A stretch of DNA of 64,000 bases from Methanomicrobia archaeon DTU008 (GTDB lineage Archaea > Thermoplasmatota > Thermoplasmata > Methanomassiliicoccales > Methanomassiliicoccaceae), in assembly GCA_001512965.1 (NCBI GenBank), contig LFRW01000035.1, positions 72,249 to 136,248 of the forward strand. Reading direction: 5' to 3'. Each line of letters begins with the position of its first letter. Position 1 is the first letter of the stretch. The position numbers were made by a program, and so were the translations under genes. Below, piece after piece: positions 1-64,000 of the stretch. Below the pieces are notes generated by a model. That model saw only the letters and a program-made list of their open reading frames with translations. It was not told where the DNA came from and searched no databases.

Positions 1-1291
1 CGTTGGCGGCGGTGTGTTCCATGAGCCCATTGGAGTCCAACACCTTTATGCTGGCCTCCGACGAGACGTTGGTTCCGCTCACGTCCACGAAGATGCGGAA
101 GCCTTCCAGGTGAAACGGGGGCTTGATGCCGTTGCGCAGGCGGCGTACCAGCAGCTCGAAGGACGCATCGGCCCCCTCGAACTGATATCCCTCCGCTTCC
201 AGCTTCTTGAGGTGCTCCAGGATCGCCCTTCCCTCGTCCTTCTCGGTATCGATGCCGAACTCCCTGACCTTCGCAAGGACCGAAGCGGTACCGGCGAGCT
301 CGGACACCAGCATGCGGCGCTGGTTCCCCACCAGCGAGGGATCGATGTGCTCGTACGTACGGGGGTCCCGCATCATGGCGCTGATGTGCACGCCGCCCTT
401 GTGGGCGAAGGCGCTGCGCCCCACGTATGGGAGCTTGGGATCGGCCAGCACGTTCGCGGTCTCCGCAACGAAGGCAGAGAGAGGGGTCAACAGCTCCAGG
501 TTTGTGGCAGTGATGCTCCTCCTCATCTTGAGGGCGAGGTTGGGGATGATGGAGCACAGGTTGGCATTGCCTGTTCTCTCCCCGAGTCCATTGACGGTTC
601 CCTGCACCATCCTGGCACCGGCCGCAACCGCGGCCAGGGAGTTGGCGACGGCCAGCTCCCCATCGTTGTGCGCATGGATGCCGGTGGGGACGTCGAAGCG
701 CTTGCCGACCTCCTGCACCACCTCATTGACGAAGGTGGGCAGCGACCCGCCATTGGTGTCGCAGAGGACGAGCCAATCGGCTCCCGCCGAGGCAGCGGCC
801 TCCAGCACATCCATTGCATAATCTGCATTGTTGGCATAGCCATCGAAGAAGTGTTCGGCGTCGAACACCACCTCGCGGCCGTTGGCCTTGAGGAACGATA
901 CACTGTCCCTGACAAGCTCCAGATTCTCCTCCAGCGAGATCTTCAACGCGTTGGTCACGTGAAGGTCCCAGCTCTTGCCGAAGATGGCCACGCATTCCGC
1001 TCCCGATTCCAGTATGGTCTTCAGGTTCGGGTCCTCCGCGGCAGTGGTACCTGCCCGGCGGGTGCTCCCGAACGCGGTAAGGCGGGCGTGCTTCAGCTCA
1101 AGCTTGGAGGCGGCCTCGAAGAAGGCGGCGTCCTTGGGATTGGACCCGGGCCAGCCCCCTTCGACGTAGTCCATCCCGAAATGGTCGAGCTTCTTCAGGA
1201 TGTCCAGCTTGTCCTCGGTCGAAAATGAGACGCCCTCGGTTTGAGAGCCGTCTCTGAGCGTGGTGTCGTAGATGACCACTTTATTGGCCAA
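1..1291 (-). CDS. cimA: citramalate synthase / 2-isopropylmalate synthase-family protein, 3' end outside window (TTG start)
   Basis: Reverse-strand translation begins LANKVVIYDTTLRDGSQTEGVSFSTEDKLDIL; HMGL-like DTTLRDG motif and HAHND motif. Absent from ORF track because no stop lies in the window. Confidence 0.88.
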   Translation of the reverse strand, partial: MANKVVIYDTTLRDGSQTEGVSFSTEDKLDILKKLDHFGMDYVEGGWPGSNPKDAAFFEAASKLELKHARLTAFGSTRRAGTTAAEDPNLKTILESGAECVAIFGKSWDLHVTNALKISLEENLELVRDSVSFLKANGREVVFDAEHFFDGYANNADYAMDVLEAAASAGADWLVLCDTNGGSLPTFVNEVVQEVGKRFDVPTGIHAHNDGELAVANSLAAVAAGARMVQGTVNGLGERTGNANLCSIIPNLALKMRRSITATNLELLTPLSAFVAETANVLADPKLPYVGRSAFAHKGGVHISAMMRDPRTYEHIDPSLVGNQRRMLVSELAGTASVLAKVREFGIDTEKDEGRAILEHLKKLEAEGYQFEGADASFELLVRRLRNGIKPPFHLEGFRIFVDVSGTNVSSEASIKVLDSNGLMEHTAAN

Positions 1292-1364
1292 TAAATAAAT
1301 CCCTTTCTTTGTTCTTCATGGTAAACCACTCCGAGACGGTCATCGTCATGAGGCGGACCATATA

Positions 1365-2402
1365 TTAAATGATGGCCCGGCGGGTTGCATTGCGGCGGGC
1401 CTCCTCGTCCTTGAAGATGGCAAGGATGTCGCTGAGCAGGGCGCTCGCGGTCTCCATTCGTCCCGCCCCCCGACCGACCACGGTGACGTCCCCGGCCATG
1501 TCCGTCAATATCTGGGCGATGTTCAGCGTTCCTCCGATGCTCAGCTGATGTCCTGCCGGGACCAGTCGCGGAGCGACCTCCAGTTTGTCCCTTGACACCT
1601 CCCCTATGAGGCGGATGACCTTGTTCTGCTCCGCGGCAAGGGAGATGGCCTCCTCATTGATCCCACGGATGCCCGTGCGTACGACGTCCGAATAGGTGAC
1701 ATCGCGTTCGAAGATCGCGTTCGCCAAGATGGCGAGCTTGCACGCCGAGTCTACGCCGTCGATGTCGTATGAAGGGTCCGTTTCAGCATATCCAAGCTCT
1801 TGGGCCTCGCGCAGGGCGAAGTCGAAGGAATAGCCTTCCACCTTCATGCGGTGGAGGATGAAATTGCACGTTCCGTTGAGAATGCCGCGGATGGATGCGA
1901 TCTCCTCTCCCATCAGAAGGTCGCGGGACAGGTTGATGACAGGCATAGCGCCCCCGACCGACGCCTCGAACCGCAGCTGTACCCGGTTGCGGGCCGCCAG
2001 CTCGGTAAGCTCCCGGAACCTGAGCGCCAGGGGGCCCTTGTTGGACGTCACAACGTGCCGGCCGGCCGATAGGGCGGTGCGGATGTGAGTGTACCCCGGT
2101 TCACCGTCCACGATGTTCGTCGGGGTGACCTCGAGCAACATATCGTACGCCGTCTCTCGCAATAGCTCCTCGATGTCCGTGGCGACCGGCACCTTTCCCA
2201 CCTGGCCGGTAGCGAGCTTACGGCTCAGCAGCTCCGTGGGGTCCAGGCCCGAGGGGTCAAGGGCCATGGAGCGCCTATCGAAGGCGCCCACTATTCTAAC
2301 GCGCTCTCCGAACCGCTTCATGAAAAGGTCCTGCTTGTCGCGGATGACCTCCGTTATGCCCTGGCCGACCACGCCGAAGCCTGCTATCAGGACATCCATC
2401 AT
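1365..2402 (-). CDS. hom: homoserine dehydrogenase
   Basis: N-terminal GFGVVGQG NAD-binding motif, NGTCNFIL and GYAETDPSYDIDGVDSACKLAIL motifs. Confidence 0.93.
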   Translation of the reverse strand: MMDVLIAGFGVVGQGITEVIRDKQDLFMKRFGERVRIVGAFDRRSMALDPSGLDPTELLSRKLATGQVGKVPVATDIEELLRETAYDMLLEVTPTNIVDGEPGYTHIRTALSAGRHVVTSNKGPLALRFRELTELAARNRVQLRFEASVGGAMPVINLSRDLLMGEEIASIRGILNGTCNFILHRMKVEGYSFDFALREAQELGYAETDPSYDIDGVDSACKLAILANAIFERDVTYSDVVRTGIRGINEEAISLAAEQNKVIRLIGEVSRDKLEVAPRLVPAGHQLSIGGTLNIAQILTDMAGDVTVVGRGAGRMETASALLSDILAIFKDEEARRNATRRAII

Positions 2403-2893
2403 TCCAGCCCCCTGATGAGCATGTACCCGCCGTCCTCGGCATGCTGGCGGAAGAACCGCTCGATGGTCTCCAGCGATCCATGCCTGGTGACCCTTCCGGT
2501 CACCATCGCCGCCCGCGAGCCCGATGTCATGGAGCCGGTTATCCGTATGTCCATGGACTCCAGTCCCTCCATGGACTCCAATCCGTGGGTGAGCTTCTCG
2601 ATCTCACTTGACGATATGTCTCCCACGAGGAGGTACTGGAGAGGATATGATTCGTAGACCGCGTTCATCTTGACGACGACCACGTCGTTCCTCTTCCACA
2701 CCTCCAGTATGCGTTCCAGGGACTTGTCGGTGAGGACCTCGAAGGTGAGGTTGACGACGATCCGGTCGCCGATGACGACGTCGTGATGATGCACCACCCC
2801 TATGATGTTCCCGTCGTTTGCGGATATGGGCTCCAGCGCTCCCACTAGCTGACCGGGAACGTCCATGAGGCTCAGGTCCACGTTTACCTTCAT
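2399..2893 (-). CDS. stand-alone ACT-domain amino-acid-binding regulatory protein
   Basis: MKVNVDLSLMDVPGQLVGALEPISANDGNI ACT-like start; 4-nt overlap with hom. Confidence 0.8.
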   Translation of the reverse strand: MKVNVDLSLMDVPGQLVGALEPISANDGNIIGVVHHHDVVIGDRIVVNLTFEVLTDKSLERILEVWKRNDVVVVKMNAVYESYPLQYLLVGDISSSEIEKLTHGLESMEGLESMDIRITGSMTSGSRAAMVTGRVTRHGSLETIERFFRQHAEDGGYMLIRGLE

Positions 2894-2972
2894 TTCGATC
2901 CGTCCTTTCCGCTAATCGGCAAGAGACTAATTAATCCGATGGTACGCATGCAATGAATCAAGGTAAGAAGGA

Positions 2973-3059
2973 TGGCGCCGAGGGTGAGATTTGAACTCAC
3001 GAGTCCTTGCGGACACAAGCTTTCCAGGCTTGCGCCTTACCGGTCTGGGCCACCTCGGC
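2973..3059 (-). tRNA. tRNA-Ser (GGA), CCA encoded
   Basis: GCCGAGG/CCTCGGC acceptor stem, anticodon loop CTGGAAA, long variable arm, GTTCAAATC T-loop, 3' GCCA. Confidence 0.93.
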
Positions 3060-3070
3060 CTGGTGGCTCC

Positions 3071-3931
3071 TTACCGCTTCCTATCATTTAAATGTGTCGG
3101 ATTTTTTGCTGGATGGCCTCCGCAAATCCTTATGGGACTTCGGAAAGAATCTCGCAGCGTCGGCCTTCCTCTTCGTGCGGAAAGAAGCATCTCCCGGTCC
3201 AGGTCGATGACCTTCATGTCCTCACGGAAGTATGCGGCCTTGGTCAAGCGCACTCCCTTGGGGTCCGCCGCCTCCGCCCCTCCGAAGAACACCTGATTGA
3301 GCTGGGTGCCCGCCTGGTTCACATATATGCAGTAGGCGGTGTTCTCCATCGCCCTTGCGGGGATCAGCCCCTCGAACGTCTGGAGGGAGGTGATGGGGGA
3401 GGCCGACAGGCACACGATCGCCTCCGCTCCCTGAAGGGCATACCATTTGCTCAGCTCCGGGAACGACAGGTCGTAGCAAATGACAACACCGATCTTCGTC
3501 CCGTCGACATCCATCAAAGCGGGAGAGTCGCTGGGCGTATAGTACAACCCTTCTTCGAAGGGGCCGAAATTGGCAAGATTGACCTTGTCGTACCTCTGCA
3601 CCCGGCCATCCGGGGAGACCATGACCGCGCTGTTGCGTAGCGCCCCGGGCATTTCGTCATCCCACGCGGCCATGCCGAAGAGGATGGAGGCCCCGACCTC
3701 CGATGACATCCTTGCCACCGCGTCCACCGAAGGCCCGTTCAGGTCCTCGGCCAGGCGGAACACCTCATCCCTGATCATGTAGCCAGTGAGGAAGAGTTCG
3801 GGGAATACGTAGAGGTCCGCATCCTGCTTCGATATCATTCGCCGCATCCTAGAGAGGTTCTCCTCCTTGTCCCCCAGGGCGCATGGGGTCTGACAGAGGG
3901 CCACACGGATCATCGGAGGCGAGATGGCCAT
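3071..3931 (-). CDS. carbon-nitrogen hydrolase (nitrilase superfamily)
   Basis: FPELFLTGY, YDKVNLANFGPFEEG, VVICYDLSFPE motifs (Glu-Lys-Cys triad). Confidence 0.88.
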   Translation of the reverse strand: MAISPPMIRVALCQTPCALGDKEENLSRMRRMISKQDADLYVFPELFLTGYMIRDEVFRLAEDLNGPSVDAVARMSSEVGASILFGMAAWDDEMPGALRNSAVMVSPDGRVQRYDKVNLANFGPFEEGLYYTPSDSPALMDVDGTKIGVVICYDLSFPELSKWYALQGAEAIVCLSASPITSLQTFEGLIPARAMENTAYCIYVNQAGTQLNQVFFGGAEAADPKGVRLTKAAYFREDMKVIDLDREMLLSARRGRPTLRDSFRSPIRICGGHPAKNPTHLNDRKR

Positions 3932-3990
3932 GGCTCGATATTAGGCTTGGCAGGATAAGCCATAAGTGCTGCCTCTGCCTTTTGCTCTCG

Positions 3991-4791
3991 ATGAGACCGC
4001 AGCTGAAGGAGCACGCAAGAGAGGCTATCGAGGACTTCATTCGCCAGAAGGTGGAGGAGAGCGGCGGGAACGGCGTGGTCCTTGGGCTCAGCGGAGGTCT
4101 CGACTCGGCCACCGTGTCCAAGCTATGCTGCGACGCCATCGGTCCGGACAAGGTGCTGAACATATTCATGCCGTCCGCCACTTCATCGGCGAAGGACCTC
4201 CACGACGCCGAGGAGCTGTGCCGCCTGACCGGTGCGGAGTTGCGCGTCATCGACATCTGTCCTGCGGTGAACGCGTTCGGTTCCATCCTGCCGGGGATGG
4301 ACCAGAAGGGCATGGCCGGCAATGTGATGGCCAGATGCCGGATGGTGGTGTTGTTCCACCACGCCCGCCTGACCGGCCGTGTGGTGATGGGGACCAGCAA
4401 CAAGAGCGAACTCTTGATCGGATACTTCACCAAATTCGGGGACGGCGGCTCGGACTTCTGCCCCCTTGGCGATCTGTACAAGACGGAGGTGCGCCAACTG
4501 GCGCGTCAGATCGGAGTGCCCCGGTCCATCATCGACAAGCCGCCCTCCGCCGGGCTGTGGGCCGGTCAGACCGACGAGGCCGACATGGGCGCAACGTATG
4601 ACGAGCTGGACCAGGTGCTCTTCGGCATCGAGAGGAACCTTGACGACTCGGTGATCGCGGCCGAAACCTCGATCCCTGTCGATACGGTGGCGAGGATCCG
4701 CTACATGCATCGATGCAGCGTGCACAAGCGGAAGATGCCCTTGATTCCTAAGCTTGGCGTTAGAACCATCGGCCTTGACTGGAGGGAATGA
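3991..4791 (+). CDS. nadE: NAD+ synthetase
   Basis: LGLSGGLDSATVSKL PP-loop, GTSNKSELLIGYFTKFGDGG motif. Confidence 0.93.
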   Translation: MRPQLKEHAREAIEDFIRQKVEESGGNGVVLGLSGGLDSATVSKLCCDAIGPDKVLNIFMPSATSSAKDLHDAEELCRLTGAELRVIDICPAVNAFGSILPGMDQKGMAGNVMARCRMVVLFHHARLTGRVVMGTSNKSELLIGYFTKFGDGGSDFCPLGDLYKTEVRQLARQIGVPRSIIDKPPSAGLWAGQTDEADMGATYDELDQVLFGIERNLDDSVIAAETSIPVDTVARIRYMHRCSVHKRKMPLIPKLGVRTIGLDWRE

Positions 4792-5101
4792 GCGCTTCGA
4801 GGGCTTTCCATCGGACGATCGTCGCGAAGGCCTCGCAAAACGCCAGGGCTGCGCGCTTCCCTGTGAGGAAGAGGTCCTGCAGGGGTCGCCGATCGGATCG
4901 ATGCGCATCCCTCCGGGGGATCGGCGAACCGTTGTTGGAATCGGGGTGGAAGATGGCAGATAGGGGAACCGGTTCCGGATGTCCGGCATAACATATTCGT
5001 TCCTCGACCGCACATGTGTCGTCGCTCATTCTTGAAAACGACCAAAGACGGCGCTTCAGAGGGAAAAATTTATCAAATAGCTCTTTATTTGCGGAGGTAA
5101 C

Positions 5102-5177
5102 GCTCCCGTAGTGTAGTGGCCAATCATGAAGCCCTCTCGAGGCTTCGACTCGGGTTCAAATCCCGACGGGAGCACCA
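5102..5177 (+). tRNA. tRNA-Glu (CTC), CCA encoded
   Basis: GCTCCCG/CGGGAGC acceptor stem, anticodon loop CTCTCGA, T-loop GGTTCAAATCC, ACCA 3' end; upstream GAAAAATTTATC promoter-like element. Confidence 0.93.
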
Positions 5178-5274
5178 TTCTCCGTTTCTTGAAATGTTCT
5201 CTCCCCTCCCTATCAAATTCCTATCGGTCCCTGGTCCTTCTCACGTTCAGGTTCGATCCCCCTCCCGTGGGATC

Positions 5275-5457
5275 TCACCCGGTGCGATCTTCGTCACGGC
5301 CCTCTTGGACCATGCCTTCCCGAGCCTGCTTCCAAAGCAGATCGGCTTCATGCCCTCGTAGATCGCTAGATCGACGCCAGAGCCAGGCAAGAGCTACCAT
5401 GGCGGCTACGATGGCGATCGCGATAAACATCGCCTCCCTAGGCTGGACGATCCGCAT
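5275..5457 (-). CDS. small single-TM membrane protein (hypothetical)
   Basis: MRIVQPREAMFIAIAIVAAMVALAWLWRR...; one hydrophobic helix; A/T-rich sequence upstream. Confidence 0.4.
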   Translation of the reverse strand: MRIVQPREAMFIAIAIVAAMVALAWLWRRSSDLRGHEADLLWKQAREGMVQEGRDEDRTG

Positions 5458-5561
5458 GTTCCAACCCCGGAGATGTGCCCGGGCGATGAGCACTGATCGC
5501 AATTTCCCTTTTAAAAAAGAAAGACGTTTTTAATGCCCCTCGATCGACCCTCTATCGCGGG

Positions 5562-7031
5562 CTACCTGCACTTGTTCAGCATGTAGCTCATGCTCTCGTT
5601 GGTGACGATCCCTATGACCCTGTTGTCGCAGTCCACCACTGGCAGGGCGGATATCCTGTTATCTTCCATCTTGCGGACGGCCTCCTCGACAGGCTCGTCC
5701 AGGGTGGTGGTCACCACCGGGCTGGTGGTTATCTCCCTCAGGTCGTGGAGGCCCTTGGCCACGGCCTTGGCGATGTCCCAGGATGTGACGATGCCGATGA
5801 GCCGATCGTCGAGTGAGACGACCGGGAGGTGGTTCGTCTCCAGGCGGATCATCAATTCGGCCGCTTTCTCTATGGTGGTGTCCTCCCTGATGGTGTGGGC
5901 CGCCCTCGACATGACATCGCCTGCCGAGGCCTGGTCAAGGAAGGACTTCAAGAGGTAGTTCAGCTGTCCCTGCTCGAGCAGGAACGCATCGTGGCCATAG
6001 TTCGAGCGTATCTCTCCATAGAAGGCCTTGAGGCCGTTGGCCCGTAGGGCGGTGACTATCTCCTGAGATTGATACGGAGGGTAGAGCCAGTCAGAACTGA
6101 TGCCTATCACCAGCACCTCGGCCTTCACTCCCGAGAGGCCGGTTATCAACGACCCGCGCACGTTCAGGTCGAAGTAGTCGATGGCCTTCGTGATGTAGAG
6201 ATACGAGTTGGGGTCGAAGCGCTTGATGAAACTGTCGCCCTGATGGTTCAGATAGCTCTCGACCTGGAAATCGGTGGAGAAGTCGAAACCGACCGTCTCC
6301 TTCCCCTGTAGGTTGCGGCCGAACTTGTGAAGCATCGACTCGTCGCTTAGATAGGTGATGTGCCCCACCATCCTGGCCAGCGACAGACCGTCCGATGGAG
6401 GCCTTCTGCCGTAGTAGTCTCCCTTGTTCCAGGCAGGGTCGGAGATGATGGCCTTCCTCCCCACGGCGTTGAACGCGATCTGCTGTGGGGTGGAATAGGC
6501 CGTGCTTGCGATGACCACCGCCTTCCTCATCATTTCCGGGTAGGATACTGCCCACTGCAGCGCTTGCATGCCCCCCATCGACCCCCCGGCCACCGCGAAG
6601 AGCTGGGTGATGCCCAATCGGTCGACGAGCATCTTCTGGGCGTTCACCATGTCCTTGATGGTGACGACCGGGAAGGATGTGCCGTAAGGCCTCCCGGTCG
6701 CCGGGTCGATGGAAGAGGGGCCGGTGGTCCCCTTGCATCCACCCAGGACGTTCGAGCAGATGACGAAGAACTTTGTAGTGTCGAACCCCTTCCCCGGCCC
6801 TATGGCGATGTCCCACCATCCTGGCCTGGACTCCCCGTCATGGAAGCCTGCGGCGTGGGCATCGCCGGAGAGGGGGTGGCAGACGAGGATGGCATTGCTC
6901 CTGTCCTTGTTCAGCCGGCCATAGGTCTCGTATGCGATGCGCAAAGGGCCGATCTTCGCCCCGCTCTCCAGTTCCAGAGGTTCTTGGATGTCAAGGTACT
7001 TCGTGACCGACGCTCCAACGCTCTGGTACAT
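5562..7031 (-). CDS. metX: homoserine O-acetyltransferase with C-terminal CBS-domain pair
   Basis: alpha/beta hydrolase GGSMGGMQALQWAVSYP; NYGHDAFLLE; C-terminal two CBS repeats. Confidence 0.93.
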   Translation of the reverse strand: MYQSVGASVTKYLDIQEPLELESGAKIGPLRIAYETYGRLNKDRSNAILVCHPLSGDAHAAGFHDGESRPGWWDIAIGPGKGFDTTKFFVICSNVLGGCKGTTGPSSIDPATGRPYGTSFPVVTIKDMVNAQKMLVDRLGITQLFAVAGGSMGGMQALQWAVSYPEMMRKAVVIASTAYSTPQQIAFNAVGRKAIISDPAWNKGDYYGRRPPSDGLSLARMVGHITYLSDESMLHKFGRNLQGKETVGFDFSTDFQVESYLNHQGDSFIKRFDPNSYLYITKAIDYFDLNVRGSLITGLSGVKAEVLVIGISSDWLYPPYQSQEIVTALRANGLKAFYGEIRSNYGHDAFLLEQGQLNYLLKSFLDQASAGDVMSRAAHTIREDTTIEKAAELMIRLETNHLPVVSLDDRLIGIVTSWDIAKAVAKGLHDLREITTSPVVTTTLDEPVEEAVRKMEDNRISALPVVDCDNRVIGIVTNESMSYMLNKCR

Positions 7032-7034
7032 GGT

Positions 7035-8560
<1,526 letters not shown>

Positions 8561-8561
8561 C

Positions 8562-9482
8562 TCACTCGGGGAACAGGTCCGTGCTGAGATACCTCTCCCC
8601 GAAGTCCGGCGCGACGGTCACCACCTTCCTTCCCTTCCCCAGCTCCTTCGCCAGCTCAAGGGCGGCGGACACCGCAGCCCCCGATGAGGTCCCGACGAAG
8701 ATGCCCTCCTTCTTTGCCAGTTCCCTGGCCGTTGCCTTGGCGTCCCCATCCTCGACCTGGATGATGCGATCGATGAGCGCGGTGTCCAGCACTCCAGGCA
8801 CGAAGCCGGCCCCGATCCCCTGGATGGCGTGCGGCCCTGGCCTGCCACCGGAAAGCACGGGAGACGCGGCAGGCTCGACCGCTACTAGCAGAGCCTTGCA
8901 GCCGGCCTCACGGAGCCTCCTGCCAACCCCGGTGATGGTCCCTCCGGTCCCGACCCCCGCCACGAACGCATCAAGGTCCGGCATGTCCTCCAACACCTCT
9001 CTCCCGGTGGTCTCGTAGTGGACATCCAGGTTGGCAGGGTTGTCGAACTGCTGGGGCATGAAGGCGTTAGGCCTCTCGGCGCAGATGGTCCTGGCACGAT
9101 CCACTGCGCCCTTCATCCCCTCGGCCTTCGGCGTTAGCACGAGCTCCGCACCCATGGCCTTCAACAGCCTTCGACGCTCCAGGGACATGCTCTCCGGCAT
9201 GGTCAGGGTGAGCTTGTAGCCCTTTACCGCGGCGACCATTGCCAGCCCGATGCCGGTGTTTCCGGATGTAGGCTCGACGACCACGATGTCCATCCCGGGC
9301 CGGAGCTTCCCCTCCTTCTCCGCTCTCTCGATCATCGCTTTCGCGATACGGTCCTTCACCGACCTCATCGGGTTGCATGATTCCAGCTTGACGTAGACAG
9401 CCGCCGAGTCCGGCCCTGGCAGCTTGTTGAGACGGACCAGCGGGGTTCTGCCGATAGTTTCCAGTATATTGTTGAATGTCAT
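8562..9482 (-). CDS. cysK: cysteine synthase family (O-acetylserine or O-phosphoserine sulfhydrylase)
   Basis: [39 protein letters not shown]-lysine region; [14 protein letters not shown]. Confidence 0.92.
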
Positions 9483-9541
9483 TGAACCATCCTCGCTTTC
9501 GCCTGATCCACTTGATCAAGCAGGTTGTTGAGCTCAGGAAC

Positions 9542-9564
9542 GCCTCCGGACGATGCCCGGAGGC
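9542..9564 (-). promoter_or_regulatory. GC-rich hairpin in cysK leader
   Basis: Perfect 8-bp inverted repeat GCCTCCGG-acgatgc-CCGGAGGC. Confidence 0.6.
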
Positions 9565-9565
9565 C

Positions 9566-9703
9566 TCACATCATCATGGAGAAAACAGGGAGCTGACGCA
9601 TACGACCAAGGGCGACCTCGTTCACAGCCTTCGCTGCCGCCGTCCTCAGGTCCCTGGATGCGTCGCATCTTTTGCGCGGTCTCGATAGATGTTCGCCTTT
9701 CAT
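9566..9703 (-). CDS. putative leader-peptide ORF upstream of cysK, ending Met-Met-Met-stop
   Basis: GGAGG Shine-Dalgarno 10 nt before ATG; MKGEHLSRPRKRCDASRDLRTAAAKAVNEVALGRMRQLPVFSMMM*; hairpin starts 1 nt after the stop. Confidence 0.35.
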   Translation of the reverse strand: MKGEHLSRPRKRCDASRDLRTAAAKAVNEVALGRMRQLPVFSMMM

Positions 9704-9966
9704 TTCCGCACGTCCTCCCCGGTGAACATTGTTCGCGTTATCCGGGTGATAGATGTAACTATCGTTAATTTATTTAAGATTTGGGATTAGATGTATTCCC
9801 ATCATTATCGATGCCGGGCCGATCCTCCGGGTCAGGAGATCAACCTCATGGTGACCATATCTCCGCGATCATGCTTCAGATGAACCTATTGAGCAGGGGC
9901 GGAACGAACGATGCCGATGGCCCTGATGGTCCGTGGCGGTCCCAGGGCCTCATCTGGGAAGGCGTT

Positions 9967-10134
9967 CTACAGGACCTTTCCCTGCCCATGGCATTTGTTG
10001 CAGACACCTGTTTGATAGCAGTAATGGCAATCATTGAAATTCTTGATGTCTCCGTAGCCAGGATACCCCACCTTCCCGGTCCCCCTGCACAGCTTGCATC
10101 TTCCGGTCCCATTGCACTGTGGACAGGTCTTCAT
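9967..10134 (-). CDS. small DnaJ-type zinc-finger protein
   Basis: MKTCPQCNGTGRCKLCRGTGKVGYPGYGDIKNFNDCHYCYQTGVCNKCHGQGKVL: repeated CxxCxGxG-like motifs. Confidence 0.7.
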   Translation of the reverse strand: MKTCPQCNGTGRCKLCRGTGKVGYPGYGDIKNFNDCHYCYQTGVCNKCHGQGKVL

Positions 10135-10276
10135 GCTTCCCGGATCGTTATATCGGCATAAAATCTCTTCATCTAGATATACTGCCCATGAGGATAAGCT
10201 CATCGCTCATGAGGGAAAAGGAAAAAGTGGGTTCTGACGGCCTGCCGATGTGCAGGGCCGCCGTCCCCCTCTCACA

Positions 10277-10903
10277 TCACGCGTTGGCGTTTATGATGCG
10301 CTCGATGTTGGTATCGACCAGTTCGATGGTGACCGTCGCGTTGTCGTCATCGGTCACCGCGCGGTACAGGATAGGTAGGTCCTTGCCGACATAATAGTCG
10401 ATGACCATGGATCCTTCGACCACCCTGTAATGCAGCACGTTCCTGGGGCCGAACACGGTATCGACGGTCTCCTCGCCGATCAGCTCACCGAACTCTTCCG
10501 GGTCCTCTAGGTCCGGGGTCGTTCCCAGAGTGTCATTGGCATCGCTCTCCCAGCTGAAGGTGAAGACCTGTCCGTCGACGGTCTGTTCCATCCTGACATC
10601 ATATTTTTCGATAGTGACGTTCAGGAACGTCAATCTCATCGTGCCGTCCGTCAGACCTTCCGCATCGAAGATCGAGTATTCGATGAAGTCGCCGTCGTTC
10701 AGATCGAAGGCCTGACTCAAGGAGCCTCCATCGCCCCCGATGCCGCCATCGTTCGACCCATCTCCTCCGCTGGACGGTGAGTCGAACGCCCCCAGCATGT
10801 ACGCCATCGCGGTAGCTATTATCAGCACCGCTGCGATGGCAACCACCGCCAAGATCAAGCCACGTCCTGACCTTGGCTTCGGACGTACAGTGTCGTCGCT
10901 CAT
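10277..10903 (-). CDS. membrane-anchored extracytoplasmic protein, unknown function
   Basis: N-terminal TM helix LILAVVAIAAVLIIATAMAYMLG followed by Gly/Ser/Asp-rich linker and soluble domain. Confidence 0.7.
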   Translation of the reverse strand: MSDDTVRPKPRSGRGLILAVVAIAAVLIIATAMAYMLGAFDSPSSGGDGSNDGGIGGDGGSLSQAFDLNDGDFIEYSIFDAEGLTDGTMRLTFLNVTIEKYDVRMEQTVDGQVFTFSWESDANDTLGTTPDLEDPEEFGELIGEETVDTVFGPRNVLHYRVVEGSMVIDYYVGKDLPILYRAVTDDDNATVTIELVDTNIERIINANA

Positions 10904-10942
10904 TTCCATCGAGATGACATTGCGAGCAGGAGGAGATATAAC

Positions 10943-10960
10943 ATTATCTAATGAGATAAT
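10943..10960. promoter_or_regulatory. inverted repeat ATTATCT-aatg-AGATAAT upstream of the 10277-10903 gene
   Basis: Perfect 7-bp arms, 4-nt spacer. Confidence 0.45.
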
Positions 10961-11603
10961 ATAAGCTATCGATATTTTTTCGATGATATGAACGAAATGA
11001 GCAGGTCTGGCCCATGATGTCGGTCCATCGGCGTCGTGGGCTGCATGATCGGAGGGGCGTATGGAAAGTGCTTCGACGACCCGACATGACCCTGGCCGTT
11101 CCATGGGTTCGTGAGCGCCTTCACGATGGGAGCGATGGATGCGGCCTCGCGCACGGCCGTGTTCAATGACGTCCGCCCCTGTCATCGGATCCACCCCGCC
11201 CATTCGTGATCATCCATCGTCCGTCGCTCCATCTCATCTCGCAACGGTCCGTTACGATGTAGAAGTCGACGATCCTCATCCGGCGTGTGAGGGCCATGTG
11301 AGCGATCTTCCAGAGAGTCGTGCTCCCATCCTTGCATCGGATAGATCTTGCAGACAATTTCTTCGAAAACGTCTCATAGATGTCTGATTATCTTTGATGG
11401 TAACAGTAAAATGCATATATCATCAGCATCCAAGAATAGACGGTTAATGTGCCTGGCTCGACAAGCAAGGCGAGGTTGGTGAAACGAATCGGAGGATGGA
11501 ACAGCGGAATAGAACAGGCCGAAATCGAAGGGCGAAAGGCGGCCGAGCTGAAGAGATCATGGCCGAGATCGGCAAGGATGAAGGAAAATCATGAGGTAGG
11601 ATC

Positions 11604-12653
11604 ATGAACGACCCACAGAGGGAAGCTAGAAGAAGGCTTGAGGATGAAGAGAGGATCCGCCGCCTCAGAGAGGGCGGCGAGAGCATGAGAGCGCAACTGG
11701 CCATAGAGGAGGCGCAGAGGAGCAGGACCGGAAGGGAGACCACAGGTTTCACGGGCCTCACCCCTGAGGAGGAGGAAAGGCGCCGGCTCATGAGCGCCGA
11801 GAGGTCCACACACCCCGGCCTGGGAGAGACCCAGCGTGCCACCATGTCCATGTGGGGCAGGGAGTCTCGTGGCATGGAAGGCCGTGGGGAGATGACCATG
11901 GAGGACCGCATCGCGCGGGAGATCGAGGCGGAGCGCCGGCCCCTGGATGTTCCTGGCCCAACGCCGGCCGAACAGATGGCCGAGATGGACATCGAGAGGA
12001 GATCCAGGATCGTGGAGGGCCGCCAGTATGGGACCGCCGAGAAAGCTGCCGAGGGTGACCTGGGAAGGGCCGGCGGCGGCACCTACTACTATGGAGGGCG
12101 TGAGTCTCAGGCAGGAGGGCTCGCCTCCACGGGAAGCTCGTTCGGCCGGTCCGAGCACATGCCTTCCAGAAAGCCCCCTATAGAGGCCGAGGCCACCCCC
12201 ATGGAAAGGATGAAGGGGAGGGGCGAGGGCGTCGTGTCGACCGCCGGACAGGTGGGCGGAGAGGCCGTCAGCCGTACCAAGGTGGTCGGCGAGCAGGCGG
12301 TCGGCAAGACCCGGGGGTACGGTCGCCGCCTGGGAGAGAAGACCAAGGAGGTGACGGGTGGGCAGAGCGCCGAGGACCTTGCCGCCCAGGCGGGAGAATC
12401 GATCGGCAGAGGCATCCGCAAGGTCATGGCCGTAGGGTCTGGAATACTGTCCGGCCTCCGCCGCGGTGTGGAGGAATCCTCCAGATCGTCCCGGGAGCGT
12501 CGCCGCGAGAGCGAGATGGAGCGAGAGGTACGAGAAGAGCCTGAGCGGTTCGAGGAGAGGGAGACCTACAGGTCCGAGGTCAGCGAGGGCCGCGAGACCC
12601 AACCTCGCAGGGAGATCCGGGAGACGGAGTATAGGGAGGTCAGAAAGAAATAA
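11604..12653 (+). CDS. highly charged, low-complexity (probably disordered) protein, unknown function
   Basis: 349 aa, very rich in R/E/G/M, no cysteine; good codon periodicity; antisense ORF is compositional. Confidence 0.7.
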   Translation: MNDPQREARRRLEDEERIRRLREGGESMRAQLAIEEAQRSRTGRETTGFTGLTPEEEERRRLMSAERSTHPGLGETQRATMSMWGRESRGMEGRGEMTMEDRIAREIEAERRPLDVPGPTPAEQMAEMDIERRSRIVEGRQYGTAEKAAEGDLGRAGGGTYYYGGRESQAGGLASTGSSFGRSEHMPSRKPPIEAEATPMERMKGRGEGVVSTAGQVGGEAVSRTKVVGEQAVGKTRGYGRRLGEKTKEVTGGQSAEDLAAQAGESIGRGIRKVMAVGSGILSGLRRGVEESSRSSRERRRESEMEREVREEPERFEERETYRSEVSEGRETQPRREIRETEYREVRKK

Positions 12654-12735
12654 TCACCCTGATACAGAGGCATCCGCGAACCAACGCCCCGGGCGCCCTG
12701 CCCGGGGCTGAAAAATTAAAAGATGGCCCTGCGGC

Positions 12736-13266
12736 TCATCCAAAGGTTTTCTTGTATAGCTCCATGCCGTCGAGGACGCACTGCATGCCAGATTCGCGAC
12801 CCTCCCAGCCAAGCACCTCGGTTCTCTTGTTCTCCTCGAGATGCTTGTACGTCCGGAAGAACTCGGCGATCTCATCGAGGTAATGGGTGGGCAGGTCGGT
12901 AAGGTCATGGTACTCGCGATTGCGCGGGTCCCTGATCGCGGCGCACAGCACCTTGTCGTCGGCACCCTTCTCATCCCTCATCCGCAGCACCCCCAACGGC
13001 CTCGCCTCGATGACGCAACCGGTGAAGGTAGGTTCGGAGATGACGACCATGGCGTCGATGGCATCCCCATCCTCGTAGAAGGTCTGTGGGATCATTCCAT
13101 ACTCGAGAGGGAAGACAACGCTGGAATGGAGCACACGGTCCAGGATGATCGCATCATGCTCCTTGGACACTTCATACTTGTTCTTGCTTCCCTTGGGCGT
13201 CTCCACAATGACGTAGATATTTCGAGGTGGATCCTTGCCAGTAGGTAGCTCTTTGAATAGGCTCAT
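12736..13266 (-). CDS. ppa: inorganic pyrophosphatase
   Basis: KNKYEVSKEHDAIILDRVLHSSVVFPLEYGMIPQTFYEDGDAIDAMVV. Confidence 0.93.
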   Translation of the reverse strand: MSLFKELPTGKDPPRNIYVIVETPKGSKNKYEVSKEHDAIILDRVLHSSVVFPLEYGMIPQTFYEDGDAIDAMVVISEPTFTGCVIEARPLGVLRMRDEKGADDKVLCAAIRDPRNREYHDLTDLPTHYLDEIAEFFRTYKHLEENKRTEVLGWEGRESGMQCVLDGMELYKKTFG

Positions 13267-13365
13267 TGTATTCCCAGGGGAGCAAGTTGCACCCTATATT
13301 ATTGTTTTCGCATCTACCATCGCTGACGCTATGGAGGGTCGAAAAAGAAGGATCGGGCGATGGGC

Positions 13366-13536
13366 TCAGGTCGGCCAGATGGCGCCTGCCAGCAGGACGA
13401 CGGCGATGGTCATCACGATGGCCACGACTATGTAGGTGGGCTTCAGCACCGGCCCCTTCTCCGTTTCGGAGTCGAAGTAGCGGATGAGCCCGGCGGCGGA
13501 CTGGAATCCCTGGTTCTTCTTGCTCTTTGGGGGCAT
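13366..13536 (-). CDS. preprotein translocase subunit Sec61-beta (56 aa, below ORF-track cutoff)
   Basis: MPPKSKKNQGFQSAAGLIRYFDSETEKGPVLKPTYIVVAIVMTIAVVLLAGAIWPT: AGLIRYFD motif plus C-terminal TM. Confidence 0.87.
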   Translation of the reverse strand: MPPKSKKNQGFQSAAGLIRYFDSETEKGPVLKPTYIVVAIVMTIAVVLLAGAIWPT

Positions 13537-13801
13537 GGCTATCGGACCGAGAATCCACTATGCCCGTATTTAACCTATGCGGCAGAGACCGCATCGATGA
13601 CCTCGGCCGGATATCGTCATGCGACGTAGGGCGATCGACGGGGCCGTCAGATGTGACGGCGATACGTGCCACGTCCCCCCATCATCCCATGTCGAAGAGC
13701 GCCGACGGACCGCCTTATCATACATGTCCAGGTTCACGCCGAACATCGGTCCAGCAAGATAGGTTTTATATGATTGTGCCCGTTTGCGCTAGACGGTTAG
13801 C

Positions 13802-15346
13802 ATGCACTGGGCAGATGTAATCGCTCGGGATCTTATCTCCAGGACTGAATCCAACCTGATCTCCACTGGCATCACTCCTTCCGGCACCCTCCACGTGGGT
13901 ACCCTGAGGGAAGCCATCACCGCTGAGGCGGTGCGCAAATCCACTGTCAAGGCCGGAGGGAACGTGAGGATGATCTACCTGGTGGATTCCTTCGATCCGT
14001 TGCGCAGGCGATACCCCTTCTTGCCGGAGAGCTTCGAGGCTGAGGTGGGAAAGCCTCTTGCCTACATACCGTGCCCGTGCGGTGAGCATGATAATTACGC
14101 CCAGCACTACATCCAACCTTTCCTCGACTCCATCCAGGAGCTGGGCATTCACTGCGAGGTCCTATGGACCCATGAGCAGTACGAGCAGGGCAAGTTCGCC
14201 GACGTCATCGACACTGCCATCGTGAACAAGGACCGCGTGAGCGAGATCCTCAAGGAGGTCAGCGGAAGGGACCTTCCGCCAGACTTCTACCCATATTCTC
14301 CAAGGTGCGAGAAATGCGGCCGCCTGACCCATGCGAAGGTGACCGGCTATGAGAAGCCGTTCGTGAGCTATGAGTGTGCATGCGGTCATTCCGGGAAGGC
14401 GGACATACGCAAGGCCGATGGGAAGATGCCCTGGAGGGTGGAATGGGCGGCGAAGTGGAAGGTGTTCGGGGTCACCTGTGAACCGTTCGGAAAGGACCAT
14501 GCAGCCGCCGGCGGTTCATACGACACCGGCGTCAGACTGGCCAGGGAGATCTTCGGAATGGAGCCCCCTCGGCCGATACCATATGAGTTCGTCCAGCTGA
14601 AGGGTAAGGGACAGATGCACAAGTCCACCGGCTCTTCCGTGACCGGCGTCGACGCTCTCCGCATCACGCCGCCGCAGGTGATGAACTACATCATCTTGAG
14701 GGTGAATCCGGAGAGGCACATCGACTATGACTCGGGAATGGGCATCCTGGACATGGTGGATGAGTACGACAGGACCGAGAAGATGTTCTATTCTGGGGAG
14801 GTCGAGGAGAGGGATGCGGACCTGCTCCGCGCTTACGAGCTCTCGCAACCCGAAGGTCCAAGGAGCAAGCAACCCCTCCAGATACCTTATCGCCATCTCG
14901 TCTCCCTTGTCCAGATCACCGATGGCTTCGATGGGGTCGTCGCCATCCTCACGCGCATGGGGATGCTCGATGATTCGGTGGCCCCGGAGGACATGGCGAT
15001 CCTGAAGCAGAGGGTCGACTGCGTGAAATACTGGCTTGACGCCTTCGCCCCGGATCAGGTCAAGTTCGAGGTTTGCCAGTCCATGCCCGGATGCCAGCTT
15101 TCCGAGCAGGAGAAGGACTTCCTGGCCCGACTCTATGATTCGATGTGCGAGGCGGAATGGGAGGGAGAGAGGCTGCACGATGCCATCTACACCTGCGCCA
15201 AGGAATGTCCAGTGGGGCCGAGGGGAGGCTTCCAGGTGCTGTATCGGATATTCTGCAATCAGAAGCAGGGACCTCGCCTGGGATTCTTCCTCTCCACCCT
15301 GGACCGCGACTTCGTGCTCGGCCGGATCAAGGAAGCATCCGACTGA
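13802..15346 (+). CDS. lysS: lysyl-tRNA synthetase, class I
   Basis: TGITPSGTLHVGTLRE (HIGH-type), CEKCGRLT zinc site, KGKGQMHKSTGSSVT (KMSKS-type). Confidence 0.92.
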   Translation: MHWADVIARDLISRTESNLISTGITPSGTLHVGTLREAITAEAVRKSTVKAGGNVRMIYLVDSFDPLRRRYPFLPESFEAEVGKPLAYIPCPCGEHDNYAQHYIQPFLDSIQELGIHCEVLWTHEQYEQGKFADVIDTAIVNKDRVSEILKEVSGRDLPPDFYPYSPRCEKCGRLTHAKVTGYEKPFVSYECACGHSGKADIRKADGKMPWRVEWAAKWKVFGVTCEPFGKDHAAAGGSYDTGVRLAREIFGMEPPRPIPYEFVQLKGKGQMHKSTGSSVTGVDALRITPPQVMNYIILRVNPERHIDYDSGMGILDMVDEYDRTEKMFYSGEVEERDADLLRAYELSQPEGPRSKQPLQIPYRHLVSLVQITDGFDGVVAILTRMGMLDDSVAPEDMAILKQRVDCVKYWLDAFAPDQVKFEVCQSMPGCQLSEQEKDFLARLYDSMCEAEWEGERLHDAIYTCAKECPVGPRGGFQVLYRIFCNQKQGPRLGFFLSTLDRDFVLGRIKEASD

Positions 15347-15667
15347 GCCTCACCGTCGAGACGCCGGAGCATCTGGCAATGGTCCCAGGATATGGCATCG
15401 GCAAGGTCCAACGAGCGTAGGGGCCGCTTCTGCACTTTCCGCTCCATCGAGCGCAGCCTCCATCGTTGCTTGCGCAAAGCCTCCTTATGGTCTATGGTGA
15501 AAAACGATAGGCCCCACCTCGTTAGCTGGACCCATGGCAGCCGTAGGTTCTATGTCCCCGCATGGCGGCAGGCGTGAATCGCGTCAACGCGCTTCCTGAC
15601 CGCAGATCTCCATGAATTAGCACGTAGTCCATCGCCGCCTTTCTGTCGTTAAATGATGAGGAACGAT

Positions 15668-15724
15668 TTAGGTACGCCAAAATTAAATACTTGAAAGGAA
15701 TTTGGCTAACCTAAAGTGAGGTTA
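15668..15724. promoter_or_regulatory. inverted-repeat operator candidates around the feo promoter
   Basis: TTAGGTACGCCAA (15668-15680) and TTGGCTAACCTAA (15702-15714), plus TAACCT-n6-AGGTTA (15707-15724); AATTAAATAC TATA-like element between. Confidence 0.55.
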
Positions 15725-15725
15725 C

Positions 15726-15968
15726 ATGAGCACATTGACCTTGGACGAACTGGAGCCAGGAGAGAGCGCCATTGTAAGGAACGTTAATGCCAAGGGGCCC
15801 GCGAGGCGAAGGATCGCGGAGATGGGCCTCTGCGCTGGAGCCGAGGTCACTGCCGTTCGCCGGGCTCCCCTGAACGATCCCATCGAGATCATGGTCCGAG
15901 GATACAACCTCTCGCTGAGGAAGGCGGAGGCGGTCAACATCCTCGTGGAGCGAAAGGAGGCTCGTTGA
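15726..15968 (+). CDS. feoA: ferrous iron transport protein A (first copy)
   Basis: LDELEPGESAIVRNVNAKGPARRRIAEMGLCAGAEVTAVRRAPLNDPIEIMVRGYNLSLRKAEA. Confidence 0.9.
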   Translation: MSTLTLDELEPGESAIVRNVNAKGPARRRIAEMGLCAGAEVTAVRRAPLNDPIEIMVRGYNLSLRKAEAVNILVERKEAR

Positions 15969-16192
15969 TGGTCGCGAAGATGCCGCTGAGCGTCGTCAGC
16001 GACGGCAGCGAGTGCATGGTCCACTCGCTCCGACGATGCAGGGACTCCTCCCGCCTGATGGAGATGGGCTTCGTAGACAAGGCAAGGATCAGGGTGCTAA
16101 GCCGCAGCGATTCAGGCATCATAGCCAACGTGAACGGGGCCAAGCTGGCCCTGAGCATGGAGCTTGCGCGTCAGATAATCGTCACTTGTTGA
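15968..16192 (+). CDS. feoA: FeoA-domain protein (second copy)
   Basis: RLMEMGFVDKARIRVLSRSDSGIIANVNGAKLALSMELARQIIV. Confidence 0.85.
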   Translation: MVAKMPLSVVSDGSECMVHSLRRCRDSSRLMEMGFVDKARIRVLSRSDSGIIANVNGAKLALSMELARQIIVTC

Positions 16193-16201
16193 GGGGCCGC
16201 C

Positions 16202-18166
16202 ATGTCAGGCACCATACGCATCGCATTGATAGGGAACCCTAACGTGGGAAAAACCAGCATCTTCAACTCGCTGACCGGTTTAAGGCAGCACGTTGGCAAC
16301 TGGCCCGGGGTCACCATCGAGAAGAAGTCCGGCGAGTGCCGGCATAAAGGTTGGACGGTGAAGATAACCGATCTGCCAGGCACATACGGTCTGGAAGCTC
16401 GCTCGCCAGATGAACGGATCGCCAACGAATACCTTGTCAGCGGCGAGCCTGATGTGGTCGTGCAGGTGGTCGACGCCACCAATCTGGAAAGGAACCTATA
16501 CCTGACCACCCAGCTTCTGGACATGGGCGGGAAGCTGGTCCTGGCCCTCAACATGGCGGATATGGCCGACGGCCGTGGGGACCGCCTTGACATGTCCCGG
16601 CTCATTGGTTGGCTGGGCGTTCCCGCGGTACGCACATCGGCCATCCATGGAACGGGGCTGGAAGACCTCCTAGACGCGATCATCGACGCATATCAGAACG
16701 ATGGGGTCCCCAGACCCGTGGTGGACCTGGGAGCCGAGATCGAGGGCAAGGTGGCCGAACTTCAGGGATGTCTGGACGATCGAAAGCACCTGGCACGCTG
16801 GACCGCCCTTCGGCTGCTTGGAGGGGTCCTCGACCCCTCCGAGGTCACCGCCGACGGTTCCGTCACGGCAGGCCTATTGGAGGCCCTGAACGGCGTGGAC
16901 AAGGAGGAAATGGAGCTGGACATTGTGGACCGCAGGTACGCGGCCATATCCTCCGAACTGAAGGAGATCTACAGCAGAGGTGCCTCCAGGCGCTCGCTTT
17001 CCGATGCGATCGACCGCGTGACGACGCACAAGTATCTCGGCATCCCGATATTCCTCTCCCTCATGTGGGGGATGTTCCAGCTCACCTTCGTGGCCGCCGC
17101 ACCCTTCGCCACGGCCATCGACTCGGGCTTCATGTGGCTCGCATCGTTCGCGGCCGAGAACATCCAGCCCGAGTGGCTGGCATCGCTCCTTGGCGAGGGA
17201 GTCATCGGCGGCGTCGGGGCCGTCCTGGTGTTCCTGCCGAACATAATGGTGATGTTCCTCCTCATCGCCATATTGGAGGCAAGCGGCTATCTGGCCAGGG
17301 CCGCCTTCATAATGGATCGCGTGATGTCCCGGCTGGGCCTTCACGGCAAGTCCTTCATACCCATGCTGCTGGGCTTCGGGTGCAATGTCCCGGCCATCAT
17401 GGCCACGCGCACCATCGAGGATGAGAGGAGCCGCATAGTTACGATCCTGTCGGCCCCGTACATCTCATGCTCCGCCCGCCTGCCGGTGTACCTGCTCCTT
17501 GCCGGGATATTCTTCCCCGACAACGCTGGCACCGTGCTGTTCCTGCTATATCTGCTAGGCATCGGCGTGGCCGTCCTGTCGGCCCTGCTGTTCCGCCGGA
17601 CCATATTGAAGGGCGAGAGCTCCCCGTTCATCATGGAGCTGCCTCCCTACCGGATGCCGAGGCTGAAGGACGTGCTGCTCCAGATGTGGGAGAGGGGCTC
17701 CATGTACCTGAGGAAGGCCGGCACGATAATCCTGCTCGGTGCGATCATGGTATGGGCCCTTGCCAGCCTGCCATGGGGCGTGGAGTATGGAAGCGAGGCG
17801 AGCTACGCCGGTGCGCTCGGCCATGTCCTGGAACCCATCCTGGCTCCCTTGGGCTTCGACTGGAAGATAGCGGTCGGCCTGCTCTTCGGCTTCATGGCAA
17901 AGGAGATAATGATCGCCGCCTTGGGCGTCCTGTACGGGGCGGAGGAAGGTGCCGGGCTCGAGGAGGCGATCGCCGCTGACCTGTCCGCTTCGACCGCCGC
18001 AGGCCTGATGACCTTCACGCTGCTCTACACGCCATGCATCGCTGCCCTGGCCACGATATGGAAGGAGACGAGGTCCGTGAAGTGGACGGCCTTCTCGGTG
18101 GCCTACAGCCTTGCGATCGCTTACATCATCAGCTTCGCGGTCACCAACCTGGGGGTGCTACTATGA
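16202..18166 (+). CDS. feoB: ferrous iron transport protein B
   Basis: ALIGNPNVGKTSIFNSLTG G1 motif, DLPGTYGL, GFGCNVPAIMATRTIEDERSRIVTILSAPYISCSARLPVYLL. Confidence 0.95.
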   Translation: MSGTIRIALIGNPNVGKTSIFNSLTGLRQHVGNWPGVTIEKKSGECRHKGWTVKITDLPGTYGLEARSPDERIANEYLVSGEPDVVVQVVDATNLERNLYLTTQLLDMGGKLVLALNMADMADGRGDRLDMSRLIGWLGVPAVRTSAIHGTGLEDLLDAIIDAYQNDGVPRPVVDLGAEIEGKVAELQGCLDDRKHLARWTALRLLGGVLDPSEVTADGSVTAGLLEALNGVDKEEMELDIVDRRYAAISSELKEIYSRGASRRSLSDAIDRVTTHKYLGIPIFLSLMWGMFQLTFVAAAPFATAIDSGFMWLASFAAENIQPEWLASLLGEGVIGGVGAVLVFLPNIMVMFLLIAILEASGYLARAAFIMDRVMSRLGLHGKSFIPMLLGFGCNVPAIMATRTIEDERSRIVTILSAPYISCSARLPVYLLLAGIFFPDNAGTVLFLLYLLGIGVAVLSALLFRRTILKGESSPFIMELPPYRMPRLKDVLLQMWERGSMYLRKAGTIILLGAIMVWALASLPWGVEYGSEASYAGALGHVLEPILAPLGFDWKIAVGLLFGFMAKEIMIAALGVLYGAEEGAGLEEAIAADLSASTAAGLMTFTLLYTPCIAALATIWKETRSVKWTAFSVAYSLAIAYIISFAVTNLGVLL

Positions 18167-18603
18167 GGTGCAGGGACGGAATTAGAAACGTCGCCGCGCC
18201 CATGGCGCTCGGCATTGCGTTCATCGCGGTAGGCGTGCTGGAGATGGGGGCGGCGGTTTTCGGGAGCTTCCCAGGTCTTACGAACGGCGATCCCGCCATG
18301 GGGGCAGTGCTCGTCCTGGCCGGCGCGACCGTCCTGAACGCGGCCAGGGAGTTCCGCGTCGGAAGGGACGGGGACGCCTTCATCATCGTCGGGTCGGCAC
18401 TGGGGCTCCTCGCTGGCACGATCGCCATAATGGCCTTGATCGCCACTGGCATGGACGCATGCCTGCCGGGAGGAGAGGGTCGGGCCAACCGGGATCCGCT
18501 GGAACATGCGACGCTGGCAATGCTCATGGTTTTACCGGCGGCGGTGGCGCTGCGCCGTTCGCTCCGGAGATCCCGTTCCTTGCGAGAGGAGGTGAGGCCA
18601 TGA
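18163..18603 (+). CDS. small multi-pass membrane protein in feo operon, unknown function
   Basis: Several hydrophobic segments; ATGA overlap with feoB and with the next gene. Confidence 0.7.
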   Translation: MRCRDGIRNVAAPMALGIAFIAVGVLEMGAAVFGSFPGLTNGDPAMGAVLVLAGATVLNAAREFRVGRDGDAFIIVGSALGLLAGTIAIMALIATGMDACLPGGEGRANRDPLEHATLAMLMVLPAAVALRRSLRRSRSLREEVRP

Positions 18604-18866
18604 TACGCGAGCTGCTGGAAGCGATGGCCGCCTCATCCTCGATCGACGACATCTCCCGGAGACTTGAGCTGGACCCGGACGACGTTCGACAACGCCTGCT
18701 CTTCCTTGAGGTCAAAGGCCTCGTTCAGAAGGTGGAGGCGGTCGGATGCTGGAGAGCATGCGCAGGCTGTGGATGCTGCAAGGACGGCAGGGTCGATGCC
18801 ACGGTGGTCTATGAGATGACGGACCGGGGACGCCGCATGCTCGACCGCGTCCCCGTGGAGAGGTGA
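18600..18866 (+). CDS. FeoC-like winged-helix protein with Cys cluster
   Basis: Helix-turn-helix-like N-terminus, wing with CWRACAGCGCCKDG; translationally coupled to feo operon. Confidence 0.65.
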   Translation: MIRELLEAMAASSSIDDISRRLELDPDDVRQRLLFLEVKGLVQKVEAVGCWRACAGCGCCKDGRVDATVVYEMTDRGRRMLDRVPVER

Positions 18867-18873
18867 GGCCTCC

Positions 18874-20001
18874 TCACTTCCTCATGATGCCGAGATGGCT
18901 GAGCTTCTCGGGCAGGTATGTGCTGGTGACATAATCCAGACCGTACTTGGCCAGCGCCTGCTGCTCGGCCTTCTTCCCCAACTTCAGCATCGTCTCGATC
19001 TCGGTGCGCCAGTAGCCGGTGTTGAACCTCGGGTCCTTCAGCTCGGCGTTCAGGGCGCGAACGTCCATGTCGGTGAGCTTGTCGGTCGGAAGGTCATAGG
19101 CCTCGATGTCCGATGCGGTGATCCCGATGAACTCCGCGGATGGAGTGGCCAGGTACTCGGACAGGTGGGCGGTCTTGATGGCGCCGTATGCGACGGAGGC
19201 ATAGATACGGAAGGACCATGGGTCACCGTCGGTGAATACCACGACGGGCAGGTTCATCTCGTCGTTCAGGCGCTTGATGAACCTTCTGGTAGAGCGAGCG
19301 GGCTGGCCCTTGAGGTGCACCAGGATGGCGTCCTCGGACTCATCGAAGCCGTTCTCCACGAGCCTGTCGAACATACCGCCCGTCTCGATGGCGATGACGA
19401 ACTTGGCCGATGTGGAGACGAGCTCCACCTTCTCCTTCTCCACGTTATAAGGTATGCCATATCCGGAATCTCCGACGTCGTCCCGACAGTTGAGCGCCTT
19501 TCGCTTGCCCTTTCGGTCGGTCTCCACTATGTTCAGGTCTCCTATGACCCGGGCGCCGTCCTCCTCAGGGCGGAGCTTGAAGTCCTCTCGAAGGCACTGC
19601 GTGACGATCTCAAGGTCCTCGGCGAGCATGTTGCTCTCATCCTGGGAATGGAACTTGGCCTTGCCCCATCCCTCCGAGATGTAGTATGCCTCCCTCAGGG
19701 TGGATGAACGGTTGTTGTTGATCATGTCCCTGATAAGCTCCAGCATGTAGGAGGTCCGCAGCAGCATCATGGCCCCCTGGACCTTCTTGGCGGAGCGGGC
19801 ACCTTTCTGGCTGCCATATTTCCATACGTTGCTCTTCTTGTCGAACCTTATATTGGCCTTGGTGCGGAGCGGAAGCACCATCTTCGGGATCTTTCCCTGC
19901 TCCAGCTGATCGTATATGGATTCAGAGATGGCATACAGCCTTCTGACAGCCTCGTTGTTGCGCTCACTGGTCGTCATTGAGGTCCTCCCCTGACTCATCA
20001 T
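18874..20001 (-). CDS. top6A: DNA topoisomerase VI subunit A
   Basis: [12 protein letters not shown] catalytic Tyr region, [19 protein letters not shown] Toprim motif. Confidence 0.95.
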
Positions 20002-21967
20002 AGTCCGGCTCTTCTTCCGCTTCCTCAGGATCTGGCTCCGGTTCCGCGGCCTCGCTCTCGGTGTAGTTCAGCCCCTCCACGTCCCAGTCTCCCGGCAGGG
20101 GGTCGGCCCCCATGACATATACGGGATTGATCCCAGACACGTACAGGTCCACGTCCTGATACGCTTCGGCATCCAGACCGCTCAGCTCGTAGGACAGCTT
20201 GTATATCTCGGTCGAGGTTATGCGAGGCAGCTCCCAGCTGACCTTCTCCCCATCCTTGACCTCGGACGGTGCCAGGGAACAACGCTTCTCGTCCAGGCAC
20301 CCGTTCGGGACGATGGTGTGTATGGAGAACCTCTGCTGCTTGGGAGTGTAGTTGTATATCGTGACATCCACCTTGTGGCGCCCTTTCTCGAAGGTGACGG
20401 AAGAATCGATCCACACCACGTCCATGATCTTGGTGATGGTGCCCCGGAGGTCCGGTACTGGCTTGCCCAGTATGCCTGCGGTCTTCTCGGCCATCAAGGG
20501 TATGATCTCCTGGACGATCTCGAACTTGGCGCGGGTCTTGTTCTTCTGCTCCCTCTTGTTGAGATGTGTCTTGAGGTGCCGTCCGCATGCCTTGAGGGCA
20601 AGCTCGATCTCTTCCTGGATCTGCGGGATGGAGGATATGGCCTCCTTGGCCTCGGAGGTGAACGGTATCTTGGTGGAGGCCACATGGACAAGGATGATGG
20701 CCGGTCCGAAGGGTATGCCGGACCCGCCCCTCTGCTCCAGGCCATACCGTCGCCAGTCCGTGTTCTCAATGGCCTTGGTGATGACGCACGCCCCTTGCTG
20801 GTACAGAAGGGGCACACGGTTGGCGAATCGGTAGATCTGCACGGTCTGGTCGCGAGGCAGCCCTCCGCCGTACACGATCCCGACCTCTACAAGGAAGGGA
20901 TTGCCCGAGTGCACCTTGGGGTCCCGCGTCACCGGGGGCGCATAGAACTCCGGCTTCACATCATCAAGGACATGCTTCAGCCCCTTTCGGATCAAGTTGC
21001 CACCGATCGGGGATAGGCAATCGACCTGTGGCGCCATGATCTTGACCTGGCCGATCCCGTCCAGCAGCTTCTTGCACGATTCCAGCGTCATCTGCGACGG
21101 CCTGGTGGTCTCAGGCAGCATGGAGGCGGAACAGATCTCCCGCGCGACCCGCTCGGATACGCGATTGAAGTCGTTCTGCAGGAACTTGACCAAGCTGCGC
21201 TCCTTGGTCGCCTTGGCCATGTTCATCAGCGTACCTAGCTCGATGCCGTCCGGATGCGGCTTTATCTCCTTCGTCCTGGGCGGAAGAACGTCGGTGGCCC
21301 TGTCGAAGAAGTGCCTCTTCCCATCGGGATCTATGAACGTTATTCTTGCATGAGGATTGACGATCGCCGTCTGCCTCAGGTACTCGTACACCGACTGCCG
21401 ACCGTTGACATAGCGACCGTTCATGTAGAACGATACCCTGGTGCCATGTTCCACTTCGTTCCAGGGGATGTAGTCCTCACGGAGGATGACCGGCATGTTC
21501 TTCTTGGTGTCGATGACGATGTCGATCTCCTTCGCCGCCTCCGCGCCCTCGACCTTGGATCGTGCCGTGGCAGCCTTCCCCGTGGTTATCTGACCATACA
21601 TGATGGTGGCCGATATGCCGATGCCCTGCTGCCCCCTCGACTGCCTGACGGCATGGAAGCGAGAGCCGTACAGCAGACGTCCGAAGACGTTGGGCATGGA
21701 GGTTGGCATGATCCCTGGCCCGTTGTCCTCCACGGTGACGCGGTACTCCTTCTGGTCGACCTTTTCGATCTGGACGGTGATGTCAGGGAGCATCTGAGCC
21801 TCCTCGCAGGCATCGAGGGCGTTGTCGACCGCCTCCTTGACCCCCATGATGAGGCTCTTCACGGGAGAATCGAAGCCTAGGATCTGCCGGTTCTTCTCGA
21901 AGAACTCGGACACCGAGATCTCCTTCTGACCTTTTGCCAGTCTTTGAGCTGTAGAAGTAGAGGGCAT
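19964..21967 (-). CDS. top6B: DNA topoisomerase VI subunit B
   Basis: GHKL motifs [31 protein letters not shown]. Confidence 0.95.
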
Positions 21968-22024
21968 CCAATAACCCCAATGAAAAGGGGTTTAAAATGG
22001 TTTAGGAAGGGGTGCTGGAAAGTA

Positions 22025-23017
22025 CTACTCCTCGAACTCCTTCCCGCAGTTCCAGCAGCTTCGAGCACCTTCGTCCACGGTCGCGCCGCATTCCGAACAC
22101 TCGTATTTGCCCTTCTCAGCGCCCTGCGTGTCTTCTTCGAAGCTCTCCCCGCATTGCGGGCACCTGCCAGCGCTGGCAGGGACATCGCTGCCGCATTCCG
22201 AGCAGACGAAGCTCTCCTCCTGCTTCCCGACGTCATTGCCCCGGGCCATCTGCTGCCGCTCCTTCATGACCTCCTCCATCCGATCCCTCGAACGCTGGCT
22301 GAACCAGCTGAATGCCAGAAGCAGATAGAAGAGCAGGCCTATCTGGACGAGAAGTGCGATCATGTACGCGGGCAGCAGGGTGGTGAACCTGTCCACATCG
22401 GACTGATGAACAGGCCCATAGCTCTCGAAGGTGTGGACCCATGCGCCACTGGCGTTGGTGGCGAAACGGTATGTGAATACCGACTGTTCGGTAAGCGTCG
22501 TGGCGAACTCGAATCGTTCACCGTCCGCCGTTAGTCCAGCGGACGACATGGTGTAGTTGCCGATGACCTGCCGAGTGTACCAATCATGGATGATGACATT
22601 GACGTTGTAATCGCCGGTTGAGGGAGCGGTCACGGTAACCTGGAAGTTGTGGACCGTGTCGGCCCCGCCGCGGTAGGGCTCTAGCGTGCCATCTACCAGC
22701 AGCCCGTCTGAGGACTCCAGCCGTACGCCTTCCATCGCGTTGACGTTGTTCACCCCGACAAGCCAGGTGAAGAACACTGCAAGGACCATCACGAAGACGA
22801 GTCCCCAGACCGCAAGCTTGCGTCGGTCCTTCAGACCGAAGTAATATGGTACATAGAACCCGATGATGGCAATGATCAGGGCTCCGAAGCAGATGGCTCC
22901 GAGAAATGGGACGAACAATATGCCCAGCAGCAGGGCGAGGGCCAGCCCCACTGGAATGGCATACTTCTTCTCCCGAAACTTCAGGAAGCGTTCTTTGACA
23001 TCATCCTGATAGGACAT
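22025..23017 (-). CDS. membrane protein with two C-terminal zinc ribbons
   Basis: Multiple TM segments then CSECGSDVPASAGRCPQCG and CSECGATVDEGARSCWNCG. Confidence 0.75.
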   Translation of the reverse strand: MSYQDDVKERFLKFREKKYAIPVGLALALLLGILFVPFLGAICFGALIIAIIGFYVPYYFGLKDRRKLAVWGLVFVMVLAVFFTWLVGVNNVNAMEGVRLESSDGLLVDGTLEPYRGGADTVHNFQVTVTAPSTGDYNVNVIIHDWYTRQVIGNYTMSSAGLTADGERFEFATTLTEQSVFTYRFATNASGAWVHTFESYGPVHQSDVDRFTTLLPAYMIALLVQIGLLFYLLLAFSWFSQRSRDRMEEVMKERQQMARGNDVGKQEESFVCSECGSDVPASAGRCPQCGESFEEDTQGAEKGKYECSECGATVDEGARSCWNCGKEFEE

Positions 23018-23101
23018 CACTCCACCATCGATGGACGAGTATATATTTTGCGTACTCCCGACAGACAATCATTATATGCTCGGCTCATTGTACACATCTG
23101 G

Positions 23102-24037
23102 ATGACCGGTGCGGTCGTGGCGATAGGGGGCAACGCCATCCTGCGCCGGGGGGAAGCCGCCACGGTGGAGAACCAGATGAACAACCTCCGCCGTACCTGC
23201 GCGCCCCTGGCGAGAATGGTCAAGAGGGGATGGGAGCTGACGCTGGTCCATGGCAATGGGCCACAGGTGGGCAACATACTCCTGCAGAACGAGCTATCCC
23301 GTGGGGAGGTGCCGCCCATGCCCCTTGACGTCTGCGTGGCCCAGTCCCAGGGGCAGATAGGCTTCATGCTTCAGCAGGCGATGACGGAAGCGCTGCGTCG
23401 CGAAGGCGTCGACCATGAGGTGGTCTGCCTCCTCACCAGGGTGATGGTGGCCCATGACGATCCCGAGTTCATCTCGCCGTCCAAACCCATCGGCCCATAC
23501 TATCGCCGCGAGGAGGCCGAGAGGCTGATATCGCAGGGCTGGCGCATGGTGGAGGATGTGGCCCGCAAGGGCTGGAGAAGGGTGGTCCCCTCGCCGCGCC
23601 CCCTGGCCGTACTGGAGGCGGATGCAGTGCGAACATTGATGACGGCGGGCGACACGGTCGTCATCGCCGCCGGCGGGGGCGGAGTGCCGATGGTGAGGCG
23701 TGACGGCAGACTGTTCGGGGTCGAGGCGGTGGTGGACAAGGACCTTGCCGCATCCGCCCTCGCCAAGGGTCTCGGGGAGCTGATGGTGTTTCTGACGGAC
23801 GTCGATGCCGCATATCTCGACCTCAGCGGCCCGAGGCAGAGGGCGATCGCCAAGGCCACGGTCGAGGAGATGCGGAGGTATCATGCGGAGGGGAACTTCC
23901 TACCGGGTTCGATGGGCCCCAAGGTGGAAGCGGCCATCGCCTTCGTGGAATCGCAGGGCAAGGAGTCGATAATCACGTCACCGGAACTTTTAGATAAGGC
24001 GTTGGATAGTAAGGCGGGAACCCATATTGTGTTATAG
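23102..24037 (+). CDS. arcC: carbamate kinase
   Basis: VVAIGGNAILRRGE, VHGNGPQVGN, VIAAGGGGVPMV, FLTDVDAAY. Confidence 0.92.
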   Translation: MTGAVVAIGGNAILRRGEAATVENQMNNLRRTCAPLARMVKRGWELTLVHGNGPQVGNILLQNELSRGEVPPMPLDVCVAQSQGQIGFMLQQAMTEALRREGVDHEVVCLLTRVMVAHDDPEFISPSKPIGPYYRREEAERLISQGWRMVEDVARKGWRRVVPSPRPLAVLEADAVRTLMTAGDTVVIAAGGGGVPMVRRDGRLFGVEAVVDKDLAASALAKGLGELMVFLTDVDAAYLDLSGPRQRAIAKATVEEMRRYHAEGNFLPGSMGPKVEAAIAFVESQGKESIITSPELLDKALDSKAGTHIVL

Positions 24038-24056
24038 ATCGGTTATAGGTGAGTAA

Positions 24057-25172
24057 TTGGCACTGACCATTGAGGAGCAGATCAAGGCGATCGAAGAAGA
24101 GATCGCCAACACCCAATACAACAAGGCCACCCAGGGCCACATAGGTCTCCTCAAGGCCAAGATCGCCCGCCTCAAGATGGAGCAAGAGAAGCGGCGGGCG
24201 GCTTCGGGAGGAGGCGGTCAAGGATACTCGGTCAAGAAGTCAGGCAACGCCACCGTGGCCCTGGTAGGCTTTCCGAGCGTGGGCAAGTCGACCCTCTTGA
24301 CCAAGCTGACCGATGCCAAGAGCGAGGTGGCCTCTTACGCCTTCACCACCGTCGATGTCATCCCCGGGATCATGTACTACAGGTTCGCCAAGATCCAGGT
24401 GCTTGACCTCCCTGGCCTTATACGGGACGCTAGCAGGGGGAAGGGTCGTGGAAGGGAGGTCCTGGCGGTGGTGCGCACCTCCGATCTCATCCTGTTCGTC
24501 ATCGACGTGTTCGACACCAACATCGAGGTGCTCATGGATGAGCTGTACAACAGCGGCATACGGCTCAACACGCAGCCACCCAACGTCGTCATCACCAAGA
24601 CCGACAGGGGCGGCATCGATGTCAAGACCACGGTCGAGCTAACAAAGATGACGACGGAGATGGTCGCGAGCATGGTGTCCGCGTACGGTTACGTGAACGC
24701 GGAGGTCATAGTCCGTGAGGACATCGACGAGGAGCAGCTCATCGACGTCCTGACAGGCAATCGCGTGTATCTGCGCAGCGTCACCGTGGTCAACAAGGTG
24801 GACCTAGCCGACCCAGGATATCTGGAGGAGGTGAAGGATCGCCTGAAGGACCACAACCCCGTGTTCATCTCCGCCAACGAGGAGATAGGCCTCGAGGAGC
24901 TGAAGGAGGCCATATTCAGGGAGCTGCAGTTCATCCACGTGTTCCTCAAGCCACAGGGAAAGGAGGCGGACATGGATGAGCCCATGGTCATATTGAGCGG
25001 CTCCACGGTGGGAGACCTTTGCGATCGGATCCACCGCTCCTTCCGCCGCAACTTCCGATACGCCAACGTATGGGGGGACAGTGCCAAGTTCCCCGGGCAG
25101 ATGGTCGGATTGGACCATGTCCTCACCGACGGGGATATAGTGACCATCGTGGTAAAACGCGGCGGCAGCTGA
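24057..25172 (+). CDS. drg: DRG/Obg-family GTPase (TTG start)
   Basis: LVGFPSVGKSTLL, DLPGLIRDASRGKGRGREVLAV, C-terminal TGS domain. Confidence 0.93.
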   Translation: MALTIEEQIKAIEEEIANTQYNKATQGHIGLLKAKIARLKMEQEKRRAASGGGGQGYSVKKSGNATVALVGFPSVGKSTLLTKLTDAKSEVASYAFTTVDVIPGIMYYRFAKIQVLDLPGLIRDASRGKGRGREVLAVVRTSDLILFVIDVFDTNIEVLMDELYNSGIRLNTQPPNVVITKTDRGGIDVKTTVELTKMTTEMVASMVSAYGYVNAEVIVREDIDEEQLIDVLTGNRVYLRSVTVVNKVDLADPGYLEEVKDRLKDHNPVFISANEEIGLEELKEAIFRELQFIHVFLKPQGKEADMDEPMVILSGSTVGDLCDRIHRSFRRNFRYANVWGDSAKFPGQMVGLDHVLTDGDIVTIVVKRGGS

Positions 25173-25218
25173 GCAAAGGATATCCGCAAGGCGGTCGATG
25201 TCATAACGAGGTCTTGTT

Positions 25219-26388
25219 ATGGCGTACAAAGGCATCTCCACCAAAGCGGTGCATTCCGGCGAGCGGCCAGAGCCGACCGGCGCGGTGAACACCCCGATAT
25301 ATCAATCCTCCACATTCCGCTTCCCGACCGACGAGCCCCGTACCTGGGAGGGGGAGGTCCCGGAAGGCACATATGTCTATAGCCGTCAGAGCAACCCGAC
25401 CGTGGAGGTGGCGGAGAGGAAGATCGCCGATCTGGAGTCCGGGAAGCGATGCCTTCTTTTCTCCTCGGGCATGGCCGCCATCTCGTCCATCCTGATGGCC
25501 TACCTTGGGAAGGGGGACGTGATGGTCTCGCAAGAGGACATCTATGGAGGGACCTACAACCTCTTTCGAAATCACCTGCCAAGGTTGGGGATAGACGTCA
25601 AATGGGCGCCGTCCGACACGGAAGCGCTGATAGATGCCATTACGCCCAGGACCAAGATGGTGTGGTTGGAGTCCCCCACCAACCCGCTCCTCCGACTGGT
25701 CGACCATCCCGAGGTGGTGAGGGCGGCGCATGAGCAAGGAGCCATAGTGGCGATCGACAACACGTTCGCCACGCCCGTCAACCAGAGGCCCCTGGAAAGC
25801 GGAATGGACATCGTCATGGAGAGTGGAACCAAGTACCTTGCCGGGCACTCCGACCTTCTGGCCGGGGCCGTGGTAAGCGACGGGTTCGATATCTCGCCCG
25901 TGCATGAGAAGAGGAGCGTCCTGGGCGGCTCCCTCGACCCTTTCGCGTCGTTCCTTCTGGAGAGGGGATTGAAGACACTGCCGCTACGGATGGAGCGGCA
26001 CAACTTCAACGGCATGTGTATCGCCAGGTTCCTGGAGGACCATCCCGCCGTGGAGCGCGTCCACTACCCTGGGCTTGAAAGCCACGAGCAGCATGAATTG
26101 GCGAAGCGGCTCCTCTCCGGCTTCGGAGGCATGCTGAGCTTCGAGGTGAAAGGAGGTCGGCGCGCCGCCGAGAACGTGATGAGGTCCCTCCGGACCATCA
26201 AGATGGCCACCAGCCTTGGCGGGGTGGAAAGTCTCGTGAGCATGCCGCTGAACACTTCCCACCGCCCTCTTCCGCCAGAGGAGCGTGCGAGGATGGGCAT
26301 CACCGACTCGATGCTGCGGTTGTCCGTGGGCATAGAGGACGTCGAGGACCTGGAGGCCGACCTGGACCAGGCCCTCAGGGCCTCATAG
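25219..26388 (+). CDS. cystathionine gamma-synthase/lyase family PLP enzyme
   Basis: STKAVHSGERPEPTGAVNTPIYQSSTF; SGTKYLAGHSDLLAG PLP-lysine motif. Confidence 0.9.
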   Translation: MAYKGISTKAVHSGERPEPTGAVNTPIYQSSTFRFPTDEPRTWEGEVPEGTYVYSRQSNPTVEVAERKIADLESGKRCLLFSSGMAAISSILMAYLGKGDVMVSQEDIYGGTYNLFRNHLPRLGIDVKWAPSDTEALIDAITPRTKMVWLESPTNPLLRLVDHPEVVRAAHEQGAIVAIDNTFATPVNQRPLESGMDIVMESGTKYLAGHSDLLAGAVVSDGFDISPVHEKRSVLGGSLDPFASFLLERGLKTLPLRMERHNFNGMCIARFLEDHPAVERVHYPGLESHEQHELAKRLLSGFGGMLSFEVKGGRRAAENVMRSLRTIKMATSLGGVESLVSMPLNTSHRPLPPEERARMGITDSMLRLSVGIEDVEDLEADLDQALRAS

Positions 26389-27015
26389 GTCTGACAGGGC
26401 CCATACAAGCTTGTCGATCTGGACCGCCATGGAGTCCCTTATCCCCAGGGTATCGGCGCCCCTCTCCCGATGCATCCGCTCCATGAAGCTCGGGAACCAG
26501 TCGGATATGTGATTGGAAGGCACGGGAAGCTGGACCAGCGTCAGTCCTTCGGTGGAGAAGTTGTTCCTCATCCAGGAGCGGGCCGCCTCCCCCAGCGTCA
26601 CGATGACATGGACTCCCTGGTCCAGCAAACCATCGACCTCATCGCGGACCGAGGTAGGGGTGAACCGTCCCCGCTCCGACCGCTCATCTATCGGCTCCTT
26701 GGAAAGGTAGATCAGATGGCCTATGCGGAAAATCTCGTTCAGCTTCGCCATCTTCTCATCCCTCTGACTGTCCCCCAGCTCCTTGAGGAAGTTGTCGATG
26801 CGAACCAGCAGCCGGCCCGGTTCCGCCGAGGCGAATATCATCAATCGGGCCGAAGCATCGTCAAAGGTGCGGCTGACCCTGTACACCGGCAAGAGATGAG
26901 GGGAGGGGCTCTCGGCGATCATGACCACCTTCACATGCTCTGGCCGAGGCACCTCGACCCTTTGCCATTCCTCCGCGGGGACGTTCGACTCCATCTTATC
27001 GGCATTGTCATTCAT
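26383..27015 (-). CDS. putative uracil-DNA glycosylase-like superfamily protein
   Basis: VVMIAESPSPHLLPVYRV ... HVIVTLGEAARSW ... LPVPSNH motif layout; weak recognition. Confidence 0.5.
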   Translation of the reverse strand: MNDNADKMESNVPAEEWQRVEVPRPEHVKVVMIAESPSPHLLPVYRVSRTFDDASARLMIFASAEPGRLLVRIDNFLKELGDSQRDEKMAKLNEIFRIGHLIYLSKEPIDERSERGRFTPTSVRDEVDGLLDQGVHVIVTLGEAARSWMRNNFSTEGLTLVQLPVPSNHISDWFPSFMERMHRERGADTLGIRDSMAVQIDKLVWALSDL

Positions 27016-27138
27016 GCCTATGCATAAATCTCTATGCAATGGGACGCGGGTTCGACGATCTCGCCCTTCGATGCCATGGACCCACCGGTCGCCAGCGGTC
27101 AGGAAACGGTTTAATAACGCCTCCCCCTTGTCCACACG

Positions 27139-28389
27139 ATGATTCAGCGTCCCCGTGGTACCAGGGACTTCGGGCCGGAAGAGATGGAGAAGAGACGCTG
27201 CCTCGAGGCGATCATGCGCCGGGAGGCCGCCGTGTTCGGTTTTCGTGAGATAGCCACACCCATCTTCGAATATACTGAATTGTTCACGATCAGATCTGGG
27301 CCCAACATTATCGAGGAGATCTATGCCTTCCAGGACAAGGGAGGCAGGGAGATCGCTCTCAGGCCCGAGCTTACCGCTCCGGCCATGCGCTTCTACGTCA
27401 ATGAACTGAGCAATAGCGCCAAGCCTCTGAAGATGTTCTATTTCGGGCAATGCTTCCGTTACGAGCGACCTCAATCTGGAAGGTTCAGGGAGTTCTTCCA
27501 GTTCGGGGCGGAGCTGATCAGTAACCCAGGTCCTGAATCGGATGCGGAAGTGATCGCCCTGGCCGCATCCATCATGCGCCGGATCGGCTTGAAGAACTAC
27601 AACATACGGGTGGGCCACATAGGGGTACTGCGTAACATGCTCGCCGAGGCCGGCGTCGACTCCGAGGTCGCTCCTCTTATCTTGCAGAAGCTTGACAAGA
27701 AGGAGTACGACGAGGCCCGCCAGCGAATGCGCGATGCTGACATGGAAGAGGAGCAGATCGAGAGAGTGGTCGACATAACTAACACGGTCGGCCCCATCGA
27801 TGTCCTGGACAAGATCGAAGGAGACGCCCGCGACCATCTTCTGGGGATTTTCAAGATCCTCGAGGCGTATGGTGTGACGGATATAGAGGTCGATCTCGGC
27901 GTGGTCCGAGGATTGGACTACTACACGGGCATGGTGTTTGAGATCGACGCACCTGTGCTGGGCGCCGAGAAGCAGATCTGTGGGGGAGGTTCTTACTCCC
28001 TTACCGAGATGTTCGGAGGCGAGAAGACATTCTCCACCGGTTTCGGGATAGGATTCGACCGGACATTACTGGCGCTTGAGAAGGAAGGTTTCGAAGGCCC
28101 GGCTCATAGCATGGATGTGTATGTCCTTCCCGTTGGTGACGCCTGCAGGCAGGAAGCTCACCGCATAGCGGCCGAACTGCGACTTGCTGGGGTTCGTACC
28201 GATATAGACCTCATGGGTAGAAGCCTCGCCAAGAGCATGAAGTACGCCAATGCGATCAACGCTCAGCGCGTCGTTATCGTCGGTGAGAAGGAGTTGGCCC
28301 AGGGAGCGGTCACGGTAAGAGATATGAATGCCGGTGAACAGAGATTGGTTAAACGGGAGGAACTGCTCGCCAAGCTTGGCCATTATTGA
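27139..28389 (+). CDS. hisS: histidyl-tRNA synthetase
   Basis: RPRGTRDFGPEEM, LRPELTAPAMRFY, GLDYYTGMVFEI, GGGSYSLTEMFGG. Confidence 0.95.
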   Translation: MIQRPRGTRDFGPEEMEKRRCLEAIMRREAAVFGFREIATPIFEYTELFTIRSGPNIIEEIYAFQDKGGREIALRPELTAPAMRFYVNELSNSAKPLKMFYFGQCFRYERPQSGRFREFFQFGAELISNPGPESDAEVIALAASIMRRIGLKNYNIRVGHIGVLRNMLAEAGVDSEVAPLILQKLDKKEYDEARQRMRDADMEEEQIERVVDITNTVGPIDVLDKIEGDARDHLLGIFKILEAYGVTDIEVDLGVVRGLDYYTGMVFEIDAPVLGAEKQICGGGSYSLTEMFGGEKTFSTGFGIGFDRTLLALEKEGFEGPAHSMDVYVLPVGDACRQEAHRIAAELRLAGVRTDIDLMGRSLAKSMKYANAINAQRVVIVGEKELAQGAVTVRDMNAGEQRLVKREELLAKLGHY

Positions 28390-28390
28390 T

Positions 28391-28473
28391 AAGAAATGCC
28401 TGAGGCCGGGTTCTTGGTGGGGATTCGGAGGAAAACTACTAAGGAGGAGAGTTGAGCACCAACCTCAGGCACT
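28391..28473 (-). ncRNA. candidate small structured RNA, unknown family
   Basis: 9-bp closing stem TGCCTGAGG/CCTCAGGCA plus coaxial TTGGTG/CACCAA; TTTATATA box centred about 27 nt upstream of the stem base; CU-rich loop with two CCTCC motifs; no ORF. Confidence 0.6.
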
Positions 28474-28495
28474 AGTTATCCCTATTATGCCCTTC

Positions 28496-28503
28496 TATAT
28501 AAA
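28496..28503 (-). promoter_or_regulatory. archaeal TATA box for candidate ncRNA
   Basis: Minus strand reads AAACTTTATATAGAAGGG (BRE-like AAAC plus TTTATATA). Confidence 0.6.
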
Positions 28504-28634
28504 GTTTAGGCCTGATACTACATATCGTCCGACAGCCCTTTACCCGCCTGGTCCATAGGCCAGTTTGCTCCACGATGCTGGAAACCATGCTATGGAAGGT
28601 TTCATTCTCGGTCTGGCGACGATGTGGGAAGCCA

Positions 28635-29069
28635 TCATGGGTTAGGCTTGCCCCTTGGCATGAGGTCGCGCATTATGTCCTGTTCCTTGTTCAAGAGGGC
28701 ATCGGCACGCGCCACCATCGGATGGCCCCTGCGGACGTTGGAGAACGTCACCTTGTTGAACTCACGAGAGAGCTTTCTTATCTCTTCGAGGTAGGGCTGC
28801 AGGTTGGCCGCCCGGCAGGCGTATTGGCCGTTGACCTGGCGCACCATGAGCTCGGAATCGCTTATAACTTCGACCTCGTCCGCACCCATGTCCATCGCTT
28901 CCTTCAGCGCGGCGATCGCCCCTTGATACTCTGCCACGTTGTTCGTAGTGCGCCCAATGTAGCGCGCATATTCCTTGACGACCTCGCCGTCCCTGGTCAC
29001 CACGATGGCGAACGCCGCCGGCCCAGGGTTCCCCCTGGCGCCGCCGTCGGTGTATATGGTCACCTTCAT
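28635..29069 (-). CDS. rnhA: ribonuclease HI
   Basis: [45 protein letters not shown]. Confidence 0.92.
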
Positions 29070-29434
29070 TCGCTCACCGAAGGACCTGGTGCATGGAGCG
29101 TCTTGACCTTGCGGTTCCTTTCATCGACCAGAACGATGTTGGGGACGATGGGACGATCGGTTATCTCGAAGGCCATGATGATGATGCGGTCGCCCGGCTT
29201 TACAAGATGGGCCGCGGCTCCATTGACGCATATTACTCCGGAGCCTGGTTCCCCCTCTACGGTATACGTCTCGAAGCGCGCACCGTTGTCCACGTCGGAG
29301 ATCAGCACCTTCTCCCCGGGCCAGATGTCTGCCTCGTCCAAGAGCTCCTTGTCTATGGTAATGCTCCCTACATAATCAAGGTCTGCCTGGGTCACCACCG
29401 CGCGGTGGATCTTGCCCCTCAGGAGGACACGCAT
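29066..29434 (-). CDS. panD: aspartate 1-decarboxylase (pyruvoyl type)
   Basis: [44 protein letters not shown] self-cleavage site; [19 protein letters not shown]. Confidence 0.9.
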
Positions 29435-29536
29435 GACGTATGTTGAAAGAACCGGGGTTCATGAATCTTACTGTTATCCCCCTGTGTAGGGTTCTTTCAC
29501 GCCGGGTTTCCTGAGAAAGCTTATTAATAGACATTC

Positions 29537-29564
29537 GTGTTACCCATTGAGTAAGTCGTAACAC
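29537..29564. promoter_or_regulatory. inverted repeat GTGTTAC-n14-GTAACAC upstream of ABC operon
   Basis: Perfect 7-bp arms about 10-37 nt upstream of the GTG start, just downstream of a CTTATTAA element. Confidence 0.5.
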
Positions 29565-29573
29565 TAATCTTGA

Positions 29574-30506
29574 GTGGTGATCGAGGTGCACAAGAATGTG
29601 ATGCTGGCGATCGTTCTATCGGTCGTCGTTATCATGGCAAGCCTGACCGGCGCAATAATGTTGCTGGGATGGCCGGGAGCGAGTGACGAGGTAGCCAAGT
29701 TCACTATTAGGGATGACCGGGGAGGGGATATAGGTTTCCCAGACTATCCGCAGCGAATAGTGTCGCTAGGCTCATCGTTCACTGAGATCATAATCGCTCT
29801 CAACGAGGGCGATCGCCTGGTGGGCGTCGATTATTCAGGCGCTGCCCTGGAGGGCCTTCCCAAGGACGTTGTGGACCTAGGAAAGACGAGCTCTCTAAGC
29901 ATGGAGACTTTAATGGAGCTCGAGCCTGACTGCGTCATCATATGGAACTTCGGGATGTATCAGGACCTCATAGCGAAGATGGAGAAGAAAGGACTGAAGG
30001 TCGTCGCGCTCTATCCCAGGTCGGTCAACGACACACTCTTCGCGATCGAGCGTATCGGGAACCTGCTAGGCACTGAAGCATCGAACCTTGCCGATGAGCT
30101 TCGACAAAGGGTCAACGCGGTTTTTGAGAAGACCAAAGATATCCCTGATGAGGAACGTAAAAAGGTCTTTCTCGTCCTGGCAAGCTATGGTGGACAGACC
30201 GCCGGTAGTGGCACCATAAGCAATGAGCTGATAGAGATGGCCGGTGGTAGGAATATATTCGTTGACGAGAAGGGCAATTTCCTCGCAAACAAGGAGGAGG
30301 TATTGAAGCGCGAACCGGATGTAATCGTGGTGGAGAACTCTCCTCTTGGCGATAACAAATATTTCAACGACCTATATGGCGACACAGAGATCGTCAACCA
30401 CGATCAGATATACTACATCGACTCCGGGATGCTAACGACCTCGCCTCGGTTGGTGGAAGCGCTAGAGCAGCTAGCCAAATGGCTCCACCCTGAGCTATTC
30501 CCGTGA
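29574..30506 (+). CDS. ABC transporter substrate-binding protein (BtuF/FepB-type)
   Basis: Signal/TM N-terminus, PQRIVSLGSSFTEIIIALNEGDRLVGVDYS fold signature. Confidence 0.88.
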   Translation: MVIEVHKNVMLAIVLSVVVIMASLTGAIMLLGWPGASDEVAKFTIRDDRGGDIGFPDYPQRIVSLGSSFTEIIIALNEGDRLVGVDYSGAALEGLPKDVVDLGKTSSLSMETLMELEPDCVIIWNFGMYQDLIAKMEKKGLKVVALYPRSVNDTLFAIERIGNLLGTEASNLADELRQRVNAVFEKTKDIPDEERKKVFLVLASYGGQTAGSGTISNELIEMAGGRNIFVDEKGNFLANKEEVLKREPDVIVVENSPLGDNKYFNDLYGDTEIVNHDQIYYIDSGMLTTSPRLVEALEQLAKWLHPELFP

Positions 30507-30585
30507 TCCCATCAAACCCTTTCCCCATTTTCCACTCGCTTTAGAAGGCATAGCTAATAAATGATGACACTTATGCCGAGTCGCC

Positions 30586-31626
30586 ATGGACGCTGTTGAT
30601 GTGGCCTCATTGCAGAAAAGAAAGTTCGCTCGCTGGGCAGCGATTACCGCAACCATGGCCACAGGGCTCGTCCTGACAATTCTATTCACGTTGAACATCG
30701 GCGCGGTCCACATTCCGTTCGAAACGATCCTCGATGTACTGATGGGAGGGGGGACGAGATTCCAGAGGGAGATAATCCTCAATACCCGTCTACCACGGAT
30801 TATCCTGGGAGCATTGGTCGGAGGAGCTCTCGCGGTAGCTGGTGCCGCGATGCAGGGCGTGTTCCGCAATCCCATGGCATCACCCTATGTCCTGGGCATA
30901 TCCTCCGGCGCGGCCTTCGGCGCCTCCCTGGCCATCGTTGCCGGAGTGTCCTGGCTTCCCGGTGAGTTCGCCATTCCGTCGATGGCCTTCATATTCTGCT
31001 TCCTGACACTGTTCCTCGTATACGCCATATCAAGGACCAAGGGCGGCTTCGTTCAAGTGGAGACGCTGCTTCTGGCAGGGATAGCGGTGGGCGCCTTCTT
31101 CAACGCCCTGGTATCGTTGATGAAGTACTTTGCAGGGGAGCAGCTATCCGCGATAGTCTTCTGGATGATGGGAGGGTTATGGCAGGCGGAGTGGATGGAC
31201 GTGGTGGTCGCGCTCCCGATGATCACCGTCGGAACGATGATCCTATGGTTACTATCACGCGACCTCAACACCATGATGGTGGGCGAGGAGCATGCCCTCC
31301 ATCTAGGATTGAACGTCAACACGGTGCGTATGATAATCCTGCTGGCGGCATCACTCGTCACCGCGGCCGCGGTGTCGGTGAGCGGCGTCATAGGGTTCGT
31401 CGGCCTGGTGGTGCCTCATGTCGTCCGCCTCCTCGTAGGACCAGATCACCGAATCCTCATCCCCGTCTCCCTGCTCGGCGGCGCTATCTTCATGGTATGG
31501 ACCGATACCGTGGCAAGGACGATAATCCTGCCTGCGGAGCTGCCGGTAGGCATAATCACCGCGATGATCGGTGCCCCCTTCTTCATCTATCTGATCATAT
31601 CGCGGCGCCGGAAGATGGGGTGGTGA
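30586..31626 (+). CDS. FecCD-family ABC transporter permease
   Basis: NTRLPRIILGALVGGALAVAGAAMQGVFRNPMASPYVLGISSGAAFGA. Confidence 0.94.
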   Translation: MDAVDVASLQKRKFARWAAITATMATGLVLTILFTLNIGAVHIPFETILDVLMGGGTRFQREIILNTRLPRIILGALVGGALAVAGAAMQGVFRNPMASPYVLGISSGAAFGASLAIVAGVSWLPGEFAIPSMAFIFCFLTLFLVYAISRTKGGFVQVETLLLAGIAVGAFFNALVSLMKYFAGEQLSAIVFWMMGGLWQAEWMDVVVALPMITVGTMILWLLSRDLNTMMVGEEHALHLGLNVNTVRMIILLAASLVTAAAVSVSGVIGFVGLVVPHVVRLLVGPDHRILIPVSLLGGAIFMVWTDTVARTIILPAELPVGIITAMIGAPFFIYLIISRRRKMGW

Positions 31627-31627
31627 A

Positions 31628-32422
31628 GTGAAGCTAAGCGTGCAAGGGGTCTCGTTCTGCTACCGCTCGGAGGACGTCGTCAGCGACGTGAGTTTCGAGG
31701 CGGGAGAGGGGCAGATAGTCGGCATCCTGGGGCCGAACGGCTCCGGCAAGACCACCTTGCTGAAGTGCATCAATCGCGTGCTATCGCCGAAGAATGGCAC
31801 GGTCTTCATCAACGGCGTCGACTATCGGGAGAAGACAAGGAAGCAGATCGCCCAGCAGATAGGTGTGGTGCCGCAGTCGGCCAACTCAAGCTTCCCCTTC
31901 ACAGCCCTGGACATCGTGATGATGGGCCGCAATCCGGACCTGGAGAGGTTCGAGAGGGAGAAGGAGAGCGACCTGCAGATAGTCAGCAAGGCCATGGAGA
32001 TGACGAACACCTCGTTCCTTGCGGACCGCCCCATGGACCAGCTGTCGGGCGGGGAGAGGCAGAGGGTCATAATCGCCAGGGCGTTGGCGCAGCGTCCCAG
32101 GATAATGCTGCTCGACGAACCCACGCTGCATCTGGACGTAAATCATCAGATCGAGATACTGGACCTCATCTCCAGGCTTGCGCGGGAAGAGAGGATGCTG
32201 GTGATAATCGTCACCCATGACCTGAGCCTTGCGGCGCGGTACTGCGATCGCATCATCCTCATGCGAAAGGGGCGCATAGTCTCCGCAGGGGACGTCACCC
32301 AGGTGCTGACCAGGGAGAACATGGCCAAGGTGTTCTCCATCAATGCCGCTATCTATTATGACGAGCGTATCGGCACCCACAACGTCGCCATCATCGGCGC
32401 GATCAAGGAAGGGAACGAATGA
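31628..32422 (+). CDS. ABC transporter ATP-binding protein (FecE/BtuD-type)
   Basis: LGPNGSGKTTLLKCINRVL, LSGGERQRVIIARAL, LLDEPTLHLDVNHQ. Confidence 0.95.
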   Translation: MKLSVQGVSFCYRSEDVVSDVSFEAGEGQIVGILGPNGSGKTTLLKCINRVLSPKNGTVFINGVDYREKTRKQIAQQIGVVPQSANSSFPFTALDIVMMGRNPDLERFEREKESDLQIVSKAMEMTNTSFLADRPMDQLSGGERQRVIIARALAQRPRIMLLDEPTLHLDVNHQIEILDLISRLAREERMLVIIVTHDLSLAARYCDRIILMRKGRIVSAGDVTQVLTRENMAKVFSINAAIYYDERIGTHNVAIIGAIKEGNE

Positions 32423-32751
32423 CATCCAAGGTGGAAGTGGAATCGAGGATATGCTCGCATAGGACCGTCATAGAGGTCACGGACAATGGGGATGGGAGCA
32501 TGGCGGTGCACATCGACACGGACTGTCCCAGCGTGCAGACCTATGCATCACTGGTCTCGAAGCTCGACCCCACCGATTACTCGGAGTGGTCGGACTCCGC
32601 CGTGTGGGAGATGGCCGAAAAGGCAGGGTTGACCACGACCTGTCTGATCCCGGTCGCGCTCGTGAACGCATGCTGGGTGGAAGCAGGGATGATGTCCAAG
32701 CGGCTCGCCGTAAAGGAAGGACCCATCTGCATCCGATTTATCGAGCAGTGA
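32419..32751 (+). CDS. small Cys-containing protein of unknown function co-transcribed with ABC genes
   Basis: 4-nt overlap with upstream ATPase; five Cys, TDCPSV and TTCLIPVALVNACWVEAGM segments. Confidence 0.75.
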   Translation: MTSKVEVESRICSHRTVIEVTDNGDGSMAVHIDTDCPSVQTYASLVSKLDPTDYSEWSDSAVWEMAEKAGLTTTCLIPVALVNACWVEAGMMSKRLAVKEGPICIRFIEQ

Positions 32752-32786
32752 TGTTTATTACCCTTCGGTGACCCTGTTAGACCAGG

Positions 32787-33887
32787 GTGAGGGGATTGGG
32801 CGGAAGCACCGCATTCCTATACCACGATGACTTCCTGAAATATCAGTTCGGACCGCATCACCCGTTTCAACCCGTTCGGGAGAAGATGACCCTTGACACC
32901 CTACGCTCCCTGGGTGCGTTCGATGGGGACAGCGACATCGTCGTTCCTCGATCCACGGACGTGGAAACGCTGATGACCGTGCATTTTGACTGGTATATCG
33001 AGCGGGTCAGGGAGCTCTCCGCGAAGGGGGGACTTCTCGATCAGGGAGATACCCCTGCAAGTCCCGGTCTTTACGAGGGAGCGGTCATGGCCGTCGGGGC
33101 CACGGTCGATGCGGCCAGAGGCATCGCGGAAGGAGAGTTCGATCACGCCTTCAATCCTGCAGGAGGCTTACATCATGCATACCCCGCCCGAGCGTCCGGC
33201 TTCTGCGTGTTCAACGATATGGCCGTGGCGGTGAGGGTGCTCCAGAGGGAGTACGGTATCGGACGGATCGCGGTGATCGACATAGACGCGCATCATGGGG
33301 ATGGCACGCAGGCGATATTCTATGACGAGGATGTCCTGACAATATCGTTGCACCGCTTCGGCGACCGCTTCTTCCCCGGGAGCGGCGAGGCAGACGAGAC
33401 CGGGGAGCTTGAGGGAGCCGGGCGCAACATCAACGTCCCCCTTCCCGGCGGCACCGATGACAACCTTTTCCTCCACGCCTTCCGCTCGGTGGCGATCCCC
33501 GCGTTGCAATCCTACCGCCCCGATATCATCATCCAGCAGTTCGGTGTCGATGGACACTACCGGGACCCCCTGGCCGACCTGGGATACACCACACGCGGCT
33601 ATGCGGAGGTGGCAAGGCTGACCCATGAACTGGCACACGAACTATGCGAGGGACGGTATCTCGTGGTCGGCGGCGGGGGGTATGACCTCGACGCCACCAT
33701 GCGGACATGGAGCATCATGTACAGCATAATGTCGGAAGCGCCGATCGATCGCCAGCGCCTCATGGAGTTGCACGATTGGGACTCCCCCCTGTCGGACCGC
33801 AATACGACCCTCAAGGTGCTCGACACGATAGAGGAGGTCAAGCAGAGATCGCTCCCATTGTTGGAGATGGTGATACGCTACGCTTGA
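32787..33887 (+). CDS. histone deacetylase / acetylpolyamine amidohydrolase-family protein
   Basis: HHPFQP, GLHHAYPARASGFCVFNDMAVAV, IDIDAHHGDGTQAIFY, GGGGYD motifs. Confidence 0.93.
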   Translation: MRGLGGSTAFLYHDDFLKYQFGPHHPFQPVREKMTLDTLRSLGAFDGDSDIVVPRSTDVETLMTVHFDWYIERVRELSAKGGLLDQGDTPASPGLYEGAVMAVGATVDAARGIAEGEFDHAFNPAGGLHHAYPARASGFCVFNDMAVAVRVLQREYGIGRIAVIDIDAHHGDGTQAIFYDEDVLTISLHRFGDRFFPGSGEADETGELEGAGRNINVPLPGGTDDNLFLHAFRSVAIPALQSYRPDIIIQQFGVDGHYRDPLADLGYTTRGYAEVARLTHELAHELCEGRYLVVGGGGYDLDATMRTWSIMYSIMSEAPIDRQRLMELHDWDSPLSDRNTTLKVLDTIEEVKQRSLPLLEMVIRYA

Positions 33888-33904
33888 CATTGAAGAATTG
33901 AGAA

Positions 33905-33980
33905 TGGCGCCCTGGTCGGGATTTGAACCCGAGTCGGAGCCTCGACAGGGCTTCATGATAGGCCGCTACACTACCAGGGC
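33905..33980 (-). tRNA. tRNA-Asp (GTC), CCA encoded
   Basis: GCCCTGG/CCAGGGC acceptor, anticodon loop CTGTCGA, GGTTCAAATCC T-loop, GCCA end. Confidence 0.93.
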
Positions 33981-34157
33981 GTATTTCCACCCAAATATGT
34001 AGGTCATATATATGGCTTTTCCAAGTGATTTCATTACTGGGTTCATAGAGGGCATGATGCACGACATCGGACGGCCTTTCTTTGAGCTAGAATATGCAGC
34101 GGTGAAGGAGGGAGGAAAGCATCAGCTTTATGATGACGTCTCGGAATAGCGGTCGAG

Positions 34158-34967
34158 GTGCTTGATATGGACGGTAAGCTGAAGGTGAGCGATTACATGG
34201 TCCGGGAGGTCGTCTCCATCCCCCCGGACTATACTGTCAGGGAAGCCATCAACAAGCTCATTGCCACCGAATTTCACGGTTTGCCAGTGGAGAAGGACCG
34301 CCGCATCCTCGGCTTCGTGACCGCCAAGGAACTCCTTCGAAACATCGACCGTCCTGATGCTAAGATCACGGAGATCATCAAGCCCGGCACGATATCGCTC
34401 TCCCCGGGAATGGACATAGATGACGCCTCCCGCGTCCTGTTTCGCTACGGCCTGCGCAACGCTCCCGTGCTGGACGAGGACGGCATGGTGGTTGGAATGC
34501 TGAGCAACATAGACATCATCCGCTCTCACATTGAGAAGGCCACGCCGAACAAGATCAACATGCTGAAGACGTTCCTGGAGAAGAAGCATGGCGTCAAGAT
34601 AACGGTGAGAAGGCGCATCGTCCCCATCGAGGACCTGAGGCCAACTCAGCACGAGGTGTTCGCCGATGAGCTGAGAGGTAGGCAGTATGAGATCAAACGT
34701 GGGCTCGTGGAACCGCTCATCGTAATCCAGAAGAATACGCATTACCTTTTGGTGGATGGACACCACCGGGTGCTGGCAGCACGCAACATGGGTGTAAGGC
34801 AGTTCCAAGCGTTCGTTCTTGAACCCGACCGGGAGATAGAGCTAGGGATGGAGAGGACCGCGCAAGAGCTCGGCGTGAGGTCGCTTGACGACATCAAGAT
34901 CATCGAGGGGCAGCACCATCCCCTTGTACAGGTCGCCACCCGGCTGTTAAAGGATGAGGAGAAGTGA
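34158..34967 (+). CDS. CBS-domain / ParB-like protein (possible ADP-dependent serine kinase SerK homologue)
   Basis: Two CBS motifs followed by ParB-like segment VPIEDLRPTQHEV ... LLVDGHHRVLAARNMG. Confidence 0.75.
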   Translation: MLDMDGKLKVSDYMVREVVSIPPDYTVREAINKLIATEFHGLPVEKDRRILGFVTAKELLRNIDRPDAKITEIIKPGTISLSPGMDIDDASRVLFRYGLRNAPVLDEDGMVVGMLSNIDIIRSHIEKATPNKINMLKTFLEKKHGVKITVRRRIVPIEDLRPTQHEVFADELRGRQYEIKRGLVEPLIVIQKNTHYLLVDGHHRVLAARNMGVRQFQAFVLEPDREIELGMERTAQELGVRSLDDIKIIEGQHHPLVQVATRLLKDEEK

Positions 34968-35073
34968 TCGCCGCCGGCGAGAGGGCGTTCGGTCTGCAAC
35001 GATCGTCACACCTTTCATCATAGAAAGAGATAAAATGGATTGAAGGAAGAGATTGATGGGGAGGCACCCTCCC

Positions 35074-37401
35074 TTAGTCTTCCCTTTCCCTTTTCATGGA
35101 GCGGATCCCTTCAAGGAGGAGCCGCTGCTCGGCCGCAGCCACGTGCCTGATGGTGCTCAGCACGGTGTCAGGGTTGAGGGATATCGAATCGATGCCTTCT
35201 CTGACCAGGAACTCCGCGAACTCGGGGTACACGGATGGACCCTGTCCGCAAATGGACACGGGGATCCCCTTCTTGTGGGCGGACCTGATGAGGTGGGATA
35301 TCGCCCTCTTGATGGCCTCGTTCCTCTCATCGAAGTACCCCATCTTGCCCAGCACATCGGAGTCTCGGTCGGCGCCCATGGTAAGCTGGGTAAGGTCGTT
35401 CGAACCGATGGAGAAACCGTCGCAGCGCTCGGCGAACTCCTCTGCCATGAAGACTATCGCCGGAACCTCGGCCATGAGATACAGTTTGAAGTCGTTGCTG
35501 CGGTATAGGCCGACCTCTTTCATCATGGCCTCGATCTTGTCCAGCTCCTCAAGGGTGCGGACGAAGGGAAGCATCACCCAGATGTTCCTCAGTCCCATCT
35601 CGTCCCTGGCCTTCTTGACCGCACGGAGCTCGCACATGAACGCCTCGCGATACGATTCGGAGACATAGCGGGAGCAGCCCCTCCACCCGATCATGGGATT
35701 GGACTCCTTGGGCTCGTATTTGCTGCCCCCCTTCATGTCGTGATACTCGTTGGTCTTGAAATCCGACGTCCTCAGGACCACGGGGCGCGGGTAGAACGCC
35801 TTGCCCACCATCGCGATGCCGTTGGCAAGATTGTCTATCAGTTCCTGGCTGCGTCCCTGTTCGATCAGGGCGCAGGGGTGTTCCTGGATGTAGGAGGTGA
35901 ATAGGAACTCGATGCGCATCAGCCCGATTCCCTGGACGGGAAGCTGAGCGTACTCCTCGGCCTTCTGCGGGACGCCGATGTTGACCATTATCTTGGTGGC
36001 GGTCACCGGGACCGATGCGACGGCTACGGGGGCAGTGCTAGGCGCATCCTTCTTCTCCTTCTCCACTCCTTCGTACACGACACCCATCTGGCCGTGCACG
36101 GTCACCATCATGCCGTCCCTCAGCACCTTGGTGGCATCGCTCGCCCCGACAACGCACGGTATGCCGAGCTCGCGGGCTACGATGGCGGCGTGGCAGGTCA
36201 TGCCCCCTTCATCGGTGACGATGGCGGCGGCGCGGGTCATGGCAGGAACCATGTCCGGGGTGGTCATCTGGGTTACCATGACGTCCCCCTCCTTGACCTC
36301 ATCCAGGCTCATCTCCTCGCTGAAGATTTTGACAGGACCTCCAGCGATGCCGGGACTTGCCCCCAGCCCCTTCACCAGTATGGTGCGCTGAGACTCAAGC
36401 TCCTCCTTGCCTCCTTCCACATTGCAGCTGTGCATCTTCTTCTCATCGTTGGACAACGTGGTGATCGGCCTCGCCTGCACTATGTAGATCTGGTCCTTCT
36501 CGATGCACCACTCGATGTCCATGGGCTTGTTGTAGTGCATCTCGATCTGATTGCCGATCTCGGCCAGCTCGTAGATCTGCTTATCCGTGATCTTCTGCTC
36601 CTTGGTTATCTCGGAGGGCACCTCCATGCGCATGCACTCGCCGGACTCCCCCCTGATGAGCATCCAGGTCTGGTTGGATATCCTCTTGTTGAGGATCTTG
36701 CGGTGGAACTTGTCCACGCAGTAGGTGTCTGGAGTGACCTTTCCTCCCACCAGCGCCTCTCCCAGGCCATAGCCTGCCTCGATGATGATGTGCGGCAGCT
36801 CGGAGTTGGGGTCCACGGTGAACATGATCCCGGAGCGGTCGGATGAGATCATCCTCTGCACCACCACGGCCAGCTTGACCGACGCGTGGTCGAACCCCTT
36901 CTGCACGCGGTATGCGATGGCCCTCGGGGTGAACAGGGACGACCAGCATCTCTTGATGCTCTCCAGCAGCGACTGGGGATTGCTTACGTTCAAGAAGGTG
37001 TCCTGCTGTCCAGCGAAAGAGGCGGTGGGCAGGTCCTCTGCGGTGGCAGAGGAGCGAACCGCGACCAGCGGGTTGCTGCCGTTCCCAAGCTTCTCATACT
37101 CGGAGATGATAAGCTCCTCCAAGTCCTCGGGAATCTTGCCTACCTCGAACGCGCGGCGAATGTTGACCGAGGCTTCCTGCACCTTCTCATCGGAAGATAC
37201 ATCAAGGTTCTCCATCACGGTGGCCAAGAGGTCCCCGAGGCCATTGCTTTCCAGAAAATAGTCATATGATTCCGTGGTTAACACGAACCCGGGTGGAACT
37301 TCAAAGCCGGCCGAGGTCAGCTCGCCAAGGTTTGCAGCCTTACCTCCCGCGATCGGTATATCGTCTACACCCAGGTCCTTGATGCTTATGATCTTGCTCA
37401 T
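35074..37401 (-). CDS. ppsA: phosphoenolpyruvate synthase
   Basis: DIPIAGGKAANLGEL, GGMTCHAAIVARELGIPCVVG, GSNDLTQLTMGADRDS. Confidence 0.95.
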   Translation of the reverse strand: MSKIISIKDLGVDDIPIAGGKAANLGELTSAGFEVPPGFVLTTESYDYFLESNGLGDLLATVMENLDVSSDEKVQEASVNIRRAFEVGKIPEDLEELIISEYEKLGNGSNPLVAVRSSATAEDLPTASFAGQQDTFLNVSNPQSLLESIKRCWSSLFTPRAIAYRVQKGFDHASVKLAVVVQRMISSDRSGIMFTVDPNSELPHIIIEAGYGLGEALVGGKVTPDTYCVDKFHRKILNKRISNQTWMLIRGESGECMRMEVPSEITKEQKITDKQIYELAEIGNQIEMHYNKPMDIEWCIEKDQIYIVQARPITTLSNDEKKMHSCNVEGGKEELESQRTILVKGLGASPGIAGGPVKIFSEEMSLDEVKEGDVMVTQMTTPDMVPAMTRAAAIVTDEGGMTCHAAIVARELGIPCVVGASDATKVLRDGMMVTVHGQMGVVYEGVEKEKKDAPSTAPVAVASVPVTATKIMVNIGVPQKAEEYAQLPVQGIGLMRIEFLFTSYIQEHPCALIEQGRSQELIDNLANGIAMVGKAFYPRPVVLRTSDFKTNEYHDMKGGSKYEPKESNPMIGWRGCSRYVSESYREAFMCELRAVKKARDEMGLRNIWVMLPFVRTLEELDKIEAMMKEVGLYRSNDFKLYLMAEVPAIVFMAEEFAERCDGFSIGSNDLTQLTMGADRDSDVLGKMGYFDERNEAIKRAISHLIRSAHKKGIPVSICGQGPSVYPEFAEFLVREGIDSISLNPDTVLSTIRHVAAAEQRLLLEGIRSMKRERED

Positions 37402-37775
37402 TTTTAATCCCCGGAACGTCTCCGTGTTAGGTTTACATGGAGCAAGGCTGGGATAAACTTGTTGTAGATATATCTTGTTGAGGTAGGTGACATATTAGTG
37501 GATATTATCCCATCGATTTGAATTAAGGATCGCAAGGGCACAGTCCTCTCCACCATCATCCCCATGCTTCCAGAAAGTGTCCTTCTTCCATCGACCTGCC
37601 TCATGTCCAGCATGAGGGGCCATGCAAGATGCCTCACGTTTGCATGCATCGTTCATGAGCATGGTCCCGACATTGATTCTGAACATGCGTTAAATCGATA
37701 CATTCTTCGAATACCTTCGGTCAAATCCGCTATCCGTAGATTCTATTAGAGCAAATCGCAGAATGTTGCGTAAAC

Positions 37776-37787
37776 AAAACCGGTTTT
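37776..37787. promoter_or_regulatory. 12-bp perfect palindrome AAAACCGGTTTT at por promoter
   Basis: Direct reading; overlaps A/T-rich promoter region upstream of porC. Confidence 0.35.
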
Positions 37788-37841
37788 TAAGATAGGGTTA
37801 AATACGCTCAATCGTACACGGAGCCAAAGCGAGGGTTTGAT

Positions 37842-38402
37842 TTGACAACTCACGAGATACGATGGCACGGCAGAGGTGGACAGGGAGTGGTCACCGCAAA
37901 TGAGATCCTGGCTGGAGCCGCTCTGCTGGAGGGCAAATATATGAAAGCCTTCCCGGAGTTCGGACCGGAGCGCATGGGGGCCCCCATTCGCGCATTCGCC
38001 CGGATCTCCGACGAACCCATCAAGGTCCACAGCCAGGTTTACTTCCCCGACTATGTGATCGTCCTTGACCCTACATTGATAGGCAATGTGAACGTCCTTG
38101 AAGGTATGAAGGCCAACGGCGCTCTGGTGGCGAACTATGCCGAGGGGACGAAGCACCTCAAGGAGGCGCTTGGAACGGACATGAACGTGCGCGCCGTCGA
38201 CGCCACTCAGATAGCCCTCGAGACGATAGGCCGGCCTATGGCCAACACCGCAATGCTCGGCGCTCTGGTCCGGGTATCCAACATCGTGAAGTTGGAGAGC
38301 GTTTTGGAGGAACTCCGCAACAAGCTCGGGGCCAAGCTGCCAGAGAAGGTGGTGGAGAAGAACATTCTTAGCGTCCAGCGCGCTTATGATGAGGTGGACT
38401 GA
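37842..38402 (+). CDS. porC: 2-oxoacid (pyruvate):ferredoxin oxidoreductase gamma subunit
   Basis: IRWHGRGGQGVVTANEILAGAAL. Confidence 0.93.
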   Translation: MTTHEIRWHGRGGQGVVTANEILAGAALLEGKYMKAFPEFGPERMGAPIRAFARISDEPIKVHSQVYFPDYVIVLDPTLIGNVNVLEGMKANGALVANYAEGTKHLKEALGTDMNVRAVDATQIALETIGRPMANTAMLGALVRVSNIVKLESVLEELRNKLGAKLPEKVVEKNILSVQRAYDEVD

Positions 38403-38665
38403 TGAGCACCGCTGAAGATGTCATAGTTGAGCCTGGAACGGCCAGGAAGTATCACACGGGCTCTTGGCGTTCCAAGAAGCCTGTGGTCGACAAGGAGAAA
38501 TGCATCAACTGCCTGTTTTGCTGGATGTTCTGCCCCGACAACTCCATCATAGTGGAGGGCGGCGAGATGAAAGGGATCAAGTACACGCACTGCAAGGGAT
38601 GTGGGATCTGCTCCCGCCAGTGCCCCAAGGATGCCATAACCATGGTCGAGGAGGGAGAGGAATGA
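38402..38665 (+). CDS. porD: pyruvate:ferredoxin oxidoreductase delta subunit (2x4Fe-4S)
   Basis: CINCLFCWMFCP and CKGCGICSRQCP. Confidence 0.93.
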   Translation: MSTAEDVIVEPGTARKYHTGSWRSKKPVVDKEKCINCLFCWMFCPDNSIIVEGGEMKGIKYTHCKGCGICSRQCPKDAITMVEEGEE

Positions 38666-39822
38666 AGAGACTGGCGATGAACGGGGACCAGGCGGTCGCC
38701 CTGTCATGGAAGCAGATAGACCCTGATGTGGTGTCCTCGTACCCCATCACCCCGCAGACCATCATCGTGGAGACGTTCGCCGAGTACGTGGCCAACGGCG
38801 AGGTCGGCACCGAGTACATCTGCAGCGAGTCGGAACACTCCTCAATGAGCATGTGCATCGGCGCTTCCGCCGCCGGAGCCAGGTCCGCAACCGCCACCGC
38901 TTCCGCCGGTCTCGCATACATGTGGGAGATGCTGTACATCGCGGCGTCCATGCGTCTTCCGGTGGTCATGACAGTCGCGAACAGGGCTCTGTCCGGCCCG
39001 ATCAACATCCATTGCGACCACTCGGACGCCATGGGGGCTCGGGACAGCGGCTGGATCCAGATCTATGCGGAGAACGTCCAAGAGGCGTACGACAATTCCA
39101 TCATGTCCTTCCGGATCGCAGAGGACATGGGCGTCAGGCTACCGGTCATGAACTGCCTGGACGGTTTCATCGTAACTCATGCCATCGAGTCGATGGAGCC
39201 GCTGGACGATGATGCGGTCAAGAAGTTCGTTGGCGACTTCAAGCCTATCCACCCCCTCCTGGACGTCAAGTCGCCTCACTCCTTCGGACCCTTCGACATG
39301 CCCGAATATTACTTCGAGCACAAGTACGCCCAGCAGAAGGCTATGGAGAACGCACTGGATGTCGTCAGAAAGGTCTCTGATGAATATGCCCAGATCTCTG
39401 GCCGCAAGTACGACCTGCTGGAGTGCTACCGCTGCGAGGATGCGGAATATGTCGCCCTATCCATCGGCTCCACCGCCGGAACGATGAAGCAGGTGGTCGA
39501 CGACCTCCGCGCGGAAGGACACAAGGTCGGCTCCATCAAGCTGCGCCTGTTCCGCCCGTTCCCCTTCCAGGACGTCGCAAAGGTCCTGGACGGACGGAAG
39601 GGAGTGGCGGTGTTGGACCGCGCCCTCTCGTTCGGAGCGGCCGGTCCGCTGTTCGCTGATGTGTGCAGCGCAATGTTCGGCAACTCCTCCAGCTCTCCGG
39701 CCTTCAACTACATCTATGGCCTGGGAGGAAGAGATGTGGGCGTGGAGGACCTCAAGAAGGTATACTTCGACATGGAGGACGGCACAGCAAAGGCCGTCAA
39801 CTACCTGGGGGTGAAGCTTTGA
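38662..39822 (+). CDS. porA: pyruvate:ferredoxin oxidoreductase alpha subunit
   Basis: MNGDQAVALSWKQIDPDVVSSYPITPQT; ESEHSSMSMCIGASAAGAR. Confidence 0.94.
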   Translation: MKRLAMNGDQAVALSWKQIDPDVVSSYPITPQTIIVETFAEYVANGEVGTEYICSESEHSSMSMCIGASAAGARSATATASAGLAYMWEMLYIAASMRLPVVMTVANRALSGPINIHCDHSDAMGARDSGWIQIYAENVQEAYDNSIMSFRIAEDMGVRLPVMNCLDGFIVTHAIESMEPLDDDAVKKFVGDFKPIHPLLDVKSPHSFGPFDMPEYYFEHKYAQQKAMENALDVVRKVSDEYAQISGRKYDLLECYRCEDAEYVALSIGSTAGTMKQVVDDLRAEGHKVGSIKLRLFRPFPFQDVAKVLDGRKGVAVLDRALSFGAAGPLFADVCSAMFGNSSSSPAFNYIYGLGGRDVGVEDLKKVYFDMEDGTAKAVNYLGVKL

Positions 39823-40760
39823 TCACAATTAAGGAAATGGCTGAAATGCCGGTCAGACTGACCGAAGGCCACCGGCTGTGCGCCGGTTGTGCTGAACCTA
39901 TCGTGGCAAAGCAGGTCCTGCTGGCCACCGACAAGCCCGTCGTGGTGGCCAACGCTACCGGTTGCTTCGAGGTCTCCACCTCCGGCTTCCCGCAATCCGC
40001 ATGGGAGGTCCCATGGATCCACACGGCTTTCGCCACCACTGCCGCTACCATATCTGGCGTGGAATCGGCATACGTCTCTCTCAAGCGAAAGGGAAAGATC
40101 AGCGAGGACATCCGCTTCGTGGCCTTCGGAGGCGACGGTGCGACATACGATATCGGGCTGCAGGCGCTCTCCGGCGCCATCGAGCGGGGCCACCGCTTCA
40201 TGTACGTCTGCCTGAACAACGAGGCCTACATGAACACCGGCATCCAGCGGTCCGGCGCCACCCAGAGGGGAGCCTCCACCACGACCTGCCCGTCGGGCAC
40301 TTGCATACCGGGCAAGAAGGAGATCCCAAAGGACCTCACCAAGATAATCGCCGCCCACAAGCTGCCCTATGCGGCGCAGGCGTCCCCCCATAATTGGAAG
40401 GACCTCATCGCCAAGGCGGCCAAGGGATTCGAGGCCAACGGGCCCTCGTTCCTAAACATCATCACCCCCTGCCCTCGCGGATGGAGGTATGATGGCGCCA
40501 ACACGATAGAGATGGCCAAACTGGCGGTCGAGACCGGCATGTGGCCCCTCTATGAGTATGAGAACGGCAAGTGGACGCTGACCGGGGAGACGAAGCGCAT
40601 CGCCGAGGGCAAGATGGAGAGGCGGCCCCTGGCCGATTGGCTCAAGGCCCAGGGCCGGTTCAAGCACCTGCTCGCTCCAGAGTGGAAGGACGTCGTGGAC
40701 GATATCCAGAACAACCTCGACGCCAGCTGGGACGAGCTCCTCCGGCTGACCAAGCTATAA
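39819..40760 (+). CDS. porB: pyruvate:ferredoxin oxidoreductase beta subunit (TTG start)
   Basis: GHRLCAGCAEPIVAKQVL; GGDGATYDIGLQALSGA; NNEAYMNTGIQRS TPP motif. Confidence 0.94.
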   Translation: MITIKEMAEMPVRLTEGHRLCAGCAEPIVAKQVLLATDKPVVVANATGCFEVSTSGFPQSAWEVPWIHTAFATTAATISGVESAYVSLKRKGKISEDIRFVAFGGDGATYDIGLQALSGAIERGHRFMYVCLNNEAYMNTGIQRSGATQRGASTTTCPSGTCIPGKKEIPKDLTKIIAAHKLPYAAQASPHNWKDLIAKAAKGFEANGPSFLNIITPCPRGWRYDGANTIEMAKLAVETGMWPLYEYENGKWTLTGETKRIAEGKMERRPLADWLKAQGRFKHLLAPEWKDVVDDIQNNLDASWDELLRLTKL

Positions 40761-40849
40761 ACCCTTTCTCACTTTCTTCCTTTTTAGAAATCGGCCATGG
40801 ATGGCCCTTCCATCGCCAGGTTGCCCACCGTCTTCTGAAATCCCTTAAT

Positions 40850-41536
40850 ATGCCATATGCCCTTACCCCGAACGGCGTTAACATGGGATACGATCATCCG
40901 CGATGCGACCACTGCGGGGATGTCGGCTGCAAGGCCGGCACGCCTGGAAAGTTCAAGTACTGCCCCACTAACGTTTCTGGCCATGGCAAGGAGGAGATCG
41001 CCAAGCGCTACAGCGATCCGGTCCTCCAGAAGATGATGACCACCGCGGCCAAGGTGGAGAAGGAGACGCTCAAAGATGTGGACGGTGTCCGCACGCCCGT
41101 AAGGCCAAGGATCTCGGAGATCATGGCCTTCGCAGATGAGATGGGATGGAAGCGCATAGGCGTGGCCTTCTGCCTGGCGGCAAGGGATGAAGCGCTCCGG
41201 CTCGTAAAGGTGCTGGAGGCCCGTGACTTCGAGGTCTGCTCGATAATATGCCGGGGCTTCGGCATGACCAAAGGCGAGCTGGGCATCCCAGAGGAGGCGT
41301 GCCTGAAGTCACCTAGTGAGACAGTGTGCAATCCCATATATCAGGCGGAACTGCTCAACGAGGCCGGCACCGATCTGAACATCGTGGTGGGACTATGCGT
41401 TGGCCACGACATGCTGTTCAACAAGCATTCCAACGCATATGTCACCACACTATCGGTGAAGGACCGCATGACCGCTAACAACACCATCGGTCCGCTCTAC
41501 TCGAACTTCTTCAACGAAATTCTGAAGAAGAAGTAA
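40850..41536 (+). CDS. DUF1847-family metal-binding protein
   Basis: CDHCGDVGCKAG Cys cluster; VCNPIYQAELLNEAGTDLNIVVGLCVGHDMLF. Confidence 0.8.
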   Translation: MPYALTPNGVNMGYDHPRCDHCGDVGCKAGTPGKFKYCPTNVSGHGKEEIAKRYSDPVLQKMMTTAAKVEKETLKDVDGVRTPVRPRISEIMAFADEMGWKRIGVAFCLAARDEALRLVKVLEARDFEVCSIICRGFGMTKGELGIPEEACLKSPSETVCNPIYQAELLNEAGTDLNIVVGLCVGHDMLFNKHSNAYVTTLSVKDRMTANNTIGPLYSNFFNEILKKK

Positions 41537-41559
41537 GGTTCGACCCTTACGGCATGGCC

Positions 41560-41623
41560 GGGCCATTCCCCGCTTGGACTTGTGCCAAGCGGGTAACATC
41601 TTCCCGGCAAGCGGGAATGGTCC
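41560..41623 (+). ncRNA. structured element with mutually exclusive stems downstream of DUF1847 gene
   Basis: CCCGCTTGG (41569-41577) can pair with CCAAGCGGG (41585-41593) or CAAGCGGG (41608-41615); outer GGGCCATTCC/GGAATGGTCC pairing. Confidence 0.45.
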
Positions 41624-41811
41624 ATTCTCCCAACTTTTCCAATGTCTCTGCCATATGCTCCGGTGTCAGCTTGGGGGCGCCATCGACATTGGCTGATGGA
41701 GATGAGAGAATGCTCCATGGATGAGAGGGTCGATGGGCGGTCCTCCTCTCAGCCGATCTGCGGATGGCAAGCCCTCGGCATTGGTGTTCGACCGGGGCAG
41801 GGAGACGAGGA

Positions 41812-42042
41812 TCAATCCTCGAGCTGGGCCTCGTGCTCCAGAACTTCCTGCCAGAGCTTCAGGGTTTCCTGTGCTTCCTCCTCATCCACCTTCTCGATGG
41901 CAAAACCGGCGTGGACAACGACCCAGTCCCCTGGAGCGGATTCCACCAGGGAGACGTTCACCTTGCGGACCACCCCGCCGAAGTCCACCTCGGCCTGGTT
42001 CCCTTCTATGTTGATGATCTTACCAGGAACTGCTAAGCACAT
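41812..42042 (-). CDS. hypC: hydrogenase maturation chaperone HypC/HupF family
   Basis: MCLAVPGKIINIEGNQAEVDFGGVVRKVNVSLV ... GDWVVVHAGFAIEKVDEEEA. Confidence 0.93.
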   Translation of the reverse strand: MCLAVPGKIINIEGNQAEVDFGGVVRKVNVSLVESAPGDWVVVHAGFAIEKVDEEEAQETLKLWQEVLEHEAQLED

Positions 42043-42048
42043 GGTACC

Positions 42049-42420
42049 TCACGATGACATGATGCTGAGGATGGCCTCTGCCGGCCGTCCTCCAGAGTCT
42101 TTCAGCGCCTTGATCGCACGCTCGCGGTCGCAGCCAGTCTGGCCCATGACCAGCTCAATGTCCTCTTCCGGAATCGGCGGTTCAGCAGGCTGGGCGGGTC
42201 CTTCCTGACGGTCCCTGATGACCGCCTCCCCCATGACCTGGAACGTCTTCTGGCCCTGCATGTCCATGAGCGTGACCGCCGCGTCGGTGAGCACATATTC
42301 CTTGCTCTTGGTGCGGATGATGACCTCTTCCACATCCTTGAGCTCCTCGGTGGTGATACCCAGGCGCTTCATTGCCTGTTTCATCTGACGGGGATTCACT
42401 CCTCTCATGCCCGGCATCAT
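42049..42420 (-). CDS. nac: nascent polypeptide-associated complex protein
   Basis: MMPGMRGVNPRQMKQAMKRLGITTEEL; C-terminal UBA-like EDIELVMGQTGCDRERAIKALKDSGGRPAEAI. Confidence 0.93.
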   Translation of the reverse strand: MMPGMRGVNPRQMKQAMKRLGITTEELKDVEEVIIRTKSKEYVLTDAAVTLMDMQGQKTFQVMGEAVIRDRQEGPAQPAEPPIPEEDIELVMGQTGCDRERAIKALKDSGGRPAEAILSIMSS

Positions 42421-42490
42421 GGTAACTGCCTTTGTGATGGAGGGGGAGTAGTTAAAGGTTTTCCGGGAACCTACCGAAGTATCCACTCGA

Positions 42491-43750
42491 TCATCGCTTG
42501 CGTACTGCCAGTATGAGGAGTGCGCATGATGCGACGCCTACGATCCCCAGCAAGGGTAGCATGTAGCTCCCCACTCCGGACGCATCGCCTTCCTTCTCCG
42601 GTATGAACACGGTCATTGGTGGGGACCGCTCGCTCTCCTCCCCATTCACCACGGCCGAGACCTCATAGGTGACGTTGACCCCCAGGGGTGGAGACGCATC
42701 GACGAAGGATGTTGTGTCTGTTACGAACCTGTCCTCGGTCCCTTCATAGCTGCGGTATACATGAAAGACCATGTCGTCGCTCAATGTGCCGGCCACCTTT
42801 TCCCTACTGTGCACCCTCTCACTCTCAGGCAGCGGTATGAATCCGTTCTCCCTTAGGATCGTCTGTCCCTTGCCTGGGTCGAGGACGAAGTCGATCCATG
42901 AGCCGATCGCGCCATCTGGCTCACCATCCGTCACCAGATGGAACGTCCTCGATAATGGGTAGGCGGACGAGTAAACAGTGGTCTCATCAGGAACCGTGGG
43001 TCTGCCATGTTCGGTGACGGATATCCCAATCATCATGTCCTCGGCGTCCGTCGGCATCAGCCCGTATAGGAGGAATCCGATGGCTCCCTCTCTGCTCCTC
43101 ACTTCCGCCGGCACATCGACGTCGTCATGATGCGACATGTTCGCATATCCAGCGCCGTTCAGGACCATGCTTCTGATGAGATTGTATGCGCTCTTCCCCT
43201 GTACGGTCCCCACGCGCTCCACCGGTACATCCGGACCTCCAACGGCGGACCAGGTGTTTATGGACCCGTCAAATATTCCGCGGAGCTGTTCCATGCTCAG
43301 GCTCTCGATTCCCAGATCGGGGTTCACGAGCACCGCAACTGCCTCCGCGCCAACCATGATATCAACGGGGTCCAGGCCTTCCTTTTGCGCGGCAGACCTC
43401 TCCACCGGATCGATGGCGCGGGACGCCTGGGCGATGTCTGACCGCCCTTCGGTCCATTCGGTGAACGCGAATGTATTGGTGCCGCCTGTCAGCTCGATCT
43501 CGATCGACGGATGGTCGGTCATGAACGCCTTGGCGATCGGCGCCATGGAGAGATTGGAGGCGGTGCAGCCCGATTGTACGATTACGCTGCTCGCGAACGT
43601 GGGGGACCAGGAAATGTTCACCTTGTCGGCGTCCACCGTGGCGACCCCGTCCGATGGCGAGGAGGGCACCGCCGCAGAGGCCGACAACGCGCTGACGCAC
43701 ATAAGGGCGACCAGCAGTGTGGCCGTAATGCATCTTCCCATCCCATGCAT
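42491..43750 (-). CDS. PstS-like phosphate-binding protein with C-terminal Ig/FN3-like region and TM anchor
   Basis: Signal peptide, GCTASNLSMAPIAKAFM, SDIAQASRAID PstS-like; C-terminal LLGIVGVASCALLILAVRKR. Confidence 0.8.
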   Translation of the reverse strand: MHGMGRCITATLLVALMCVSALSASAAVPSSPSDGVATVDADKVNISWSPTFASSVIVQSGCTASNLSMAPIAKAFMTDHPSIEIELTGGTNTFAFTEWTEGRSDIAQASRAIDPVERSAAQKEGLDPVDIMVGAEAVAVLVNPDLGIESLSMEQLRGIFDGSINTWSAVGGPDVPVERVGTVQGKSAYNLIRSMVLNGAGYANMSHHDDVDVPAEVRSREGAIGFLLYGLMPTDAEDMMIGISVTEHGRPTVPDETTVYSSAYPLSRTFHLVTDGEPDGAIGSWIDFVLDPGKGQTILRENGFIPLPESERVHSREKVAGTLSDDMVFHVYRSYEGTEDRFVTDTTSFVDASPPLGVNVTYEVSAVVNGEESERSPPMTVFIPEKEGDASGVGSYMLPLLGIVGVASCALLILAVRKR

Positions 43751-43814
43751 CTTTATCGATGACCTGAGCGGCGATTATATAAAATGAAAGGACGCCCGTG
43801 AGGGCGGTTCGGGT

Positions 43815-45167
43815 TTAGAGCGAGCCGAGATACTTGCTCACCTCCCAGTCCGTGACCATCGTGCGGTACTCGTCCCATTCCTGGCCTTTTATGGTCTGGT
43901 AATGTTCGAAGATGTGTTCGCCAAGGGTCCTCTTGACCAGCTCGCTCTTGCTCATGATGGCGAGCGCATGGCCCAGGTTCTCGGGCAGGGGCTTGATGCC
44001 ATATTGCGCCCTCTCCTCGGGACTCATATGGTATATGTCCTTCTCGACGGGCTCGGGAGGCATGATCCCCTTCTCAATCCCCTCCATGCCCGCCGCCAGC
44101 ATGATGGCGAACTGCAGATAGGGGTTACCGGCCGGGTCAGGATTGCGCATCTCTACCCTTGTCCTGTTCCCTCGGCCTGCCGGCACGCGGATGAGGGCCG
44201 AACGGTTCCGGTTGGCCCATGATACGTAGCAGGGGGCCTCATAACCAGGCACAAGCCGTTTGTAGGAGTTGACGTGGGAGTTCAGGATGGCGGCGATCTC
44301 ATTGGCATACGTCAGCAACCCGCCCAGATAATGCATCGCCGTCTTCGACAGCCCATACTCCCCATCGGGGTCGTCGAAGGCGTTCTTGCCATTGGTGAAC
44401 GCCAGGGACTGGTGTACGTGCATCCCGGAGCCAGCCATGTTGTGGATGGGCTTCGGCATGAAACTGGCCCATAGTCCGTGCCTCATCGCGATCGTCTTCA
44501 CCGTCAGCTTGAAGGTCATGATGCGGTCGGCCATGGTCAAGGCCGAACCGTAACGCATGTCCACCTCATGTTGGCCGGGACCTACCTCGTGGTGCGAAGC
44601 CTCACAATCGAAGCCCATCTGGTCCAGGTTCAGGACGATGTCCTTTCTGACCTCCTCGCCCCGGTCCAGGGCCATGAGGTCGAAGTATCCTTCGGTGTCC
44701 GACGGGATCGCCGTGGGGTTGCCTTCAGCATCCAGCTTGAACATGTAGAACTCGAACTCCGGACCCACATTGAACGTGTACCCCTTCTCGGCCACCTTGT
44801 CCACTATCCGTTCGAGCACCAGGCGCGGATCGCCCTTGAACCGGTTTCCGGAATGGTCGAAGATCTGGCAGAGCAGTCTGGCGGTCTTGATATGTCCATT
44901 GCACGTCCAGGGATAGATCTGGAACGAGTCCAGGATGGGCTGCGCCCGCATATCCGATTCCTCGATCGTTGCATACCCCAGGATGGAGGAGCCATCAATG
45001 AACACCCCTTCATCAAGGACCTTTTCCAGATTGGACACTGGGAAGGATACGGTCTTCACAGATCCCAGGATGTCGGAGAATTGAACCTCGATGAACTTTA
45101 TGTTCTGCTCCTTTACCGCTCGAAAAATATCCTCCTTGGTTATGTGCGCCTGCATGGGCATGATCAT
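43815..45167 (-). CDS. glnA: glutamine synthetase
   Basis: FIDGSSILGY, GPEFEFYMF, VGPGQHEVDMRY, GSGMHVHQSL, RVPAGRGNRTRVEMRNPDPAGNPYL. Confidence 0.96.
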   Translation of the reverse strand: MIMPMQAHITKEDIFRAVKEQNIKFIEVQFSDILGSVKTVSFPVSNLEKVLDEGVFIDGSSILGYATIEESDMRAQPILDSFQIYPWTCNGHIKTARLLCQIFDHSGNRFKGDPRLVLERIVDKVAEKGYTFNVGPEFEFYMFKLDAEGNPTAIPSDTEGYFDLMALDRGEEVRKDIVLNLDQMGFDCEASHHEVGPGQHEVDMRYGSALTMADRIMTFKLTVKTIAMRHGLWASFMPKPIHNMAGSGMHVHQSLAFTNGKNAFDDPDGEYGLSKTAMHYLGGLLTYANEIAAILNSHVNSYKRLVPGYEAPCYVSWANRNRSALIRVPAGRGNRTRVEMRNPDPAGNPYLQFAIMLAAGMEGIEKGIMPPEPVEKDIYHMSPEERAQYGIKPLPENLGHALAIMSKSELVKRTLGEHIFEHYQTIKGQEWDEYRTMVTDWEVSKYLGSL

Positions 45168-45270
45168 GGTTATATTATGTTAGATTTAATAGCATTGCCC
45201 CTGAACGGGACAACATCTGTCTAGGGATGCACGCTCATAACGCACGATTCATCTATCACATGGGCAACCT

Positions 45271-45310
45271 ACCTAGTCGAATAATGTAAAAGCAACACAC
45301 CTGGTCGAAT
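45271..45310. repeat. direct repeat ACCTRGTCGAAT with 28-nt period in glnA/ABC divergent promoter
   Basis: acctagtcgaat (45271-45282) and acctggtcgaat (45299-45310). Confidence 0.55.
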
Positions 45311-45431
45311 CACTTTAACACCTGTATCGATTATTTAACTATCGTCTAAATTAATGTTATATAATGTCACATGGTTATCGGTCCGTCCGCTCCGTCTGGC
45401 CATTCATCTGGGGTGGACCTATGTGGGTGAG

Positions 45432-46331
45432 ATGCTGTTCAATGGCGATGATGATGCGAGGATCGCGAAGCACCTAGGGTCGAGGAAGGGCTCAGATCCG
45501 AATATCTTGCTCGGTTCCGATCGTCCAGCCGCTCTGGCAAGAACGCTTCTCACGTTCGCCATAGGCATTCTCATCGTCCTGATGATATGGCAGGTCTTCG
45601 CGTGGACGTACAATGATTTTGTGGGCAGAGCCGTCCTTCGATTCCCTGCGCCCATCGAGACCTTCGCAATGCTGGGCGAGTTCTTCTTTGAAGGCAAGAC
45701 GCTGCTTGGACATACCATATACGAGCATATAGCCAGCAGCCTGGGGAGGTGGCTGGTGGCCTTTGCCCTGGCTACGGCAGTCGGTCTGGTCCTAGGCTCC
45801 ATTCTAGGTCATTTCAACTCCTTGTTCCCGATCGGCATCGTGCCCGTATCCGTCTATCAGATGATACCTGGTCTGGCATGGCTGCCGATCGCACTGCTGC
45901 TGTTCGGCCTGGGCAGCAATGCGGCCGTGTTCATCATCTTCGTGGTATCGGCCATGGTCATCACCGTCAACGTGGCTGGCGGCATCCGACGTGTACCACC
46001 GGTGGTGGTGCGAGCTGCGAAGATGATGGGAGCAGACGATCTTACATTGTTCCTCAAGGTGCTGATACCCTACGCCACGGTGGACATAGTCAACGGCCTG
46101 AGACTAGGCATGGGCAGTGCATGGCGGGTGCTCATCGCAGCGGAGATGGTGGTCGGCACCGGAATCGGGCTGGGATATGCCATCACGATGACCAAGGACC
46201 TCCTCAACTATGTGGCATCGTTCGCCTGCATCGCCATCATCTGCATCATCGGCCTCCTCATGGACAAGGTGCTGTTCGCAGAGATAGAGAAGTTCGCCCG
46301 CCACCGGCTGGGGATGGAGGAGGGATACTGA
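45432..46331 (+). CDS. NitT/TauT-type ABC transporter permease
   Basis: SsuC/TauC-like fold; RAAKMMGADDLTLFLKVLIPYATVDIVNGLRLGMGSAWRVLIAAEMV (EAA loop). Start uncertain. Confidence 0.88.
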   Translation: MLFNGDDDARIAKHLGSRKGSDPNILLGSDRPAALARTLLTFAIGILIVLMIWQVFAWTYNDFVGRAVLRFPAPIETFAMLGEFFFEGKTLLGHTIYEHIASSLGRWLVAFALATAVGLVLGSILGHFNSLFPIGIVPVSVYQMIPGLAWLPIALLLFGLGSNAAVFIIFVVSAMVITVNVAGGIRRVPPVVVRAAKMMGADDLTLFLKVLIPYATVDIVNGLRLGMGSAWRVLIAAEMVVGTGIGLGYAITMTKDLLNYVASFACIAIICIIGLLMDKVLFAEIEKFARHRLGMEEGY

Positions 46332-47122
46332 TGGTCCTCATCGAGGTGAAGTGGGTCACAAAGGCGTATTACACGAGCCGCCGGAAAGATCGGGCGAGGA
46401 TAGTGCTTGACAACGTCTCCATGAACTTCCACGACAATGAGTTCGTATGCCTCATAGGTCCCAGCGGTTGCGGCAAGACAACGTTGCTGAACCTGATCGC
46501 CGGCTTCGAGAGGCCGACCGTGGGAGAGGTCCTTTACAAAGGTAGGAAGGTGACATCACCATCTCCCGAGCGCGGGGTCGTGTTCCAGGAATACAGTCTG
46601 TTCCCCTGGATGAGCGTCCTGGACAACGTGAGGTTTGCTCTGAACACGATGGACCTGTCCTCTGACAGGAAGGACGACATCGCCAGGAATGCGCTGGCGA
46701 TGGTGAACCTCACAGAGTTCGCCGATCAGCGACCCAATCTGTTGTCGGGAGGGATGAAGCAAAGGGTCGCCGTGGCCAGGCTATTGGCCATGGACCCTGA
46801 CGTCTGGCTGATGGACGAGCCCTTTTCCAGCCTGGACGAGCAGACCAGGAAGAAGCTCGACAGTGACATTCTGAACATCTGGCGGATCAAGGGGAAGACG
46901 ATAGTCTTCGTGACCCACAACGTGGACGAGGCGCTGCATCTGGCCACCCGGATAGTCTTGTTCTCCGAATCTCCGGGGAGGGTGATCAAGGAGTGGAAGG
47001 TCGCCCGGGACATGCCCCGAACCCCTGAATCGCCGGAGATGGTCGCGCTTAAGAAGGAGATAACGGACGCGATGCCTGCTTGCGCGTGCGCCGACGTCCG
47101 CCCCATTGAGATAATGGAGTGA
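46331..47122 (+). CDS. NitT/TauT-type ABC transporter ATP-binding protein
   Basis: LIGPSGCGKTTLLNLIAGFE, LSGGMKQRVAVARLLAMDPDVWLMDEPFSSLDEQTRK. Confidence 0.94.
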   Translation: MVLIEVKWVTKAYYTSRRKDRARIVLDNVSMNFHDNEFVCLIGPSGCGKTTLLNLIAGFERPTVGEVLYKGRKVTSPSPERGVVFQEYSLFPWMSVLDNVRFALNTMDLSSDRKDDIARNALAMVNLTEFADQRPNLLSGGMKQRVAVARLLAMDPDVWLMDEPFSSLDEQTRKKLDSDILNIWRIKGKTIVFVTHNVDEALHLATRIVLFSESPGRVIKEWKVARDMPRTPESPEMVALKKEITDAMPACACADVRPIEIME

Positions 47123-48150
47123 GAGGCATGAACGGAAAGACGAAAATGATGGCCGTCGCCGCCGTGGTGATAGTGGTCGCCGCGGCGGTAGGGGCGGTCT
47201 TCATGCTGGGCAATGACAACGATCGAACTCTCAGCGTGGTGTATCTGAAGAAGTCCCATTACGAGGAGTTGATCGTAGGCGACAAAAAGGGGTTCTTCGA
47301 TGAGCTGGACTTCAAGGTCGATCGGCACTATGTCACGGGCAGCGGAAAGGATGCCGTTGACGCGTTGATCGCCGGCACGGCCGACATCGCGGCCACGGGA
47401 GAGGGACCTGCGGTCAATGCCATAGAGGCGTATGGCGAAGACATCGTGGTCCTGTGCAGCTTTGCTGTAAGAACGGCTGCTCAGGTGTGGGTGGCCCAGG
47501 GATCGCTCATCGGCGAGAAGATCGTAGTGGAGGGCAAGACCCCTCAGGAGATCGCCGATCAGCTGAAGGACTCCAAGCTCAAGGCTGGAGTGATCGAAGG
47601 GTCCTCGACGGAAAGGTTGTTCAAGAGGTGGCTTGATGAATTCGAGGTCTCCTATAGCACCGATGACAGTGCCGACATACGACTGGTCTACCTGACCGGC
47701 AGCACCCTGGTTCAATCGTTCGCCACTGGCGACATAGACCTCCTGGCCGGGAGCCAGCCCTATCCATCCACGGCCATTGAGAACGCGAACGGCGTTCAGA
47801 TAGGCTCCTCCGCCGACATAGGCGTCTACAGCTCCTCGGTCCTGATCACCACCAAGGACGTATATGAGAAAAAGACCGACATGATCAAGGAGTTCGTGGC
47901 GGCCGTCAAGAAGTCCACCGATTACGTCGAGGATCACCTGGAGGAGTGCATCGACATCTGCGCCGATACGATCGGATGGTCGAAGACCGTCCAAGCCGAG
48001 GTGTTTGCCAATTCCGAGCCGAGGGTGGAGTTCAATGACAGGATCGTCGACATCATGTTCGCAGCTGCGAAAGAAGGTGTGACGAGGGAAACGATCGCTG
48101 ATGCCTGCCCTCTGGACATGAAGGAGTATCTCGAACAGCTGTACGCGTGA
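47119..48150 (+). CDS. NitT/TauT-type ABC transporter substrate-binding protein
   Basis: N-terminal TM/signal, VDALIAGTADIAATGEGPAVNAIE. Confidence 0.88.
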   Translation: MRGMNGKTKMMAVAAVVIVVAAAVGAVFMLGNDNDRTLSVVYLKKSHYEELIVGDKKGFFDELDFKVDRHYVTGSGKDAVDALIAGTADIAATGEGPAVNAIEAYGEDIVVLCSFAVRTAAQVWVAQGSLIGEKIVVEGKTPQEIADQLKDSKLKAGVIEGSSTERLFKRWLDEFEVSYSTDDSADIRLVYLTGSTLVQSFATGDIDLLAGSQPYPSTAIENANGVQIGSSADIGVYSSSVLITTKDVYEKKTDMIKEFVAAVKKSTDYVEDHLEECIDICADTIGWSKTVQAEVFANSEPRVEFNDRIVDIMFAAAKEGVTRETIADACPLDMKEYLEQLYA

Positions 48151-48225
48151 GCTCGAACGACCGATGATGGTCCATGAGGTAGGTGCACCTCGTGGTCGGA
48201 GGCGCATTCCCTCCTTTTTCTTTTT

Positions 48226-49434
48226 TCATTCATCCTTATTTTCCTGGTCGTTCTTCTCCAGGATGCCCCTGATCTTCACGATCGCACTCACCATGATGTC
48301 CTCCGCATGCTCCGGAGTCGGTGCACCTCCTGTGGCGAATTGCATCTTGCCCCCTCCCCTCCCTCCATAAGGGGATAGGACCTCATTGATAAGGGCGGCG
48401 CAGTCCATGTCCACATCGGGAGAGCAAGCTACAACCAGCATGAACCTATCGCCAGCGGACCCAAGCACGCAGGCCGCATGGTCCTCGGTGAAACGGGCGG
48501 CGGCGTCCAACAACATCTTCTTGTCCATCGCACCGAACAGGCCCGAATACAGGTCGACGCCCCCTATGCGCGATGGTATCAGTTCGTTCAGCGCCTTCTC
48601 CTCGTAGACACGTAGCTGTTCCGCCTGCATCTCCCGGTCCCTGAGGACATTGTTCAGGGCCCTGTCCAGGTCCTGCACCCTTGCCCCCAGGGATTCGGTG
48701 GCGCGCAGCGCGGCGGCCGATAGCTGCAGCGCGGTTCGCTTGGCCGCCCCTCCTACCTGGAATTCCACTTCGAAATCGGCGGTCGGCCGGGCGGAAGTGA
48801 ACTTGGTCACCAGCAGCATGCCGATCTCCTTGGTGCTGCGGACATGGACGCCTGCGCAGGCCGCCCGGTCTATCTCACCGATGCTGACCACCCTTACCTC
48901 GTCGCCGTGGATGCGCTCCGCCTTCATCCTCGCCTCGCCAAGGGACGGGTCGTCCTTCGGGACGATTTCGATGGTCACTGGGAGGTCGGCCTCGATGGCC
49001 TCGAGCGCCATCTCCTGAGCCTTCACGACGATCTCCCAGTCAAGAGGCCCCTTCACCATGACGCTCTTCTTATCCTGGCCGATGGCTATCTTGACCAGCT
49101 CCATCTCCGGGCATAGTTGATGGAGGCGGGAGAACAGCAGATGTTCGCCGGTGTGTCCCTTCATGAGCTCGTACCGTCTCTCCCAGTTCACGAACCCCTC
49201 CACCTCCTGACCTGCCGTGAAGGTATGGCCGGGAACACGATGCAGCACAGTGCCCTCGGACTGCTTCACCTCGGTGACGGGCAGACCCCCAAGCTTGCCA
49301 CGGTCAGGTTCCTGACCTCCTCCGCCGGGATAGAATGCCGTCCGATCAAGCGCGATCCACTCGCCTTCGGCGGAGACGACCCTGGCGGTGAATCGGCTGA
49401 TGTAAGGATCTGAATCGTAAAGACGGTCGGTCAT
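48226..49434 (-). CDS. alaX: alanyl-tRNA editing protein AlaX-L (with DHHA1 domain)
   Basis: DRTAFYPGGGGQEPDRG, HTGEHLLFS, CAGVHVRSTKEIG, GGRGGGKMQFATGG. Confidence 0.9.
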   Translation of the reverse strand: MTDRLYDSDPYISRFTARVVSAEGEWIALDRTAFYPGGGGQEPDRGKLGGLPVTEVKQSEGTVLHRVPGHTFTAGQEVEGFVNWERRYELMKGHTGEHLLFSRLHQLCPEMELVKIAIGQDKKSVMVKGPLDWEIVVKAQEMALEAIEADLPVTIEIVPKDDPSLGEARMKAERIHGDEVRVVSIGEIDRAACAGVHVRSTKEIGMLLVTKFTSARPTADFEVEFQVGGAAKRTALQLSAAALRATESLGARVQDLDRALNNVLRDREMQAEQLRVYEEKALNELIPSRIGGVDLYSGLFGAMDKKMLLDAAARFTEDHAACVLGSAGDRFMLVVACSPDVDMDCAALINEVLSPYGGRGGGKMQFATGGAPTPEHAEDIMVSAIVKIRGILEKNDQENKDE

Positions 49435-49533
49435 GGACCGGAGACCGAATCCGATGAATATAACCTTTCCATGGAGGCGACTGGCCCCTGGTCGCAGGCA
49501 AGCCATATGTAGAGGGCGCTGCGTATTTCACCC

Positions 49534-49761
49534 ATGGCCTGCTGGAAGTGGTTCAACAACATGCTAGAGGATGCCGGGGTGGAGGTTACGGAGGAGAACC
49601 GGGAGCGCATCGATGCGGTCATCGAACAGTTCATCGCCGAGCGGTCGGCCCTTGGCAAGTGCTCACGCGTCCCTGCGGAGGCAAGCGGAGAGATATCCGG
49701 TGACCGAACCATGCGCGACGAGCTCATTGAACGGCTGAGAAAGGCCGCTGCCCCCCGTTGA
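49534..49761 (+). CDS. small hypothetical protein
   Basis: MACWKWFNNMLEDAGVEVTEENRERIDAVIEQFIAERS...; coding-like composition in intergenic gap. Confidence 0.45.
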   Translation: MACWKWFNNMLEDAGVEVTEENRERIDAVIEQFIAERSALGKCSRVPAEASGEISGDRTMRDELIERLRKAAAPR

Positions 49762-49866
49762 TGGTCCGGACCGGCCAGGCCGGCATCCGGCGATGCCCGA
49801 TGTTCCTCTGATATGGTTTATAAACAGGTATGGCATTTAGACATTTGTCTAGGATTTATCGAGGCA

Positions 49867-50337
49867 ATGTTTATGTTGGACGATCTCGACAAGCGCATAA
49901 TAGAGGAGCTCTGCATATCCAGCCAGGGATCGTATCGTCAGATAGCGAAGAGGCTTGGCGTCCACCCCACCACACTGATTCAGAGGATAAAGAACCTGGA
50001 AGAGCAAGGTATCATCCTTGGATATAGGGCAAATGTCGACTATCTCAAGCTGGGCTATGAGTTCATGGCCCTGGTCCACATATATGTGGAAGGCGACGTG
50101 CTGGACGTCCAGGGCAAGATAAAGGCCATGGATAACGTGATCTGCATATTCGACGTCACGGGCGAATGCGATTCCATAGCCTGGGTAGCATGCAAGGACC
50201 GCGACGAGTTCTCCGACCTGATCAAGCGCATGCTCACAATTCACGGCGTTCGCAAGACCAACACCTACGTCATCTTGAACCTGATAAAGGACCCGTATCA
50301 GTTCATCCCCGAGCTGGACATCAGCGGTCCCGTGTGA
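49867..50337 (+). CDS. Lrp/AsnC-family transcriptional regulator
   Basis: LDDLDKRIIEELCISSQGSYRQIAKRLGVHPTTLIQRIKNLEEQGII HTH plus RAM-like C-terminus. Confidence 0.92.
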   Translation: MFMLDDLDKRIIEELCISSQGSYRQIAKRLGVHPTTLIQRIKNLEEQGIILGYRANVDYLKLGYEFMALVHIYVEGDVLDVQGKIKAMDNVICIFDVTGECDSIAWVACKDRDEFSDLIKRMLTIHGVRKTNTYVILNLIKDPYQFIPELDISGPV

Positions 50338-50442
50338 TCGGACCGCAGCTCATGCATGGGCGCATCGGCGAACCCGACCGAATATTTTATCATAGGGTCA
50401 CTCGTTTGCACGCCAGAATCCTGAGAACAGGAAGGTTGTAAG

Positions 50443-52263
50443 ATGATGAGAACGCACACATGCGGAGAGCTGCGCCCCGACCATCTGGGACAGAAGGTCA
50501 CTCTGGCAGGTTGGGTACGGTTCTCCCGCGACCATGGCGGAGTGCAATTCATCGACCTCGCGGACACCTATGGCATAACCCAGGTCGTGTTCGACCCTGA
50601 GGCGATGGAGGATCGTGCGGCCGTCGAAGGCCTAGAGAGTCTGTTCAAGACCTTCGGCCGAGAGTCTGTAATCTCGGTCCATGGTGTGGTGCGAAATAGG
50701 GTGGAGGGGACCGAGGATCCCCGCAACCCGACCGGACAGGTCGAGGTGTTCATCGAGAGCGCCGAGCTCTTGAACCATTCTCGCCCGCTCCCCTTCGAGG
50801 TGGCCGAACAGAAAGGTTCGCTGCTCCCTGGAGAGGACCTCAGGCTACGCTATAGATATCTCGACCTTCGAAGGACCGAGATGTCCAACAACCTCCGCTT
50901 CCGCCATCGCGTAATAGCCGCAGCCCGCCGCTACCTGGACAACGCTGGCTTCGTGGAGGTGGAGACGCCGATACTCACGAGGAGCACCCCCGAGGGCGCA
51001 AGGGACTTCATCGTCCCCTCGCGCATAAACCCCGGCAGCTTCTATGCGCTACCACAGTCCCCCCAGCTGTACAAGCAGATGCTGATGGTGGCAGGCATCG
51101 ATCGCTACTATCAGGTGGCTCGCTGCTTCCGCGACGAGGACTCCCGCTCGGACCGTCAGCCGGAGTTCACCCAGCTCGACGTGGAGATGTCGTTCGTGGA
51201 CGAGACCGACGTCCAGGGACTGATCGAGGAAGTGCTGGCGAGCATATGGAAGGAGATCTACGGCAAGGACCTGCCCATACCATTCCCGCGAATAACCTTC
51301 TACGACGCCATGCACCGCTACGGGACGGACGCTCCGGACATCCGATACGGGCTCGAACTTCACGATGTGACGGACATCGTGCAACGCGCCAACTACGAGA
51401 TCTTCCGACGAGTGCTGTCCAAGGGCGGCAGGGTGGTGTGCATGAACGTCAAGGCGGAGTACACCCACGCCACGACCGCCGACGACACCATGATAGGACG
51501 GAACGAGGTCGACCGGCTCATAGAGTGGGCCAAGACCCAGGGCATGGGCGGCCTGACGTGGATGCGCATGATCGACGGAGAGCTGACCTCCAACATCGTG
51601 AAGTACTTCCCCTCCGACGTCACCGCCGACCTGATCAAGGAGATGGATGCCAAGGATGGAGACCTCTTGCTATTCCTGGCCGGCTCCGAGATCGCCGCCC
51701 TGAAGGCAGGCGGGGAGCTACGCCGGAAGCTTGCCCGGGACCTCAAGCTGCTAGAGGGGAAGGACCACCAGTTCGTGTGGCTGGTAGGATGCCCCCTGTT
51801 CCAGAGGGATCCGCTCACTGGACAGTTGGACACCTTCCACAACCCGTTCGTCCGGCCCGACGGCTGCCTCGGGGAGGGAGGGGACGACGCCTGCCTGGGC
51901 GGGCATTCCTACGACCTGGTGATGGACGGCAACGAGATAGGGAGCGGTTCCCTGCGTTGCCACGATCCCGAGGTGCAGAGGCAGGTATTCCGCAAGCTGG
52001 GCATGAGCGACGAGAGGATCGAGAACGATTTCGGCTTCTTCCTGGAGGCCCTCTCCTACGGCGCGCCGCCACACGGGGGCATCGCACTGGGCATCGATCG
52101 CCTGGTATCGATAATGCTTGGCAAGGATTCCATTCGCGAGGTCATCGCGTTCCCCAAGAACAAGAAGTTCCAGGGGCTGATGGACCGCTCCCCCGCTCCA
52201 GTCGAGGAGTCCAAGCTCGCCGAGCTTCAGATCCTGTCCCTTGCCGGGGACGAGGAAGAGTGA
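50443..52263 (+). CDS. aspS: aspartyl-tRNA synthetase, bacterial type (606 aa with GAD insert); probably non-discriminating
   Basis: RTHTCGELRPDHLGQKVTLAGWVRFSRDHGGVQF; LRLRYRYLDLRR; QSPQLYKQMLMVAGIDRYYQVARCFRDEDSRSDRQPEFTQLD; full bacterial-length architecture. Confidence 0.94.
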   Translation: MMRTHTCGELRPDHLGQKVTLAGWVRFSRDHGGVQFIDLADTYGITQVVFDPEAMEDRAAVEGLESLFKTFGRESVISVHGVVRNRVEGTEDPRNPTGQVEVFIESAELLNHSRPLPFEVAEQKGSLLPGEDLRLRYRYLDLRRTEMSNNLRFRHRVIAAARRYLDNAGFVEVETPILTRSTPEGARDFIVPSRINPGSFYALPQSPQLYKQMLMVAGIDRYYQVARCFRDEDSRSDRQPEFTQLDVEMSFVDETDVQGLIEEVLASIWKEIYGKDLPIPFPRITFYDAMHRYGTDAPDIRYGLELHDVTDIVQRANYEIFRRVLSKGGRVVCMNVKAEYTHATTADDTMIGRNEVDRLIEWAKTQGMGGLTWMRMIDGELTSNIVKYFPSDVTADLIKEMDAKDGDLLLFLAGSEIAALKAGGELRRKLARDLKLLEGKDHQFVWLVGCPLFQRDPLTGQLDTFHNPFVRPDGCLGEGGDDACLGGHSYDLVMDGNEIGSGSLRCHDPEVQRQVFRKLGMSDERIENDFGFFLEALSYGAPPHGGIALGIDRLVSIMLGKDSIREVIAFPKNKKFQGLMDRSPAPVEESKLAELQILSLAGDEEE

Positions 52264-52284
52264 GCACGGCTCAAACCCTTTTGC

Positions 52285-53634
52285 TCAAACTCTTTTCTCC
52301 AGTTCTTTCCTTATCATGTCGGAGACCTCCTTGGACGCGTAGCGCCCTTGCGTCTCCTTCATGACCTGGCCGATGAGGAAGTTGGCAGCCCTGGGGTTGT
52401 TGCGGTAATCTTTCACGACCTCGGGGTGTTCGTCGACAAGCCGGACCACCAGCTGCTCCAGGTCACCCTGGGCGGTCGGCGCCGTGGCGATCACGGCCTC
52501 CCGTCCGGCAAGGACGTCCAGGCGCATCCTGGCCTCGGCATCGGTGATGGCTCCCGTATGCACCTCCTCGATGATCGGGACCACTTTCTCCCCTGCTCCA
52601 TCCCCATGGCGCTCTTGCAGCTCCTTCCAGTGCGAGGACAGCGGACCAAGGGTCCAGGTGGTGGCGGTCTCGGCCCCGAAGCGTGCGGCCAGCGTCTCGA
52701 ACAGGTCGGCCAGCTCCCATGAGGTCAGCACTATCTGCCGGGCCGAGGACGAAGCAAGGCCATGTTCCCGTTCCAAGCGGGATGCGCGGGCCAGGGGGGT
52801 TTCCGGCACCTCGAGGGCGCGAGCCATCTGTCCGATGTTGAAGGTACCAAGGTCCGGTTCGCCGATGTAGCCGTAATCCTCCTCGAACTCCTTCTCCCTG
52901 GATGGCAGCGTGGTGCCTCGCTCCTCATCGTAACGTCTCGTCTCCCGGGTTATCTTCTTGCCGGCGGCGAGAAGCTTACTCTGTCTCTTGACCTCGAACT
53001 TCAGTCCTCGTTCGATGTTCTTCAGCCCGTTGATGTTCTTGATCTCCACACGCTCCTCGCCCACCGAGATGTTGGCATCCGCCCTCACCGTGGTCTCGTC
53101 CTGTGCCGAGAGGCCGATAAGGTGGCGGAGTTCGATGAGCAGGTCGGAGAGGAATGCCCTTGCCTCTTCCGGAGACGTCAGGTCCGGGGCGGTGACGATC
53201 TCGACCAGTGGCACGCCGGACCGGTTATAGTCGACGAGGGCGATCTCCTCTCCAGCGCGACCGGCACGCTTTATACGACCGGGGTCCTCCTCGATGTGGA
53301 TCTCCCATATGCCGATCCTGCGCCCCCCGACGGTGAAGTGGCCATCCCTCCCCAGGGGAGTCTCATATTGGGTTATCTGGAAGTTCTTGACGAGATCGGG
53401 ATAGAAGTAGGTCTTGCGCGAGAACCATACCCTCTCGCTGATGGTACAGTTCAGGAACTTGGCTATGGATATGCCCATTTCCAGGGCCCTGCGGTTCAGC
53501 ATGGGCCTCGACCCTGGGAAGCCCAGGCAGATCGGGCATACTGATGAGTTCACCTCGTCACCAGCTGTCGAGCAGGAGCAGAACAGCTTGGTCCGGGTTG
53601 GCAGTTGAATGTGGATCTCCAGACCGATCTTCAT
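52285..53634 (-). CDS. gatB: Asp/Glu-tRNA amidotransferase subunit B
   Basis: MKIGLEIHIQLPTRTKLFCSCS, PICLGFPGSRPMLNRRA, GVPLVEIVTAPDL. Confidence 0.95.
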   Translation of the reverse strand: MKIGLEIHIQLPTRTKLFCSCSTAGDEVNSSVCPICLGFPGSRPMLNRRALEMGISIAKFLNCTISERVWFSRKTYFYPDLVKNFQITQYETPLGRDGHFTVGGRRIGIWEIHIEEDPGRIKRAGRAGEEIALVDYNRSGVPLVEIVTAPDLTSPEEARAFLSDLLIELRHLIGLSAQDETTVRADANISVGEERVEIKNINGLKNIERGLKFEVKRQSKLLAAGKKITRETRRYDEERGTTLPSREKEFEEDYGYIGEPDLGTFNIGQMARALEVPETPLARASRLEREHGLASSSARQIVLTSWELADLFETLAARFGAETATTWTLGPLSSHWKELQERHGDGAGEKVVPIIEEVHTGAITDAEARMRLDVLAGREAVIATAPTAQGDLEQLVVRLVDEHPEVVKDYRNNPRAANFLIGQVMKETQGRYASKEVSDMIRKELEKRV

Positions 53635-54959
53635 GCTCCCCCCTCCGGTCGGCGGTATTGGAACTCCCTCTCCCAGCGTGCCGCCAGGGAGAGCAGGCGC
53701 CCTTCCTCCCAATGGGGCGCCACCAGCTGCATCCCGGCCGGGAGCCCATCGATGTATGCGCACGGCAGCGATATGTGAGGGAGCCCTGCCAGATTGGGCG
53801 GGACGGTGAGGAAGTCCGCGTGGTACGCCTCCAGTGCCGACATCTTCTCCACCTCGTCCAGTCGCGGCGCCACGAAGGGCATGGTGGGTGTTAGGACGGC
53901 GTCAACTTCGCGGAACTGCCGCTCATATGCCTGGATCACGAGCTTCCTCACCTGTAAGGCCTTGATGTAGTATCGGTCGCGGAGGCCGACCATGCGACAG
54001 AACGTACCCAGGAGGATGCGCCTCTTGGCCTCATTGCCAAGGTCTTTCGAGCGAACTTGTGAGAAGAGCTCGTTGAAACCCAGGTCCGTCTCCTCCACGA
54101 TGTCCCCATACCGCATGCCGCAGTAGCGAGCCAGATTGGTCGACGCTTCAGCGGTGGCCAGGATGTAGTATGCGGGGAGGGCGAAGCGGAGCTCTGGCAT
54201 GGCCACCCTTCGAACCTCGACCCCCATGCCCTCCAATCTGCCGACCGCCTCCTCGAAGGCCTTGCGCACGCCATCGGACAGGCCGGCCAGCGCCTCCTCC
54301 GGGATCGCCACCGAGCCGACATCCCCTTCGATGCTGAGAGGGGGCTGAACCTGGCTGGTGGGGTCCAGGGCATCTGGGCCGCTGATGACCGGCAGGTATC
54401 TAGCTATCATATCCGAGGATGAGGCGAGCAGGCCTATCTTGTCGAGCGAGTTGCCATAGTCTATGAGGCCCCACCGGGAGACCCTCCCGTAGGTGGGCAC
54501 CAGTCCGACCACGCCACAGAAGCTGGCCGGACAGGATATCGAGCCGCCGGTGGACACGCCGATGGAAAGGTGTCCGTCAAGGACGCTGGCCGCGGCCCCT
54601 GCCCCTCCTGAGCTGCCCCCGCAGCATCGGGTCGTATCGAACGGATTGAGAGGGACCCCGATGTCCGAGTTGGTACCGAAGGAGCCGAACCCGAACTCGT
54701 CCATGTTGGTCTTGCCGATAAGCAATCCGCCGGCCTCCTTAAGCCTCTTTATGGCGGTGGCGTCGAATGGCGGGTTATACCCTTCCAATATGCGGCTTCC
54801 TGCCCGCGCCTGGAACTCGACGGAGCACAGGTTGTCCTTGGCGGAGAAGTGAAATGAGTGGCCGCCCTCATAGGCGAGAGGGTCCTCCAGTTTCTCTGCG
54901 AACATCCGATATCTTTCGTCCGCAAGCCGAACCGTCGTTGCAAGGTCCTTTCCGGTCAT
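53631..54959 (-). CDS. gatA: Asp/Glu-tRNA amidotransferase subunit A
   Basis: amidase signature GKTNMDEFGFGSFGTNSDIG, GGSSGGAGAAASVLDGHLSIGVSTGGSISCPASFCG. Confidence 0.94.
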   Translation of the reverse strand: MTGKDLATTVRLADERYRMFAEKLEDPLAYEGGHSFHFSAKDNLCSVEFQARAGSRILEGYNPPFDATAIKRLKEAGGLLIGKTNMDEFGFGSFGTNSDIGVPLNPFDTTRCCGGSSGGAGAAASVLDGHLSIGVSTGGSISCPASFCGVVGLVPTYGRVSRWGLIDYGNSLDKIGLLASSSDMIARYLPVISGPDALDPTSQVQPPLSIEGDVGSVAIPEEALAGLSDGVRKAFEEAVGRLEGMGVEVRRVAMPELRFALPAYYILATAEASTNLARYCGMRYGDIVEETDLGFNELFSQVRSKDLGNEAKRRILLGTFCRMVGLRDRYYIKALQVRKLVIQAYERQFREVDAVLTPTMPFVAPRLDEVEKMSALEAYHADFLTVPPNLAGLPHISLPCAYIDGLPAGMQLVAPHWEEGRLLSLAARWEREFQYRRPEGGA

Positions 54960-55228
54960 GTCAGTCTTGGCCCCCTTACCCAACCGTCCGCGGCACGCAT
55001 CTCCCGCCGCAGCCTTTCTGGGTCAGGATACGGCTTCACCTCATCGTCTCGCAACCGGTCCTCAACTGGAACGGGGCCTGGATCGAAGTCTTCCATGGCG
55101 GGCGCCTCGTCCAGGACCTCGAACGCGGACAGGATGTCCTCTAGTTCGGCGGCATATCGGCCAACCTCTTCATCGGTGAGATCGAGCCTTGCCACCCTGG
55201 CGACCTTTCGGACCATCTCCTCGTCCAT
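54956..55228 (-). CDS. gatC: Asp/Glu-tRNA amidotransferase subunit C
   Basis: VRKVARVARLDLTDEEVGRYAAELEDILSAFEVLDE; ATGA overlap with gatA. Confidence 0.92.
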   Translation of the reverse strand: MDEEMVRKVARVARLDLTDEEVGRYAAELEDILSAFEVLDEAPAMEDFDPGPVPVEDRLRDDEVKPYPDPERLRREMRAADGWVRGPRLT

Positions 55229-55335
55229 GATACACCTCGGAAAATCGCCCGATTATTATGACCTGGCTATTTATTGCTTTGCCGTTCACCATGGGCCCCC
55301 AGCGGTCCGCCCGCCTGGCCCCTGAGAAACCTTTT

Positions 55336-55354
55336 TGTAATCCATGGGATTACA
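55336..55354. promoter_or_regulatory. palindrome TGTAATCC-atg-GGATTACA upstream of TPR gene
   Basis: Perfect 8-bp arms, 3-nt centre, 18 nt before the ATG. Confidence 0.55.
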
Positions 55355-55371
55355 TTCCTCGAGGTGCTCAG

Positions 55372-55869
55372 ATGGAGGAAGTCGAAAAGCTGATGAAGCA
55401 GGCATATCAGGCTTTGGCCGATGGAGATTATCCCAAGGCCCTATCCAGGTTCGAAAAGGTCACCAAGGTCGATCCGTCCAATCCGGAAGGATGGTATGGA
55501 AAGGCGGAAGCGGGCGTGCTCGTGCCCAAGGTGAAGACGGAGGACATCCTTGAGGCGTACAAGAAGGCAGCAGAGCTGGATCCCAAGAACCCGATGTATC
55601 ACAGCTCCATAGGCTCTTTCTGCGTGGAGGCCGGACTGTTCAACGACGCCGAGGCCGCCTACAAGAAGGCCGCCGAACTGGACCCCGAGAACGCTCCTTA
55701 CTATTACTCAGAGTTCGGCGTGGAATACTTCCGGCGCGCCCCTGTGGTCATGGAGGATTATCTGGACGACAAGAGCGAGGAGATGATCATGAGGAAGTCC
55801 CTGAAATATCTCCTTCTCGCGATCGGTCTAGATGAGGAAGGCGCTCTGGAACTGCTGCAGCGCAAGTGA
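55372..55869 (+). CDS. TPR-repeat protein
   Basis: Repeated ...ALADGDYPKALSRFEKVTKVDPSNPEGWYGKA / AYKKAAELDPKNPMYHSSIG / AYKKAAELDPENAPYYYSEFG. Confidence 0.85.
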   Translation: MEEVEKLMKQAYQALADGDYPKALSRFEKVTKVDPSNPEGWYGKAEAGVLVPKVKTEDILEAYKKAAELDPKNPMYHSSIGSFCVEAGLFNDAEAAYKKAAELDPENAPYYYSEFGVEYFRRAPVVMEDYLDDKSEEMIMRKSLKYLLLAIGLDEEGALELLQRK

Positions 55870-55871
55870 TC

Positions 55872-56543
55872 TCACAACAGGCCTAGCTTCTCCAGCCCAT
55901 CGATCACTCCCTCGGCGTGCTCTTTCTGGCTGATATAGCTGGCCGCCGCCTTAGCGGCAGGTGAGGCGTTCGCGACCGCCACCGAGAAGCGGCATTGGCG
56001 GAACATGCTGGCATCATTGTCAGAGTCGCCGAAGGCGGCGATCTCATCCATGCGGACGCCTATGATCTCCGCCATTCTTTTCACACCTGCCCCTTTTCCA
56101 TGGCCCGCGTTCATGATGTGAATGGCGAAACCGGTGCGTTCCACCTCGAGCTCCCATCCTTTCAACAGCTCCCTTATCCGATCCAGATCGGCCCAGCGTT
56201 CAATCGCCACCTCCGTACGTCGCCACCGGTTGGTGAACAGCTCCTGGACCTCCATGTTCCTCTGGAGGACCTCCAGCGCCTTCCTCGGAAGCGTCATGTC
56301 GAACAGCTCGATGACCTCCGTGCCGTGACACACCACCCCTCCATTCTCGGCGACAATCGGGCCTTTCAGGCCCATGTACGTGCATAGCCCATATGCTATG
56401 GGAAGGACGTTTCCGGATACCAGGCTGACGATGGTGCCACCCTCTTGCACGCGACGAAGGGCCTCTACACCGCGAGTGCTCAGCAGCTTGTTGCGATCGG
56501 TAAGCGTCCCGTCGATGTCAACCGCTATCGCCCTGATCCCCAT
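55872..56543 (-). CDS. phosphoglycolate phosphatase, archaeal HAD type
   Basis: AIAVDIDGTLTDRNKLLS, SGN, ENGGVV, GDSDNDASMF. Confidence 0.88.
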   Translation of the reverse strand: MGIRAIAVDIDGTLTDRNKLLSTRGVEALRRVQEGGTIVSLVSGNVLPIAYGLCTYMGLKGPIVAENGGVVCHGTEVIELFDMTLPRKALEVLQRNMEVQELFTNRWRRTEVAIERWADLDRIRELLKGWELEVERTGFAIHIMNAGHGKGAGVKRMAEIIGVRMDEIAAFGDSDNDASMFRQCRFSVAVANASPAAKAAASYISQKEHAEGVIDGLEKLGLL

Positions 56544-56841
56544 GGCACATCGATGGAGTTCAATGGGATAAAGCATGTCCGGGCCGGTCTGCGGCCGAAA
56601 CCTCTCCCTGGGAGTTCGTTTCCGTCGACCTGTAAAACCCATAATATAATTATATAATCGTATAATAATACCCCCAGCCGGTGGGGATCATGTGGCTCCG
56701 CTCGTCGCGAACATCTGAAGCGGCGCGCAATGGTTAAATCTTGCAAGTTGCCACACCGAAGAGGAGGAGGTATGATGCCTGGGGGCCAGTTCGGCGAGAG
56801 CTCTCGTCATCTCGGTCTGTGGCGTTACGGAGCGATGATCC

Positions 56842-59199
56842 ATGATCAGGACTGAGGGTAAGGGACGGGAGAGAGAGGGGTTGCACAGCGATGAGGTCAT
56901 GATACTCCTGGTGGAGGACAACCCCGGGGACGTAGGTCTGATGAAGGCAAGCCTGGAGGACTCGCAATACCACCATCTGGCCGTTCTACATGCCGACCGG
57001 CTGCAGAAGGCGGTCGAGATGGTGCTCACCGAACCCCTGGACATCATACTGCTCGATCTCGGATTGCCCGATTCATCGGGACTTGACACCGTGGATAGGA
57101 TGATAAAGGCGGCTGGACCCATCCCCATCGTGGTCCTGACCGGATACTCGGACGAGAACCTTGGCCTCGAGGCGGTGCGGAGAGGCGCTCAGGACTATCT
57201 CATCAAGGGAGAGGTGGACAGCGCCTCCCTGGAACGCTCCATACGTTATTCGATCCAGAGGCGCAGGGCACTGGAGGAGCTCAGGGAGAGCAATCAGAGA
57301 TACCACAGCCTGTTCAATGACAATCATGCGGTCATGATAATGATAGATCCCGTCGATGGCAACATCGTGGACGTGAACGAGGCAGCGGCGGACTTCTATG
57401 GCTATCCAAGAGAAAGGTTCACCACGCTCAACATCACCGATCTGGTATCATTGCCATCCGATGAGGTTTTCAAGATCCTGGGCAGAGCAGCCTCCAAGGA
57501 CCAACAGCACCTGTTCCTGAAGAACCGCCTTTCTGATGGTTCGGTGAGAGACGTTGAGATGTTCAGCGGCCCCATCAACATCCGAGGACGAGTGATCCTC
57601 TATGCCATCGTGCATGACGTCACCGAACGTAAGAGGGCCGAGGAGGAGAGGGAACGGCTCACCATGGAGCTCGCCCAGCAGCACGACCTATTGCAGACGG
57701 TCATCGAGAACTCCCCATTCAGCATAATGGTGCTTAGCGGTCCCGATCTGGTGGTAAGGCTGATCAATCCCGCGGCCGAGGACATCATCGGCCCCATGGT
57801 CTCCGAGGCGACAGGTCGCCCAGTGGCGCAGCTACCTATCATGAGAGGGGGCGGCACCACAGACCTGTTGGAACTTGTCGAGGAGGCAAGGCGGAAAGGT
57901 TCACCTGTCATCATGAAGGAACTGGATGTCACACAACTGCTCAATGGTACTCCGGCGTTCTGGCATGTGGCGGTGATACCACTGCCGGACCCGTTCGGGG
58001 ACAAGGACGTACTCTTCATGATCCAGGACGTGACCGAGCAGGTCCTGGGACGGCGACAGATCGAGGAACTGGCGCAGCGCGCGGACTCCGAGCGCAGACG
58101 GCTTCGAACCATCCTGGACAATCTTCCGGTGGGGGTCATCGTCGCCGACAAGGACGGCAGGGTGCTGGAGCGCAACGACATCGTGGACGTCATATGGGGC
58201 GGTAGGACGACGCACGGTAGGATGGTCGGTGAACGCAGCGAGAACAAGGGATGGTGGGCCGATACGGGCATGGCCGTTCGGTCGGAGGAATGGCCCCTAT
58301 CAAGGGCGGTAAAGTTCGGCGACACTGTGGTAGGCGAGGTCATCGACATACAGAGACTGGACGGCACTCGCGGGACCATCATATCATCGGCCTCCCCCAT
58401 CCGTGACGCTGATGGAAAGATCTTCGGAGGCGTGGAGGTCGTGCAAGACATCACCCGGCAGAGGAAGCTCGAGCATGACGCCATAGAGGCGAAGGAGCAG
58501 GCTGAGCTGTACATCGACCTGTTGTCCCATGACATCAGCAACATGAATGCCGCCATCAGAGGCTACCTGGAGCTAGCGCTGGAGAAGATGGACATCGAGG
58601 AGAAGAACAAGCAATACTTCACCAAGCCCATATCCATCATCGAGACCAGCAACCGTCTCATCGAGAACGTGCGCAAGATCCAGCAGGTGGAGGGCCAGGA
58701 GGCCAAGCACGGGCTGATAGATCTAGGATGGCTCCTCGAGGACGTCCGCGCGGAGGCGGAGAAATATCCAGGCCGGGAGGTCAAGATCAACTACAAGACC
58801 ACCATAAAGAAGTTCGTCGTCGCAAGCGAACTGCTGAGAGACGTTTTCGACAACATAATCTCGAACGCCATAAAGCATTCCACCGGACCGGTGGAGATAT
58901 CGATCTCGCTGTCAAAGATGTTCGAGAACGGGCGGGAATACTACAAGGTTTCGATAGAGGACAACGGTCCGGGCATATCCGATGAGCTGAAGAGCAAGCT
59001 CTTCCAGCGAAAGCAGAGGGGAAGGTCCAAGACCGCCGGCAGCGGTCTCGGCCTGTTCCTGGTGAAAAAGTTGGTGGAAGACTTCCACGGCCGAGTATGG
59101 GTGGAGGACCGCGTCCCGGGGGACCACACACAAGGGGCAAAGTTCGTGGTGATGCTGCCCGCCGTCTCCGTCGACGGTCGCGGGCAGGTCGCCCTGTGA
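56842..59199 (+). CDS. hybrid sensor: receiver domain + PAS domains + histidine kinase
   Basis: MILLVEDNPGDVGLMKASL receiver; PAS-like segments; LLSHDISNMNAAIRGYLE H-box; DNGPGISDELKSKLFQ, GSGLGLFLVKKLVEDFHG. Confidence 0.92.
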   Translation: MIRTEGKGREREGLHSDEVMILLVEDNPGDVGLMKASLEDSQYHHLAVLHADRLQKAVEMVLTEPLDIILLDLGLPDSSGLDTVDRMIKAAGPIPIVVLTGYSDENLGLEAVRRGAQDYLIKGEVDSASLERSIRYSIQRRRALEELRESNQRYHSLFNDNHAVMIMIDPVDGNIVDVNEAAADFYGYPRERFTTLNITDLVSLPSDEVFKILGRAASKDQQHLFLKNRLSDGSVRDVEMFSGPINIRGRVILYAIVHDVTERKRAEEERERLTMELAQQHDLLQTVIENSPFSIMVLSGPDLVVRLINPAAEDIIGPMVSEATGRPVAQLPIMRGGGTTDLLELVEEARRKGSPVIMKELDVTQLLNGTPAFWHVAVIPLPDPFGDKDVLFMIQDVTEQVLGRRQIEELAQRADSERRRLRTILDNLPVGVIVADKDGRVLERNDIVDVIWGGRTTHGRMVGERSENKGWWADTGMAVRSEEWPLSRAVKFGDTVVGEVIDIQRLDGTRGTIISSASPIRDADGKIFGGVEVVQDITRQRKLEHDAIEAKEQAELYIDLLSHDISNMNAAIRGYLELALEKMDIEEKNKQYFTKPISIIETSNRLIENVRKIQQVEGQEAKHGLIDLGWLLEDVRAEAEKYPGREVKINYKTTIKKFVVASELLRDVFDNIISNAIKHSTGPVEISISLSKMFENGREYYKVSIEDNGPGISDELKSKLFQRKQRGRSKTAGSGLGLFLVKKLVEDFHGRVWVEDRVPGDHTQGAKFVVMLPAVSVDGRGQVAL

Positions 59200-59207
59200 G
59201 CCAGGCC

Positions 59208-60113
59208 TCAGGCGCCCGAGCGAAGGTCTCCCAGCGTGGTGACCCGCTCGGCGAACGCGTTGTGCTTGTGTATGGACTCCTCGCTCTCGCTTCGAGCGGT
59301 GATGAGCGTCTCGTCCGGCAGGTCCGGGTACCGTTCCAGCACCTTGAAGAGGATGGTGCGGACAACATCCTCTACGAACTTCGGTTCGAGATGGGCCTGG
59401 AGAACAACCTTGGCCTCGTCGCTCCTCTTCAGCACCTCATAGGTCGGGCTGCTGAAAGACGCCTCCACGATCTCGATCAGATCATTGGCCTCCACGTCGA
59501 GGTCCTCTGGCACCTCCACCATGACGGAGGAGACGTTGCGCTGATTGTGGGATATCATCGGCAGGTCCTTCTCCATGGTGACGTTGGTCCCATATTGCTC
59601 GCGGACGGTCTCCATGGCGCAGGGGCAGGCGGTCATCCCTATGACCTCCACTCCGATCATCTTCTTCAGGACATCGGTGTTGCGGCTCACCGCCTGGGCC
59701 ATGATCTTGAACGATTCCAGGTTAGGCTTTCCGCTTGGTCCAGGGCGGGTCATGAAATAGTCGGCGATGACTCGTACTTCAGCATAGGTGGAGTACTCGT
59801 GCTTCTGCCTCAGAGAACGGCATAGCCCTGCAGCGAAGACCTCGATCCCCGGCAGCCCTTGGCGCAAACTCTTCTCCACCTCTTCATTGATCGCCTCGAG
59901 GTTCCGCGAGAGATGAGAGCCCTTTTGGGTGGATGGTAGATCAACGTAAACATCAATGGTACAGAAGAGCGTATTCGAGGTCCCCTCTCGGACCACCTTC
60001 ACCGGTTTCTTAACCCCCGTCACCCCTACCCGGGTCAGCATGAACCCTTTGGTGAGGCGACGGTTTTGAACGTCAGCTGAGGCCTGTATGTCCATCACCT
60101 TGGTATCGGCCAA
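59208..60113 (-). CDS. mptA: GTP cyclohydrolase MptA (FolE2 family)
   Basis: DVQNRRLTKGFMLTRVGVTGVKKP, GMTACPCAMETVREQ, SHNQRNVSSVMVEVPE. Confidence 0.93.
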   Translation of the reverse strand: MADTKVMDIQASADVQNRRLTKGFMLTRVGVTGVKKPVKVVREGTSNTLFCTIDVYVDLPSTQKGSHLSRNLEAINEEVEKSLRQGLPGIEVFAAGLCRSLRQKHEYSTYAEVRVIADYFMTRPGPSGKPNLESFKIMAQAVSRNTDVLKKMIGVEVIGMTACPCAMETVREQYGTNVTMEKDLPMISHNQRNVSSVMVEVPEDLDVEANDLIEIVEASFSSPTYEVLKRSDEAKVVLQAHLEPKFVEDVVRTILFKVLERYPDLPDETLITARSESEESIHKHNAFAERVTTLGDLRSGA

Positions 60114-60172
60114 CCAAAACCATCCTCCCGGATAAAGATATTGTAGCTACTCCCATAATATGTAAGCTTGCA

Positions 60173-61273
60173 TCATATCTCGATGAGCTTGTACGTCCTA
60201 GAACCAAGCCCCAGCTCTTCCGCATACCTCAGCTGGGCTGTCCAATCCATGTCCACCAGGGCCCGGATCTTGTCCTCGCCTGGGGCCAGATTATGACCGA
60301 GTGCGGTCCCCTCCAGTCCCTTACTGTTGTTGAAGAGGTCAGCGGCGGCCTGGTCTATTGCCACCGGGTCCAGGGATGCCAGTATGCCGACGTCGGGCAC
60401 GACGGGCCTATCCGACCAACCGGGGCAATCGCAATGAGGCGTAACATCAACGACGAACGTCATGTAGCCGACCCGTCCCTCCTTGCCCTTCAGGATCCCA
60501 TAGCAATATTCCACAATCTTCTCTTGTATCTCGATGAGGCTCTGAGGGTCCTCGGGTCCGATGGCATCGCTAGGACAGGCCACCCAGCACTCCCCGCAAC
60601 CGATGCATCTGACCGAATCGATGCTGGCCTTGCCCCTCACGTCGATGGCGGACCTGGGACAGGAGCGGGCACAGGTTCCGCAGCCGGTGCAGACCTCCTC
60701 GTCGACGGCCGGATGCGCCAGCTTGTGCATCTCCAGCTTGCCGGCGCGCGATCCGAACCCCATCCCTAGGTTCTTGAGCGCTCCGCCGAAGCCGGTCATC
60801 AGATGCCCCTTGAAGTGGGAGACCACCATTATGGAGGATGCGTGATATGCCGCCGTACCGAACTTCACCGTGCGGCAATGCTTCAGGCCGACCTCGACCT
60901 CCACCTCGTCCTTGCCCAGCAGACCGTCGGCGATGATGACCGGAGCATCGACGACCGGATATGTGAAGCCGTGGCGCACCGCCGCGTTCAGATGGTCGAC
61001 CGCATTGCTCCTACCGCCAAGATACAGGGTGTTGGAATCGGTGAGGAACGGTTTGCCGCCATCCTTGCGGATCATGTCCACCACTGCGCTGACGAACTGC
61101 GGCCGAAGGAACGTCGTGTTTCCTGGCTCTCCGAGGTGCGTCTTCACCGCCACCAGGTCTCCTTTCGTGAAGGTGCTGCCCAACCGCGCCTTCTCGAACA
61201 GGCGATGGATCTTCGACGGTATGTTCTCCGTTTGGCGGTCTGCCCGCAGGCCGGCGAAGTACACTTCGGACAT
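60173..61273 (-). CDS. DUF362-domain protein with two 4Fe-4S motifs
   Basis: VAVKTHLGEPGNTTFLRP; CTGCGTCARSCP and CIGCGECWVACP. Confidence 0.9.
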   Translation of the reverse strand: MSEVYFAGLRADRQTENIPSKIHRLFEKARLGSTFTKGDLVAVKTHLGEPGNTTFLRPQFVSAVVDMIRKDGGKPFLTDSNTLYLGGRSNAVDHLNAAVRHGFTYPVVDAPVIIADGLLGKDEVEVEVGLKHCRTVKFGTAAYHASSIMVVSHFKGHLMTGFGGALKNLGMGFGSRAGKLEMHKLAHPAVDEEVCTGCGTCARSCPRSAIDVRGKASIDSVRCIGCGECWVACPSDAIGPEDPQSLIEIQEKIVEYCYGILKGKEGRVGYMTFVVDVTPHCDCPGWSDRPVVPDVGILASLDPVAIDQAAADLFNNSKGLEGTALGHNLAPGEDKIRALVDMDWTAQLRYAEELGLGSRTYKLIEI

Positions 61274-61368
61274 TATATCGCCCTAATATCATGCCGGCTG
61301 CAGATGAATCTTACCCATTCGCCGCAGACCGCGATACTCATATATACGCACATCAAAATCGAGCGGCA

Positions 61369-62019
61369 ATGATCTGCGGAGCGGACGAGGCCGGTCGCGG
61401 CCCTGTGATCGGCCCATTGGTCGTCGCGGCAGTGATGGTCGAGGACGACCTCTCCCTCCGTGAATTGAAGGTCAAGGATTCCAAGCTTCTCGCTCCTGCA
61501 AGGAGGGAGGAGCTGTACGAGCACATCATGGCAATCGCCAGGGTGGAGATCTCCGTGGCATCGCCGGAAGAGATCGATGCTCGAGGCGAAAGCTCCCTGA
61601 ACGAGCTGGAGGTGCAGCACTTCGCAGCCGTCATCGACAGGCTCGCACCCCAAAAGGTATTCATCGACGCTGCCGACGTGGTCGCAGAGAGGTTTGGGAG
61701 GGAGATACTATCGCTGCTGCACTGCCAACCCGACCTGGTAAGTTGCCATCGGGCCGACGTCCTCTATCCGGTGGTATCGGCGGCCTCCATCATCGCCAAG
61801 GTGGTGCGTGACCGAACGATCCGCTCGATAGAGGAGGAGCTTGGCGAGCCCGTTGGCTCTGGATATCCCACCGACCCCGTTACCATGGCCTTCCTGGAGC
61901 GCTGGACGAAGAGAAACGGCGACCTTCCGCCCCATACCAGACGCTCCTGGACGACTGCCAGGAAAATGTATTCAAGATGCAAGACATCAACATTAGACCA
62001 ATGGATGGAAATACCATGA
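61369..62019 (+). CDS. rnhB: ribonuclease HII
   Basis: MICGADEAGRGPVIGPLVVAAVMV; SIIAKVVRDR; GSGYPTDP. Confidence 0.94.
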   Translation: MICGADEAGRGPVIGPLVVAAVMVEDDLSLRELKVKDSKLLAPARREELYEHIMAIARVEISVASPEEIDARGESSLNELEVQHFAAVIDRLAPQKVFIDAADVVAERFGREILSLLHCQPDLVSCHRADVLYPVVSAASIIAKVVRDRTIRSIEEELGEPVGSGYPTDPVTMAFLERWTKRNGDLPPHTRRSWTTARKMYSRCKTSTLDQWMEIP

Positions 62020-62348
62020 CAGTCGAACCTCTCCTGCGGGACCTGATAGACAAGTTCAACGTGAAGGCCGATAATGATGAAGCGCTCCGTTCCGAGCTGG
62101 AGGGGATGGACAAGAAGGTCCTCATAGACCTCGGCAGTGAGGTATACAACTTTCACTTGCATGACGGCAAGGCCCATGATTTCAAGGAAGGCCGCCTGGA
62201 GGATGCCGATCTGACCTTGTTGTCCGACCCGGAGACATTCCAGGGGATAATTGAAGGGAAGATCAAGCCGATGAAGGCCTTTGCACTGAGAAAGGTCAGG
62301 GTGAAGGGCGACATCAGTGATGTTCTAAAATTGAGGAAACTGTTCTAG
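62016..62348 (+). CDS. SCP2 sterol-binding-domain protein
   Basis: DLGSEVYNFHLHDGKAHDFKEGRLEDADLTLLSDPETFQGIIEGKIKPMKAFALRKVRVKGDISDVLKLRKL; overlaps rnhB stop. Confidence 0.85.
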   Translation: MTVEPLLRDLIDKFNVKADNDEALRSELEGMDKKVLIDLGSEVYNFHLHDGKAHDFKEGRLEDADLTLLSDPETFQGIIEGKIKPMKAFALRKVRVKGDISDVLKLRKLF

Positions 62349-62402
62349 GCGCGCTCAGGGCCATCGATGCATGCTTGGCATGCCTGTGCCGCGGATGCGC
62401 GA

Positions 62403-63041
62403 TCAGTTCATCCTCTTCTTCAGGAAATAGGTCTCGGCCAGTTTGCGCTGTGCGTTCTGCAGCGTCTCATACAGCGTCGATTGGCTTATCCCTAGCCTCT
62501 TCGCCAGCTCCCTGCCCGTCACCCCGCGCGGATAATCATAGTACCCCATTTCGAGCGCCTTCTCGAGGATCATCTCCTGCCGCTTGGTCAACAGGTTGAA
62601 GTCACCGATCTGTCGCTTCCTCTGCAGGGAGACCTTGCTCCCCGCCTCCCGGAGATCATCCACCAGATCTCTCAGGACCGCCTCGTCGGTGGCAAGAAGC
62701 CGCCATTCCACTGCCCCTTGCTTCACCGTCCTCGCTCCGATGACGTATATGTTCGTCCTCTGGAGGGCCTGCCCCATCAGCCACTTGTTCACGGTGATAC
62801 TGCCTAATATCGCGTCCTCCCGCTCCTCGGATATGACGAGCTCGGAGGTGTCGGGATGACGCGCGATCTCCTTCAACACGGCCTCTTTCGTGGTGCCTTC
62901 CAGCCGAAACTCCACCAGGCTGCTGATGGTGCCGTCCTGTCCCATCGCACTCTCCACGATGCGGATGGGGACGCTGAGCTTCTTGGATATGTCGATGGCC
63001 CAGCTCTCCAGAGGCTTTACCCTGATGGTCGCTTCCAGCAT
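62403..63041 (-). CDS. bacterio-opsin activator-like HTH_10 transcriptional regulator
   Basis: C-terminal LTKRQEMILEKALEMGYYDYPRGVTGRELAKRLGISQSTLYETLQNAQRKL. Confidence 0.88.
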   Translation of the reverse strand: MLEATIRVKPLESWAIDISKKLSVPIRIVESAMGQDGTISSLVEFRLEGTTKEAVLKEIARHPDTSELVISEEREDAILGSITVNKWLMGQALQRTNIYVIGARTVKQGAVEWRLLATDEAVLRDLVDDLREAGSKVSLQRKRQIGDFNLLTKRQEMILEKALEMGYYDYPRGVTGRELAKRLGISQSTLYETLQNAQRKLAETYFLKKRMN

Positions 63042-63169
63042 TTCAATGACCCGTTATTCGGACCTAACGATTGGCGACATCATTTGAAAACTTACTGGTC
63101 GTTATCGCCAAGTCAAATTAAAAAGTGTAAGAGGTTTGGGAAGAAACACTCGCTCACGCGGCAAGGCCA

Positions 63170-64000
63170 TCAGGCGGTACTGTTGGCCTCTGCAGCCTTG
63201 CCCGCGGCGATCCACTCGTCGACCCTCTCGCGGTTGGCATCGATCCACTTCTGGGCCGCTTCCCTCTCGTCCATCCCCTCCGCGAAGATGTCTCGCATCA
63301 CAGATTGACAGTCCTCCTGGGTCCAGTTGAACGCCTTGATTATCGCATAGGCGCCTGGGTGCTCATCGGCGAATCCTTTGCGGGTGATGGTCTCCACGAC
63401 CTCCACTCCCCCATAGCACTCCTCGGGATCCTCCAGATACTCCATCTCCCACTCGGAGAACGCCCAGTGGGGCGACCACAGGGTCACGGCGATCCACTCG
63501 CCCTTGCCATACGCGCTCTTCAGCTCTGCGAGCATGCCCGCACTGCTGCTGGTCTGAAGGGTGTATCCGTCGAGACCGTATTCCTCGATCGCCCTCTCGG
63601 TGGCCATCACGACGCCGGCACCGGGCTCGATCCCGACTATGCGTCCATCGAATTCGGAGACGTGCTCTCTCAGGTCGGCTATGCTCTGCACGCCCGCGTC
63701 ATAGACATATTTCGGCACCGCCATGCCGATCTTGCAATCCTCCAGGTTTACACCGACACGGTCAATCTTGTCGCCATACTTGTCAATGTAGCTGGCATGG
63801 GTGATCGGCAACCATGCGGAGGTGGTGAAGTCCAAGGTTCCCTGGGATAGTCCCTGATATAGTGGACCTGCATCCACTGGGACCATCTCTACCTTGTATC
63901 CCGCCTCCTCCAGGATGAGGGTGAGAACGTTCGTGCTCGCCACTTCTCCATCCCAGGTGACGTATCCGAATCTCAGCTCATCTTCGCCGGCGTCGCCGCC
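63170..64000 (-). CDS. glycine betaine/proline ABC transporter substrate-binding protein (5' end outside window)
   Basis: LRFGYVTWDGEVASTNVLTLILEEAGYKVEMVPVDAGPLYQGLSQGTLDFTTSAWLP; GIEPGAGVVMATERAIEEYGLDGYTLQTSSSAGMLAEL. Confidence 0.92.
   Translation of the reverse strand, partial: GGDAGEDELRFGYVTWDGEVASTNVLTLILEEAGYKVEMVPVDAGPLYQGLSQGTLDFTTSAWLPITHASYIDKYGDKIDRVGVNLEDCKIGMAVPKYVYDAGVQSIADLREHVSEFDGRIVGIEPGAGVVMATERAIEEYGLDGYTLQTSSSAGMLAELKSAYGKGEWIAVTLWSPHWAFSEWEMEYLEDPEECYGGVEVVETITRKGFADEHPGAYAIIKAFNWTQEDCQSVMRDIFAEGMDEREAAQKWIDANRERVDEWIAAGKAAEANSTA

Follow-up and report, generated by a model that had tools for sequence, protein, structure and literature searches.

A predicted hairpin RNA gene family with an anti-Shine-Dalgarno-like loop in Methanomassiliicoccales and related archaea

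Results

Between hisS and rnhA in the window, the 64,000-nucleotide stretch of DNA from Methanomicrobia archaeon DTU008 analysed here, lies an element whose status as an independent small RNA gene, in a family not catalogued before, is strongly supported by promoter spacing, compensatory base changes, synteny and the lack of an Rfam match (Table 1). The initial annotation had likewise called it a small RNA gene of no recognised family, and these lines of evidence bear this out. On re-reading the sequence, the TATA element, the stem bases (TGCCTGAGG/CCTCAGGCA), the two CCUCC motifs and the U-rich tail were all found where they had been placed, while the U-rich 3' end is not universal among relatives. 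Searches against Rfam 15 returned only tRNAs in the window at the gathering threshold and only chance-level matches at the element at permissive thresholds. No match suggesting a viral or plasmid origin of the element was found, and the open-access literature held no paper that we could find on small RNAs of Methanomassiliicoccales.

Table 1 Features of the predicted RNA gene and its neighbours (positions in the window)
Feature	Position	Strand	Basis or remark
Predicted RNA body, hairpin of ~79 nt	28395..28473	-	Conserved in relatives; stem covariation
TATA promoter element AAACTTTATATA of the RNA gene	28496..28507	-	Read directly
5' arm of 15-bp stem, AGUGCCUGAGGUUGG	28459..28473	-	Pairing and covariation
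3' arm of 15-bp stem, CCGGCCUCAGGCAUU	28395..28409	-	Pairing and covariation
Loop motif UCCUCCU, near-invariant; its CCUCC matches the 16S anti-SD	28442..28448	-	
First CCUCC of loop	28447-28443	-	
Second CCUCC of loop	28427..28431	-	Trait of hisS-site copies of family f1 (family of the window's genome)
Second conserved loop motif, AAUCCCCACC	28416..28425	-	Alignment of 84 sequences
U-rich 3' end UUUCUU (TTTCTT), possible terminator	28391..28396	-	Read directly
hisS, histidyl-tRNA synthetase, convergent neighbour	27139..28389	+	TIGR00442, 404.6 bits, over cut-off; synteny
rnhA, RNase HI-like gene, upstream neighbour	28635..29069	-	Pfam RVT_3 and RNase_H over cut-off; synteny
panD, aspartate 1-decarboxylase	29066..29434	-	TIGR00223 over cut-off

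The element is widely conserved. Of the 15 genomes in its family, 14 gave a blastn match, with 77-85% identity outside its own genome, and when the GTDB genome collection was scanned with an exact pattern, ten matches came up, all in Methanomassiliicoccus, Methanomassiliicoccales or unplaced Euryarchaeota/Thermoplasmatota metagenome-assembled genomes. A first covariance model (R1) recovered homologues throughout the order Methanomassiliicoccales, often two copies per genome, and a second (R2) extended the family to f8, f13 and f24, families of other orders within the same class, which we take to be Thermoplasmata (E ~1e-9 to 1e-17). A third model (R3), searched against 390 genomes of the phylum, added nothing credible: the phylum match G679 (E 0.004) was taken as chance, as were weak matches in tRNA or apparently unrelated sequence (L126-L129, L137).

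The stem of the RNA is an uninterrupted helix of 15 bp in which 28473-28459 pairs with 28409-28395, leaving a loop of ~49 nt. This corrects the structure proposed initially, in which 9 bp were followed by an 8-nt bulge, a CACCAA/TTGGTG helix and a 37-nt loop; across the aligned cells of 15 relatives, the bulged inner helix forms pairs in 63%, a proportion not above that of shuffled controls, whereas the continuous stem reaches 99%. In the 15-sequence alignment, which was made with MAFFT and not fitted to the stem model, the continuous stem is 99.1% paired and 7 of its 15 pairs have changed on both sides. In an alignment of 84 sequences it is 95.3% paired with compensatory changes in 14 of 15 pairs, values reached by none of 500 shuffles and falling to 28-49% paired in slid controls; both this alignment and one of 50 sequences, on which covariation was also counted, were fitted to the stem model, so that their pair counts lean towards that stem. 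The fold is also more stable than shuffled sequences (z -2.9; 2 of 200 shuffles). The initial annotation had proposed looking for compensatory changes in related genomes, and had put its candidate at risk should both these and a conserved promoter-to-stem spacing be lacking; compensatory changes were found, and the joint absence did not occur.

Promoter spacing points to a predictable 5' end. The best TATA-like match falls 26-36 nt before the first stem base in 26 of 27 hisS-site copies and 41 of 57 copies at a second site, directly upstream of the CCA-adding enzyme gene cca (9 of 84 in shuffles), and nine further cca-site copies have such a match at 25 nt. In most copies the centre of the TATA element stands ~26-28 nt from the first stem base, and in leaderless-looking cca genes it typically stands 27-28 nt from the start codon. 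With 27-28 nt as the commonest spacing from TATA to start, transcription of the RNA probably begins at or near the first stem base, ~28473, which fits the start near 28472-28473 predicted by the initial annotation. With cca start codons picked by an N-terminal motif, a TATA-like element was also found 24-34 nt before the start codon in 34 of 43 cca loci, as against 9 of 43 in shuffles. Since the RNA and cca each have a TATA-like element of their own, the RNA at the cca site is probably not a cca leader. We infer a discrete transcript of ~80 nt from its own TATA promoter; an independent promoter together with a conserved non-coding structure, both seen here, are among the marks of a trans-encoded regulatory sRNA.

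The two sites differ in distribution. The window copy belongs to the hisS/rnhA/panD site, which was detected in Methanomassiliicoccales alone; the RNA and hisS converge there, and there is no sense gene downstream of the RNA. At the other site the RNA immediately precedes cca (archaeal CCA-adding enzyme, TIGR03671), in the same orientation, in 63 of 63 loci tested, with a median distance of 57 nt from the end of the RNA model to the cca start codon. The window's genome has both sites, its second copy being at G000:C9:23843-23930. Outside Methanomassiliicoccales essentially all copies are at the cca site, one truncated locus (L113) having ended before cca would be visible, and on this distribution the family probably began at the cca site, with the window's hisS/rnhA copy arising later by duplication. 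Most sampled genera of family f2 of Methanomassiliicoccales keep cca and show no RNA before it, while genus g25 of that family keeps a divergent copy; in the former genera (loci L217-L246) the RNA appears to have been lost and a TATA-like element near -28 of cca retained.

The surroundings of the cca site were also inspected. The RNA-cca pair is preceded in many loci by a gene (L045:519-1331 and orthologues) for a protein with a metallo-beta-lactamase fold and weak similarity to RNase Z (60.6 bits, below cut-off), by which the RNA may sit between two genes for tRNA 3'-end maturation. In f1 loci (L056:1916-3087 and others) the gene divergent from RNA and cca encodes a methanol corrinoid protein, which resembles MtaC without reaching the equivalog cut-off, and an MtaB-like gene comes next. 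Many cca-site copies of families f3 and f6 (L040-L052) carry a C-rich tail (AACCCCCC or similar) straight after the stem, sometimes ending in a T-run; the tail might act as a terminator or provide a third C-rich seed.

The loop, pyrimidine-rich and 49 nt long in the window copy (40-50 nt across the family), has the consensus UCCUCCUAAG. CCUCC occurs in 82 of 84 relatives and UCCUCCU in 79, and conservation per base over the 84 sequences is 96-99% for UCCUCCU, 99-100% for the four C columns of AAUCCCCACC (its U, 93%) and 82-95% for CUCAAC. Near-invariance covers ~30 loop positions and extends past CCUCC. CCUCC is mostly unpaired (mean unpaired probability 0.87); an inner hairpin presenting it was seen in some copies (e.g., L015 and L053) and is not general. 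The motif had been described as identical to the 16S anti-SD core, rightly so, as the 16S rRNA of the window's genome ends in ...GGAUCACCUCCU, which includes CCUCCU. The initial annotation had further drawn attention to two CCUCC motifs: both are present in the window copy, but the second is nearly confined to hisS-site copies of f1. Only 14 of 84 sequences have two, 13 of these being f1 hisS-site copies, and by group the second motif occurs in 13 of 14 f1 hisS-site copies, none of 13 other hisS-site copies and 1 of 57 cca-site copies.

Potential targets of the loop were sought in two ways. A set of 803 genes, picked with no regard to SD sequences, showed a GGAGG peak at -15 to -11 upstream of the first ATG, where ~6% of them carry the motif. 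A duplex-energy screen of the loop against 913 start regions (~0.98 Mb, 913 ORF starts, with some overlap between stretches) gave no enrichment over shuffled loops, a control made by mononucleotide shuffling, in which composition dominates. A search of 61 genomes for a long antisense target (18-nt loop complement, at most 2 mismatches) found almost nothing except the RNA genes themselves, other matches lying in G025:C104, G135:C96 and G023.

At G000:C34:63386-63519 (L206) the same genome has a third RNA type, whose long stem (AAGAG..GGGAAGG/CCUUCCC..CUCUU) closes a loop with the conserved motif UCUCCUCCUGA. This RNA type also has a TATA-like element, and DNA matches to it occur in 17 of 61 relatives. 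Other loci of this type are L083, L086-L088 and L203-L213. Its homology to the window RNA is uncertain.

Discussion

The reading we tentatively favour, with somewhat less than even confidence, is that the RNA is a trans-acting translational regulator. A hairpin of ~80 nt would be transcribed from its own TATA promoter, and its long stem would hold a pyrimidine-rich loop of 40-50 nt with UCCUCCU and AUCCCC; the CCUCC seed would block translation of a minority of mRNAs by pairing with their GGAGG ribosome-binding sites, with other conserved parts of the loop or an Lsm-type protein assisting the pairing. The presence in the same genome of the third RNA type with UCUCCUCCUGA favours this masking of ribosome-binding sites, as do two Lsm genes. 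That the loop might sequester SD sequences or act as a decoy for them, as the initial annotation suggested, is a plausible inference: CCUCC is near-invariant and accessible, and GGAGG precedes a small share of genes, but the loop has no excess complementarity over shuffled loops and the CCCC is equally invariant. The strong conservation of CCCC and CUCAAC is not explained by SD pairing alone, and conservation past CCUCC is suggestive of additional pairing or a partner protein.

The lack of excess duplex energy and of a long target, with conservation beyond CCUCC, makes a protein-bound RNA a serious rival, though on balance a somewhat unlikely one. The RNA would then be a structural or decoy molecule whose whole loop is the binding site of an Lsm protein, a ribosomal or initiation factor or another RNA-binding protein, with SD pairing minor or absent. 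The two Lsm genes are consistent with this as well, as is the extent of the near-invariant loop; against it, the best conserved block is the accessible anti-SD core, and the protein partner is a hypothetical one. A decidedly unlikely reading is an ancient RNA that modulates translation initiation globally: UCCUCCU, mimicking the 16S 3' end, would be presented together with the invariant AUCCCC to an initiation complex or a dedicated protein. Its several copies and the third RNA type, which shares the motif, would tune translation of the SD-led minority of mRNAs relative to leaderless ones, with a possible link to tRNA CCA maturation through its conserved position at cca. We see a slim chance that the RNA is instead tied to tRNA 3'-end maturation, as a sensor or a ligand of the CCA-adding enzyme or of unfinished tRNAs. 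This would account for its constant place before cca, other orders included, and for the RNase Z-like metallo-hydrolase upstream in many loci; yet cca has its own TATA-like element, the window copy stands away from cca, most sampled f2 genomes have cca with no RNA before it, and the element has no tRNA match.

Two further explanations fare worse. The position upstream of cca, at the median distance given above, might suggest a cis-acting leader or riboswitch of cca, of which the hisS-site copy would be a decayed duplicate, but we consider this very improbable: the separate promoter element of cca speaks, at the level of sequence, against co-transcription, and hisS-site copies lack a downstream sense gene and are conserved like the others. 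Hardly credible at all is the idea that the hisS-rnhA interval holds nothing but a transcription terminator or a repeat. The element does adjoin the 3' end of hisS, and a stem with a U-rich end resembles a terminator, but the loop, useless to a terminator, is the most conserved part, the promoter is kept at a fixed spacing, and the cca homologue stands at a different kind of site.

Y RNAs have an end-to-end stem and a pyrimidine-rich loop. The archaeal RNA shares both features, but no Ro60/TROVE protein was found in any of 21 genomes searched (0/21) and there was no Rfam match, and we rejected a Y RNA assignment. Precedents for the proposed regulator exist in bacteria and archaea. The alpha-r14 or 'cuckoo' sRNAs of Alphaproteobacteria (e.g., NfeR1) expose an anti-SD motif in unpaired loops while their stems diverge, and block ribosome-binding sites (PMC10746234, PMC3927594). 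The archaeal RNA likewise has an anti-SD motif in an unpaired loop, but whereas the bacterial sRNAs have three or more hairpins with CCUCCUCCC, it has one long conserved hairpin with a 40-50-nt loop bearing UCCUCCU and AUCCCC, and its loop consensus lacks CCUCCUCCC; it is thus not a member of that group. In Methanosarcina mazei, sRNA154 has two stem-loops with an anti-RBS sequence in loop 2, and sRNA41 masks RBSs in polycistronic mRNAs (PMC5867862). These are archaeal intergenic sRNAs and precedents for RBS masking, from which the present family, in another class and with a fixed site beside cca, is set apart on the published descriptions.

The above analyses point to a real, previously uncatalogued RNA family that may regulate translation. 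To our knowledge, few archaeal small RNAs have a known mechanism, and most of these are confined to close relatives. The present family spans several orders and occupies two syntenic sites; its stem covaries cleanly, its 5' end can be predicted, and the letters of the anti-SD core are near-invariant in its loop. These traits make it a testable entry point to translation regulation in archaea whose genes mostly lack a full SD, in a lineage of methanogens that includes gut members.
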